DNA of 37,867 bases from a virus, in the IMG/VR virus record IMGVR_UViG_3300050343_000081, positions 1 to 37,867 of that record, one strand, 5' to 3'. The notes under the pieces are model-generated. The model saw only the letters and a program-made list of their open reading frames with translations. It was not told where the DNA came from and searched no databases. The position numbers and the translations under genes are program-made. Positions 1 to 37,867 of the stretch are shown piece by piece (positions within the stretch are counted from its first letter, which is position 1; the number at the start of each line of letters is the position of its first letter).

Positions 1-217
1 ACGTATATATGGCGAAGCGAGCAACCCCCTTGATGGGTATATAATATAATTCTGCCCGTGATTTGTCCGCGAATGACTGGGGGGTCTTGTGTTTGCTGTG
101 GTTGCGCTGGATATTATATTTATAGTAGCTAGAATCTAGCGGTATTTGATGCTAAATTGATGGGTGTTATTTGGTGCGCTTTGATTGTTTGTTTTTGCAT
201 GGCTGTATTTCTGAAAA
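1..217. repeat. Left terminal repeat copy
   Basis: This stretch recurs at the right end of the window. Bases 78-217 match 37728-37867 with a single mismatch (G at 106, T at 37756), and 107-217 (111 bp) are identical. Bases 1-77 align only partly with 37648-37727: both start ACGTATATATGG and both carry a TATAATATAAT element, with small indels and a divergent stretch between. T7-like phages carry exact direct terminal repeats of a few hundred bp, so this is probably the terminal redundancy or its edge. The repeat contains a perfect inverted repeat, GCTAGA-A-TCTAGC (128-140). No gene is seen in 1-348. Confidence 0.75.
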
Positions 218-281
218 TGCGTGTTTTTGTTTTCTCTAAAGTTTTTTGCTAATCGTGATACCTAAGGGGCAAAACGGGGGG

Positions 282-309
282 TTGACAGCTATGTTATAAT
301 GTTTGCAAT
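282..309 (+). promoter_or_regulatory. Candidate host-type early promoter
   Basis: A consensus -35 box TTGACA lies at 282-287. A perfect TATAAT at 295-300 is only 7 bp away, too close to pair with it. A weaker -10-like TGCAAT at 304-309 is 16 bp downstream of TTGACA and would start transcription near 316. This is the only consensus-like promoter ahead of the early gene cluster, which fits transcription by host RNA polymerase on entry, as in T7. Which -10 is used is inference. Confidence 0.5.
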
Positions 310-320
310 TCAATCGAATT
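307..320. promoter_or_regulatory. Small palindrome at the early promoter
   Basis: AATTC-AATC-GAATT forms a perfect 5-bp inverted repeat around a 4-base centre, at the predicted start of the first early transcript. It could be an operator or a transcript-end hairpin, but it is short and AT-rich, so chance is possible. Confidence 0.25.
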
Positions 321-348
321 AGACACACTAACCACACACAAAAACACT

Positions 349-591
349 ATGAAATACTCAATACCAGCTGACACTCAAACCATTATAAACGGCTATAAAA
401 TTAGTCTAGAATTCTCCGAAGATGAGCCATACTATTCTGCATCTTGTCAGGTTGAAAAGGGCGATTACTGCGCTAGTCTAGGCAAGCTTGGAGATTATGG
501 CACACTTGAAAATAGTGAAGGTGAAGAAATAACTTTGCCAGACAGACTTATTCACAAAATAGAATCGTGGGCAGAGGCTAACGGATATTAG
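349..591 (+). CDS. Hypothetical acidic early protein
   Basis: This 80-residue protein is the first gene behind the early promoter and is rich in Glu and Asp (for example SEDEP near residue 25 and EGEEI near 60). No family is recognised. The ATG follows an A/C-only leader (gene-proximal part CCACACACAAAAACACT) without a Shine-Dalgarno sequence, the pattern shared by most genes up to 2515. In T7 this position holds small host-takeover or anti-restriction proteins. The acidic composition would suit a DNA-mimic protein, but nothing in the sequence proves that. Confidence 0.7.
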   Translation: MKYSIPADTQTIINGYKISLEFSEDEPYYSASCQVEKGDYCASLGKLGDYGTLENSEGEEITLPDRLIHKIESWAEANGY

Positions 592-599
592 ATGTCGAA

Positions 600-635
600 A
601 CGCTTTCGAGCGTCTGCAATCTTTGGCAAGATGCA
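600..635 (+). other. Two adjacent RNA hairpins between early genes 1 and 2
   Basis: ACGCT-TTCG-AGCGT (600-613) is a 5-bp stem closed by a UUCG tetraloop. It is followed at 615-635 by TGC(A)ATCTT-TGGC-AAGATGCA, an 8-bp stem with one bulged A. Neither is followed by a T-run, so they look more like mRNA stabilising or processing elements than terminators. Confidence 0.4.
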
Positions 636-665
636 CTGATGAGACAGCCAAATAACACACACACA

Positions 666-884
666 ATGAAATACAAAATTCAAACGAGAGAATTTAATCG
701 ACTACCTAAGCCACTTCACCGCGTTGTCGGCATGATAGATGGTGAATTTGTAGACTGCACCGATGATGTCGAATCTATGGCAACCGCTAAACGTCAACTA
801 GCCTCCTTAAAGAAAGGCTACTCCTTCGAAGATGTTGACGACTACTTTCAAGAGTTGGAAACGGGAGACCTTCCTTGCGATTAA
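666..884 (+). CDS. Hypothetical early protein
   Basis: This is a 72-residue protein of unknown function, with a basic N-terminal half (KYKIQTREFNRLPKPLHR) and an acidic C-terminal half (SFEDVDDYFQELETGD). An in-frame ATG exists at 639, but the start at 666 is chosen because it follows AACACACACACA, the same CA-rich leader as neighbouring genes, and leaves the upstream hairpins untranslated. No domain is recognised. Confidence 0.65.
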   Translation: MKYKIQTREFNRLPKPLHRVVGMIDGEFVDCTDDVESMATAKRQLASLKKGYSFEDVDDYFQELETGDLPCD

Positions 885-904
885 TAGCCACACCTTCAAT
901 CCAC

Positions 905-959
905 TTGCCCGCCTTCGTTAATTCGTCGAGCGGGCTTTGGGGTGTCCACTAACGGGCAA
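905..959 (+). promoter_or_regulatory. Mutually exclusive hairpins in a 98-bp gap
   Basis: GCCCGC (907-912) can pair with GCGGGC (930-935), which is followed by TTT. Alternatively TTGCCCG (905-911) can pair perfectly with CGGGCAA (953-959). The two pairings share the same left arm, as in attenuators. The arrangement lies in the gap between two early genes. No leader peptide or ligand domain is recognised. Confidence 0.35.
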
Positions 960-982
960 TTATTAACCACACAATACACACA

Positions 983-1285
983 ATGAAACACGCAAAACAA
1001 ATACAGTTAATTAAAGAAGCTCTTAATGATGGCAAACGGGTGTTTATGACTCCCAGCAAAGCTTATGAAGTTATTAAGGACAGAGTTGGACAGTATCTAA
1101 TTAAGTGCCATATAAACAATCATTTCGTCGGATTGCATGGCATGGTAAATACAGATTGTGAGCATGAAATAAACTATTTATGCCAAAGAGATGGCAATCC
1201 GTATCCAGTTACTATTGAGAGCAAAGAAGACAGTTTAGTCTTTGTTGAAACAATCAAATTGGAAAAGCTAGCACGCTACTCTTAA
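983..1285 (+). CDS. Hypothetical early protein
   Basis: This 100-residue protein is basic at its N-terminus (MKHAKQIQLIKEALNDGKR) and contains two Cys residues in the middle (VNTDCEHEINYLCQRDG) that are too few for a classical zinc ribbon. No family is recognised. The ATG follows AACCACACAATACACACA, again without a Shine-Dalgarno sequence. It belongs to the early cluster by position. Confidence 0.65.
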   Translation: MKHAKQIQLIKEALNDGKRVFMTPSKAYEVIKDRVGQYLIKCHINNHFVGLHGMVNTDCEHEINYLCQRDGNPYPVTIESKEDSLVFVETIKLEKLARYS

Positions 1286-1309
1286 TCACAATCAAATATA
1301 ATACACATT

Positions 1310-1537
1310 ATGAAATCTAAATTACACATTGAAACAGCATCAGCTTTTAAAGACAAGCTTAAGGAATTTGATATGCACGCACCGTCTCTTTATACTCACG
1401 AAATAGGCTCTAAGCTTTACCATATTGAAAAGAGCCTTACTAGGCTTTATGACAATCACTGTCTAAGCGTCAAAGACTTTACGCGTCTGTATGATATGAT
1501 ACTAGACAGGCAAGAAAAGCACGTCTTTGCAAAATAA
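1310..1537 (+). CDS. Hypothetical early protein
   Basis: This 75-residue, mostly helical-looking protein (MKSKLHIETASAFKDKLKEFDMH) has a pair of similar segments, LTRLYDNH and FTRLYDMI, about 17 residues apart. That may be a short internal duplication in a helical hairpin. No known family is recognised. The leader before the ATG ends ATACACATT, a weaker version of the CA-rich leader. Confidence 0.6.
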   Translation: MKSKLHIETASAFKDKLKEFDMHAPSLYTHEIGSKLYHIEKSLTRLYDNHCLSVKDFTRLYDMILDRQEKHVFAK

Positions 1538-1562
1538 TCACCAATATAAACACAAACACACT

Positions 1563-1581
1563 GAGCGCACAAGCGCGACCA
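1563..1581 (+). repeat. 19-bp hairpin repeat, copy 1
   Basis: GAGCGCACAAGCGCGACCA forms GCGC-ACAA-GCGC. The sequence sits 2 bases before the start codon at 1584 and is shared with 2032-2050 and 2536-2554. Only the loop bases differ between copies. Confidence 0.7.
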
Positions 1582-1583
1582 TT

Positions 1584-1679
1584 ATGAAAAACCAATCAAA
1601 AATATACCTCTTTATAGAGCTACCACTTTGTATTTTAATAGGCTTGCTTTTCGGATTAGCCTTCTATCTTATGATTTAA
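1584..1679 (+). CDS. 31-residue single-pass membrane peptide
   Basis: This short ORF encodes a charged N-terminus (MKNQSKIY) followed by a continuous hydrophobic run from about residue 8 to the end (LFIELPLCILIGLLFGLAFY), enough for one membrane helix. It starts right after hairpin-repeat copy 1, itself preceded by a CA-rich leader, which supports it as a real gene despite its size. T7-like phages carry small membrane proteins of this kind in the early region; no specific function is recognised. Confidence 0.5.
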   Translation: MKNQSKIYLFIELPLCILIGLLFGLAFYLMI

Positions 1680-1715
1680 CTTTCACCAATAACTAACCAC
1701 ACACACAAACACACT

Positions 1716-2009
1716 ATGAGAAAAGTCACACAACAAATTGCAAACGCCTTTGCACAAGGCAACAAAATGACAATCGGCAACACAATGACAGACGGCAACG
1801 CTGTCTATTTACACGGCAACAAAATAGCCGAGCGCACAAATGACGGCATCTTAATGACGTTAGCAGGCTGGAATTCAGTCACAACACGCGAACGCTTAAA
1901 CGGCATTGCACAAGTGCTAGGTCTTGACGCTAGCTTTAATCAGAAAGACTTTGAGCCGTATTTTAACGGAAAGCACCTTGCCGTTAGCGCATGGGTAAAA
2001 GTAAACTAA
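1716..2009 (+). CDS. Conserved phage protein of unknown function
   Basis: This 97-residue protein starts MRKVTQQIANAF and contains repeated GN-containing segments (QGNKMTIGNTMTDGNAVYLHG). It continues with NKIAERTNDGILMTLAGW and a TTRERLNGI segment. The order VTQQ, LHGN-IA, GW and RLNGI resembles a small hypothetical family seen in many tailed phages, function unknown. The start follows the fullest form of the CA leader (ACACACACAAACACACTATG). It may be DNA-associated, but no motif proves this. Confidence 0.7.
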   Translation: MRKVTQQIANAFAQGNKMTIGNTMTDGNAVYLHGNKIAERTNDGILMTLAGWNSVTTRERLNGIAQVLGLDASFNQKDFEPYFNGKHLAVSAWVKVN

Positions 2010-2031
2010 CCACAAACAAACTAACCAAACA

Positions 2032-2050
2032 GAGCGCGACAGCGCGACCA
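2032..2050 (+). repeat. 19-bp hairpin repeat, copy 2
   Basis: GAGCGCGACAGCGCGACCA forms GCGC-GACA-GCGC, with a GNNA-type loop, and sits 3 bases before the start codon at 2054, the same position relative to the gene as copy 1. Confidence 0.7.
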
Positions 2051-2053
2051 CCT

Positions 2054-2239
2054 ATGAAAGCACCAAAAGACTTCCCAGAACTACACTCATCGGCAATCCC
2101 ATGTAATTCATGGGTATGCACTCACCCGAAAGGCACAAAGCAAGCCGAGACCTACAGTCGCGACAAGGCACTTGAGGCACACTCTAAGGGCTGGACAGTC
2201 AAGACGGCTTATCAGCACCTTGTTGACCTCAATAACTAA
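2054..2239 (+). CDS. Hypothetical early protein
   Basis: This 61-residue protein (MKAPKDFPELHSSAIPCNSW) has a central CNSWVCTHPKGTKQAETYSRD segment and a C-terminal stretch ALEAHSKGWTVKTAYQHLVDLN. No family is recognised. An in-frame ATG at 1991 would overlap the previous gene and run through the hairpin repeat. The start at 2054 is preferred because its spacing to the hairpin matches that of the 1584 gene. Confidence 0.6.
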   Translation: MKAPKDFPELHSSAIPCNSWVCTHPKGTKQAETYSRDKALEAHSKGWTVKTAYQHLVDLNN

Positions 2240-2255
2240 CACACACAAACACACT

Positions 2256-2501
2256 ATGAACACACAAAACCAAAACGAACTATTCTCTGTTTACCACATT
2301 GAAACTAATTCCGAACAACTTCTTTCTTTTAATAAAGAAACTTGGGAAGGATTAAAGGTTCTCACACTATCGGACGGTGAAATCAGAGATGGTTTCAATC
2401 TTCTAATACAGTTCAAGGATGAATACTACCTTATGCAGAACGCAGATTTATGCGATTTACAAGTTAGATACAGTCCGTGGGCTGTTAGTTTACAAAAATA
2501 A
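2256..2501 (+). CDS. Hypothetical early protein
   Basis: This 81-residue acidic protein (MNTQNQNELFSVYHIETNSE) has no recognised family. The ORF is open from 2172, but the ATG at 2256 is chosen because it is preceded by a leader identical over 20 bases to the one before 1716 (ACACACACAAACACACTATG). The upstream part overlaps the previous gene in another frame and looks non-coding. Confidence 0.6.
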   Translation: MNTQNQNELFSVYHIETNSEQLLSFNKETWEGLKVLTLSDGEIRDGFNLLIQFKDEYYLMQNADLCDLQVRYSPWAVSLQK

Positions 2502-2514
2502 CACACTACACACT

Positions 2515-2664
2515 ATGAAAACACAAAAGAAAACCGAGCGCGAAAGCGCGACCAACAAGCTAGTCAAAACAGACAGGCAAACCGAGAGCGCATTTATCGT
2601 GTTCTCGTGCATCATCGTCGCAGGAATCCTGCTAATTGTAACCGTAATAATGGAAAACCTATGA
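2515..2664 (+). CDS. Small single-pass membrane protein
   Basis: This 49-residue protein has a charged N-terminal half (MKTQKKTERESATNK) and one C-terminal membrane segment (about residues 28-45, SAFIVFSCIIVAGILLIVTV), so it is probably a bitopic inner-membrane protein. Its codons 8-13 contain hairpin-repeat copy 3. The start follows AACACACTACACACT, the CA-rich leader. Its stop overlaps the next start as ATGA. Function is unknown. Confidence 0.55.
   Translation: MKTQKKTERESATNKLVKTDRQTESAFIVFSCIIVAGILLIVTVIMENL
2536..2554 (+). repeat. 19-bp hairpin repeat, copy 3 (inside a coding region)
   Basis: GAGCGCGAAAGCGCGACCA forms GCGC-GAAA-GCGC with a GNRA tetraloop. Unlike copies 1 and 2 it lies within the coding sequence, 21 bases after the ATG at 2515, where it reads as ERESATN. 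If the 1991 reading frame around copy 2 were translated, the repeat would be read in a different frame. Conservation therefore looks nucleic-acid based. Confidence 0.65.
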
Positions 2665-2882
2665 GCGCACAGAAAATCACAATACTATCAATGCGAGAGG
2701 TTGGAGACAGTTCAGACGATGTTCTAGTCTTTAAGGGACACCGCACGAAAGAAGACTTAGCACTTGAAATAGATGCTTACGTTCAAGACTATATACGTAT
2801 GGTCTGGAAATCGAAACCCTGTGGAGGAAAAAGATTATTTAGTCCACGTCGAACAATCAATAGTAATAGACAGAGAAAATGA
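2661..2882 (+). CDS. Hypothetical early protein
   Basis: This 73-residue protein (MSAQKITILSMREVGDSSDD) has a basic C-terminus (KPCGGKRLFSPRRTINSNRQRK) and no recognised family. The start at 2661 overlaps the preceding stop (ATGA), so the two genes are probably translationally coupled. Its own stop overlaps the next start in the same way, so 2515, 2661 and 2879 form a tight three-gene run. Confidence 0.6.
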   Translation: MSAQKITILSMREVGDSSDDVLVFKGHRTKEDLALEIDAYVQDYIRMVWKSKPCGGKRLFSPRRTINSNRQRK

Positions 2883-3061
2883 GCTTTAATATATGGAATG
2901 AATCACCGCGCTCTATTACTGAGATAATAGAACACCTAAAGTTTGAAAATAAGCAGCTTAAAGCCGTCATCCGAGACAAGGACAGACAGCTAGAGCAACT
3001 TACTATTAAAACAGTAGACGATTGGCAAACATGGAGACCTTACAGCGACAATGAGAGTTAA
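2879..3061 (+). CDS. Hypothetical coiled-coil protein
   Basis: This is a 60-residue protein. Residues 13-43 (ITEIIEHLKFENKQLKAVIR followed by DKDRQLEQLTI) have regularly spaced Leu/Ile and look like a coiled coil, so it is likely an oligomer. It is coupled to the upstream gene through ATGA and overlaps the next gene by 11 bases. No function is recognised. Confidence 0.55.
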   Translation: MSFNIWNESPRSITEIIEHLKFENKQLKAVIRDKDRQLEQLTIKTVDDWQTWRPYSDNES

Positions 3062-3260
3062 AAATAGACGTAACCTATTCCGAGCTGTGCCTGTAAAGGT
3101 TAAGCTACCATCTACCATCCTAAACCTTGCAGAACAGGAACACATAGACAAGAATTGGAAAGCATTTTGGGCAAGACGGGGATACACAAAGCCACCTGCG
3201 GTAAGTGCCTATGTTTTAGGCAGTTTTGATTTACCGATGCCTAAAAAGGGGCAAGCGTAA
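3051..3260 (+). CDS. Hypothetical basic early protein
   Basis: This 69-residue, strongly basic protein (MRVKNRRNLFRAVPVKVK) contains KNWKAFWARRGYTKPPAV and a lysine-rich C-terminus. It is the last gene of the early cluster, before the 200-bp gap ahead of the lysogeny genes. Its charge suggests a nucleic-acid or protein-binding partner. No family is recognised. Confidence 0.55.
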   Translation: MRVKNRRNLFRAVPVKVKLPSTILNLAEQEHIDKNWKAFWARRGYTKPPAVSAYVLGSFDLPMPKKGQA

Positions 3261-3298
3261 TGTTATAACGTATCACCTATTGACTTTTGTTTTCAAAT

Positions 3299-3313
3299 CT
3301 GAAACAGTTTCAG
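3299..3313. promoter_or_regulatory. Perfect 15-bp palindrome, operator candidate
   Basis: CTGAAAC-A-GTTTCAG is a perfect 7-bp inverted repeat about a central A. It lies 148 bp before the MarR-like gene and just downstream of a TTGACT -35-like box (3280-3285). MarR-family dimers bind palindromes of about this size, commonly in their own promoter, so this is the natural operator candidate. No convincing -10 box is seen at the right distance. The rest of 3261-3460 shows only the hairpin at 3427. Confidence 0.5.
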
Positions 3314-3426
3314 TAATGAAATACTTAACAAGTTAGGAAGATGCTATCAGATTGGGAGATAACTGAGTGCCAAACACAAAGATTAAAGTATCAAGAATTA
3401 TAACAATACCATATTTATTTACATTA

Positions 3427-3444
3427 GCTGTCTTCAAAGATAGC
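3427..3444 (+). other. Leader hairpin before the regulator gene
   Basis: GCTGTCT-TCAA-AGATAGC is a 7-bp stem (one G-T wobble) directly before the Shine-Dalgarno-like GAAGGGAG of the regulator at 3461. It may influence translation of the operon. Confidence 0.35.
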
Positions 3445-3460
3445 GAAGGGAGAATAAAAA

Positions 3461-3778
3461 ATGTCTGTTTCAAAACTCATTGGTTTGCTAGAGAAGGTTG
3501 AGCAATACTTAGGTCAACACTCTTTTAGGGATGGAAAGTTGCTTGCGTATCTTTACCAGTCCGAACATAGCGTTGTCTATTGCCAATCAATCATAAGAGA
3601 CCTAGACCTATCGGCAGTCTCAGTAACCAGAAGTCTAAAACTACTCAGTGACCGCGATATGATTACACTATCTATGGACACCGAGGACACACGAAAGAAA
3701 AGCGTATCACTTACCGACAAGGGGAACGCACTTAAATTACACATAATAGAAATATTAGAGGACACACATGGCAGTTAG
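3461..3778 (+). CDS. MarR-like winged-helix regulator
   Basis: This 105-residue protein has the order expected of a MarR/winged-helix domain: N-terminal helices, a recognition-helix region (about 40-65, DLDLSAVSVTRSLKLLSDRD), then a wing (DTEDTRKKSVSLTDKG), whose LT-KG end is typical of MarR proteins. It is shorter than usual MarR proteins (about 140 residues) and lacks a long C-terminal dimerisation helix. A clear Shine-Dalgarno (GAAGGGAG) precedes the start. It overlaps the integrase start by 11 bases, so the two form an operon. Its place ahead of the integrase makes it the likely lysogeny regulator; this is inference. Confidence 0.75.
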   Translation: MSVSKLIGLLEKVEQYLGQHSFRDGKLLAYLYQSEHSVVYCQSIIRDLDLSAVSVTRSLKLLSDRDMITLSMDTEDTRKKSVSLTDKGNALKLHIIEILEDTHGS

Positions 3779-4805
3779 AGCAAATCACAATAAGTTCCTA
3801 GCCGACTTCATGTTGGACGGGAAGCGTATCAAAAGACAGTTCGACACCGAGCTAGACGCACAAGCGTTTGAGGTGGAGACACGTAGGCAGCACCAATACG
3901 GTCAGCCCTTGGAAGCCGTTGAAAAGGCAAAGGCATACACGCTAGGACAGATGCTAGACAAAACCTTTGTTAAATACTGGCAGAATAAGCCTAATGAGGA
4001 GGTCAGTCTGATAAACATGAAGATTCTTGAGAAGTTTTTCATGCCTATGACACCATTGGACTCCATCACGACTGAGAAGGTGGATGATTTCATCATGTAT
4101 CTACAAAACAAGGGCAACAAGCCATCCACCATCAACAGTAAGCTATCGACACTCAGTAAGTGCATCCGTTTTGCTAACGACCGAGGTTACATCAAGGTAA
4201 AACCTAAGATAGAGAGACCGAGGGTGGGCAACAACGCTCGCTTGAGGTTCTTTAACCTTGAAGAAGAAACCCTTATCATAGACTTGCTTACCGAACACGG
4301 CAGGAAGGACTTTAGGAACTTCTTTATCTTCTTAATGGACACAGGCATGAGACCTAGTGAGGCACGAGGCATACACACAAGGGACGTAAGGTTGGATGAC
4401 CAACTAGGTTGGGTGGTAGACATCAAGTCAGTTAAAAACACCGCAGGGACAACCCTACCGCGCACCCTGCCCTTACCTGACCGAGCCGTGAGAGCCTACA
4501 ACAAACTCGTGGGTGACGCTGTGTATCCCTTTGCTAAGTTTGACAAGCCAACCATCAGAAAGAACTGGGATTGGGTCAGAGCTGCTACGGGTCACACCCA
4601 TGAAGCCGACAAAGAGTTTGTGTTCTACCTCACAAGGCACACCTGTGCGTCACGCATGGTGCAACGTGGTATCAACCTTGCCATCGTTCAGAAGTGGATG
4701 GGTCACAAGACAATCCAGACTACCTTGATTTACGCCAAGCTAATCCCAACCAATTTGCTTGACGCTAGAGATGCACTTAATTCAATCAAAGAAAACACCT
4801 TATGA
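3768..4805 (+). CDS. int: Tyrosine-family phage integrase
   Basis: This is a 345-residue tyrosine recombinase. Residues 1-60 form an arm-binding-type N-terminus (RANHNKFLADFMLDGKRIKR). A SAM-like core-binding domain follows (about 60-150), then the catalytic domain. Visible catalytic residues are Arg in TGMRPSEARG, Lys in IKSVKN, the His and Arg of YLTRHTCASRM, His in WMGHKTIQTT and the nucleophile Tyr in LIYAKL. A GAGG Shine-Dalgarno lies 8 bases before the ATG, within the regulator gene. It catalyses attP-attB exchange. The attP candidate with arm-type repeats lies about 300 bp downstream, the usual proximity. Nothing looks truncated. Confidence 0.95.
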   Translation: MAVRANHNKFLADFMLDGKRIKRQFDTELDAQAFEVETRRQHQYGQPLEAVEKAKAYTLGQMLDKTFVKYWQNKPNEEVSLINMKILEKFFMPMTPLDSITTEKVDDFIMYLQNKGNKPSTINSKLSTLSKCIRFANDRGYIKVKPKIERPRVGNNARLRFFNLEEETLIIDLLTEHGRKDFRNFFIFLMDTGMRPSEARGIHTRDVRLDDQLGWVVDIKSVKNTAGTTLPRTLPLPDRAVRAYNKLVGDAVYPFAKFDKPTIRKNWDWVRAATGHTHEADKEFVFYLTRHTCASRMVQRGINLAIVQKWMGHKTIQTTLIYAKLIPTNLLDARDALNSIKENTL

Positions 4806-4900
4806 GAACAGCCACAATACTACTGAAGCAAGCTGCAAAGCTTAAGACACCTAAACCTAAAACCAAACCTAAAACTAAATATGCCAGCAAAAAAAAGTAA
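4802..4900 (+). CDS. 32-residue lysine-rich peptide behind integrase
   Basis: The start overlaps the integrase stop (ATGA), so translation would be coupled. The product is very basic, with a KTPKPKTKPKTK repeat and a C-terminal KKK, and no Asp or Glu. It could be a small DNA-binding accessory such as an excision or arm-binding factor, or a non-functional reading frame. It overlaps the next ORF by 20 bases. No family is recognised. Confidence 0.35.
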   Translation: MRTATILLKQAAKLKTPKPKTKPKTKYASKKK

Positions 4901-5087
4901 GTCACTATACGCACCTGATACCGAAAATATTTTAACACGAGGATTAAATTCTATGACCAAGGCGTGTGATGCCTTGACAAAACAAAATGAGACCCTTAAT
5001 AACGACATCGAGGGTTTGAAGGCTAAGATTAAACGACTCAGTGAACGTGTTTTAATTGATAAAGGTAACGACAGTGATGTTAACTAA
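4881..5087 (+). CDS. Hypothetical coiled-coil protein of the integrase operon
   Basis: This 68-residue protein has a basic start (MPAKKSKSLYAPDTENIL) and a long heptad-like helix (about residues 27-57, containing LTKQNETLNNDIEGLKAKIK). It ends 16 bases before the first arm-type repeat of attP. By position it might be an accessory to recombination. No family is recognised. Confidence 0.5.
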   Translation: MPAKKSKSLYAPDTENILTRGLNSMTKACDALTKQNETLNNDIEGLKAKIKRLSERVLIDKGNDSDVN

Positions 5088-5186
5088 CATAGATACAAAA
5101 AAGTTAGGGACAAACCACGGACAAATCAGGGACAATCTTACGTTATTTTTGTCCCTAATTTCAATTTCTTTCGCTGAGTTTTTTCG

Positions 5187-5216
5187 TTGTAAGTCTTTGA
5201 TTTCTCTAGTTAATAT
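5187..5216 (+). promoter_or_regulatory. Candidate promoter for the restored tRNA
   Basis: TTGTAA (5187-5192) and TAATAT (5211-5216) are spaced 18 bp apart and end 7 bp before the tRNA-like sequence. Each matches 4 of 6 consensus bases. A phage that carries the 5' half of a host tRNA must also provide a promoter for the tRNA rebuilt at the right junction, and this is the only promoter-like sequence in the correct place. Confidence 0.35.
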
Positions 5217-5223
5217 GGAATAT

Positions 5224-5265
5224 GCGAGCGTGGCGGAATGGTAGACGCACTGGACTTAAAATCCA
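5224..5265 (+). other. attP core: 5' half of tRNA-Leu(UAA)
   Basis: These 42 bases match the 5' half of a tRNA-Leu gene: 7-base acceptor strand (GCGAGCG), TG, D arm (GCGGAATGGTAGACGC), and anticodon arm CTGGA-CTTAAAA-TCCA with anticodon TAA at 5257-5259. Pairing fails at 5266 (C where G would close the stem), and no variable arm, T arm or 3' acceptor follows, so it is not a functional tRNA. The cyanophage P-SSP7 is known to carry a comparable 42-base tRNA-Leu match near its integrase. The bacterial host should carry the complete gene. Confidence 0.85.
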
Positions 5266-5382
5266 CGTAAATTAATAACACATCTGAAACTATATAAAAC
5301 TCACCCTATACACTAGACCAAATATTTATTTCATTTATGAAAGTAAATTGATTTCGTTGTCCGTATAGGGACAATCCTACTT

Positions 5383-7806
5383 ATGCTAAATCAACAAAAA
5401 CTTAACGCTGATATGTCAGAAATTGGCAAGGGTCGCTATCGAAATAAAATCGAAAGTGCCAAGGCGAGAGAGGTTGAGGGAGAGACAAAGTATGGGCAGA
5501 GATTGATGCGTGGGGCGTTACCACTTTTAACGAAAGCCATTCAAGATTCTTATAAGACTTGGAAGAAGCCCAAGACGAAAGCTAGGTGGCAGATTGATAT
5601 AGTCGAGAGCAAAGCACCTGTGGTTGCGTTCATAACAATCAAGGCAGTTATCGATAGCATTACCTTGCGTAAACCAATGAGCAGTGTAGCTGCCTTTGTG
5701 GGTGCAAGAGTTGAGGATGAGATAAGATGTTCGTTCTTAGTTAAGAACAACGAAAAGGGTGAAGGCATCATCTTGGGTGCAAAGCGTAAGCGAGGCGGTC
5801 TTGGTAACACAAGACGGCACATCAGACGTTCAATGCTCCATGAAACCGAGAAGGGGTTGATGCCAGAATGGGAGGGGTGGAGACAACGAGATAGATTAAG
5901 TTGTGGTCTAAACTTAGTAGAGATACTCAGGGTAAGCACTGGGTTAATAGAATATATCTATGTGCAAGACGGGAAGCGCAAGAAGAAGTCCCCAACTAGA
6001 TATGTAACGGCAACGAAAGAAACACTACAATGGATTGAGGATTATAACACCGACCGTGAACTCCTTGAACCGTTCTGGCTACCAAGCGTGGAACTCCCAA
6101 CACCTTGGCAGTCTGTTTGGGAAGGTGGGTATAGCTCCTCCGACACCTATCTTCCCAAACTTCCTTTTATCAAGTCCACTAACATGGATTACATTAGGTC
6201 TATCAAAGGTAAGCTAGAAGAACCGATGGAGGCGTGTAACCTCATCCAGAATACACCTTGGACAGTGAACGATAATGTTTACAAGGTTATGGACTGGGCT
6301 TGGAAGAACAATGTGCAAGTGGGTGAGTTACCTAGCCGAGAGGATGAAGAGCTACCAGATATTCCTAGTGACTTTCATGACAACCCTGATAGTAATACTA
6401 CATGGAGACGGATTGCAGCAGGCATCTATGGTCGCAACCTATCGACACGTAGCAAACGACTACTTACGTCCAAGACTTTATATGTAGCAGAGAAACTAAA
6501 AGGTAATCGTTTCTTCTATCCTAGTAACTGTGACTTCAGAGGTAGGGTTTACAACGTCCCTGCTTTCCTTGGTGTTCAAGGCACTGATATGTCACGAGGA
6601 CTACTCCAGTTCTATCGGTCTTGTAAGATTAAGAACGAGAAGAATGCACGTTGGTTAGCCATACACGGAGCGAACACTTTTGGTAACGATAAGGTATCAC
6701 TTGATGAGCGCGTTAAGTGGGCTTACGACTTTGGAAAGATAGCAATAGACATTGCACAAAATCCTACCGAACACCTACTGTGGACAGAGGCAGCTACCCC
6801 TTGGCAGTTCTTAGCGTGGTGCTTTGAGTGGCGTAACTACATGGTCAACAAGAAGATAGATAGCTTCTTACCAGTGAACATGGATGCCACCAACAATGGA
6901 TTGCAGATACTTTCAATGCTCACTCGTGATGAATATGGGATGCAAGCAACCAATGTTCTACCAACTGATACACCTGCCGACATCTACCGAGTGGTGTCCG
7001 ACAAGGTAGTTGAACAACTAAAGATAGATTTACAACAAGGCGTTGCGTTCAGTCAGCAATGGTTAGACTTTGGGTTAGACCGCAAGACAACCAAGCGTCC
7101 TGTAATGTGTTACAGCTATGGTCTTACACCCTACTCTAATCGTGCCTACATCAATGACTGGTATGACGAGACTATTCACAAAGACAAAACCAAACCACGC
7201 TTTGACGAAGGCATAAAGTATAAAGCCATCCACTACCTATCTACACTTGTATGGAATGGTATTGAGTCAGTCCTTGATAGACCTAAGCAGTGTATGCAGT
7301 GGTTCCAAGAATGTTCTAGACTCATCTCAGAACAACAACGAGCAATGAGTTGGGTAAGTCCGAGTGGTTTCCCAGTGCATCAAGAGTATCACAAGTTACA
7401 CGAGAAAAAGATAAGCACTTGGATTGGTGGCACTGCTACACACGTAACCTTCTATGATACCAAGGATGAAATCTCATCAAGGAAACAATCCAATGGTGTC
7501 AGTCCTAACTTTGTTCACGCACTAGATGGCGCTGCGTTACACAAGTCAGTCATTCAGTGTAACCAACAAGAAGACATATACGATTTCAGTATGGTTCATG
7601 ACAGCTATGGCACGCACTCAACGAACTGCGACAAGATGAGTAAGGTTATACGCAATGTCTTCTATGAGATGTTTAGTGTTGACCTCCTCCAAGATTGGAA
7701 ACATCAATTAGAAGTTAACAACACCGACATAACATTCCCAGACCCGCCAGCCTACGGGAACGCTGACCTCACACAACTCAAGGACAGTGAATACTTTTTT
7801 AGCTAA
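5383..7806 (+). CDS. T7-type single-subunit DNA-directed RNA polymerase
   Basis: This 807-residue protein is T7 RNA polymerase-like, about 75 residues shorter than T7 gp1. The palm and fingers motifs are intact. Motif A is LPVNMDATNNGLQ with catalytic Asp near 501. Motif B is TTKRPVMCYSYG, with Lys-Arg near 571-572. Motif C is MVHDSYGTHS with the second catalytic Asp near 740. An N-terminal region of about 300 residues carries the promoter and nascent-RNA functions. It reads middle and late phage genes. It begins directly after attP, with no clear Shine-Dalgarno. In a prophage it would lie directly behind the host tRNA-Leu promoter. Phage promoters for it could not be identified by eye. Confidence 0.97.
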   Translation: MLNQQKLNADMSEIGKGRYRNKIESAKAREVEGETKYGQRLMRGALPLLTKAIQDSYKTWKKPKTKARWQIDIVESKAPVVAFITIKAVIDSITLRKPMSSVAAFVGARVEDEIRCSFLVKNNEKGEGIILGAKRKRGGLGNTRRHIRRSMLHETEKGLMPEWEGWRQRDRLSCGLNLVEILRVSTGLIEYIYVQDGKRKKKSPTRYVTATKETLQWIEDYNTDRELLEPFWLPSVELPTPWQSVWEGGYSSSDTYLPKLPFIKSTNMDYIRSIKGKLEEPMEACNLIQNTPWTVNDNVYKVMDWAWKNNVQVGELPSREDEELPDIPSDFHDNPDSNTTWRRIAAGIYGRNLSTRSKRLLTSKTLYVAEKLKGNRFFYPSNCDFRGRVYNVPAFLGVQGTDMSRGLLQFYRSCKIKNEKNARWLAIHGANTFGNDKVSLDERVKWAYDFGKIAIDIAQNPTEHLLWTEAATPWQFLAWCFEWRNYMVNKKIDSFLPVNMDATNNGLQILSMLTRDEYGMQATNVLPTDTPADIYRVVSDKVVEQLKIDLQQGVAFSQQWLDFGLDRKTTKRPVMCYSYGLTPYSNRAYINDWYDETIHKDKTKPRFDEGIKYKAIHYLSTLVWNGIESVLDRPKQCMQWFQECSRLISEQQRAMSWVSPSGFPVHQEYHKLHEKKISTWIGGTATHVTFYDTKDEISSRKQSNGVSPNFVHALDGAALHKSVIQCNQQEDIYDFSMVHDSYGTHSTNCDKMSKVIRNVFYEMFSVDLLQDWKHQLEVNNTDITFPDPPAYGNADLTQLKDSEYFFS

Positions 7807-7847
7807 TGCAATTAACTCTAATAATCAGAAAGGAACGCAAATAAATT

Positions 7848-8444
7848 ATGGCAAATACAATAACAACACCACAGGGTAAAGCAGTTTACCCACGTATCGA
7901 TACACCTGACACAAAGTTCAACGAAGACGGCTTGTATTCTTGCAAGCTTCACGTAAGTGAGGATGACTTCAGAGCCTTTGAGTTGGGCATCGATAAATTA
8001 TATGACGCAGCGTATGACGCTGAGTGCAAAGCTCATGGTAAGAAGCTGAAGAAATCAGCAAACAAACCAGTAAGGATTACTCCTGATGGGGACTATGAGA
8101 TTTATGCCAAGCAGGTAGCTCAACGGCAGACTAAAACAAGAGGACTCATTGAGTTCACTGTTGTCTGCTTTGATAGCCAAGGAAGCAAAATAGCCACACC
8201 AAAAGTAGGTAGTGGTTCTGAACTTAAACTTGCTGTTGAGCCAAACTTCTGGTTCATCCCCAGTCAAGGGTTTGGATATACACTACGTCTCAAGGCAGTC
8301 CAGATTATGGAGTTGGTTGAGTATGGTGGTGGGTCTTCTGACAGCTACGGTTTCGGTAAAAGTGATGGGGGATATACAGGGGAATCCTTCAACGAAACAT
8401 TTACGGAAACGAATGAGACATCATCGGAAACAGCGCCGTTCTAA
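7848..8444 (+). CDS. Single-stranded DNA-binding protein (T7 gp2.5-like)
   Basis: This 198-residue protein has a predicted OB-fold core (residues 1-160; ITTPQGKAVYPRIDTPDTKF near the start). Its C-terminal tail of about 35 residues is acidic and Gly/Ser/Thr-rich (SFNETFTETNETSSETAPF), ending in Phe, as in T7 gp2.5, where the acidic tail and terminal Phe contact polymerase and helicase. AAAGGA lies upstream of the ATG with a long spacer. Its 3' end overlaps the endonuclease gene by 32 bases. Confidence 0.88.
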   Translation: MANTITTPQGKAVYPRIDTPDTKFNEDGLYSCKLHVSEDDFRAFELGIDKLYDAAYDAECKAHGKKLKKSANKPVRITPDGDYEIYAKQVAQRQTKTRGLIEFTVVCFDSQGSKIATPKVGSGSELKLAVEPNFWFIPSQGFGYTLRLKAVQIMELVEYGGGSSDSYGFGKSDGGYTGESFNETFTETNETSSETAPF

Positions 8445-8796
8445 ATCTCCCTACCGTTCAGGTTTCGAGGAGAGAGTAGCTAGCGCACTTAAAGATGCGA
8501 AGGTTGCTTTCTCCTACGAAACTCTGAGGTTGGAGTATTACAGAACGAGCCACTACAAACCTGATTTTATTTTACCTAACGGAGTTATTCTTGAAGTTAA
8601 AGGTTATTTTCTACCCAGCGATAGGACTAAACACAAGCTCGTTAAAGAGTGTCATCCAGAGTTGGACATCAGGTTTGTATTTCAGAACGCACACAACACT
8701 CTTAGTCGAAAGAGTAAAACAACATATGCACAATGGTGTGACACTCATGGATTTCTGTGGTGTCACAAAGAAATACCAAACACATGGATGATTTAA
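8413..8796 (+). CDS. Endonuclease I, Holliday-junction resolvase (T7 gp3-like)
   Basis: From the ATG at 8413 this is a 127-residue protein (T7 gp3 has 149). It shows the PD-(D/E)XK signature of the family: an early Glu (GFEERVASAL), then KPDFILPNGVILEVKGYF, giving Asp, Glu and Lys at the metal site. It cuts branched DNA and helps degrade host DNA. The frame is open further upstream, but that part lies inside the SSB gene in another frame. The basic start (MRHHRKQRRSKSPYRSGFEE) matches the family. It overlaps the primase-helicase start by 13 bases. Confidence 0.93.
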   Translation: MRHHRKQRRSKSPYRSGFEERVASALKDAKVAFSYETLRLEYYRTSHYKPDFILPNGVILEVKGYFLPSDRTKHKLVKECHPELDIRFVFQNAHNTLSRKSKTTYAQWCDTHGFLWCHKEIPNTWMI

Positions 8797-10367
8797 CACC
8801 ACTAAAAACACACCAACCTTGCCCAGACTGTGGCAGCAGTGACGCACTTACATTAAACACCAACGGAACAACTAAATGTTATTCGTGTGGTGACTTCACT
8901 ACCACCAATGACACTGTTGTTGGAGAGGTAGCAGACAATTTCGTTAAGGGTAAAATCATGCCACTTCCCAAGAGGGGTATTCATGAAGAGACCTGTAAGA
9001 AATACAACTATAGAATAGGAGAAGTTAATGGACAGACCGTCCACATCGCCAACTATTGTGACTTAAATAAAAAAGTCGTTGCCCAAAAATATCGTTACGC
9101 TGATAAGACATTCAAGTGTAACGGTTCTCCTACTCACTTCTTCGGACAGCACCTATTCCCCAATGGTGGTAAACGATTAGTAGTCACCGAGGGTGAGATA
9201 GATTGTCTTACAGTTAGTCAGGTTCAGAATAACACTTGGGAAGTGGTTTCTCTTAGCTCTGGAGTGCAGAGCGCCAAGTCATTATTCAAACGTCAGCTTG
9301 AATGGTTGAATAAGTTTGAAGAGATTGTGCTTATGTTTGACTCCGATGAGGTGGGCAAGCAAGGCATGGAAGATGTCGCTCACATCATACCAGCAGGTAA
9401 GTGTAAGATTGCTAACCTACCCATGAAGGATGCTAACGAATTGTTGTTAGCCGAGCAGCCCAAAGAAATACTCAAGGCTATATGGAACGCCAAGGTGTGG
9501 GGACTAGATGCAATCGTAGGTGGCGATGAGTTATACGAAAGACTTACATCACCTAAGAACTTTGAGTCTATCCCTTATCCTTTTGAGGGCTTGAACAAAG
9601 TCACACGAGGTATCCGCACAGGAGAGATAATTACTTTCTGTGCTGGCAGTGGCATAGGTAAGTCTCAGATATGTAAAGAGGTAGCTTACAATATACTGAC
9701 CACCACCGATAAGAAGATAGGATACATCGCACTTGAAGAAAGTGTTGAGAGAACTGGCAATGGTATCATTGGTTTACATCTCAATAAATTACTACACCTA
9801 GATAACTTCGATGCTAATGAGGAATACAAAGCAGCATACGAGGCTACCGTGGGTAATGGTAGATTCTTTTTATATGACCACTGGGGTTCTCTGGAAGGAG
9901 ACAAGCTTGTTGGTCACATAAGATACATGGCTAAGTCATTAGATGTTGAGTACATAGTTCTCGACCACATCTCAATCGTTATCTCAGGTAGCTCTGAAGG
10001 TGATGAACGTCGTATGATAGACAACTTAATGACAAAGCTTCGTGCCTTGGTTGAGGAGTGCAAGATGGGTGTCATACTTGTCAGTCACTTGAAGCGACCA
10101 GAAGGTAGAGGACACGAAGACGGTGCAACCACATCGGTAGCACAACTCCGAGGGTCGGCGGGTATCGCACAGCTAAGCGATATGGTTATTGGTTTAGAGC
10201 GGAACCAACAAGACGCAGAGAGTAAACATCTCACATCAGTAAGAGTCCTGAAGAATAGATTCAGTGGTGATACTGGTGTTGCTTGCAACTTAAGGTGGCA
10301 AGTAGAGACAGGACGATTAACAGAGGAAAAGTTTATAGAGGGAGAGACAGGTGAAAATTATTTTTAA
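8784..10367 (+). CDS. Primase-helicase (T7 gp4-like)
   Basis: This 527-residue protein has a zinc-binding N-terminus (CPDC at 13-16 and CYSC at 32-35), then a TOPRIM primase domain (VVTEGEIDCL and MFDSDEVGKQG). A RecA-like hexameric helicase domain follows, with Walker A GSGIGKSQ, a hydrophobic strand ending VLDHIS, and SHLKRPEG. It makes RNA primers and unwinds DNA at the fork, inner partner of the polymerase at 10371. A GTG at 8757 is in frame, but the ATG at 8784 gives the usual short lead before the zinc ribbon. T7 gp4 is 566 residues. Confidence 0.96.
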   Translation: MDDLTPLKTHQPCPDCGSSDALTLNTNGTTKCYSCGDFTTTNDTVVGEVADNFVKGKIMPLPKRGIHEETCKKYNYRIGEVNGQTVHIANYCDLNKKVVAQKYRYADKTFKCNGSPTHFFGQHLFPNGGKRLVVTEGEIDCLTVSQVQNNTWEVVSLSSGVQSAKSLFKRQLEWLNKFEEIVLMFDSDEVGKQGMEDVAHIIPAGKCKIANLPMKDANELLLAEQPKEILKAIWNAKVWGLDAIVGGDELYERLTSPKNFESIPYPFEGLNKVTRGIRTGEIITFCAGSGIGKSQICKEVAYNILTTTDKKIGYIALEESVERTGNGIIGLHLNKLLHLDNFDANEEYKAAYEATVGNGRFFLYDHWGSLEGDKLVGHIRYMAKSLDVEYIVLDHISIVISGSSEGDERRMIDNLMTKLRALVEECKMGVILVSHLKRPEGRGHEDGATTSVAQLRGSAGIAQLSDMVIGLERNQQDAESKHLTSVRVLKNRFSGDTGVACNLRWQVETGRLTEEKFIEGETGENYF

Positions 10368-10370
10368 ATT

Positions 10371-12521
10371 ATGGAATATTGTTCAAACTTCAGATACGAC
10401 CTCAAGGTGGGACAGATTGCTGAGAAGCAAGTGGCTGACCTTTTACAAGACAAAAAGATTGAGGTCAAAAGAGACCTTAAAGCAAAGACTACTGGCAACC
10501 TATATATTGAATATGAATCAAGGGGCAAGCCCTCTGGTATCTCTCGCTCCGAAGCGGACTACTGGTGCTTTGCTTTCGAGAATCTTTTCATCTTCATTGA
10601 GACAACCAAACTCAAAGAGATAATAGAGCCAATGAAGGGAAGCACTATGGATAAGCGAGGTGGAGATAAGAACTCTAGCAAGGGCATCCTAGTTACCACT
10701 AGAACGATTAACGGAATTGAAATGAACACACTTACATTTGATATAGAAACAAACGGAATTAAAAACTGGGCAACACTCAGTGACCTAGACACACTACATT
10801 GTTTATCCATCTACGAGTCATACACTCAAGAGATGAGCAGCTACAGCACAGTAGCGGGTAACATTGAAGAAGGACTTGAGAAGTTAAAGAACGCTAATAC
10901 TATTGTAGGACACAACGTCATAGGGTTCGATGTCCCTGCCCTACGGAAGTTATATGGGTTCACTCACGACAACGTGATAGACACCTTGGTGTTAGCTCGG
11001 TGCATCTTCCCAGATGTACGCAACGATGACTTCAAGCGTGTAGACTTTGACACTAAGCTAATAGGCTCACACTCACTCAAGGCTTGGGGAACTCGACTAG
11101 GTATCCTCAAGGATAACTATGGTGAGACAGCGGACTGGTCACAGTGGACACAAGAGATGCAAGATTACTGCGAGCAAGATGTTCGTGTGACTTCTGCTTT
11201 GTATCTGTGGTTAAAGTGCAGACATCCATCAGAACAAATGATAGAGCTTGAGCATAAGTTCGCTACCCAAATGCGTCTCCAAGAATACAACGGGTTTCCT
11301 TTTGATAATAGAAAAGCTGTTGAACTTATGGAGAGGCTGATGCTTGAGAGGTGTGAGATAGAGTCAGAGTTACAAAAAGCTTTTCCTCCTATCGTTGAAG
11401 AAACTAAAAGTTTCCAATGGGAGAACCGAAACGGTGATGTCTTTCCTACAAAGAAAGCTATGCTAGAGGTCGGCTACAAAGCTAACGATTGTATTAAGGG
11501 TGACCGCAAAACTAAATCTATTCCATTCAACCCTAACAGTCGTGACCAAATATCTGCTAGGTTAATGGAACAAGGATGGAAGCCTGCCGCCTTTGATGGT
11601 AAGCGCCCTGCTATAAACGAAGGTGTTCTAAAAGATATTAACACTGCGGAGTCTCTCAAGCTTCTCCAGTTCTTGACCATATCAAAAAGACTTGGACAAC
11701 TCATGGAAGGTAATCAAGCATGGATTAAGTTAGAGCGTGAGGGTAAGATACATGGAGGCATCAATACTAATGGTGCTATCAGTGGTCGATGCACTCATCA
11801 GAACCCTAACGTAGCTCAAGTCCCATCTGTCCGTAGTCCCTATGGTGGTGAGTGTAGAGAATTGTTTACTGCACCAGAGGGTAAAGTATTAGTAGGATGT
11901 GATGCTAGTGGATTAGAACTAAGATGTCTTGCCCACTATCTATACCCTTGGGATGATGGCAAGTATGCTAAGACTATCCTTGAGGGTGACATCCATACAG
12001 CTAATCAAAAAGCAGCAGGACTAGAGACAAGAGACCAAGCCAAGACTTTCATCTATGCTACACTCTATGGCGCAGGTGATGCCAAGATTGGTTCCATTGT
12101 TGGTGGTAGTTCTAAGGAAGGCAAGCGCCTCAAGGGTAACTTCAAGAAGAACCTTCCAGCATACAGCAAGTTAGTAACAGCAGTAGAAGCTAAGGTCACA
12201 TCAGTCGGTTCACTCACAGGTCTCGACGGACGTAAGCTCCCCTGCCGTTCAGCACACTCTGCACTTAACCTACTGTTGCAGTCAGCAGGTGCAGTCATAA
12301 TGAAACAAGCCCTAGTGAACTTTGTAGAAGAAGCACCAGCGTTCTATCTGATGCACGCCAATGTTCACGACGAGGTGCAGTTTAGTTGTGACGAGAAGGA
12401 TGCTCCTCTTCTTGGTGACTTATTCGTCAAAGCAATTACCAAGGCAGGCGATGACTTGAACTTCAAGTGTCCTCTTGATGGTGAATATAAAGTAGGAAAC
12501 AACTGGAAGGATACACACTAA
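10371..12521 (+). CDS. T7-type DNA polymerase with an extra N-terminal domain
   Basis: This 716-residue reading frame has two parts. From about residue 118 it is a family A polymerase: exonuclease motifs TFDIETNG (D124, E126), VGHNVIGFDVPAL and DYCEQDVRVTSAL, then polymerase motif A (GCDASGLELRCLAH), motif B (TRDQAKTFIYATLYGAG) and motif C (NVHDEVQFSC). Residues 1-90 are extra and look like a small PD-(D/E)XK-type protein (KIEVKRDLKAKTTGNLYIEY, then SRGKPSGIS). An in-frame ATG at 10647 has AAGGGA 6 bases before it and could give a 624-residue polymerase without the extra domain. A further ATG lies at 10722. No long thioredoxin-binding insertion was noticed. The stop overlaps the next start (TAATG). 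Confidence 0.93.
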   Translation: MEYCSNFRYDLKVGQIAEKQVADLLQDKKIEVKRDLKAKTTGNLYIEYESRGKPSGISRSEADYWCFAFENLFIFIETTKLKEIIEPMKGSTMDKRGGDKNSSKGILVTTRTINGIEMNTLTFDIETNGIKNWATLSDLDTLHCLSIYESYTQEMSSYSTVAGNIEEGLEKLKNANTIVGHNVIGFDVPALRKLYGFTHDNVIDTLVLARCIFPDVRNDDFKRVDFDTKLIGSHSLKAWGTRLGILKDNYGETADWSQWTQEMQDYCEQDVRVTSALYLWLKCRHPSEQMIELEHKFATQMRLQEYNGFPFDNRKAVELMERLMLERCEIESELQKAFPPIVEETKSFQWENRNGDVFPTKKAMLEVGYKANDCIKGDRKTKSIPFNPNSRDQISARLMEQGWKPAAFDGKRPAINEGVLKDINTAESLKLLQFLTISKRLGQLMEGNQAWIKLEREGKIHGGINTNGAISGRCTHQNPNVAQVPSVRSPYGGECRELFTAPEGKVLVGCDASGLELRCLAHYLYPWDDGKYAKTILEGDIHTANQKAAGLETRDQAKTFIYATLYGAGDAKIGSIVGGSSKEGKRLKGNFKKNLPAYSKLVTAVEAKVTSVGSLTGLDGRKLPCRSAHSALNLLLQSAGAVIMKQALVNFVEEAPAFYLMHANVHDEVQFSCDEKDAPLLGDLFVKAITKAGDDLNFKCPLDGEYKVGNNWKDTH

Positions 12522-12673
12522 TGGCTAAAGAACACTTAGTAAAAGAATCTATTGTGCTAGGTTTAGAAGTTAAGATAGATGAACTTAAACAAACTCTCAG
12601 TAGTCTGGAGCTACAGCGTATTCACCTAGTCAAACTTATAACCAAACTAGAAACATTCAAAAAAGAAATATGA
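12521..12673 (+). CDS. Small coiled-coil protein between polymerase and exonuclease
   Basis: This is a 50-residue ORF. Its start overlaps the polymerase stop (TAATG) and its stop overlaps the exonuclease start (ATGA), which strongly suggests a real, translationally coupled gene. The sequence is one helix with regular Leu/Ile spacing (LGLEVKIDELKQTLSSLELQ, then RIHLVKLITKLETFKK), typical of a coiled coil. No family is recognised; a partner of the replication proteins is a guess from position. Confidence 0.6.
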   Translation: MAKEHLVKESIVLGLEVKIDELKQTLSSLELQRIHLVKLITKLETFKKEI

Positions 12674-13407
12674 GCGGTAAAACAATAATGATAGATGGCG
12701 ATATGATTATATATCGTGCAGCGTTTTCATCAGAGGTGGAAACTAAATGGGATGATGAGATATGGACGCTTCATTCTTCAGAGGCAGCAGCTACCGCAAA
12801 GGTAGACGAACTCGTTGAGGGTATTATGAAGAAGTTAAAAGCTACTGATTACATTACGTGCATTAGTAGTAAGACTAACTTCCGTCATGACATCTACCCA
12901 GACTACAAGGCTAACCGTTCAGCTAAACGTAAGCCGTTGTGTATCAAGGCATTAACTGAGTATATGTATGACTACCATAACGGGTTGATTGTAGATAACT
13001 TAGAAGCAGATGACCTCATCGGTGTTCTCTGCACTAGGAACCCCAAGGATACCATAGCAGTTAGCGGTGACAAGGACTTCGGCACGCTGCCCATCACTTG
13101 GTATAACCACCTGAAGGACGAGATTACTACTACAAAGTTAAAGCAAGCTAAACGCTTCCACCTCATTCAGACACTTACAGGTGACGCTATTGATGGATAC
13201 AAAGGTCTCAAGGGTGTTGGCATTAAGACTGCCGAAAAGATACTAGATAAGAATGGCGCTACGTGGAAGACCGTTGTTAATGAGTATAAGAAGCATGACC
13301 TCACAGAAGATGATGCCCTACTCACAGCACGACTAGCCTACATCCTACAGAAACAACATTACAACTTAGAAACTAAAAAGATAAAACTATGGACACCAAG
13401 AAAGTAA
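12670..13407 (+). CDS. 5'-3' exonuclease (T7 gp6-like, FEN family)
   Basis: This 245-residue protein has the acidic metal-binding residues of the 5' nuclease family: MIDGDMIIYRA near the start (D9, D11), NLEADDLIG and AVSGDKDFGTL in the middle. A helix-hairpin-helix DNA-binding segment follows (YKGLKGVGIKTAEKIL). In T7 it removes RNA primers and supports recombination and host DNA breakdown. It is somewhat shorter than T7 gp6 (300 residues). It overlaps the next gene by 19 bases. Confidence 0.93.
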   Translation: MSGKTIMIDGDMIIYRAAFSSEVETKWDDEIWTLHSSEAAATAKVDELVEGIMKKLKATDYITCISSKTNFRHDIYPDYKANRSAKRKPLCIKALTEYMYDYHNGLIVDNLEADDLIGVLCTRNPKDTIAVSGDKDFGTLPITWYNHLKDEITTTKLKQAKRFHLIQTLTGDAIDGYKGLKGVGIKTAEKILDKNGATWKTVVNEYKKHDLTEDDALLTARLAYILQKQHYNLETKKIKLWTPRK

Positions 13408-13784
13408 CATTACCTGACAGTGGTAAACGCTCAGAGTTTGACACAGGTGCAGTGAGAGATGCGATGGAGGGAAAAGGGATGCCCTCGTTGCTACCTATAG
13501 ATGCACTACGAGCTGCCTCTAAACGCTTTGAAGATGGAGCTAATAAGTATGGTCGTGACAACTGGACTAAGGGTATTCCACTCAGTAGATACATAGATAG
13601 TTTGTATAGACACCTGTGGCAATTCATCGAAGGGGATGAGAGTGAAGACCACGCTGGTGCTATCGTTTGGAACGCCATGTGTCTGGTTCAAACTGAGGAA
13701 TGGATTAAGAACGGTAAGTTACCTAAGTCGTTAGATGACATAAGGAAGAGGGAATATGAAGAATCGAACCCAAGCGAAAGGTAA
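13389..13784 (+). CDS. MazG-like / DUF5664-type nucleotide pyrophosphohydrolase candidate
   Basis: This 131-residue protein contains ASKRFEDGANKYGRDNWTKG, then a helical stretch with HLWQFIEGDESEDHAGAIVW and NAMCLVQTEEW. The order KYG-x-x-NW followed by ExDxSEDH and a downstream Asn resembles the phage DUF5664 family, related to all-alpha NTP pyrophosphohydrolases. The acidic residues would bind metal. If active, it would hydrolyse deoxynucleotides to monophosphates, shaping the nucleotide pool for the neighbouring replication genes. Activity is inferred from family resemblance only. Confidence 0.65.
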   Translation: MDTKKVTLPDSGKRSEFDTGAVRDAMEGKGMPSLLPIDALRAASKRFEDGANKYGRDNWTKGIPLSRYIDSLYRHLWQFIEGDESEDHAGAIVWNAMCLVQTEEWIKNGKLPKSLDDIRKREYEESNPSER

Positions 13785-13786
13785 TT

Positions 13787-13975
13787 ATGGCTGACTCATT
13801 TCCCCCAATACATCCACAATTACTCAAGGCTTTGGTCGAAAACTTCCCACAAAAAGATTTTGATACGAGTAAGTCATTAAGAGATATGGACTTTCATAAC
13901 GGACAACGCTCGGTCATTAACTTCCTTACCCATCAATTCGATATTCAAAACGAAAATATCCTAACGAAAGAATAA
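13787..13975 (+). CDS. Small conserved phage protein
   Basis: This 62-residue protein starts MADSFPPIHPQLLKALVENF and contains FHNGQRSVINFLTHQFDIQN. The FPPIHP start and the GQRSVxxFL segment resemble small uncharacterised proteins of marine podoviruses found near the start of the structural genes. It follows the previous stop by 2 bases. Function is unknown. Confidence 0.6.
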   Translation: MADSFPPIHPQLLKALVENFPQKDFDTSKSLRDMDFHNGQRSVINFLTHQFDIQNENILTKE

Positions 13976-13979
13976 CATC

Positions 13980-14186
13980 ATGTGCATGTCATCACCCAAG
14001 ATACCAGACCCAGTGCCACCACCCGCACCTCCTCCCCCTCCTACTAAGACAGCGAAGACGGTGGAGAATAAAGCTCTTAAGCGTCGCAGTGGTTCTTCAA
14101 GAAAGAGTGGTACTTCGGCTCTTACTATTCGTCGCTCTACAGTCAACACTGGCTCAAGTGGCACAGGTGCAAATATAGCTTACTAA
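13980..14186 (+). CDS. Proline-rich virion protein, T7 gp7.3-like
   Basis: This 68-residue protein has an N-terminal proline-rich segment (KIPDPVPPPAPPPPPTKTAK), a basic middle (KALKRRSGSSRKSGTSALTI) and a C-terminus STVNTGSSGTGANIAY. The ending, with a Ser/Arg-rich strand and GxGxNI, resembles the C-terminus of T7 gp7.3, a small virion protein needed for adsorption. Like gp7.3 it lies just upstream of the portal region. The N-terminal MCM has a Cys, but no signal sequence precedes it. Confidence 0.65.
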   Translation: MCMSSPKIPDPVPPPAPPPPPTKTAKTVENKALKRRSGSSRKSGTSALTIRRSTVNTGSSGTGANIAY

Positions 14187-14191
14187 TATAA

Positions 14192-15424
14192 ATGGCAGAC
14201 AGAACCCTAACGGTAAACGGTCAACCCTTCACATTTAATCGTGATAGGTTTGCAGGTGTAAGAACTATGACTGCATCAGTGAGCGCATTACCTCTTACTG
14301 CTGCTACTACCTCAATCCAAGTAACCGTTGCGGGACAAGCTGACATTAGTGGTATATATACAGGAACCACCGTAGCAGGAGCCACTTGGAATCAACAAGG
14401 AGGTAATGGGAGGATTACCGCTAGTTCTTTTAACGAGACAGATGGCTATGAGTATCTACTTGAAGACGGAAGCGATAACGAACCACAGTATCTCCTTAAT
14501 AACAATGCTGGTTTCACCGACAGACCTTGGAAGGCGGCTCTGCCTATCTTACCCCAGAAGATAACGATTACTGGCATCGCAGGCACAGAGACAATCACAG
14601 TAGACCGCACAGCCCCAGTAATAGATTCAGACCGTAAGGGTGAGTCGCGTCCGCTACTAAGTAAAGTAGTAGGTGGAGCGGCGGCGGCATACAGCCTACG
14701 TGACCTCAACGACAAAGCAGGGAACAACAAGGTAGTTGAAGTAAGACGTTCTAGTGATGATACAGATAGAAAATTCTTAGCCAAGGAGGTATCTAACGGT
14801 ACGCTAGAAGCTTGGGTTGGAGCAGGTAATGACGGCTTTGTATCCAAATGGTATGACCAGTCAGGTAACGGTCGTGATGCTGTGCAACCAGCTTCTGAGA
14901 GCCAACCTAAGATTGTTAGTTCTGGTTCGTTAGTTGTATTGAGTGGTGTTCCTGCTCTCAGCTTTGATGATTCTTTTTTTGTTGCTGTATATCCTGCTGG
15001 TGTCTTTTCTCCTTCTGGAGATTTTCTTGCTGTAACAGTTTCTAAAATATCTTCTGGTAATTTGATTGATACCAGAGACGGAGGTAGCGACGGATTTTTT
15101 ATTCAGCAAGGAGGTAGTGACGTTAGATACAGATACAACGGAGATGGGTCTATTAATGTAAGCGGTAATAACCAACATATAGTAGCGACCGCTGAATTAA
15201 ATGGAACCACTTTGACCGCATATAAGAACGGGTTAAGCGCAGGAACAGATACCGTAACGGCAGGACTTTCAACTGTGGTTCCAATTTCTATAGGAAAAGT
15301 TGCTTTTAGTGGTGCTAACGCTCTTACGGGTAGTGTTCAGGAAATAATCTTATACGACACTGCCCAGTCAGCTAACCGTCCAGCCATCGAAGCTAACATT
15401 AACAATCAATACGACATCTACTAA
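14192..15424 (+). CDS. Lectin-like (concanavalin-fold) virion protein
   Basis: This 410-residue protein has an N-terminal beta-rich region (1-150, with ADISGIYTGTTVAGATWNQ). Then comes the phage pattern AAAAYSLRDLNDKAGNN, VVEVRRSSDD and VSKWYDQSGNGRDAVQ, which resembles the arabinofuranosidase/LamG-like jelly-roll domains found in tail and capsid-associated proteins. The C-terminus (SIGKVAFSGANALTGSVQEI, then ILYDTAQSANRPAIEANI) closes such a domain. It probably binds sugar on the host surface or decorates the virion. Codon use shifts at about 14930-15180 (many TTT, TCT and CTT codons), as if a segment was swapped in. It overlaps the next gene (TAATG). Confidence 0.7.
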   Translation: MADRTLTVNGQPFTFNRDRFAGVRTMTASVSALPLTAATTSIQVTVAGQADISGIYTGTTVAGATWNQQGGNGRITASSFNETDGYEYLLEDGSDNEPQYLLNNNAGFTDRPWKAALPILPQKITITGIAGTETITVDRTAPVIDSDRKGESRPLLSKVVGGAAAAYSLRDLNDKAGNNKVVEVRRSSDDTDRKFLAKEVSNGTLEAWVGAGNDGFVSKWYDQSGNGRDAVQPASESQPKIVSSGSLVVLSGVPALSFDDSFFVAVYPAGVFSPSGDFLAVTVSKISSGNLIDTRDGGSDGFFIQQGGSDVRYRYNGDGSINVSGNNQHIVATAELNGTTLTAYKNGLSAGTDTVTAGLSTVVPISIGKVAFSGANALTGSVQEIILYDTAQSANRPAIEANINNQYDIY

Positions 15425-15654
15425 TGTATCTAATATACGCAAGTGAAGAAGCGGGCATCGAACGAGCCGACGAAGAAGGTAAAGACCGCAAATACCCTTA
15501 CTGGACTACTGGAGGAACAACACGTTGGGTGACTAGACCTTATCCTACGGCTGACGGTATGTGGGCTTTAGATGTTTCTGAGTATGACCTCGACGAGTCC
15601 GAAGAGTCCGCTACTGTTGATGCCTATTCACCCCTAGAAGTCGAAGAGGACTAA
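15424..15654 (+). CDS. Small conserved protein before portal
   Basis: This 76-residue acidic protein (MYLIYASEEAGIERADEEGK) contains TGGTTRWVTRPYPTADGMWA and an acidic C-terminus (LDESEESATVDAYSPLEVEE). Similar small proteins occur before the portal gene in marine podoviruses; function unknown. Its start overlaps the stop of the lectin-like gene, so the two are probably co-translated and may be virion partners. Confidence 0.6.
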   Translation: MYLIYASEEAGIERADEEGKDRKYPYWTTGGTTRWVTRPYPTADGMWALDVSEYDLDESEESATVDAYSPLEVEED

Positions 15655-15661
15655 TATATTT

Positions 15662-16555
15662 ATGAGTAACAAATCTGCCGAAAGCTTATACACCTCCCTT
15701 GAGGGGAAGCGATACCAATACCTAGACAGAGCCAGACAAGCATCTAAATTAACTTTACCTTATGTAATGCCTGATGAGGGCTTCGGTTCTCATTCACGGT
15801 TAGAGACACCATTTCAAGGCGTTGGGGCAAGAGGAACTAACAACCTAGCATCAAAACTATTACTTGCACTCCTTCCCCCTAACGCCCCCTTTTTTAGACT
15901 TAACATAGACAAGTATGCTTTGGCAGCCGAAGGTGCTGACGCAAGTGTATTGTCTGAAATCGAAGCAGGACTTCAACAAGTAGAAGATTCTGTGATGGAT
16001 GAGATTAGTCGTGAGACCTATCGCGTTGCTATCCATGAAGCACTTAAGCATCTTATTGTTGCTGGTAATGCGTTGCTATATATGCCTGATGATGGCGGTA
16101 TGCGCGTGTTCCACCTAGACCGCTATTGTGTTGAGCGTGATGCTATGGGTAATACCCTATACATCTGCACCAAAGAAACCCTTTCATATATGTCACTGTC
16201 CGAGGAGTTAAAAGAACTCGTAGGTGTTCAAGGAGAAAGCGCTGACGAAGCTATCAATCTTTACACAGCGGTGTGCCGTAAGAGTGACCACTGGTTTGTC
16301 TACCAAGACATCAATGGTATTCGTATCCCATCCTCTGAAGGTAAATACAAACTCGACAAGAACCCATTTATCCCCCTTCGCTTTACTCGCGTTGATGGTG
16401 AAGACTACGGTCGAGGTTATGTAGAAGAATACCTCGGAGACCTACAGTCCCTTGAGACCCTTACCCAAGCTATCGTTGAAGGTAGCGCAGCAGCAGCCAA
16501 GGTTCTATTCATGGTTAACCCTAACGGAACAACCAGAGCGAAGGACACTAGCTGA
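15662..16555 (+). CDS. Portal (head-tail connector) protein, N-terminal part, frameshifted
   Basis: This reading frame gives 297 residues of a T7 gp8-like portal: SLEGKRYQYLDRARQASKL near the start, GARGTNNLASKLLLALLPPN, and QSLETLTQAIVEGSAAAAKV near the end. It stops at TGA (16553-16555) after TTRAKDTS. In related portals the sequence here continues TTRAK-TLAESPNGA, and exactly that continuation is present in another frame from 16545. A single extra base at the AAGG of 16541-16544 explains the break. Removing one G gives a 517-residue portal (T7 gp8 has 536). The portal forms the ring through which DNA is packaged and ejected. Confidence 0.9.
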   Translation: MSNKSAESLYTSLEGKRYQYLDRARQASKLTLPYVMPDEGFGSHSRLETPFQGVGARGTNNLASKLLLALLPPNAPFFRLNIDKYALAAEGADASVLSEIEAGLQQVEDSVMDEISRETYRVAIHEALKHLIVAGNALLYMPDDGGMRVFHLDRYCVERDAMGNTLYICTKETLSYMSLSEELKELVGVQGESADEAINLYTAVCRKSDHWFVYQDINGIRIPSSEGKYKLDKNPFIPLRFTRVDGEDYGRGYVEEYLGDLQSLETLTQAIVEGSAAAAKVLFMVNPNGTTRAKDTS

Positions 16556-17216
16556 GTCACCTAATGGTGCTATCACCCAAGGTAATGCTCAGGACGTATC
16601 GGTTCTACAGCTTAATAAATTTAATGACTTCCGCGTTGCCCAAGAAACTATCAATGAAATTAAAGATAGACTTGGACACGCCTTCTTACTTACTTCAGGA
16701 GTTGTTCGCCAAGCCGAACGTGTGACTGCCGAAGAAATAAGAATGTTAAGTATTGAACTAGAATCTGCCCTTGGTGGTCTCTACTCTCTACTTAGTACAG
16801 AACTTCAGATGCCTATGGTCAACCGACTAATGGTAGTCATGAAGAAAAAGAAATCGTTACCTGAAATGCCTAAAGATGTGGTGAACCCTGTTATCATTAC
16901 AGGTGTTGAAGCACTAGGTCGTGGTAATGATTTACAGAAACTTGATTTGTTCCTAGCTGGGGCAGCTCAAGTTGTTGGCGCTGAAGCTGTCGCTCAGTTC
17001 GTTAATGTAAGTGAATACTTCAAACGTAGAGCAACCTCTCTCGGTATCAAGACTCAAGAGTTAATCAAGAGTCCTGAACAGATGCAGCAGGAGGCACAGG
17101 AAGCCCAACAAGCAGCGATGATGCAAGCTGCTGTACCTAATGGCGTAAATGCGATTAGTAGCCAGTTAAGCCAAGCTCAAGACGGAGCGAATATGAATCA
17201 ACAAATAAGCGAGTAA
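16452..17216 (+). CDS. Portal protein, C-terminal part, frameshifted
   Basis: The second half of the portal lies in the frame one base ahead. True portal sequence starts at 16545 (TLAESPNGAITQGNAQDVSV) and continues through QETINEIKDRLGHAFLLTSG to a Gln/Ala-rich tail. The open frame begins at a TTG (16452), but 16452-16544 duplicates coding capacity of the first frame and is not portal-like. The first downstream ATG is far inside the domain, so independent translation is unlikely. Either one base is a sequence error, the gene is broken, or a +1 frameshift occurs. Confidence 0.85.
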   Translation: MRPLPKLSLKVAQQQPRFYSWLTLTEQPERRTLAESPNGAITQGNAQDVSVLQLNKFNDFRVAQETINEIKDRLGHAFLLTSGVVRQAERVTAEEIRMLSIELESALGGLYSLLSTELQMPMVNRLMVVMKKKKSLPEMPKDVVNPVIITGVEALGRGNDLQKLDLFLAGAAQVVGAEAVAQFVNVSEYFKRRATSLGIKTQELIKSPEQMQQEAQEAQQAAMMQAAVPNGVNAISSQLSQAQDGANMNQQISE

Positions 17217-17218
17217 TA

Positions 17219-18013
17219 ATGGAAAGAGTTGTTATACAGGAACACAGTGAGGAAGAAAATATCTCACTAGAAAAACAAGCGGCAATGCAAGACGAAGCCG
17301 CCAAAGCTAGAGGTCAATCTATCGTATCTGAATCTGAAAAGGTTGAAGAGACAGAGACCCCTATTGAAAGTGAGCGCCCTGAGTGGTTGCCTGAGAAGTT
17401 TGACACACCAGAAGATATGGCTAAAGCCTATTCCGAAGCTGAGAAGAAACTATCAGAACCAAAGGACACCAAGGAAAGTAAAGAAGCTAAACCTAAAGAA
17501 ACTTCTGAACCTTCTGACAATGTTATCTCAAGTGCCTCCGAAGAATTTTCTAATAAAGGAGAGCTATCTGACAAGACCTATGAAAGTCTTGAAAAAGCTG
17601 GTCTCTCTCGTGAAATGGTCAACGCATACATCGCTGGTCAACAGTCATTAGTAGAAGCTCAAACTGCAAGCATCCACAACTCTGTGGGCGGTGAAGCTGA
17701 GTATGACGCTATGGCTAGATGGGCTGGTGAAAACTTAGCTGATGATGAGCTAGATGCCTTCAACACGATTGTTGAGAGTGGGACAACGAGCCAAGCAAAT
17801 GTTGCAGTCAAAGGCTTATATGCTCAATACAAAGCGCTAGGTGGTGGAGAGCCTTCCCTTGAAAAAGGTGGAACTTCTGCTGCTGATGCAGGCGCAAAGC
17901 CTTACGGTTCTGCCGCTGAGGTAACCAGAGCTATGCGTGACCCTAAGTATGCGGAAGACGCAGGATACAGAAAGCTAGTTGAACAGAGACTCTCAGTCAC
18001 AACCGCAATTTAA
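17219..18013 (+). CDS. Scaffolding (capsid assembly) protein, T7 gp9-like
   Basis: This 264-residue, strongly charged protein is low in hydrophobic core residues. Residues 1-110 are rich in Glu, Lys and Ser (KVEETETPIESERPEWLPEK, then KFDTPEDMAKAYSEAEKK). The EWLPEKF-x-x-PEDMAKAYxE motif is typical of podovirus capsid assembly proteins. It lies between portal and capsid, as in T7, and would guide procapsid formation and then leave. It ends 2 bases before the next gene. Confidence 0.85.
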   Translation: MERVVIQEHSEEENISLEKQAAMQDEAAKARGQSIVSESEKVEETETPIESERPEWLPEKFDTPEDMAKAYSEAEKKLSEPKDTKESKEAKPKETSEPSDNVISSASEEFSNKGELSDKTYESLEKAGLSREMVNAYIAGQQSLVEAQTASIHNSVGGEAEYDAMARWAGENLADDELDAFNTIVESGTTSQANVAVKGLYAQYKALGGGEPSLEKGGTSAADAGAKPYGSAAEVTRAMRDPKYAEDAGYRKLVEQRLSVTTAI

Positions 18014-18015
18014 TT

Positions 18016-18414
18016 ATGACCCCAGAACTAATAGCAATGCTCGGAGGTGGTGTCAGTGGTTTCGTAATGAAACTCATTGGCGCACAGATGGACAACCAAG
18101 CTCGTCAGTTTGAGCGTATGATTACGTCCCAACAAGCAGCAGATGCTTCGGCAGACGCCGCGTCTAAGCGCAGTGCTGGTGTAATTGTTCGTAGGTTCCT
18201 TGTTGTATCCACTGTCTTTGCCATTGTAATAGCCCCGTTTATTTTTGCATGGTCAGATGTAGGAGTAAGCGTAGCTAGAGAAACAGATGGCTTTTTGGGA
18301 TTCTTCAAGACTGTTAAATGGGACACTGTTCAAGGCTTTGTAATACTTCCTGAAATCAGACAAACCGCTCTTGCCATAGTAGGGTTCTACTTTGGCTCAT
18401 CTCAAATTAAATGA
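18016..18414 (+). CDS. Membrane protein, holin candidate (3TM/GTA-holin-like)
   Basis: This 132-residue protein has an N-terminal Gly-rich hydrophobic segment (LIAMLGGGVSGFVMKLIGA), a basic linker, a strong membrane helix (about 61-80, RFLVVSTVFAIVIAPFIFAW) and a C-terminal one (about 113-130, TALAIVGFYFGSSQIK). The order and the GFYFGSSQ ending resemble the three-TM holins known from gene-transfer agents and marine phages. It would time lysis by opening the inner membrane for the lysozyme at 18572. It is coupled to the next gene by ATGA. The call rests on topology and context. Confidence 0.6.
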   Translation: MTPELIAMLGGGVSGFVMKLIGAQMDNQARQFERMITSQQAADASADAASKRSAGVIVRRFLVVSTVFAIVIAPFIFAWSDVGVSVARETDGFLGFFKTVKWDTVQGFVILPEIRQTALAIVGFYFGSSQIK

Positions 18415-18566
18415 ATGAAGTCCTTCAAGTTATATCATCCCTCACGCCAGTCCTTATTGGTATCATTACGCTAATAATTGTAATGGCGCGGATGCACTAC
18501 AACCTTGAAGCTCTCACCGAAAAAGTAAAAATCCTTTTTGACTTCCATAATAAAAAAAAGAAATAA
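18411..18566 (+). CDS. 51-residue single-TM protein in the lysis cassette
   Basis: The start overlaps the holin candidate's stop (ATGA). The product has one membrane segment (about residues 8-26, ISSLTPVLIGIITLIIVMA), then a charged C-terminal tail (RMHYNLEALTEKVKILFDFH, then KKKK). It could be an antiholin, a second holin component or a spanin-like protein. Five bases separate it from the lysozyme gene, so the three form one cassette. No family is recognised. Confidence 0.55.
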   Translation: MNEVLQVISSLTPVLIGIITLIIVMARMHYNLEALTEKVKILFDFHNKKKK

Positions 18567-18571
18567 GATGA

Positions 18572-19024
18572 ATGAAATCCTATCTAATAGTATTATCTTT
18601 TCTTGCGTTCCTAATCCCCCAATTAAAAGCAAATGAAAATCTGTCAGTCGCCCAATTCGTGTCAAAAATCCCTCTGTGGGAAGTGTATCCGAATAGTAAG
18701 CCTAACGTCATTGGCGACGGTGGTAAAGCTTTTGGATACTATCAAATTACGAGTATTATGGTTAGGGACTACAATCGTATCAGCGGTCAAAGTCTTGTTC
18801 ATGAAGATTGTTTCGACCCTAAAATTTCTAAAGAAATAGCTTATACAGTTCTGGCGCACTATTCAAAACATATTAAAAGACAAGGAATAGAACCGACTGT
18901 AAAGCATTGGTTGTTTATATGGAATGGTGGTGGTGGTGCTTGGAGACGAGTACATCATCCTATCGGTGACCGTAAACAATTACGACTGGAGGGTTATGCT
19001 CAACGAGCTATGACCTTCCTATAA
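18572..19024 (+). CDS. Lysozyme-like (SLT-type) peptidoglycan hydrolase with signal peptide
   Basis: This 150-residue protein has an N-terminal signal or signal-arrest segment (MKSYLIVLSFLAFLIPQLKA). It is followed by a lysozyme-like domain: candidate catalytic Glu in PLWEVYP (E37), then VIGDGGKAFGYYQIT and FIWNGGGGAWRR. This pattern is common in hydrolases of marine phages and GDGGKAxGxxQI is typical of transglycosylase-like folds. It would cleave the glycan strand, probably for lysis, and might also compensate for a gp16 homologue that lacks such a domain. No Shine-Dalgarno is evident. Confidence 0.75.
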   Translation: MKSYLIVLSFLAFLIPQLKANENLSVAQFVSKIPLWEVYPNSKPNVIGDGGKAFGYYQITSIMVRDYNRISGQSLVHEDCFDPKISKEIAYTVLAHYSKHIKRQGIEPTVKHWLFIWNGGGGAWRRVHHPIGDRKQLRLEGYAQRAMTFL

Positions 19025-19141
19025 CTTTCGTTTAAGATTAATAAGCACAATGCCCTCCGAGGAGGATAACATTTGGTAAGCAGATAATCGAAGACAAAAA
19101 CAATAAACTAAAACTAACCCCAATAAAAGAAAGAAAAAACT
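19025..19141 (+). promoter_or_regulatory. Leader region of the capsid gene
   Basis: This 117-bp gap separates the lysis cassette from the capsid gene. It holds the small inverted repeat CCTC-CGAG-GAGG (19054-19065), then an A-rich stretch up to the ATG (AAAAGAAAGAAAAAACT). Late T7-like capsid genes usually have a strong phage promoter here, so one is expected, but no repeated motif could be matched to other gaps. The GGAGG at 19061 is too far from the ATG to serve as its Shine-Dalgarno. Confidence 0.3.
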
Positions 19142-20200
19142 ATGGCAAATGGTAATACAGCCCCAAGTCGCAGTGGTCTCATTTCTGGTGGTTCTGACAA
19201 TGATGCATTGTTTCTCAAAGTCTTCTCAGGAGAAATCCTGACTGCTTTTGAACAGAACAATGTCATGAAGGACTTGCACTTGATGCGTACAATCACATCA
19301 GGTAAGTCTGCTCAGTTCCCAGTATCAGGAATCGCTACTGCTAAATATCATACACCTGGAGTCAACATCGCTGACTCTGGTAACTCAATGTTAAGCAGCA
19401 TTGGAATGAACGAGCGTGTCATCACTATTGATGATGTTCTTGTATCGTCCACATTCATTGCTAACATTGATGAACTCAAGAGTCACTACGACGTTCGTAG
19501 CATTTATGCTTCTGAACTTGGTAAGGCTCTAGCAAAACGCTTCGACATCGCAACAATGAAGACTCTCTTCGCTGCTGCTTCTGCTGGCGCTTCTGCTCCT
19601 CAAGCCGCTGGTAACTCAATCACAGGCGCAACTACTAACACCACTGCTGGTATCGTTGACGCATTGTATGCGGCTGCTACTAAGCTTGACGAAGTAGATG
19701 CTCCAAGTGACGGACGTTTCGCTATCGTAACTCCTGCTCAATACTACAAGCTATTGACTGCTGATAATGTTGCTATCAATAAGGACACCTCTGGTGGTTC
19801 TGCTGATGCTGCTCGCGGTTCAATCGTTGAAGTTGCAGGTATCCAACTCAAGAAGAGCAGCAACTTCCTAGAAGTTATCGCTGAAGGCAACATCTCTGTC
19901 GCTGGTACTGGTGGGTCTAATGACCAAACCAATGCTGACAATGATGATGGTTCTGCTAACAACGACCCCTTCGTTGGAAGTGGAGTAGGTTACAATGGTG
20001 ACTTCTCTGCGCTTAACAACAGTGGTGAACATGGTATCCTCGTTGGTACTAAGGAAGCTATCGGTACAGTTAAGCTTCTCGACCTCGCTACAGAGTCCGA
20101 GTACCAAATCGAACGCCAAGGTACACTATTCGTTGCTAAATATGCAATGGGTCATGGTGTCCTTCGCCCTGAGTGTGCAGTGAAGATTCTTCCTGCTTAA
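19142..20200 (+). CDS. Major capsid protein (T7 gp10-like)
   Basis: This 352-residue protein (T7 gp10A has 345) has the podovirus HK97-fold pattern: FLKVFSGEILTAFEQNNVMK near residue 25, HLMRTITSGKSAQFPVSGIA, YHTPGVNI, ERVITIDDVLVSSTFIANID, RFAIVTPAQYYKLL and a C-terminal SEYQIERQGTLFVAKYAMGH. It forms the head shell. An internal Asn/Asp/Gly-rich stretch (GGSNDQTNADNDDGSANND) probably lies on an exposed loop. A strong terminator follows, consistent with high expression as a separate unit. Confidence 0.96.
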   Translation: MANGNTAPSRSGLISGGSDNDALFLKVFSGEILTAFEQNNVMKDLHLMRTITSGKSAQFPVSGIATAKYHTPGVNIADSGNSMLSSIGMNERVITIDDVLVSSTFIANIDELKSHYDVRSIYASELGKALAKRFDIATMKTLFAAASAGASAPQAAGNSITGATTNTTAGIVDALYAAATKLDEVDAPSDGRFAIVTPAQYYKLLTADNVAINKDTSGGSADAARGSIVEVAGIQLKKSSNFLEVIAEGNISVAGTGGSNDQTNADNDDGSANNDPFVGSGVGYNGDFSALNNSGEHGILVGTKEAIGTVKLLDLATESEYQIERQGTLFVAKYAMGHGVLRPECAVKILPA

Positions 20201-20216
20201 AACCCTCTAAATTCAA

Positions 20217-20255
20217 AGCCCTCCTTGGTTAATCCCTTGGAGGGCTTTTTATTTT
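20217..20255 (+). terminator. Rho-independent terminator after the capsid gene
   Basis: AGCCCTCC (20217-20224) pairs with GGAGGGCT (20239-20246) around a 14-base loop, followed by a T-tract (TTTTTATTTT). In T7 a terminator lies at the same place, after gene 10. The next start codon follows the T-tract directly. Confidence 0.9.
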
Positions 20256-20495
20256 ATGAAACGAAAAGGCGTATCATTACGAAAAGAACATAAGTCTGAT
20301 AAAGGCGGTCTCACCAAAAAAGGTCGTGACTACTATAATAAGAAGACAGGTTCTAATCTTAAAGCACCACAGCCCAAGGGAGGCGCTAGAAAGCGTAGCT
20401 TCTGTGCAAGAATGTCAGGTGTTAAAGGAGCCATGAAAGACTCTAAGGGTCGCCCTACTCGTAAAGCTTTAGCCCTTAAACGATGGAAATGTTAA
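20256..20495 (+). CDS. Small basic conserved phage protein (DUF6321-like)
   Basis: This 79-residue, strongly basic protein contains KGGLTKKGRDYYNKKTGSN, then LKAPQPKGGARKRSFCARMS and ends LKRWKC. The KGGLTxKGR and KRSFCARM segments resemble a small uncharacterised family common in marine tailed phages (DUF6321). The charge suggests DNA association, perhaps in the virion. It begins right at the T-tract of the capsid terminator, so it is probably expressed by read-through or from its own promoter. Confidence 0.75.
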   Translation: MKRKGVSLRKEHKSDKGGLTKKGRDYYNKKTGSNLKAPQPKGGARKRSFCARMSGVKGAMKDSKGRPTRKALALKRWKC

Positions 20496-20498
20496 ATT

Positions 20499-20621
20499 AT
20501 GTCCCTATACGAAAATATTAACCGACGCAAGAAACTAGGCATTAGCCGCACCAAGAAGAAATCTACTATCTCCAAGAAGTCCTATGACAATATGAAGAAG
20601 GGTTTTCCTAAAAAGAAATGA
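20499..20621 (+). CDS. 40-residue basic conserved phage protein
   Basis: This short ORF encodes MSLYENINRRKKLGISRTKK, then STISKKSYDNMKKGFPKKK. It is strongly basic, and the MSLYENIN-RKK start and KKGFPKK ending resemble a tiny conserved protein of marine phages found next to the DUF6321-like gene. It starts 3 bases after the previous stop and overlaps the next start (ATGATGA). Function is unknown. Confidence 0.65.
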   Translation: MSLYENINRRKKLGISRTKKKSTISKKSYDNMKKGFPKKK

Positions 20622-20833
20622 TGAGTAATCCAACCTATTTATGTAATATCGTTGTCAACGAAGGTTTTGACAAAGAAGATGTTTTACCTAAATTTAAGAA
20701 TGTTGTTAATCCGTTGCTATGTAGCGACAGAGTATTTCAAGCACTATTAACAGCGGAAGACATTGATAAACATAATCAAGACGAAGCAACTCAATATATA
20801 GAGTTTAATCGCAACCAAGTAACAGACGACTAA
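20618..20833 (+). CDS. Hypothetical protein ahead of the fusion gene
   Basis: This 71-residue acidic protein (MMSNPTYLCNIVVNEGFDKE) contains CSDRVFQALLTAEDIDKHNQ and has no recognised family. The neighbouring reading is clearly AT-richer than the capsid gene, as is the following 1.8 kb, so this gene may have arrived together with the subtilase-like segment. It ends one base before the fusion gene. Two adjacent ATGs exist; the second, at 20621, would also serve. Confidence 0.55.
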   Translation: MMSNPTYLCNIVVNEGFDKEDVLPKFKNVVNPLLCSDRVFQALLTAEDIDKHNQDEATQYIEFNRNQVTDD

Positions 20834-20834
20834 T

Positions 20835-23270
20835 ATGGCTACAAGAACTATAAACACAGCAAGATTAGGTAGATTACATATAAATCAAAACGCCATAAAT
20901 TACGATATGGGTAATTGGGGTTTAATAAGACACACAAGCGATAGTAATCCATTTACTACAATGCCTGACACCAACTCAACATCGTTAAGCTCATATACAT
21001 ACACTTATGACGATAGTCATGGACAAGGAGAAGATGTTGATATTATTTTTATTACATCAAGAATGATTTACACAGGTAACACTGAGTATCAAAATAGCGA
21101 TGGAACAAGTCGCATACAACAATATCAATGGAATACTCTTAACAATCGACCTACTACATTAAAAGATGTAACTTTTATTATAGCGAAGCCAACAACAGAT
21201 AGAATACAGGTTAATGTTCTTGGCTCTCATGGACTTTCTGTAGGTGACAGTATTACACTAAGTGGTGTCGCTACAGCACCTGTAGTTAGCGGTTCAGATA
21301 CCTATATTCCATCAGGCTCTCCTGATATTAATGGTACATACACTGTTACTGCTCTTGGGGGTCATAATGGCGCAAGTCCTACTAATCAATTTTTGGTAAC
21401 TAAATCAATGGATGACAGTTTAACAACTTCAAATATTGGAGGAACTCAATTGGATTTAATTTACTATTTCAACCATAATGCTTCGGTTTTCACAAATGTA
21501 CCTAAAGTTCCTTGTCCGTTTGGTGAAACTATAAACTACAGCACGACTGCTGATAGAAGTTCTCATTCTGAATTAGTCGTAAAGTGTGCTTGTGCTAACA
21601 ATTATGGTGCAGCATCTAAAGCTAATATATACATTATACCTCGTGACCAATTGGGCAACGATTCTACTGTGTTTTGGGCGCTTCCAAAATTATTTCACCA
21701 ACAAAAAGGGAATAGTCGACCTACATTGGTTATTAATTCATTTGGAGATAATGAAGAATTTGAAAATTTAAAATACATAGACTTTAGAGGTAATAGACAC
21801 AGAACCCTCAACGGAGGTCGTTCTTTAGGTTCAGCTACAAGTGGTAGTCAGAACAGTTCTCATGAAACGGGTTTTCATAACCATGACCAATATAGACATT
21901 ATAGGGCTGCTGATACAGCTTTGATTAATGAGATGACTGCTGCTGGCGTTCACCACGTTGTCAGTGCTGGTAATGCAAAACATAAGCTAGATGTTTCAGG
22001 TGGTATTGATTACAACAATGCTTTACTTAAAAGTGATAATGTAGGTGCAGCTTTTAGCTCTTATTACAATAGAGCAACCTACGATACTAACCATAGTATT
22101 ACAGTAGGTAATTTAAATTCTTGGTTTAACGACGGTAATAATACAATATCAGATACAATACCATTTAAAGAAGTTTGTCCGTATGAAGGTGAGTTTACTA
22201 ACCCAACTTCAAACAGAGGTGCTAGAGTAGATTGCTATGTTGCAGGTACAAAAATAATTACTAAAATTCCTAACCCAAGTACACACACTGCTTTAGGCAA
22301 TGTAGTTCAGGATGGCACTTCATTCTCGTGTCCTATTCTAGGTGGACTTGCAGCATTAGTATTATCTAAGTACCCTACAACTACCCCTGCACAACTACGA
22401 AAATATTTCAGAGATGTAGCAGTTTCGAGCGTTACTCTTAGTGACAAAGTAGTACAACCTGATAATTCTAAAGGTGACTATGGTGATAGAGACTATATGC
22501 ACCACAACACTTCGCAGAACTCTAACCTAAAAATTACTTATGTTAATCCTGCCTTAAATTATGATACATCTCAAATTTCTGATACTACGATTACATATTC
22601 TACCGAAACTTATGTAACACCTAGCAGTAGCTCTAGTAGTAGCTCTGGTAGTAGTTCAGTTTTAACCTCTACCGATGGAAATACAATGACAACTCAAAAA
22701 TTAAAAGCGATAAACTCAATGCTAGGACATATTGGTGAATCACCAGTGAATAGTATTAGCAGCACTGCCGCGCTTCCTGTATCCGTATCAACTGCAATAA
22801 TTATATTAGATGAAATATCAACCGAAGTTCAATCGGAAGGGTGGCATTTTAATACTGAGACAGGAGTGAAATATACACCAACTGATGGCGTTATTACTAT
22901 CTCTGAGGACATTATACAATTTGACCCTATTGACACATCAGTAGATGTTGTTCAACGTGGAACGACCTTGTTCGACCGTAAGAATAATACAACAACTTTT
23001 ACAAGCGACCTAACGGTAAATCAAATGCGTTTACTTGCTTGGGATAGCTTACCAGAGGTAGCACGTAGATACATCACACTCAAAGCATCAAGAGTATTCC
23101 AAGGACGCATCATTGGCTCTAGGGAACTAGAAGCTTTGATTGCTCGCGATGAATACGTTGCTAGAGCTAACCTCCTAGAAGCAGATGGTAGCACCTCAGA
23201 CCAAACTATATTTAACAACTATGACACCTCTTCTAGAGTTGGCATCAATCGTAACTACGACATCTCTTAA
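20835..23270 (+). CDS. Subtilase-like domain fused to tail tubular protein A (gp11-like)
   Basis: This is an 811-residue fusion. Residues 60-530 are subtilisin-like: a core strand VDIIFITS (residues 68-75), a His candidate H244 in SSHSELVV, the oxyanion Asn N380 in VVSAGNAK, and the nucleophile Ser S496 in DGTSFSCPILGG. At the usual catalytic Asp position there is Thr (T74). A beta-rich insertion (about 115-220, GSHGLSVGDSITLSGVA, INGTYTVTAL) separates the first two blocks. A Ser-rich linker (SSSSSSSSGSSS, residues 597-608) leads to M618. From M618 to the end are 194 residues of tail tubular protein A (T7 gp11 has 196): KLKAINSMLGHIGESPVNSI, GWHFNTE, ARRYITLKASRVFQGRI. The gp11 part forms the tail ring below the portal. 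Confidence 0.85.
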   Translation: MATRTINTARLGRLHINQNAINYDMGNWGLIRHTSDSNPFTTMPDTNSTSLSSYTYTYDDSHGQGEDVDIIFITSRMIYTGNTEYQNSDGTSRIQQYQWNTLNNRPTTLKDVTFIIAKPTTDRIQVNVLGSHGLSVGDSITLSGVATAPVVSGSDTYIPSGSPDINGTYTVTALGGHNGASPTNQFLVTKSMDDSLTTSNIGGTQLDLIYYFNHNASVFTNVPKVPCPFGETINYSTTADRSSHSELVVKCACANNYGAASKANIYIIPRDQLGNDSTVFWALPKLFHQQKGNSRPTLVINSFGDNEEFENLKYIDFRGNRHRTLNGGRSLGSATSGSQNSSHETGFHNHDQYRHYRAADTALINEMTAAGVHHVVSAGNAKHKLDVSGGIDYNNALLKSDNVGAAFSSYYNRATYDTNHSITVGNLNSWFNDGNNTISDTIPFKEVCPYEGEFTNPTSNRGARVDCYVAGTKIITKIPNPSTHTALGNVVQDGTSFSCPILGGLAALVLSKYPTTTPAQLRKYFRDVAVSSVTLSDKVVQPDNSKGDYGDRDYMHHNTSQNSNLKITYVNPALNYDTSQISDTTITYSTETYVTPSSSSSSSSGSSSVLTSTDGNTMTTQKLKAINSMLGHIGESPVNSISSTAALPVSVSTAIIILDEISTEVQSEGWHFNTETGVKYTPTDGVITISEDIIQFDPIDTSVDVVQRGTTLFDRKNNTTTFTSDLTVNQMRLLAWDSLPEVARRYITLKASRVFQGRIIGSRELEALIARDEYVARANLLEADGSTSDQTIFNNYDTSSRVGINRNYDIS

Positions 23271-26101
23271 TGGCATTAATTAATACAAGTGTCCCTAACC
23301 TTATCCAAGGTGTATCTCAACAGCCAGACGCTACACGCTTTGCTGGTCAATGTGAGGAGCAGGAAAACGCTCTTAGCTCTGTTGCAGATGGACTTAAGAA
23401 GCGTCCTAATACTAGGCACATCGCTAGGTTACTTACGACTGCTATAGACAGTAATAGCTTTGTTCACTTTATCAATCGAAGCGACTCTGAGAAGTATGTG
23501 GTTATTCACGATGGTTATTGCTTAAAAGTTTTTAATATAACTACTGGTGCTGAAGCAACTATTAATGGAGCGACTGGTGGATACACTCCCGCGACTGGTA
23601 ATTATTTAGACAGCTTATCTCCTATTGATAGTTTAAAAGCACTGACAATAGGCGATTCAACCTTTTTACTTAATAATAAAATATCAGTTGCACCTAAAAC
23701 AACCACTACCACCCCCTTAGAGAAGGACGGGGTGGTATTTGTTAAGCAAGGAGATTACGATAAAAACTACAGGGTTGATGCGCAAGTTACGGACGCGGAC
23801 GGAACTGCTGCAGGAGTGACAGCCCCAACGATGCCTGAGTTTATTGTAGAAATAGAAAGGTATTTACATTCTTCTAGTCAGAGTGGTGGCGGGGGTCGCA
23901 CTACCACAAACAATTATAGGTGGCGGGTTGAGTCAGTACAGGTTACTGCCGCTGGGTCAAACATTACGGGTGCTGTTAATATAAATGTCACCAGCAACAA
24001 AGCTATTTATACTAATCCCAACTTAGACGTAAATATATCGAATGGTTCGGTTATAAGTGTTACAGTTGTAAACGCAGGAAGTTTTGAGGGGATAACGAAT
24101 ACTGATGATAATGTGGTCTCTGGTAGTGGTAGGAGTAGATATACTTCAGAAATTAATAATGGTTACAGAACTCCAACCACAGCCCATACCGTATCTGGGG
24201 GTTCAGTAGGCTCGGACGCAACTTTCTTTGCTGTTAAAAATTCAGGGAGTGGTTCATCTGCCAACACTAATTCTTCTACGATTGCTCTTGGATTAAAAAC
24301 CCAAATGGACGGAGCCGCTAGTTCCACTTTGGGTGGCGGTTGGAATGGAGCATTTGCAACCGCAATTCACAATGCTGGGGACAGTAATGTTTACCTAACT
24401 CTCACAGACCAAACAAAAGACTTTAGTCTGACTACGAGAGATGATTTATCTAATACAGGTTTAAGTGCGGCATATAAAGAAATTGACTCCCTATCTTCTC
24501 TTCCAGCCTCTAATAAAGATGGCTTTAGAATAAAAATTAGAGGAGACGCGGAGCTTTCAGCCGATGATTATTATGTAAAATTTTCAACAAACTCTAATGC
24601 GGCTTATGGACAAGGTGTTTACGCTGAGACTGTAGGCTTTGGAATTGTATCAGGGTATGAAGCAAGCACAATGCCTCACGTAATCGTCAACAATGCTGTT
24701 AATTCCTTTGTAATCAGGGAAGGACGCTATGCAGATAGACTTGCTGGGGATGATAATAGTAACCCACTTCCCTCTTTTGTTGGTCAGTCTATTGATAATT
24801 TATTCTTCTTTAAAAATAGACTAGGTTTTCTTAGCCAAGAAAACATCATAATGTCTGAGTCTGGTTTTGGGATTCTAAATGAACAAGGAGAAATGGAGTA
24901 TAACTTTGGGCGCACTTCAGTAACTACTTTACTAGACTCTGACCCAATCGACATATCAGTATCAAGTAGTCGTGTCACTAACTTAAAATCAGCTAAAGGC
25001 TTCCAAGAGAACCTTGTGATGTTCTCAGAGAATGGACAGTTTGTTCTGAAGGGCGGTGATGTTCTCACACCTAAGACAGTAAGCGTTACTCCAATTACTA
25101 ACTTTAGCTTTGAAGACCAAGTAGACCCACTTCCATTAGGTTCGTATCTTTACTTCCCATTCACTCGTGGAGCTTTTACAGGTATGAGAGAGTTCACTGT
25201 AAATGCTTCAAATGATACCTATGAAGCAGCAGAGGTCACTGAACACGTTCCTGCTTACATCCCTAAAAACATTATTGATATGGCTGGGACTACCTCAGAG
25301 GACATGATTGTGTTACTCAGTGGTGACGAAAAAGGCTCTCTTTATATCTACAATTACTTCTGGAACAACAATCAGAAAGTCCTTAGTGCTTGGTCTAAGT
25401 TCTCGTTCACTGGTGAGATACGAGGAATTGAGTTCATTGATTCTACCCTCTATGCGGTCATCGTCGATGCCGCCTCAACTGAAACTAACCTCGTTGAGAT
25501 GCCCCTAGAGTCTGGTCTTACGGATGCCGCTGGTTACGTTACTCACCTAGATATGAGGGTGGCATCTACCGTCAGTAATGGCTCCTCTACAATAACCCTT
25601 CCATACACCCCAGCAGACAACTCTGTAGAGGTTTACACGACAGACGGACTCAAGCTCAATGCTACTAACTCAGGAGCCACTGTTACTCTTGCACAAGCGG
25701 TGACAGCGGATACCACTGTATTTACTGGCATCCCCTACACCATGAAGTACACCTTCTCTGAGCAGCTCTTCAAAGCTAAAGCAGGCAACGGCACAAGTCC
25801 ATCTAATGCAGCTAAGTTGTTGATACGCAACGGTTCAATCTATTTTGACAAGACAGCTTTCTTTAAGGTCAAGGTGACTCCTAAGTTCCGTGATACCTAT
25901 GAGAATGTCTTTACCCCTGACGTTGTGGGTTCTACTACAATAGGAACTCTTAACTTAGACAGTGGGTTCTATCGTTTCCCTGTTCTTACTAAAGCACAGG
26001 ATACAGCTATTACTATTGAGAACGGAAGCGCACTCCCAAGTAACTTCCAGAGTGCCGAGTTTGAATCCTTTGTTCACTCGCGCTCTAACCGATATGGCTA
26101 A
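23270..26101 (+). CDS. Tail tubular protein B (T7 gp12-like)
   Basis: This 943-residue protein begins with the conserved tail-nozzle start (MALINTSVPNLIQGVSQQPD, then ATRFAGQCEEQENA). It carries further family segments DRLAGDDNSNPLPSFVGQSI, NRLGFLSQENIIMSESG and FTRGAFTGMREFTV. T7 gp12 has 794 residues. The excess, about 150 residues, lies around 195-350 as a Gly/Ser/Thr/Asn-rich region (SSSQSGGGGRTTTNNY). It forms the tail nozzle, working with gp11 and the fibre. Its start follows the fusion-gene stop directly (AATGG), and its stop overlaps the next gene by 8 bases. Confidence 0.95.
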   Translation: MALINTSVPNLIQGVSQQPDATRFAGQCEEQENALSSVADGLKKRPNTRHIARLLTTAIDSNSFVHFINRSDSEKYVVIHDGYCLKVFNITTGAEATINGATGGYTPATGNYLDSLSPIDSLKALTIGDSTFLLNNKISVAPKTTTTTPLEKDGVVFVKQGDYDKNYRVDAQVTDADGTAAGVTAPTMPEFIVEIERYLHSSSQSGGGGRTTTNNYRWRVESVQVTAAGSNITGAVNINVTSNKAIYTNPNLDVNISNGSVISVTVVNAGSFEGITNTDDNVVSGSGRSRYTSEINNGYRTPTTAHTVSGGSVGSDATFFAVKNSGSGSSANTNSSTIALGLKTQMDGAASSTLGGGWNGAFATAIHNAGDSNVYLTLTDQTKDFSLTTRDDLSNTGLSAAYKEIDSLSSLPASNKDGFRIKIRGDAELSADDYYVKFSTNSNAAYGQGVYAETVGFGIVSGYEASTMPHVIVNNAVNSFVIREGRYADRLAGDDNSNPLPSFVGQSIDNLFFFKNRLGFLSQENIIMSESGFGILNEQGEMEYNFGRTSVTTLLDSDPIDISVSSSRVTNLKSAKGFQENLVMFSENGQFVLKGGDVLTPKTVSVTPITNFSFEDQVDPLPLGSYLYFPFTRGAFTGMREFTVNASNDTYEAAEVTEHVPAYIPKNIIDMAGTTSEDMIVLLSGDEKGSLYIYNYFWNNNQKVLSAWSKFSFTGEIRGIEFIDSTLYAVIVDAASTETNLVEMPLESGLTDAAGYVTHLDMRVASTVSNGSSTITLPYTPADNSVEVYTTDGLKLNATNSGATVTLAQAVTADTTVFTGIPYTMKYTFSEQLFKAKAGNGTSPSNAAKLLIRNGSIYFDKTAFFKVKVTPKFRDTYENVFTPDVVGSTTIGTLNLDSGFYRFPVLTKAQDTAITIENGSALPSNFQSAEFESFVHSRSNRYG

Positions 26102-26570
26102 CCTAGTATTTCAGCAAGGGACACATAAGTTAATAAAGGCAAAGAAAAGCCATATTGACTACATCGTTCCCTTTATACGCAAGGAGGATAGACTTGAAGT
26201 TGCCTGTATGGGCAGCACTCCAGAGGAATCCTTGCATAGAGCTTTTGAAACTGATGATGCTACCCTTACTATTGTTGATGGTGGTGATGTCCCTATTGCC
26301 ATGCTTGGTGTTGGACAAGTCATTGATATGGCGTATATTTGGATGCTAGGAACTGATGCTGTCCAAGACGCATCCTATGATTTCCTCAAAGCATCTCGCA
26401 AAGTAACTCAGTCTTTAACTAAACCCTACGGTGCAACCTTTAACTTTGTTCATAAAGAAAATAGAACTGCCATTAAGTGGCTCAAGTTCTGTGGTGCAAA
26501 GTTCACTAGAACACTCTCCTTCAATAACGAACCCTTTTACGAATTTATAATAACCTACAGAAAGAAATAA
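26094..26570 (+). CDS. Virion protein with GNAT-like fold (T7 gp13-like)
   Basis: From the ATG at 26094 this is a 158-residue protein (MANLVFQQGTHKLIKAKKSH). The frame is open upstream, but that part lies inside the tail nozzle gene. It ends FNFVHKENRTAIKWLKFCGA, then KFTR, and the pattern of a neighbouring Asn and W-L-x-x-x-GAKF resembles the C-terminal part of GNAT acetyltransferases. Position matches T7 gene 13, whose product is needed for virion infectivity. Any acetyltransferase activity is uncertain. Confidence 0.75.
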   Translation: MANLVFQQGTHKLIKAKKSHIDYIVPFIRKEDRLEVACMGSTPEESLHRAFETDDATLTIVDGGDVPIAMLGVGQVIDMAYIWMLGTDAVQDASYDFLKASRKVTQSLTKPYGATFNFVHKENRTAIKWLKFCGAKFTRTLSFNNEPFYEFIITYRKK

Positions 26571-26573
26571 TAT

Positions 26574-27149
26574 ATGTGTCCTCCAGTATTAATACCCCTC
26601 GGAACAGCCCTAACAGCAGGAGCTGCAACAGGAGGCGCAGCCGCAGCAGTAGGTGCATCAGCACTTATGGGTGTAGCCTCGGCTGGTCTTCAAATAAGAG
26701 GACAGCGACAACAAGCCAAGACCCAAGCCAAGGTACAAGCAAACGCCTCTAAGGTTGAGAGACAGCGTTACCTCAATGAAGTCTCATCGTTACGCACACA
26801 GCAAGCCCAAGAGCAAGTTGCAGCGGCTCAGAAGTTACAAGCTAATAAGACAAAAGCTAGAGAAGCTAGAGCCACCGCTAGAGTATCCGCAGGTGAAGCA
26901 GGTGTTGCAGGACTTAGCGTAGATGCCCTCATGAACGACTTAACTCGTAAGGAAGCGATGTATAATAACTCGGTGAATACCCAAGGACAAATGTTAGACG
27001 TAAGACGTGAGCTTTCACTTAGAGATGCAGGACTAGGATTTACTAATAATATGTTACGCATCAATCGCCCAATCGAAGAAGTAAACTACGCAGGTGCTTT
27101 GGTTAGTGGCGCACAAACTGGACTATCAACATATGGAACACTTAAATAA
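26574..27149 (+). CDS. Internal virion protein, T7 gp14-like
   Basis: This 191-residue protein (T7 gp14 has 196) has an Ala/Gly-rich N-terminal segment (LGTALTAGAATGGAAAAVGA), a Gln/Lys-rich helical middle (RGQRQQAKTQAKVQANASKV) and AGVAGLSVDALMNDLTRKEA. In T7, gp14 leaves the head first and forms a pore in the outer membrane. The start gives MCPPVLIPLG. It precedes the gp15-like gene by 2 bases, the T7 order. Confidence 0.88.
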   Translation: MCPPVLIPLGTALTAGAATGGAAAAVGASALMGVASAGLQIRGQRQQAKTQAKVQANASKVERQRYLNEVSSLRTQQAQEQVAAAQKLQANKTKAREARATARVSAGEAGVAGLSVDALMNDLTRKEAMYNNSVNTQGQMLDVRRELSLRDAGLGFTNNMLRINRPIEEVNYAGALVSGAQTGLSTYGTLK

Positions 27150-27151
27150 TA

Positions 27152-29470
27152 ATGGCAACTGATAATAGAGTACAAGTAAGCTACGACCCCTCTGAGATTA
27201 CCTTAGCGCCCACTGTTCAACAGACCAGAGGTAGCGGGACGGTAGTTCAAGCGATGCCCCAAACAAACCAAGCATTGAACTTCGCTAGGGCTTTGAATCA
27301 AGTTCCACAGATACTTGGGGCTGCTAAGAATATAGGACAAAAGCAAGCCGTAGAGGACTTCTCTCAGATGACTGAGGCTGAGAAGAAAGCAGCAATGGCA
27401 GACGACAAGAAGATTTCTAGGTGGCTTGGGTATGACAAGACGTTCCAAGAAGAACTTGTTAAAGACCACTTTGTTCGCACTAAAGGTGATATCACTCAAC
27501 GCTTTACAAACTTAGCAGCTAACCCAGCAGCGTATGGCAGTGACGCAGAATTTGACACAGCTATTACAGAAGAGAAGCAAGCACTTATAGGTGAGCTTCA
27601 AGAAAAGTTTGGTAATAACCCTAACCGTGTGATGGCTCTCAATGCCTTTGGTGACAAAATAATGACTGAGGTTATTGGACAGACTACAGAGATGTATGAG
27701 ACCAATAAGATTAACTATACCTTGGACATCAAAGGAGCGCACTTAGCAGACGAAATAAAAGACGGAGCAGACCCTACAGTAGCCATCAAGTCATACCTTG
27801 AGGAAATTAAGAGTCTTGATGGTGTTGATAATAAATTAGCCAAAGCAAACTTTGTTGTTCACACATCTGCTATTGGAACTGAACTTAAAAACAATGGGCA
27901 GTATGCAGAAGCCAAGAAAGTAATCCAAGCAGCACTTGATTATGAGTTCTATAAAGGCGCTAAGATTTCTGGCAAAGACCGACAAGACCTGTCTAATATC
28001 CTTGATGCTATTGAAAGAGGACAAGAGGCTGACACCGAACGTAAGACATCAAGCATTGCTACTGAGGTCAGACGAGCAAGTGAAAACGTAGGCTATTCTC
28101 TAAAACGAAAAGAAATAAAAGACGCATCCATAAATCAGATAAAGGATGTGTTTACCCTCTTGCGCCCTAACATAGACCTTGAAGGAGAGAGCGTAAGCAC
28201 GTTCTTTGAAACACTTAAAAGCACAGAAGACCCGCAAGCTCGTATTAGTTTATATAACGATTTCTTGTTAGAGCTAGGACAAGGAACTATTGATGGTAAA
28301 CCCGCCTCAGACTTTTCTAAGGAAATCTTTAACTTATCCTCGCAGAACTTTCTTGATACACAAATAAAACTTAATAGCGTAACACCTGAATCCATTAGCG
28401 GTCTTAGTGATAGCCAAGTAAAAAATCTTAGTGTACAAGCATACGACTTCTTTACCGCAAATCCTAATGCACTCCCTGAACAGATGTTAGCTGCTTATAA
28501 CTTTGATGGAGCGAGTGTTCCAGTAGAATTACAAAAGATATATGAGGAAGTTCATGCTACTGATTATATTGCCGAAGTGCCTGCATTTCAAAGCCTTTCA
28601 GAATCGGACGTAACTAATCGGCTTAAACTATCCTTTGGTGCAACAGCAAAACTAAACAGAACGCAAAAAGGATTTAGAGACCTAAATCTAATGGGTGAGT
28701 CATCCGCACGTAGTAACTCAATTTTTAGCTTGCTTCAAGAAGACATACGAGAATTTGCTCGTAATGGTATTGTAAAACAAGATGGGAAAGACATCTCAAT
28801 TATAGACGCTGACCCTGCTGTGCGTAATAAAGCCATCGGTGATTTTATAAATGCTCAGATGGATGAGTATGTAGAGATTGAAAATGAGTTGTTCAAAGGG
28901 CGTAATCTATTAGTCGGACTATATGACGAAACTCCTCTTACTGGTTCCGTGGCAGATTTAGTTACCGATGAAGGTATCCCACTTGTTCCTTTTGATGGTT
29001 CTGATGCCGTAGAAGGTTCTATAGAAAAAGAGATAGAAGAAACTGTTGACGATACTAAATATGAGCATATCAAATATTCTAACGTAAAGAAGCTTAATAA
29101 AGGTCAATATATCCCTACCCCACAGACCCTTACAGATGCTTATGAAAGCCACCGTAAAAACAGTGAGACCGATGAGCTAACGGCTACTATGCTTATTTAT
29201 GGATACCGCCACGGGTTTGACCCCAAGTCTGCTGACGACCTTAAGAGGTCTAACTTAGGCATCAATGAAGTAAGACTATTTAGGGACAGAGAAGAATTTG
29301 TAAATATCATAAACAACCAATGGTCTCCAGTATTATCAAAAGCTTCAAATGACCCTGATAGTTTAACTGACGAAGAAAAAGAAACACTTAAGATTTTAAC
29401 ATCTTTTGGTATTTCTAACGACGCAACCCTCCAATATTTTGCTACAGTCCAAGCTGACTTCCTACAATAA
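27152..29470 (+). CDS. Internal virion protein, T7 gp15-like
   Basis: This 772-residue protein (T7 gp15 has 747) is rich in charged helices (QAVEDFSQMTEAEKKAAMAD near residue 65) and repeats long polar stretches with no membrane segment or catalytic motif visible. Identification rests on size, helical composition and position between the gp14- and gp16-like genes. In T7, gp15 forms the periplasmic part of the DNA ejection tube with gp16. Its stop overlaps the next start (TAATG). Confidence 0.85.
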   Translation: MATDNRVQVSYDPSEITLAPTVQQTRGSGTVVQAMPQTNQALNFARALNQVPQILGAAKNIGQKQAVEDFSQMTEAEKKAAMADDKKISRWLGYDKTFQEELVKDHFVRTKGDITQRFTNLAANPAAYGSDAEFDTAITEEKQALIGELQEKFGNNPNRVMALNAFGDKIMTEVIGQTTEMYETNKINYTLDIKGAHLADEIKDGADPTVAIKSYLEEIKSLDGVDNKLAKANFVVHTSAIGTELKNNGQYAEAKKVIQAALDYEFYKGAKISGKDRQDLSNILDAIERGQEADTERKTSSIATEVRRASENVGYSLKRKEIKDASINQIKDVFTLLRPNIDLEGESVSTFFETLKSTEDPQARISLYNDFLLELGQGTIDGKPASDFSKEIFNLSSQNFLDTQIKLNSVTPESISGLSDSQVKNLSVQAYDFFTANPNALPEQMLAAYNFDGASVPVELQKIYEEVHATDYIAEVPAFQSLSESDVTNRLKLSFGATAKLNRTQKGFRDLNLMGESSARSNSIFSLLQEDIREFARNGIVKQDGKDISIIDADPAVRNKAIGDFINAQMDEYVEIENELFKGRNLLVGLYDETPLTGSVADLVTDEGIPLVPFDGSDAVEGSIEKEIEETVDDTKYEHIKYSNVKKLNKGQYIPTPQTLTDAYESHRKNSETDELTATMLIYGYRHGFDPKSADDLKRSNLGINEVRLFRDREEFVNIINNQWSPVLSKASNDPDSLTDEEKETLKILTSFGISNDATLQYFATVQADFLQ

Positions 29471-32400
29471 TGAGTACATTCGACGCAAATAGTTTGTTCC
29501 AAGACGACAATGACAGTCTTGATACAGTAAGTCCTCCGATTGAACCTAGCGTAAACATCGCAAGAGATGGGCTGCCTATTGAGGTGATGAATTATGTCAA
29601 CGACTACAACCAGCAGAAGGAGCAAGAAGCGAACTATGTGGCTGGCTATGGTTTAGGTTTTACTGGTGAGATAGGCACAGGTCTAGCACTTAGCTACAAA
29701 CTTAATAGCGCTGGAAGATACACTAACGCTGTTCGTAACGCAAAACATATATATAAAGTAGTGCGTGGCGTTCAATTTGCTAACCTAGCTACATCTTATA
29801 AATCAGCTACAATTCCTGGAGCAGCCACGCAAGTCGTAGGTTTCGCAGGGACTGAAGCTGCTATATGGGCAACCAGTAACTTCTTTGGTCAAAGCATCCG
29901 TAAGGCATACGGTGTCCAAGACAAGATATATGCAGGTGAGTTAATCTCTACTGCGGTGTTTGGCTCTATTGCCCAACCTATTGAAAAGGGCATGGAAGGT
30001 TTTAAGATTGGCGAAAGGTTAATCAAAAGCACTAACTGGAAAATCAGTGATGGCTTGGTAGACCTCGGAGCTTGGAAAGCACGAGAGGTTGTTATCAAGG
30101 GCGCACCTAAGATGGTCAGCGGTGCTACACTAGGTCTTGCTGAATCTGCACTACGTCAAGAGTTAGCTATTCAAGTATTTGAAGACCAAGAGTCACGCAA
30201 TGCTTGGGACTATATTATATCTACTGGTGCAGGTGCAGGTATCAACGGAATGTTTGGTATCTTTTCTAAGACAGGCGCATGGGGCAGAACCCAAGCGAAC
30301 ACCTTAAGTCAACGAGCAGTAGACCGAATGGACGAAGCCATTGAGCTTATTACTGCTGATATAGATAAACTCAGCGCAGGACGAAGAGGAAGCAGGTCAA
30401 CAACTGTTGTAAAACTAAAGCAGAAACTTAAGGAACACGAAGACGCTCGTGAAATACTCCAAGATAACGTAGAGCAGTTTAAGAAAGCCGATGAAATCAA
30501 CACTAAGGTTGAAACTGAGCAACCAGCCCAGAAACCTTTAGACATTGATGAGAAGCCACCGAAGCCATTAGGTGACGAGCCAGAGGTAGAAGCCCCAGCG
30601 ACACCTAAAGAAACCCCAGCGGCTACCCCAGCTCCTAAAGACACTCCAGTTCCCACAAGCAAACTCGACCAAGAGATAGAGCAATGGGACAAGGATTGGA
30701 AGAAAGCCGTCGAAGGAGACACTGGTTCTACTGTTGTTGAAAACATAATCATCCGAGCCAATAAGTTATTTGATAATGCTATCTTCAATGAGAATGTGGC
30801 GTTACGCAAAATGGCTGGAGAGACAATCGAAAGAAAAACTTTAGTTGAATATCGTGAAGCAGTCGTAACTCAGATTAAACTCCTTAACAGTGTATTTGCA
30901 CAACTTAACTCTATAGGTGGTCGTGCGGTAAGAGCCAATCGAACAGACCTTGAGCAAGTTGCTAATCGAAGTGTTGACTCTCAGAATACTGCACAGCTAA
31001 AAGAATCTCTTAATGCCCTTAAAACACGCCTTGATGAAATACTTGGTGATGCTGGAGATGACTTCGTTCCAACAATCACAAAAATACTTGATGAAGATGA
31101 TGTAACTCCGACTGGTAAGGGCGAAGGAATTGATAGTAGCGCTACAGCTAAAGTGCAGGCTGCATTAGATAAACGTATAGCAAAACTTCAGAAACAGCTT
31201 GATGACCTTGTTAATAATAAACCTAAAGAAGAGGGCAAAGGCAAAGGGTCAAGAACCGAAGACGCTCAAATAGCTGCACTTAAGAACAGCATAAAGAATG
31301 TAAAAAAGTACATCGCTGAGAACGAGAAGATTATCAAACTTCAAAAAGAAGCAGATAGATTAGTCGAAGTATCCAAGCGTGATGCCCCTGATGAAATGCA
31401 GGGTGAACTCAAAGGGTCTAAGCGTAAGCCAAAACCAGACGAACCTAGCCCAGAAATCAAGAAGTTAAAAGGAGAGATAGCAGCAGCTAAAAAATACTTT
31501 AGGGAACGCCTAAGAAACTTAGCTAAGACTGAACAGAAAGCTTTATTGAATCGAGACAGACTAGAACTATACAAAGAAATCCGTAACTACACTGACTCCG
31601 AGATAGCTCAAAATGCTACTAATAATTGGATTAAAGGTATACGTGGAGCGAGACTTATTCGTAAGACTTCTTTAGTTGCTTCAGTAACTTCCGTTGAAGC
31701 TGGACTTGCTACAGGAGCTATTGAGATTCTAAAGCAGTATCCAAGAGCGCTTGCCACTCGTATATTAAAAGGAGGTAAGGTCGGAGACAAGTTCATGATG
31801 CACGACCTTGAAGGAGCTAGTTATGCCTTTCAATATCTATTAAATAAAGAAAACAGAAAGCAACTTTGGAAACACATGGGAAGAGCTTTCAAGGAAGGCG
31901 AAGACCCAATGTTCGACAAGTCATCTCGTTACATGGATGACACTCCTATCGACCAACAGTTAATGCCTCGCGGTACACGAAAGGTAATGGATAAAGCTAT
32001 TCGTGATGCAGAAGACGCAGCACTAGGTATAGAGGGTATTAATAAGTTCCTTAGAGATAACCTACGACTGGGACGCTTTATGGATATTTTATCTATGGGC
32101 GCACGAGGTATTCTTGCGGCAGACTCAGGCTTTAAGAAAGTATTGTTTGAACAAAAACAACTTGTAGAGTTCCGTCAGCAAGGGACACTTAAGTTCCCTA
32201 ATGACCCTGCCAAAGCAAAAGCGTATAGCGATGAGTTATTTAAAAATGCTTTTGTGGAATCTGACGGTTTACATATTCTTTCAAAGACCGAAGAGATGGA
32301 GTATGACTTCATGAAGATTACTGAAAATCTTATGATGGCTGCTAAATCAAACAACATTGAAGACGTTGCAGATAATCTAATTAGGCAGAGACTAATTGAG

Positions 32401-33846
32401 CCAATCCGAAAGATGATGCCTGATTCAGACGCAAGTATTCGCGGCTCAATGACTTCAGCTATTCTAGAGACGGTAGCATTTACCTTCTATAAGACTGCGG
32501 TCTATACAGCCACGAAGTCATTCACTCTCGCAAATCCATTACGTGTTACAGGTCTTAAACTTAACCCTTACAATAAGTTAATAAGTGACTTAAATAGAAA
32601 CGTAGCAACCGAGCGTATTGCTTACAAAAGGTTCCGCGAGCAACTAAAAGAGTCTCCCAACGAAGCTAATACAAAAAGGATTAAGAAGGAGATGGCTGAC
32701 TCTAACACACGTATTAATGAGTTTAATACACGAATAGATAGAGCAGAGAAGCGCAAGTTTAAATACAACCAAGAAGTCTTAGTTGATGTTATGCTTCAAA
32801 TTGGCGTTGGTGGTATGGCGTTTGGTGCTGGTTATGCAGGATATGCAACAGGCTCTAACGCTTTCTTAACGGACGCACAGAAGGAAAGAAATCCAAACCT
32901 AGCAAGATTTCAATTCATGGGTCAGGACTATAAGGCAGCCGCACCTATTGTATTCCTAGTAGCTATTATGTCCGACTTAGGACGGTATGCTGCTGAATTA
33001 GAAAACAAAGGTCAAGATGGACAGCCTAAGAACTTATCGAAGGATACAACGCCATATACTGTGGCTATTCAATCAGTGGTAGCTGCGGCAAACGAAATGC
33101 CTACAAACCAAATTGCACGGGACATGAAAACCTTTTTTAGTGAAAGGACAACAGACGTTGTTGCTAAGTGGGTGAGTTCGTATGTTCCTAATCCGCAACA
33201 AGTTAAGAAGATAACTAGGAAGATAACTAATGGTGATAGTATTGCCGACTTACGTGGAGCAAGCTTTGGAGAACGATTAGTCTATGGAGCATTTGGTGCT
33301 GGCAATAAGAAGATAAGACTTAACATGATGGGTGAACCTGAAACAAGTTCTCATACTGCTTGGCACACCGTCAATAGATATGCGGGCGCTCGCAACCGTC
33401 CTTATGAGCCTTGGGAAGAAATCGTAGCAGTCGACAAAGAAGCTGCTATCCCAATCGAACCTAGTTCATCTCTTGAAGGAACAAACATGAAAAACTTTGT
33501 GGACGAAGAGGGTATCGACTTATATTACCACTTCAAGTTACGTGTTGCTGAATATGGTCTTCAAGATATTATGAATGACTTTGTGGAACGCATAGATACT
33601 GGACAGTTTCAAATAGTCGGTGATGAGAAAATCAACCTTGGCTTTCAAGACTTCAATAAAGAACTTCGGTATCACTATGGTATTATTAAAGATGAACTCT
33701 TATCCGACCAGCGTTTCCTCAGTAAATTCATAGATGAAAATGATAAACCTATATTGGATTACATTAATGAGACTGAAGAATTTATTACAAGCGACCCACC
33801 TGAAACAATGAAACTAAGAACCCTTAAAGACTTACTCAAATTCTAA
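29470..33846 (+). CDS. Internal virion protein, T7 gp16-like, without a transglycosylase domain
   Basis: At 1458 residues it is the largest gene (T7 gp16 has 1318). The N-terminus (MSTFDANSLFQDDNDSLDTV) does not show the catalytic Glu-Ser and GxMQF motifs of the transglycosylase domain found in T7 gp16. A Pro/Lys/Glu/Ala-rich spacer (about residues 350-400, TPKETPAATPAPKDTPVPTS) and Lys/Glu-rich coiled coils follow. Hydrophobic segments occur at about 720-760 and 1110-1140 (MLQIGVGGMAFGAGYAGYAT). It is expected to span the envelope in the ejection tube and help pull in DNA. Cell-wall opening may be done by the separate lysozyme at 18572. Confidence 0.88.
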   Translation: MSTFDANSLFQDDNDSLDTVSPPIEPSVNIARDGLPIEVMNYVNDYNQQKEQEANYVAGYGLGFTGEIGTGLALSYKLNSAGRYTNAVRNAKHIYKVVRGVQFANLATSYKSATIPGAATQVVGFAGTEAAIWATSNFFGQSIRKAYGVQDKIYAGELISTAVFGSIAQPIEKGMEGFKIGERLIKSTNWKISDGLVDLGAWKAREVVIKGAPKMVSGATLGLAESALRQELAIQVFEDQESRNAWDYIISTGAGAGINGMFGIFSKTGAWGRTQANTLSQRAVDRMDEAIELITADIDKLSAGRRGSRSTTVVKLKQKLKEHEDAREILQDNVEQFKKADEINTKVETEQPAQKPLDIDEKPPKPLGDEPEVEAPATPKETPAATPAPKDTPVPTSKLDQEIEQWDKDWKKAVEGDTGSTVVENIIIRANKLFDNAIFNENVALRKMAGETIERKTLVEYREAVVTQIKLLNSVFAQLNSIGGRAVRANRTDLEQVANRSVDSQNTAQLKESLNALKTRLDEILGDAGDDFVPTITKILDEDDVTPTGKGEGIDSSATAKVQAALDKRIAKLQKQLDDLVNNKPKEEGKGKGSRTEDAQIAALKNSIKNVKKYIAENEKIIKLQKEADRLVEVSKRDAPDEMQGELKGSKRKPKPDEPSPEIKKLKGEIAAAKKYFRERLRNLAKTEQKALLNRDRLELYKEIRNYTDSEIAQNATNNWIKGIRGARLIRKTSLVASVTSVEAGLATGAIEILKQYPRALATRILKGGKVGDKFMMHDLEGASYAFQYLLNKENRKQLWKHMGRAFKEGEDPMFDKSSRYMDDTPIDQQLMPRGTRKVMDKAIRDAEDAALGIEGINKFLRDNLRLGRFMDILSMGARGILAADSGFKKVLFEQKQLVEFRQQGTLKFPNDPAKAKAYSDELFKNAFVESDGLHILSKTEEMEYDFMKITENLMMAAKSNNIEDVADNLIRQRLIEPIRKMMPDSDASIRGSMTSAILETVAFTFYKTAVYTATKSFTLANPLRVTGLKLNPYNKLISDLNRNVATERIAYKRFREQLKESPNEANTKRIKKEMADSNTRINEFNTRIDRAEKRKFKYNQEVLVDVMLQIGVGGMAFGAGYAGYATGSNAFLTDAQKERNPNLARFQFMGQDYKAAAPIVFLVAIMSDLGRYAAELENKGQDGQPKNLSKDTTPYTVAIQSVVAAANEMPTNQIARDMKTFFSERTTDVVAKWVSSYVPNPQQVKKITRKITNGDSIADLRGASFGERLVYGAFGAGNKKIRLNMMGEPETSSHTAWHTVNRYAGARNRPYEPWEEIVAVDKEAAIPIEPSSSLEGTNMKNFVDEEGIDLYYHFKLRVAEYGLQDIMNDFVERIDTGQFQIVGDEKINLGFQDFNKELRYHYGIIKDELLSDQRFLSKFIDENDKPILDYINETEEFITSDPPETMKLRTLKDLLKF

Positions 33847-33858
33847 CCCCCTACTACA

Positions 33859-34821
33859 ATGGCAAACTCATATGTTGAATATACAACCGCAGGAAGCTCA
33901 CAGACTACCTTTACTGCACCCCCTAAGTTTCTAAGCATCAACGACATCCGCATAAAAGGATACAATGGAAGCACATGGACGGAACTAACAATATCCGCAA
34001 GAGGAACTACAACGGTCACTCTGAGTGCAGCCCCAACAGCTTACTCAAAGATACGCGTGTTTCGTTCTTCTACAACGGAAGCCTTAGTAGACTTCCAGAA
34101 TGGCTCAAGGTTGGCAGAGAGTGACCTTGATACAGCTTACAGGCAAAGTCTGTTTGTGGCACAAGAGGTAGCAGAAGATGCTGACCCTGAAGGTGGTAGC
34201 GGTATCGGCAACATAGTCAACTCGCAGTTAGCTGGTGGTATTGCTGACAGTAAACTTGCTAGCGGTGTTGGAACAAGTGCGAACAACCTAGTGAAACTCG
34301 ATGGCACTGCAAAACTACCTGCGGTTGATGGAAGTCAACTTACGAATGTTGGTGGGGTACTTGAAGCTGATATGTTTAGATTAACAGCAGATACAGCTAA
34401 TGATACAGATGCAGACATAACAGCAAATTTAGAAAGAGTAGATGATGCTACCTTTTCTAAAATAGGAACTGGTATGACTGAAAGCAGTGGTATTTTTACA
34501 TTTCCAAGCACTGGATTATATCAAGTAATATGCAATCCCACTGTCATAGCAGTTTCAGACAATGCTGCTGCCGTTATTACAAATGTTTCAAGTGATAGTG
34601 GTGGAGCTTTTGATGAAGTCGCACTTGCCACAGGTGGAGGTGGAGGAAGTTCTTTTGACACGAATAGTGTATATAGTTGTGCTTTTGTTAATGTAACTAA
34701 CGCTAGTACTTTTAAAGTTAAATTCACAACAAGTAGTATGGGAACTAATTCTAGATTAGTGGGAGATAGCAACAGAAATAGAACAAGTTTTAGTTTTATA
34801 AAATTAGGAGCAAGTCAATAA
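33859..34821 (+). CDS. Tail fibre with C1q-like C-terminus
   Basis: This is a 320-residue protein. Residues 1-110 are the T7 gp17 N-terminal attachment domain: YVEYTTAGSSQTTFTAPPKF, VFRSSTTEALVDFQNGSRLA and LDTAYRQSLFVAQEVAEDA. A linker with short repeats follows (IVNSQLAGGIADSKLASGVG). From about 170 to the end is a beta-rich domain (FTFPSTGLYQVICNP) resembling a C1q/TNF-like jelly roll, which would trimerise and bind the receptor. The fibre is short (T7 gp17 has 553). Base composition drops from about 34370, suggesting that the receptor-binding end was replaced. It overlaps the next gene (TAATG). Confidence 0.85.
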   Translation: MANSYVEYTTAGSSQTTFTAPPKFLSINDIRIKGYNGSTWTELTISARGTTTVTLSAAPTAYSKIRVFRSSTTEALVDFQNGSRLAESDLDTAYRQSLFVAQEVAEDADPEGGSGIGNIVNSQLAGGIADSKLASGVGTSANNLVKLDGTAKLPAVDGSQLTNVGGVLEADMFRLTADTANDTDADITANLERVDDATFSKIGTGMTESSGIFTFPSTGLYQVICNPTVIAVSDNAAAVITNVSSDSGGAFDEVALATGGGGGSSFDTNSVYSCAFVNVTNASTFKVKFTTSSMGTNSRLVGDSNRNRTSFSFIKLGASQ

Positions 34822-34970
34822 TGGAATCACAGCACTTCCCCTCACTTGTCGGATTCATGGGTATCCTCGGCACTCTAACATTAGCAGATATTAATGTTGT
34901 CGTGGCTATCTTCGTGGGTCTCGCCTCGTTTGTTTATCTAATCATTAAAATCATAAAGGAATTAAAATAA
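34821..34970 (+). CDS. 49-residue two-TM protein, holin candidate in gp17.5 position
   Basis: The start overlaps the tail-fibre stop and the stop overlaps the small-terminase start, both as TAATG. The product has two hydrophobic segments (about 7-22, PSLVGFMGILGTLTLA, and 24-43, INVVVAIFVGLASFVYLIIK), then a basic tail. T7 gp17.5, a class II holin, lies at exactly this place between fibre and small terminase. The topology and location make it a holin candidate in addition to the one at 18016. Confidence 0.6.
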   Translation: MESQHFPSLVGFMGILGTLTLADINVVVAIFVGLASFVYLIIKIIKELK

Positions 34971-35206
34971 TGAGTGACAAGTCCCTTAAACTTAATAACT
35001 TACAGGATATTCTTATTGACGAGTTTATCAGCCGTATTAACAGTGGCAGCGCTACCCCTAGCGACCTTAATGCTGCTCGGCAGATGCTCAAAGATAATAA
35101 CATCTCCGCTACAGTAACCAATGACAATCCTATGAATGAGTTAGTAAAAGTATTGCCATTCAAGGACGAAGCTGTAGACAAAGTGATACGAGCCTATAAC
35201 GATTAA
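34970..35206 (+). CDS. terS: Terminase small subunit (T7 gp18-like)
   Basis: This 78-residue protein is helical (SLKLNNLQDILIDEFISRIN), with SGSATPSDLNAARQMLKDNN in the middle, as in podovirus small terminases (T7 gp18 has 89). It would bind the concatemer DNA and present it to the large subunit. An AAGGA lies about 8 bases before its ATG. Its stop overlaps the large-subunit start. Confidence 0.85.
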   Translation: MSDKSLKLNNLQDILIDEFISRINSGSATPSDLNAARQMLKDNNISATVTNDNPMNELVKVLPFKDEAVDKVIRAYND

Positions 35207-36876
35207 TGGAAGTCCCTGAACAGTTAAAGGATTTTCGTAACTTCCTTTACATTGTATGGAAAGAACTCAACCTTCCAGACCCTACCCCTATACAATATGA
35301 GATTGCTTCCTTTATGCAATCAGGAGACCGAAGAGCTATTATACAGGGTTTCCGAGGAGTTGGAAAGTCGTGGATATGCTCTGCTTTTGTCGTACACCAG
35401 TTGCTCCTCGACCCTCGAAAGAATATCCTTGTTGTCTCAGCTTCAAAGACTAGAGCGGACGATTTCTCGACATTTACGCTTAGGATTATCCATGAACTTG
35501 ATATACTGGAACACCTGCGACCTAAAGCAAATCAGAGATTCTCTAAGATATCTTTTGACGTTGGACTCGCCCCAGCCTCACACGCACCCTCCGTCAAGTC
35601 GCTTGGGGTCACTTCGCAGCTAACAGGTAGTCGTGCTGACATCATAGTAGCAGACGACGTAGAAGTACCCAACAATAGTGCTACCCAAACCATGCGGGAC
35701 AAGCTGTCAGAACAAATCAAAGAGTTCGACGCTATCCTCAAACCCAACGATGACGCTAAGGTATTAGTCCTAGGAACACCACAGTGTGAAGACACAATCT
35801 ATTATAAGCTGTCTGAGAGGGGCTACAAGACGCGCATATGGACTGCGCAATACATTACTCCAACTAAGCATGAAAACGCCTACAACGGCAACGTGAGCCA
35901 TCTATGCGTTGATTCTGAGAAAGAAGGAGACTCTACTGAACCCACCCGCTTTTCTAACATCGACCTACGAGAACGACAAATATCCTATGGGTCTGCTGGT
36001 TTTGCCATGCAGTTCATGCTGGATGCCCGCTTGAGTGATGTCGATAGATACCCCCTAAAACTCAGTGACCTCATCGTTACCCCTATAGATAAAGAGGTAG
36101 CACCTGAGAAGCTCGTGTGGGCATCCTCCCCTGACCTTGAGTATGATGGCAGTATCCCTAACGTCGGACTCTCAGGGGACAGATACTACCGCCCTATGAC
36201 CACCGTAGGTGACCACGTAGAGTTTACAGGTAGTGTCCTTAGTATTGACCCCTCTGGTCGTGGTAAGGATGAGACTGGATATGCCGTCGTTAAGATGCTC
36301 AATGGTACACTATTTGTCCCAGAAGCAGGCGGTCTCTCTGGTGGCTACGACGAGGCTACCCTTAAGAATCTGACAGTCATCGCTAAGGAACACAAGGTAA
36401 ACGCTATCATAGTCGAGTCTAACTTCGGTGATGGTATGTTCGTAGAGCTACTTAGACCCATTCTAAATAAGGTTTACCCATGCACCATAGAAGAAGTCCG
36501 TCACTCTAAACAAAAAGAACTACGCATTATTGAGACCCTAGAGCCTGTAATGGCTAACCATAAGCTCGTAGTTGACCCCAAGGTTATCCGTAAGGACTAC
36601 GATAGTTGCAGCGCATATAAACCAGAAGCCCAACTAAAGTACCAACTGTTCTACCAGATGTCTCGTATAACAAGAGACCGTGGGGCTATTACCCATGATG
36701 ATAGACTTGATGCTCTATCTATGGCTGTCAGCTATTGGGTAGAACAAATGAACCAAGATGCTGACCTAAAGATGCAAGAAAGAAAACACGACCTTATTAA
36801 AGAACAACTCCTTGAGTTTGAGAACACATTCCATAAGAGAAATAAGGGTTCTATAGGTGTTAATAATTGGATTTAA
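35206..36876 (+). CDS. terL: Terminase large subunit (T7 gp19-like)
   Basis: This 556-residue protein (T7 gp19 has 586) has the packaging ATPase in the N-terminal half: Walker A GFRGVGKSW (K54) and Walker B ADIIVADDVEVP (D150, D151). The C-terminal nuclease includes an acidic metal-binding site starting SIDPSGRGKDETGY (D348) and further acidic residues in IVESNFGDG and HDDRLDALS. It cuts concatemers at the terminal repeat and drives packaging. No frame damage is seen. Confidence 0.96.
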   Translation: MEVPEQLKDFRNFLYIVWKELNLPDPTPIQYEIASFMQSGDRRAIIQGFRGVGKSWICSAFVVHQLLLDPRKNILVVSASKTRADDFSTFTLRIIHELDILEHLRPKANQRFSKISFDVGLAPASHAPSVKSLGVTSQLTGSRADIIVADDVEVPNNSATQTMRDKLSEQIKEFDAILKPNDDAKVLVLGTPQCEDTIYYKLSERGYKTRIWTAQYITPTKHENAYNGNVSHLCVDSEKEGDSTEPTRFSNIDLRERQISYGSAGFAMQFMLDARLSDVDRYPLKLSDLIVTPIDKEVAPEKLVWASSPDLEYDGSIPNVGLSGDRYYRPMTTVGDHVEFTGSVLSIDPSGRGKDETGYAVVKMLNGTLFVPEAGGLSGGYDEATLKNLTVIAKEHKVNAIIVESNFGDGMFVELLRPILNKVYPCTIEEVRHSKQKELRIIETLEPVMANHKLVVDPKVIRKDYDSCSAYKPEAQLKYQLFYQMSRITRDRGAITHDDRLDALSMAVSYWVEQMNQDADLKMQERKHDLIKEQLLEFENTFHKRNKGSIGVNNWI

Positions 36877-36929
36877 GGTGCATTCATAACAGTAGTAATA
36901 ACAAAGACTTACAAGACAGAGGGAATAGG

Positions 36930-37040
36930 AGGGGTAAATAGCCCCTATGGTACACTTAAAGTGATAATAAGTGATAATCATAATTTGACTATGTTAATAG
37001 GTATTTAATATGAATGAGACTATTAGTGAACTTTAAGTGT
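36930..37040 (+). promoter_or_regulatory. Inverted repeat pair and hairpin behind terminase
   Basis: AGGGG-TAAATAG-CCCCT (36930-36946) is a 5-bp hairpin. ACACTTAAAGT (36952-36962) and its exact inverted partner ACTTTAAGTGT (37030-37040) are 67 bp apart, the second ending 2 bases before the start at 37043. No T-run follows the hairpin, so it is not a standard terminator. The pair could be a two-site operator or promoter elements in opposite directions. The gap 36877-37042 contains no gene. Confidence 0.4.
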
Positions 37041-37042
37041 AT

Positions 37043-37294
37043 ATGGATGATGAATTAACCCCAATAGAGCAATGTCAGGTGATACTCGGAGAACACTTTG
37101 AGAGCTACCTGATAGTGGCTGCCGACAAACCCCATGAGTGTGAGGTTGAATATAACAACAGCTTTGCTGCTCTAGGGCTTTCTACCGTAGCACATAAGGT
37201 GGTCGCTGATGCCCTACTCCCAAGTGATGATAATGAGCTTGACATAGAGTGGGAAGAAGATTTTGATGATGAGGATAGCTACGAAGACTTTTAA
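37043..37294 (+). CDS. Acidic hypothetical protein at the right end
   Basis: This 83-residue protein starts MDDELTPIEQCQVILGEHFE and ends in a very acidic tail (DDNELDIEWEEDFDDEDSYE). An upstream GTG at 37037 is in frame, but the ATG is preferred. The middle has FAALGLSTVAHKVVADALLP. Such an acidic tail could imitate DNA or bind a basic partner, but no family is recognised. It lies alone between an inverted repeat and a terminator, as a separate unit. Confidence 0.6.
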   Translation: MDDELTPIEQCQVILGEHFESYLIVAADKPHECEVEYNNSFAALGLSTVAHKVVADALLPSDDNELDIEWEEDFDDEDSYEDF

Positions 37295-37328
37295 AGATAA
37301 CTTTGTTTGTGTTATATAGTGTATATGT

Positions 37329-37373
37329 GACCTCCTAGGGATTGTGTGTTTCTCTAGGGGGTCTTTTATTTTA
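37329..37373 (+). terminator. Rho-independent terminator near the right end
   Basis: GACCTCCTAG (37329-37338) pairs with CTAGGGGGTC (37354-37363), with one G-T wobble, around a 15-base loop. TTTTATTTT follows. The T-tract runs directly into the next start codon, exactly as at the capsid terminator (TTTTATTTTATGAA at both sites). Confidence 0.9.
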
Positions 37374-37612
37374 TGAAGAATGTAATAACCAGCCTCCTAC
37401 TAGCACTCCTAGTTGTAGCTGTGATATTGCTCTCAGAAGACCTTAAGGAACAAGAGGCACTCCTAGATGAACTGGTGGACAAGCACAATGAACACCTGAA
37501 GTTTACTGAGGCACAGATGGATGTCCTTATAAGCCACCAGAAGGATATTGAGGGTATCTATGAGTATCTCGGTGAGGTGGACGCTAGGCGCTCTTTTGTG
37601 AGCTATAGGTGA
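37373..37612 (+). CDS. Membrane-anchored coiled-coil protein, spanin-like candidate
   Basis: This 79-residue protein has an N-terminal membrane segment (about 5-21, ITSLLLALLVVAVILLS) and a long helical, charged ectodomain (LKEQEALLDELVDKHNEHLK, then FTEAQMDVLISHQKDIEGIY). A single anchor plus periplasmic coiled coil is the architecture of inner-membrane spanins (Rz), which connect the two membranes at lysis. No outer-membrane spanin partner with a lipobox was found nearby. The gene lies downstream of a terminator and ahead of the right repeat. Confidence 0.55.
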   Translation: MKNVITSLLLALLVVAVILLSEDLKEQEALLDELVDKHNEHLKFTEAQMDVLISHQKDIEGIYEYLGEVDARRSFVSYR

Positions 37613-37647
37613 CCCGTTGGTTTTGGTAAAAAAATCTGAAGGGGTAT

Positions 37648-37867
37648 ACGTATATATGGGAAAAAACGGATTTACCCAATGGGGTGTATAATATAATATC
37701 TGTCCCGTGATTTGTCTGTAAATGACCTGGGGGGTCTTGTGTTTGCTGTGGTTGCTCTGGATATTATATTTATAGTAGCTAGAATCTAGCGGTATTTGAT
37801 GCTAAATTGATGGGTGTTATTTGGTGCGCTTTGATTGTTTGTTTTTGCATGGCTGTATTTCTGAAAA
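37648..37867. repeat. Right terminal repeat copy
   Basis: This is the counterpart of 1-217. From 37728 to the window end it is identical to 78-217 except one base, and it stops exactly where the left copy reaches base 217. Upstream, 37648-37727 resembles 1-77 but with substitutions and indels. The GCTAGA-A-TCTAGC palindrome is present here also. The mostly exact part is the best candidate for the packaged terminal redundancy. Confidence 0.75.

Follow-up and report, generated by a model that had tools for sequence, protein, structure and literature searches.

The stretch of viral DNA analysed here, called the window, comprises the 37,867 nucleotides of IMG/VR record IMGVR_UViG_3300050343_000081. 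The gene under study, whose features are collected in Table 1, has a capsid gene upstream and a nozzle gene directly downstream, and this arrangement identifies the genome as that of a T7-like podophage. The gene is a single uninterrupted frame, open from its ATG to its stop as the initial annotation had described it, and the SAGN motif (N380), the GTSFSCP motif (S496), the serine-rich linker and M618 are all found where they had been placed. The 71-aa ORF that precedes it had been overlooked.

Table 1. Features of the fusion gene and its immediate neighbours in the window.
Feature	Position	Strand	Evidence or remark
71-aa ORF, putative subtilase pro-domain (I9-like) as its own gene, one base before the fusion gene	20618..20833	+	
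Fusion gene: subtilase-like domain, linker and gp11 adaptor	20835..23270	+	811 aa, open from ATG to stop
Subtilase-fold region, residues 25-592, inserted segment included	20907..22610	+	Pfam S8, Foldseek
Thr74 at the catalytic Asp position	21054..21056	+	Alignments
Inserted segment, residues 108-228 (~120), between the Asp strand and the His helix	21156..21518	+	
His244-Ser245-Glu246: catalytic His kept; Glu at His+2 typical of the Asp-less clade	21564..21572	+	
Asn380, oxyanion-hole Asn kept	21972..21974	+	Alignment
Ser496, nucleophile position kept (GTSFSCP)	22320..22322	+	Alignment
Ser-rich linker, residues 593-617, mixed Ser codons, predicted disordered	22611..22685	+	
gp11-like adaptor module, residues 618-811	22686..23267	+	Pfam Tube; unfused gp11 of relatives
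Nozzle protein (gp12-like), next gene, overlaps the fusion-gene stop	23270..26101	+	Pfam Phage_nozzle, E 8.5e-198

The 811-aa protein is matched by Pfam Peptidase_S8 over residues 149-529 (E 5.4e-13), by Pfam Tube/gp11 (PF17212) over residues 623-787 (E 1.4e-42) and by the PHROG 446 tail protein (E 5.5e-48). The AlphaFold2 model, built on an alignment of 32 sequences, is confident for the subtilase core and for the adaptor, and of low confidence for residues 110-226 and for the linker (596-615). A Foldseek search with this model retrieves the gp11 adaptors of T7, KP32 and P-SCSP1u (7ey7, 6r21, 8i4m) and, separately, proteinase K, subtilisins and PCSK9, with a TMt of about 0.7 to proteinase K-like enzymes, and the subtilase-like character first read from the motifs is thereby supported by both profile and fold. 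The segment inserted ahead of the His helix, which holds a GLSVGDxxxxxG...NGTYTV-like stretch, is missing from the closest relatives in the alignment, and no relative of it was found among phages.

Like a gp11 adaptor gene, the fusion gene stands directly before the nozzle gene, but its product has 811 residues instead of forming a single domain of about 190-200. The adaptor module is 79-86% identical to the unfused gp11 of relatives L006-L018, and gp11 is free of any long in-frame extension in 45 of the 45 relatives checked, which upholds the view that the preceding 617 residues are an addition. The proposal of a complete gp11 starting at M618 stands as regards the adaptor module and has to be amended as regards its start: the native gp11 start codon aligns with N616, and M618 lies two codons further downstream. 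M618 may or may not act as an internal start releasing free gp11: the weak GGAA that precedes it is not diagnostic, since most genes of this genome are devoid of a Shine-Dalgarno sequence. In the solved T7 tail (PDB 6r21), a gp11 chain includes about 35 additional N-terminal residues, so that an N-terminal extension of the adaptor looks tolerated.

The alignment of the active site reveals the main peculiarity of the subtilase-like part. The strand that reads VDVVIMDTGV in the cyanophage homologues with a full triad reads VDIIFITSRMI in the fusion protein, which puts Thr74 where the catalytic Asp would be; His244 sits in an HSE sequence, as against HGTH in the same homologues. The three closest sequences, aligned and scanned against viral contigs, detected 50 loci, and in a tree of 111 sequences those without an acid at the Asp position, where the other members carry I, L, T, V, A or G, form one clade with a support of 1.0. 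Related phage subtilases outside this clade keep the full triad. On the basis of this tree, the subtilase part of the fusion protein belongs to an unannotated Asp-less clade of marine phages comprising 26 distinct sequences. None of the Asp-less proteins was seen among annotated phage records in searches with three clade members, which matched cyanophage and marine homologues only, besides short matches to two Mycobacterium phages; the annotated homologues aligned here retain the Asp. A search of bacterial genomes gave no match, nor did an IMG/VR single-protein search with the 617-aa part. Another altered active site is observed in a second set of 20 sequences (L093, L095, L100, L102, L118 and others) with a Glu at the catalytic Asp position and mostly ENxT-like, HPTA and GTSY motifs. 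One phage contig, L193, carries two subtilase-like genes (1834-3690 and 5773-7509).

The loss of the Asp weakens the suggestion, made with the initial annotation, of a protease digesting host proteins or maturing the tail: the position is Thr74 in the window and non-acidic in all 26 sequences. What speaks in favour of this suggestion is the conservation of the remaining residues. His, Asn and Ser do not vary among the 24 Asp-less sequences compared, in which 57 of 383 columns are invariant; at that column rate the chance of finding all three invariant is 0.003, and some residual activity is for this reason possible. An active tail protease would combine Ser496 and His244 with another acid, such as Glu246 or Glu453, or would function as a weak Ser-His dyad, and would cleave host envelope or phage proteins. 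Glu453 is invariant in the clade and a Glu occupies the His+2 position in 25 of the 26 Asp-less sequences and in none of the 84 acid-bearing ones; the full triad of the related phage subtilases and the retention of a pro-domain, described below, agree with such an activity. Against it, no member has an acid at the canonical position, the remaining Asp-less sequence (L177) has a Lys at His+2, and residues at +2 of a helix would normally point apart. Furthermore, the loss of the Asp and the acquisition of the Glu trace to a single clade and one evolutionary event, so that their association is not replicated. We consider an active protease unlikely.

The 71-aa ORF was identified by gene order and profile comparison. 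Its homologues, with 35-42% identity by tblastn and 35-44% in an alignment, lie directly upstream of the subtilase gene in L170, L171, L172 and L092, which together with the window form a clade of support 1.0, and throughout this clade the two genes are separated by about one base or overlap by their start and stop codons. In full-length relatives such as L173 the core is preceded by about 95 residues, and the 71-aa ORF aligns with these N-termini (hhalign, 97.7% probability, E 1.8e-12); a Pfam I9 search of the ORF gave no match. The N-terminus of L173 is modelled as a beta-alpha-beta-beta-alpha-beta fold, and the whole L173 model matches pro-subtilisin E, as well as PCSK9 with its pro-domain. 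The fusion protein begins at the core and has no room before residue 25 for a pro-domain of its own. The order of the genes and the comparison of profiles thus argue that the 71-aa ORF is a subtilase pro-domain split off as a separate gene. Its product would act in trans, a role deduced from the biology of subtilases and from the stand-alone propeptide of Plasmodium (PMC6993865).

Comparison with related phages indicates that the pro-domain and subtilase pair is an insertion between the small post-capsid genes and gp11. The flanks match L006 with 97.6% identity up to 20629 and 90% from 22699, and the gap between a 42-aa basic ORF and gp11, which measures a few bases only in L006 and L008, is filled with other genes in L012, L013 and L016. 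The interval 20496-22690 appears as an insertion hotspot, whose ORFs in other phages (248-264 aa, 50 aa and 90-106 aa) have homologues in L170. L171 has, after its capsid gene, the genes for the pro-domain, the subtilase-like protein, a gp11-like adaptor (PHROG 394) and the nozzle (PHROG 376), in that order, and these four are separate and abut one another. In L170 the subtilase-like part is fused without interruption to a different post-capsid protein, which is unrelated to gp11 by profile. The C-terminal domain of L090 was rejected as a gp11 relative. Two different proteins being joined in the window and in L170, the joining would have happened at least twice, provided that the junction of the window is real. 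As for the neighbouring nozzle gene, it seems to be mosaic: in L028, with a gp11 66% and a nozzle 89% identical to those of the window, nozzle similarity does not follow that of gp11, and the region around nozzle residues 170-380 is variable among relatives.

Members of the family sit in the tail gene clusters of myo- and podophages. In the T4-like contigs L174 and L183 the subtilase gene lies between a baseplate hub/lysozyme gene and PAAR and baseplate wedge genes; in L187 it follows baseplate genes and in L188 a tail fibre gene. The unfused full-length Asp-less proteins (L173-L198) end in a common motif, approximately INFTxxQINTKLGSI. A strict version of it, with TKL or NKL close to the end, is present in 12 of 18 of them, the others having close variants (NSKL, NAKL), and it recurs in 14 of the 16 proteins encoded directly upstream. 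Among 147 other ORFs just 2 have it, and these constitute a second such pair in L193. The clade of the window is devoid of the motif, which may be a virion docking tag that the adaptor fusion has replaced in the window.

In these relatives, which are 32-42% identical to the window and none of which is fused to gp11, the subtilase gene changes fast. Of its differences between L174 and L175, 48.5 are nonsynonymous and 5.5 synonymous (w 2.56), with w values of 0.07-0.4 for the neighbouring genes, baseplate genes included, that have enough changes to be judged; one baseplate-hub gene reaches 2.63 on just five changes and is uninformative. The subtilase gene shows 13.7 nonsynonymous changes between L188 and L191, where the other genes have almost none, and in the pairs L184/L198 and L184/L189 its w exceeds that of every other gene compared. 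Nine of 34 L174/L175 changes fall in cleft-lining segments, for 2.3 expected (P 0.0001), these segments being defined by subtilisin numbering and chosen after the changes were seen; the pairs L188/L191 and L179/L185 change at similar places. This pattern near the rim of the cleft suits a host-contact surface, and of the functions envisaged at the outset a binding scaffold fits better, since the rim of the substrate cleft is the fast-changing part of the family.

The domain could also have a structural or assembly role, as a folded decoration that keeps the adaptor ring or the fibres stable or spaced with no contact with the host. Its occurrence in the post-capsid/adaptor slot of L170, L171 and the window and the fusion of two different post-capsid proteins are compatible with such a role, but the speed at which the relatives change compared with their structural neighbours, and the complete absence of the module from the closest phages, make it rather unlikely.

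The exact subtilase-gp11 junction was seen once, no second contig having been found in the viral contigs searched, and the partner in L170 differs; a search with the C-terminal motif for a second contig returned only the three already known. In the contig of the window, the reading frame of the portal gene (15662-17216) is shifted by one base near 16541 when compared with L008, L010 and L018, so that either the sequence is in error or the portal gene is broken. As the fusion rests on one contig in which such a frameshift occurs, a false in-frame join is possible, and the subtilase-like gene and gp11 would then be abutting or overlapping genes, as in L171, joined by a one-base sequence error. 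The Ser-rich linker is nevertheless frame-consistent with mixed codons, the residues that follow it resemble the C-terminus of the L171 protein in the same frame, the native gp11 Met is gone, and L170, a near relative, carries an uninterrupted fusion to another protein; a sequence-error join is therefore improbable. A chimeric assembly, with which the GC content of the insert (about 36% vs about 43% around) would agree, is very improbable, because the same pair adjoins adaptor-like genes in other phages and because, both flanks matching the L006 lineage, mis-assembly would need two breaks exactly at gene borders. We regard the fusion as real and unusual, in that a known adaptor is combined with a member of the unannotated Asp-less subtilases whose pro-domain is split into its own gene.

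The model that we propose, and to which we would give an even chance, is that of a pro-domain-chaperoned pseudo-subtilase that serves as a tail-displayed host-recognition domain, covalently joined to the adaptor. In a T7-like marine phage, a two-gene module encoding the pro-domain and the subtilase-like protein would have been inserted between the small post-capsid genes and the gp11 gene, and the adaptor would have acquired the subtilase-like protein as a covalent N-terminal partner. Acting in trans, the 71-aa protein would fold this partner and would not have to be cleaved off. The domain would most likely have lost normal proteolysis and would work as a recognition module displayed on the virion, in up to 12 copies if its ring resembles that of T7 gp11. 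A ligand on the host surface would be bound, close to where the fibres dock, by the former substrate cleft and its rim, which would diversify as the hosts change. Host recognition is the most likely role, although the invariance of Ser, His and Asn exceeds what a pure scaffold needs, and a set of twelve domains might leave little room at the fibre docks. A combined version would retain catalysis: a rewired subtilase, acting through Ser-His and a relocated Glu or through an acid-free dyad, folded in trans by the separate pro-domain, carried by every subunit of the adaptor ring and diversifying its cleft to follow host surface proteins. We hold it to be quite unlikely.

If the recognition model is true, a protease-derived recognition domain joins the host-binding modules of phages, on the adaptor ring instead of on a fibre, and the 71-aa protein provides a natural example of a pro-domain that serves its subtilase in trans. 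Furthermore, an unannotated phage clade in which the catalytic Asp is uniformly lost, represented here by 26 sequences, can now be named.

Our literature search found no paper on a phage adaptor-subtilase fusion or on phage pseudo-subtilases, and the closest known systems each share part of the arrangement. T7 gp11 (tail tubular protein A; 6r21, 7ey7, 8i4m) is alike in domain, fold and gene order before the nozzle, but it is a lone 196-residue protein, whereas 617 residues precede the adaptor in the window. Its ring, built of 12 subunits, takes part in fibre docking (PMC6702177), and tail tubular proteins have been reported as receptor binders (PMC7241545). The subtilase-like virion proteins of Kyanoviridae (P-SSM2 PSSM2_297, S-CREM1, S-SCSM1) belong to the same domain family and their genes adjoin tail or baseplate genes; unlike the window protein, they keep the Asp, carry their N-terminal extension in the same chain and have no adaptor fusion. 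Phage C75C1 CDS0038, encoded after the capsid gene, is homologous (55% identical) to the C-terminal portion of the L170 fusion protein but stands unfused; it has no subtilase part and by profile is not related to gp11. PCSK9, which is among the structural matches of both the fusion protein and L173 models, acts as a binding protein; its triad is intact and it cleaves its own pro-domain once.

The spore pseudoproteases CspA and CspC, whose role is non-proteolytic (PMC6636752), resemble the window protein by their subtilase fold, the loss of catalytic residue(s), a retained pro-domain and an inserted domain. They have lost two residues of the triad (the CspC pseudotriad keeps the Asp, without His and Ser), whereas the window protein has lost the Asp alone, and in the window, unlike in CspA and CspC, the pro-domain is a separate gene. 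In this last respect the 71-aa ORF recalls SUB1-ProM of Plasmodium (PMC6993865), a propeptide-like protein encoded separately, next to subtilase genes; SUB1-ProM acts as an additional inhibitor on a subtilase already equipped with a propeptide, whereas the subtilase of the window has none in its chain.
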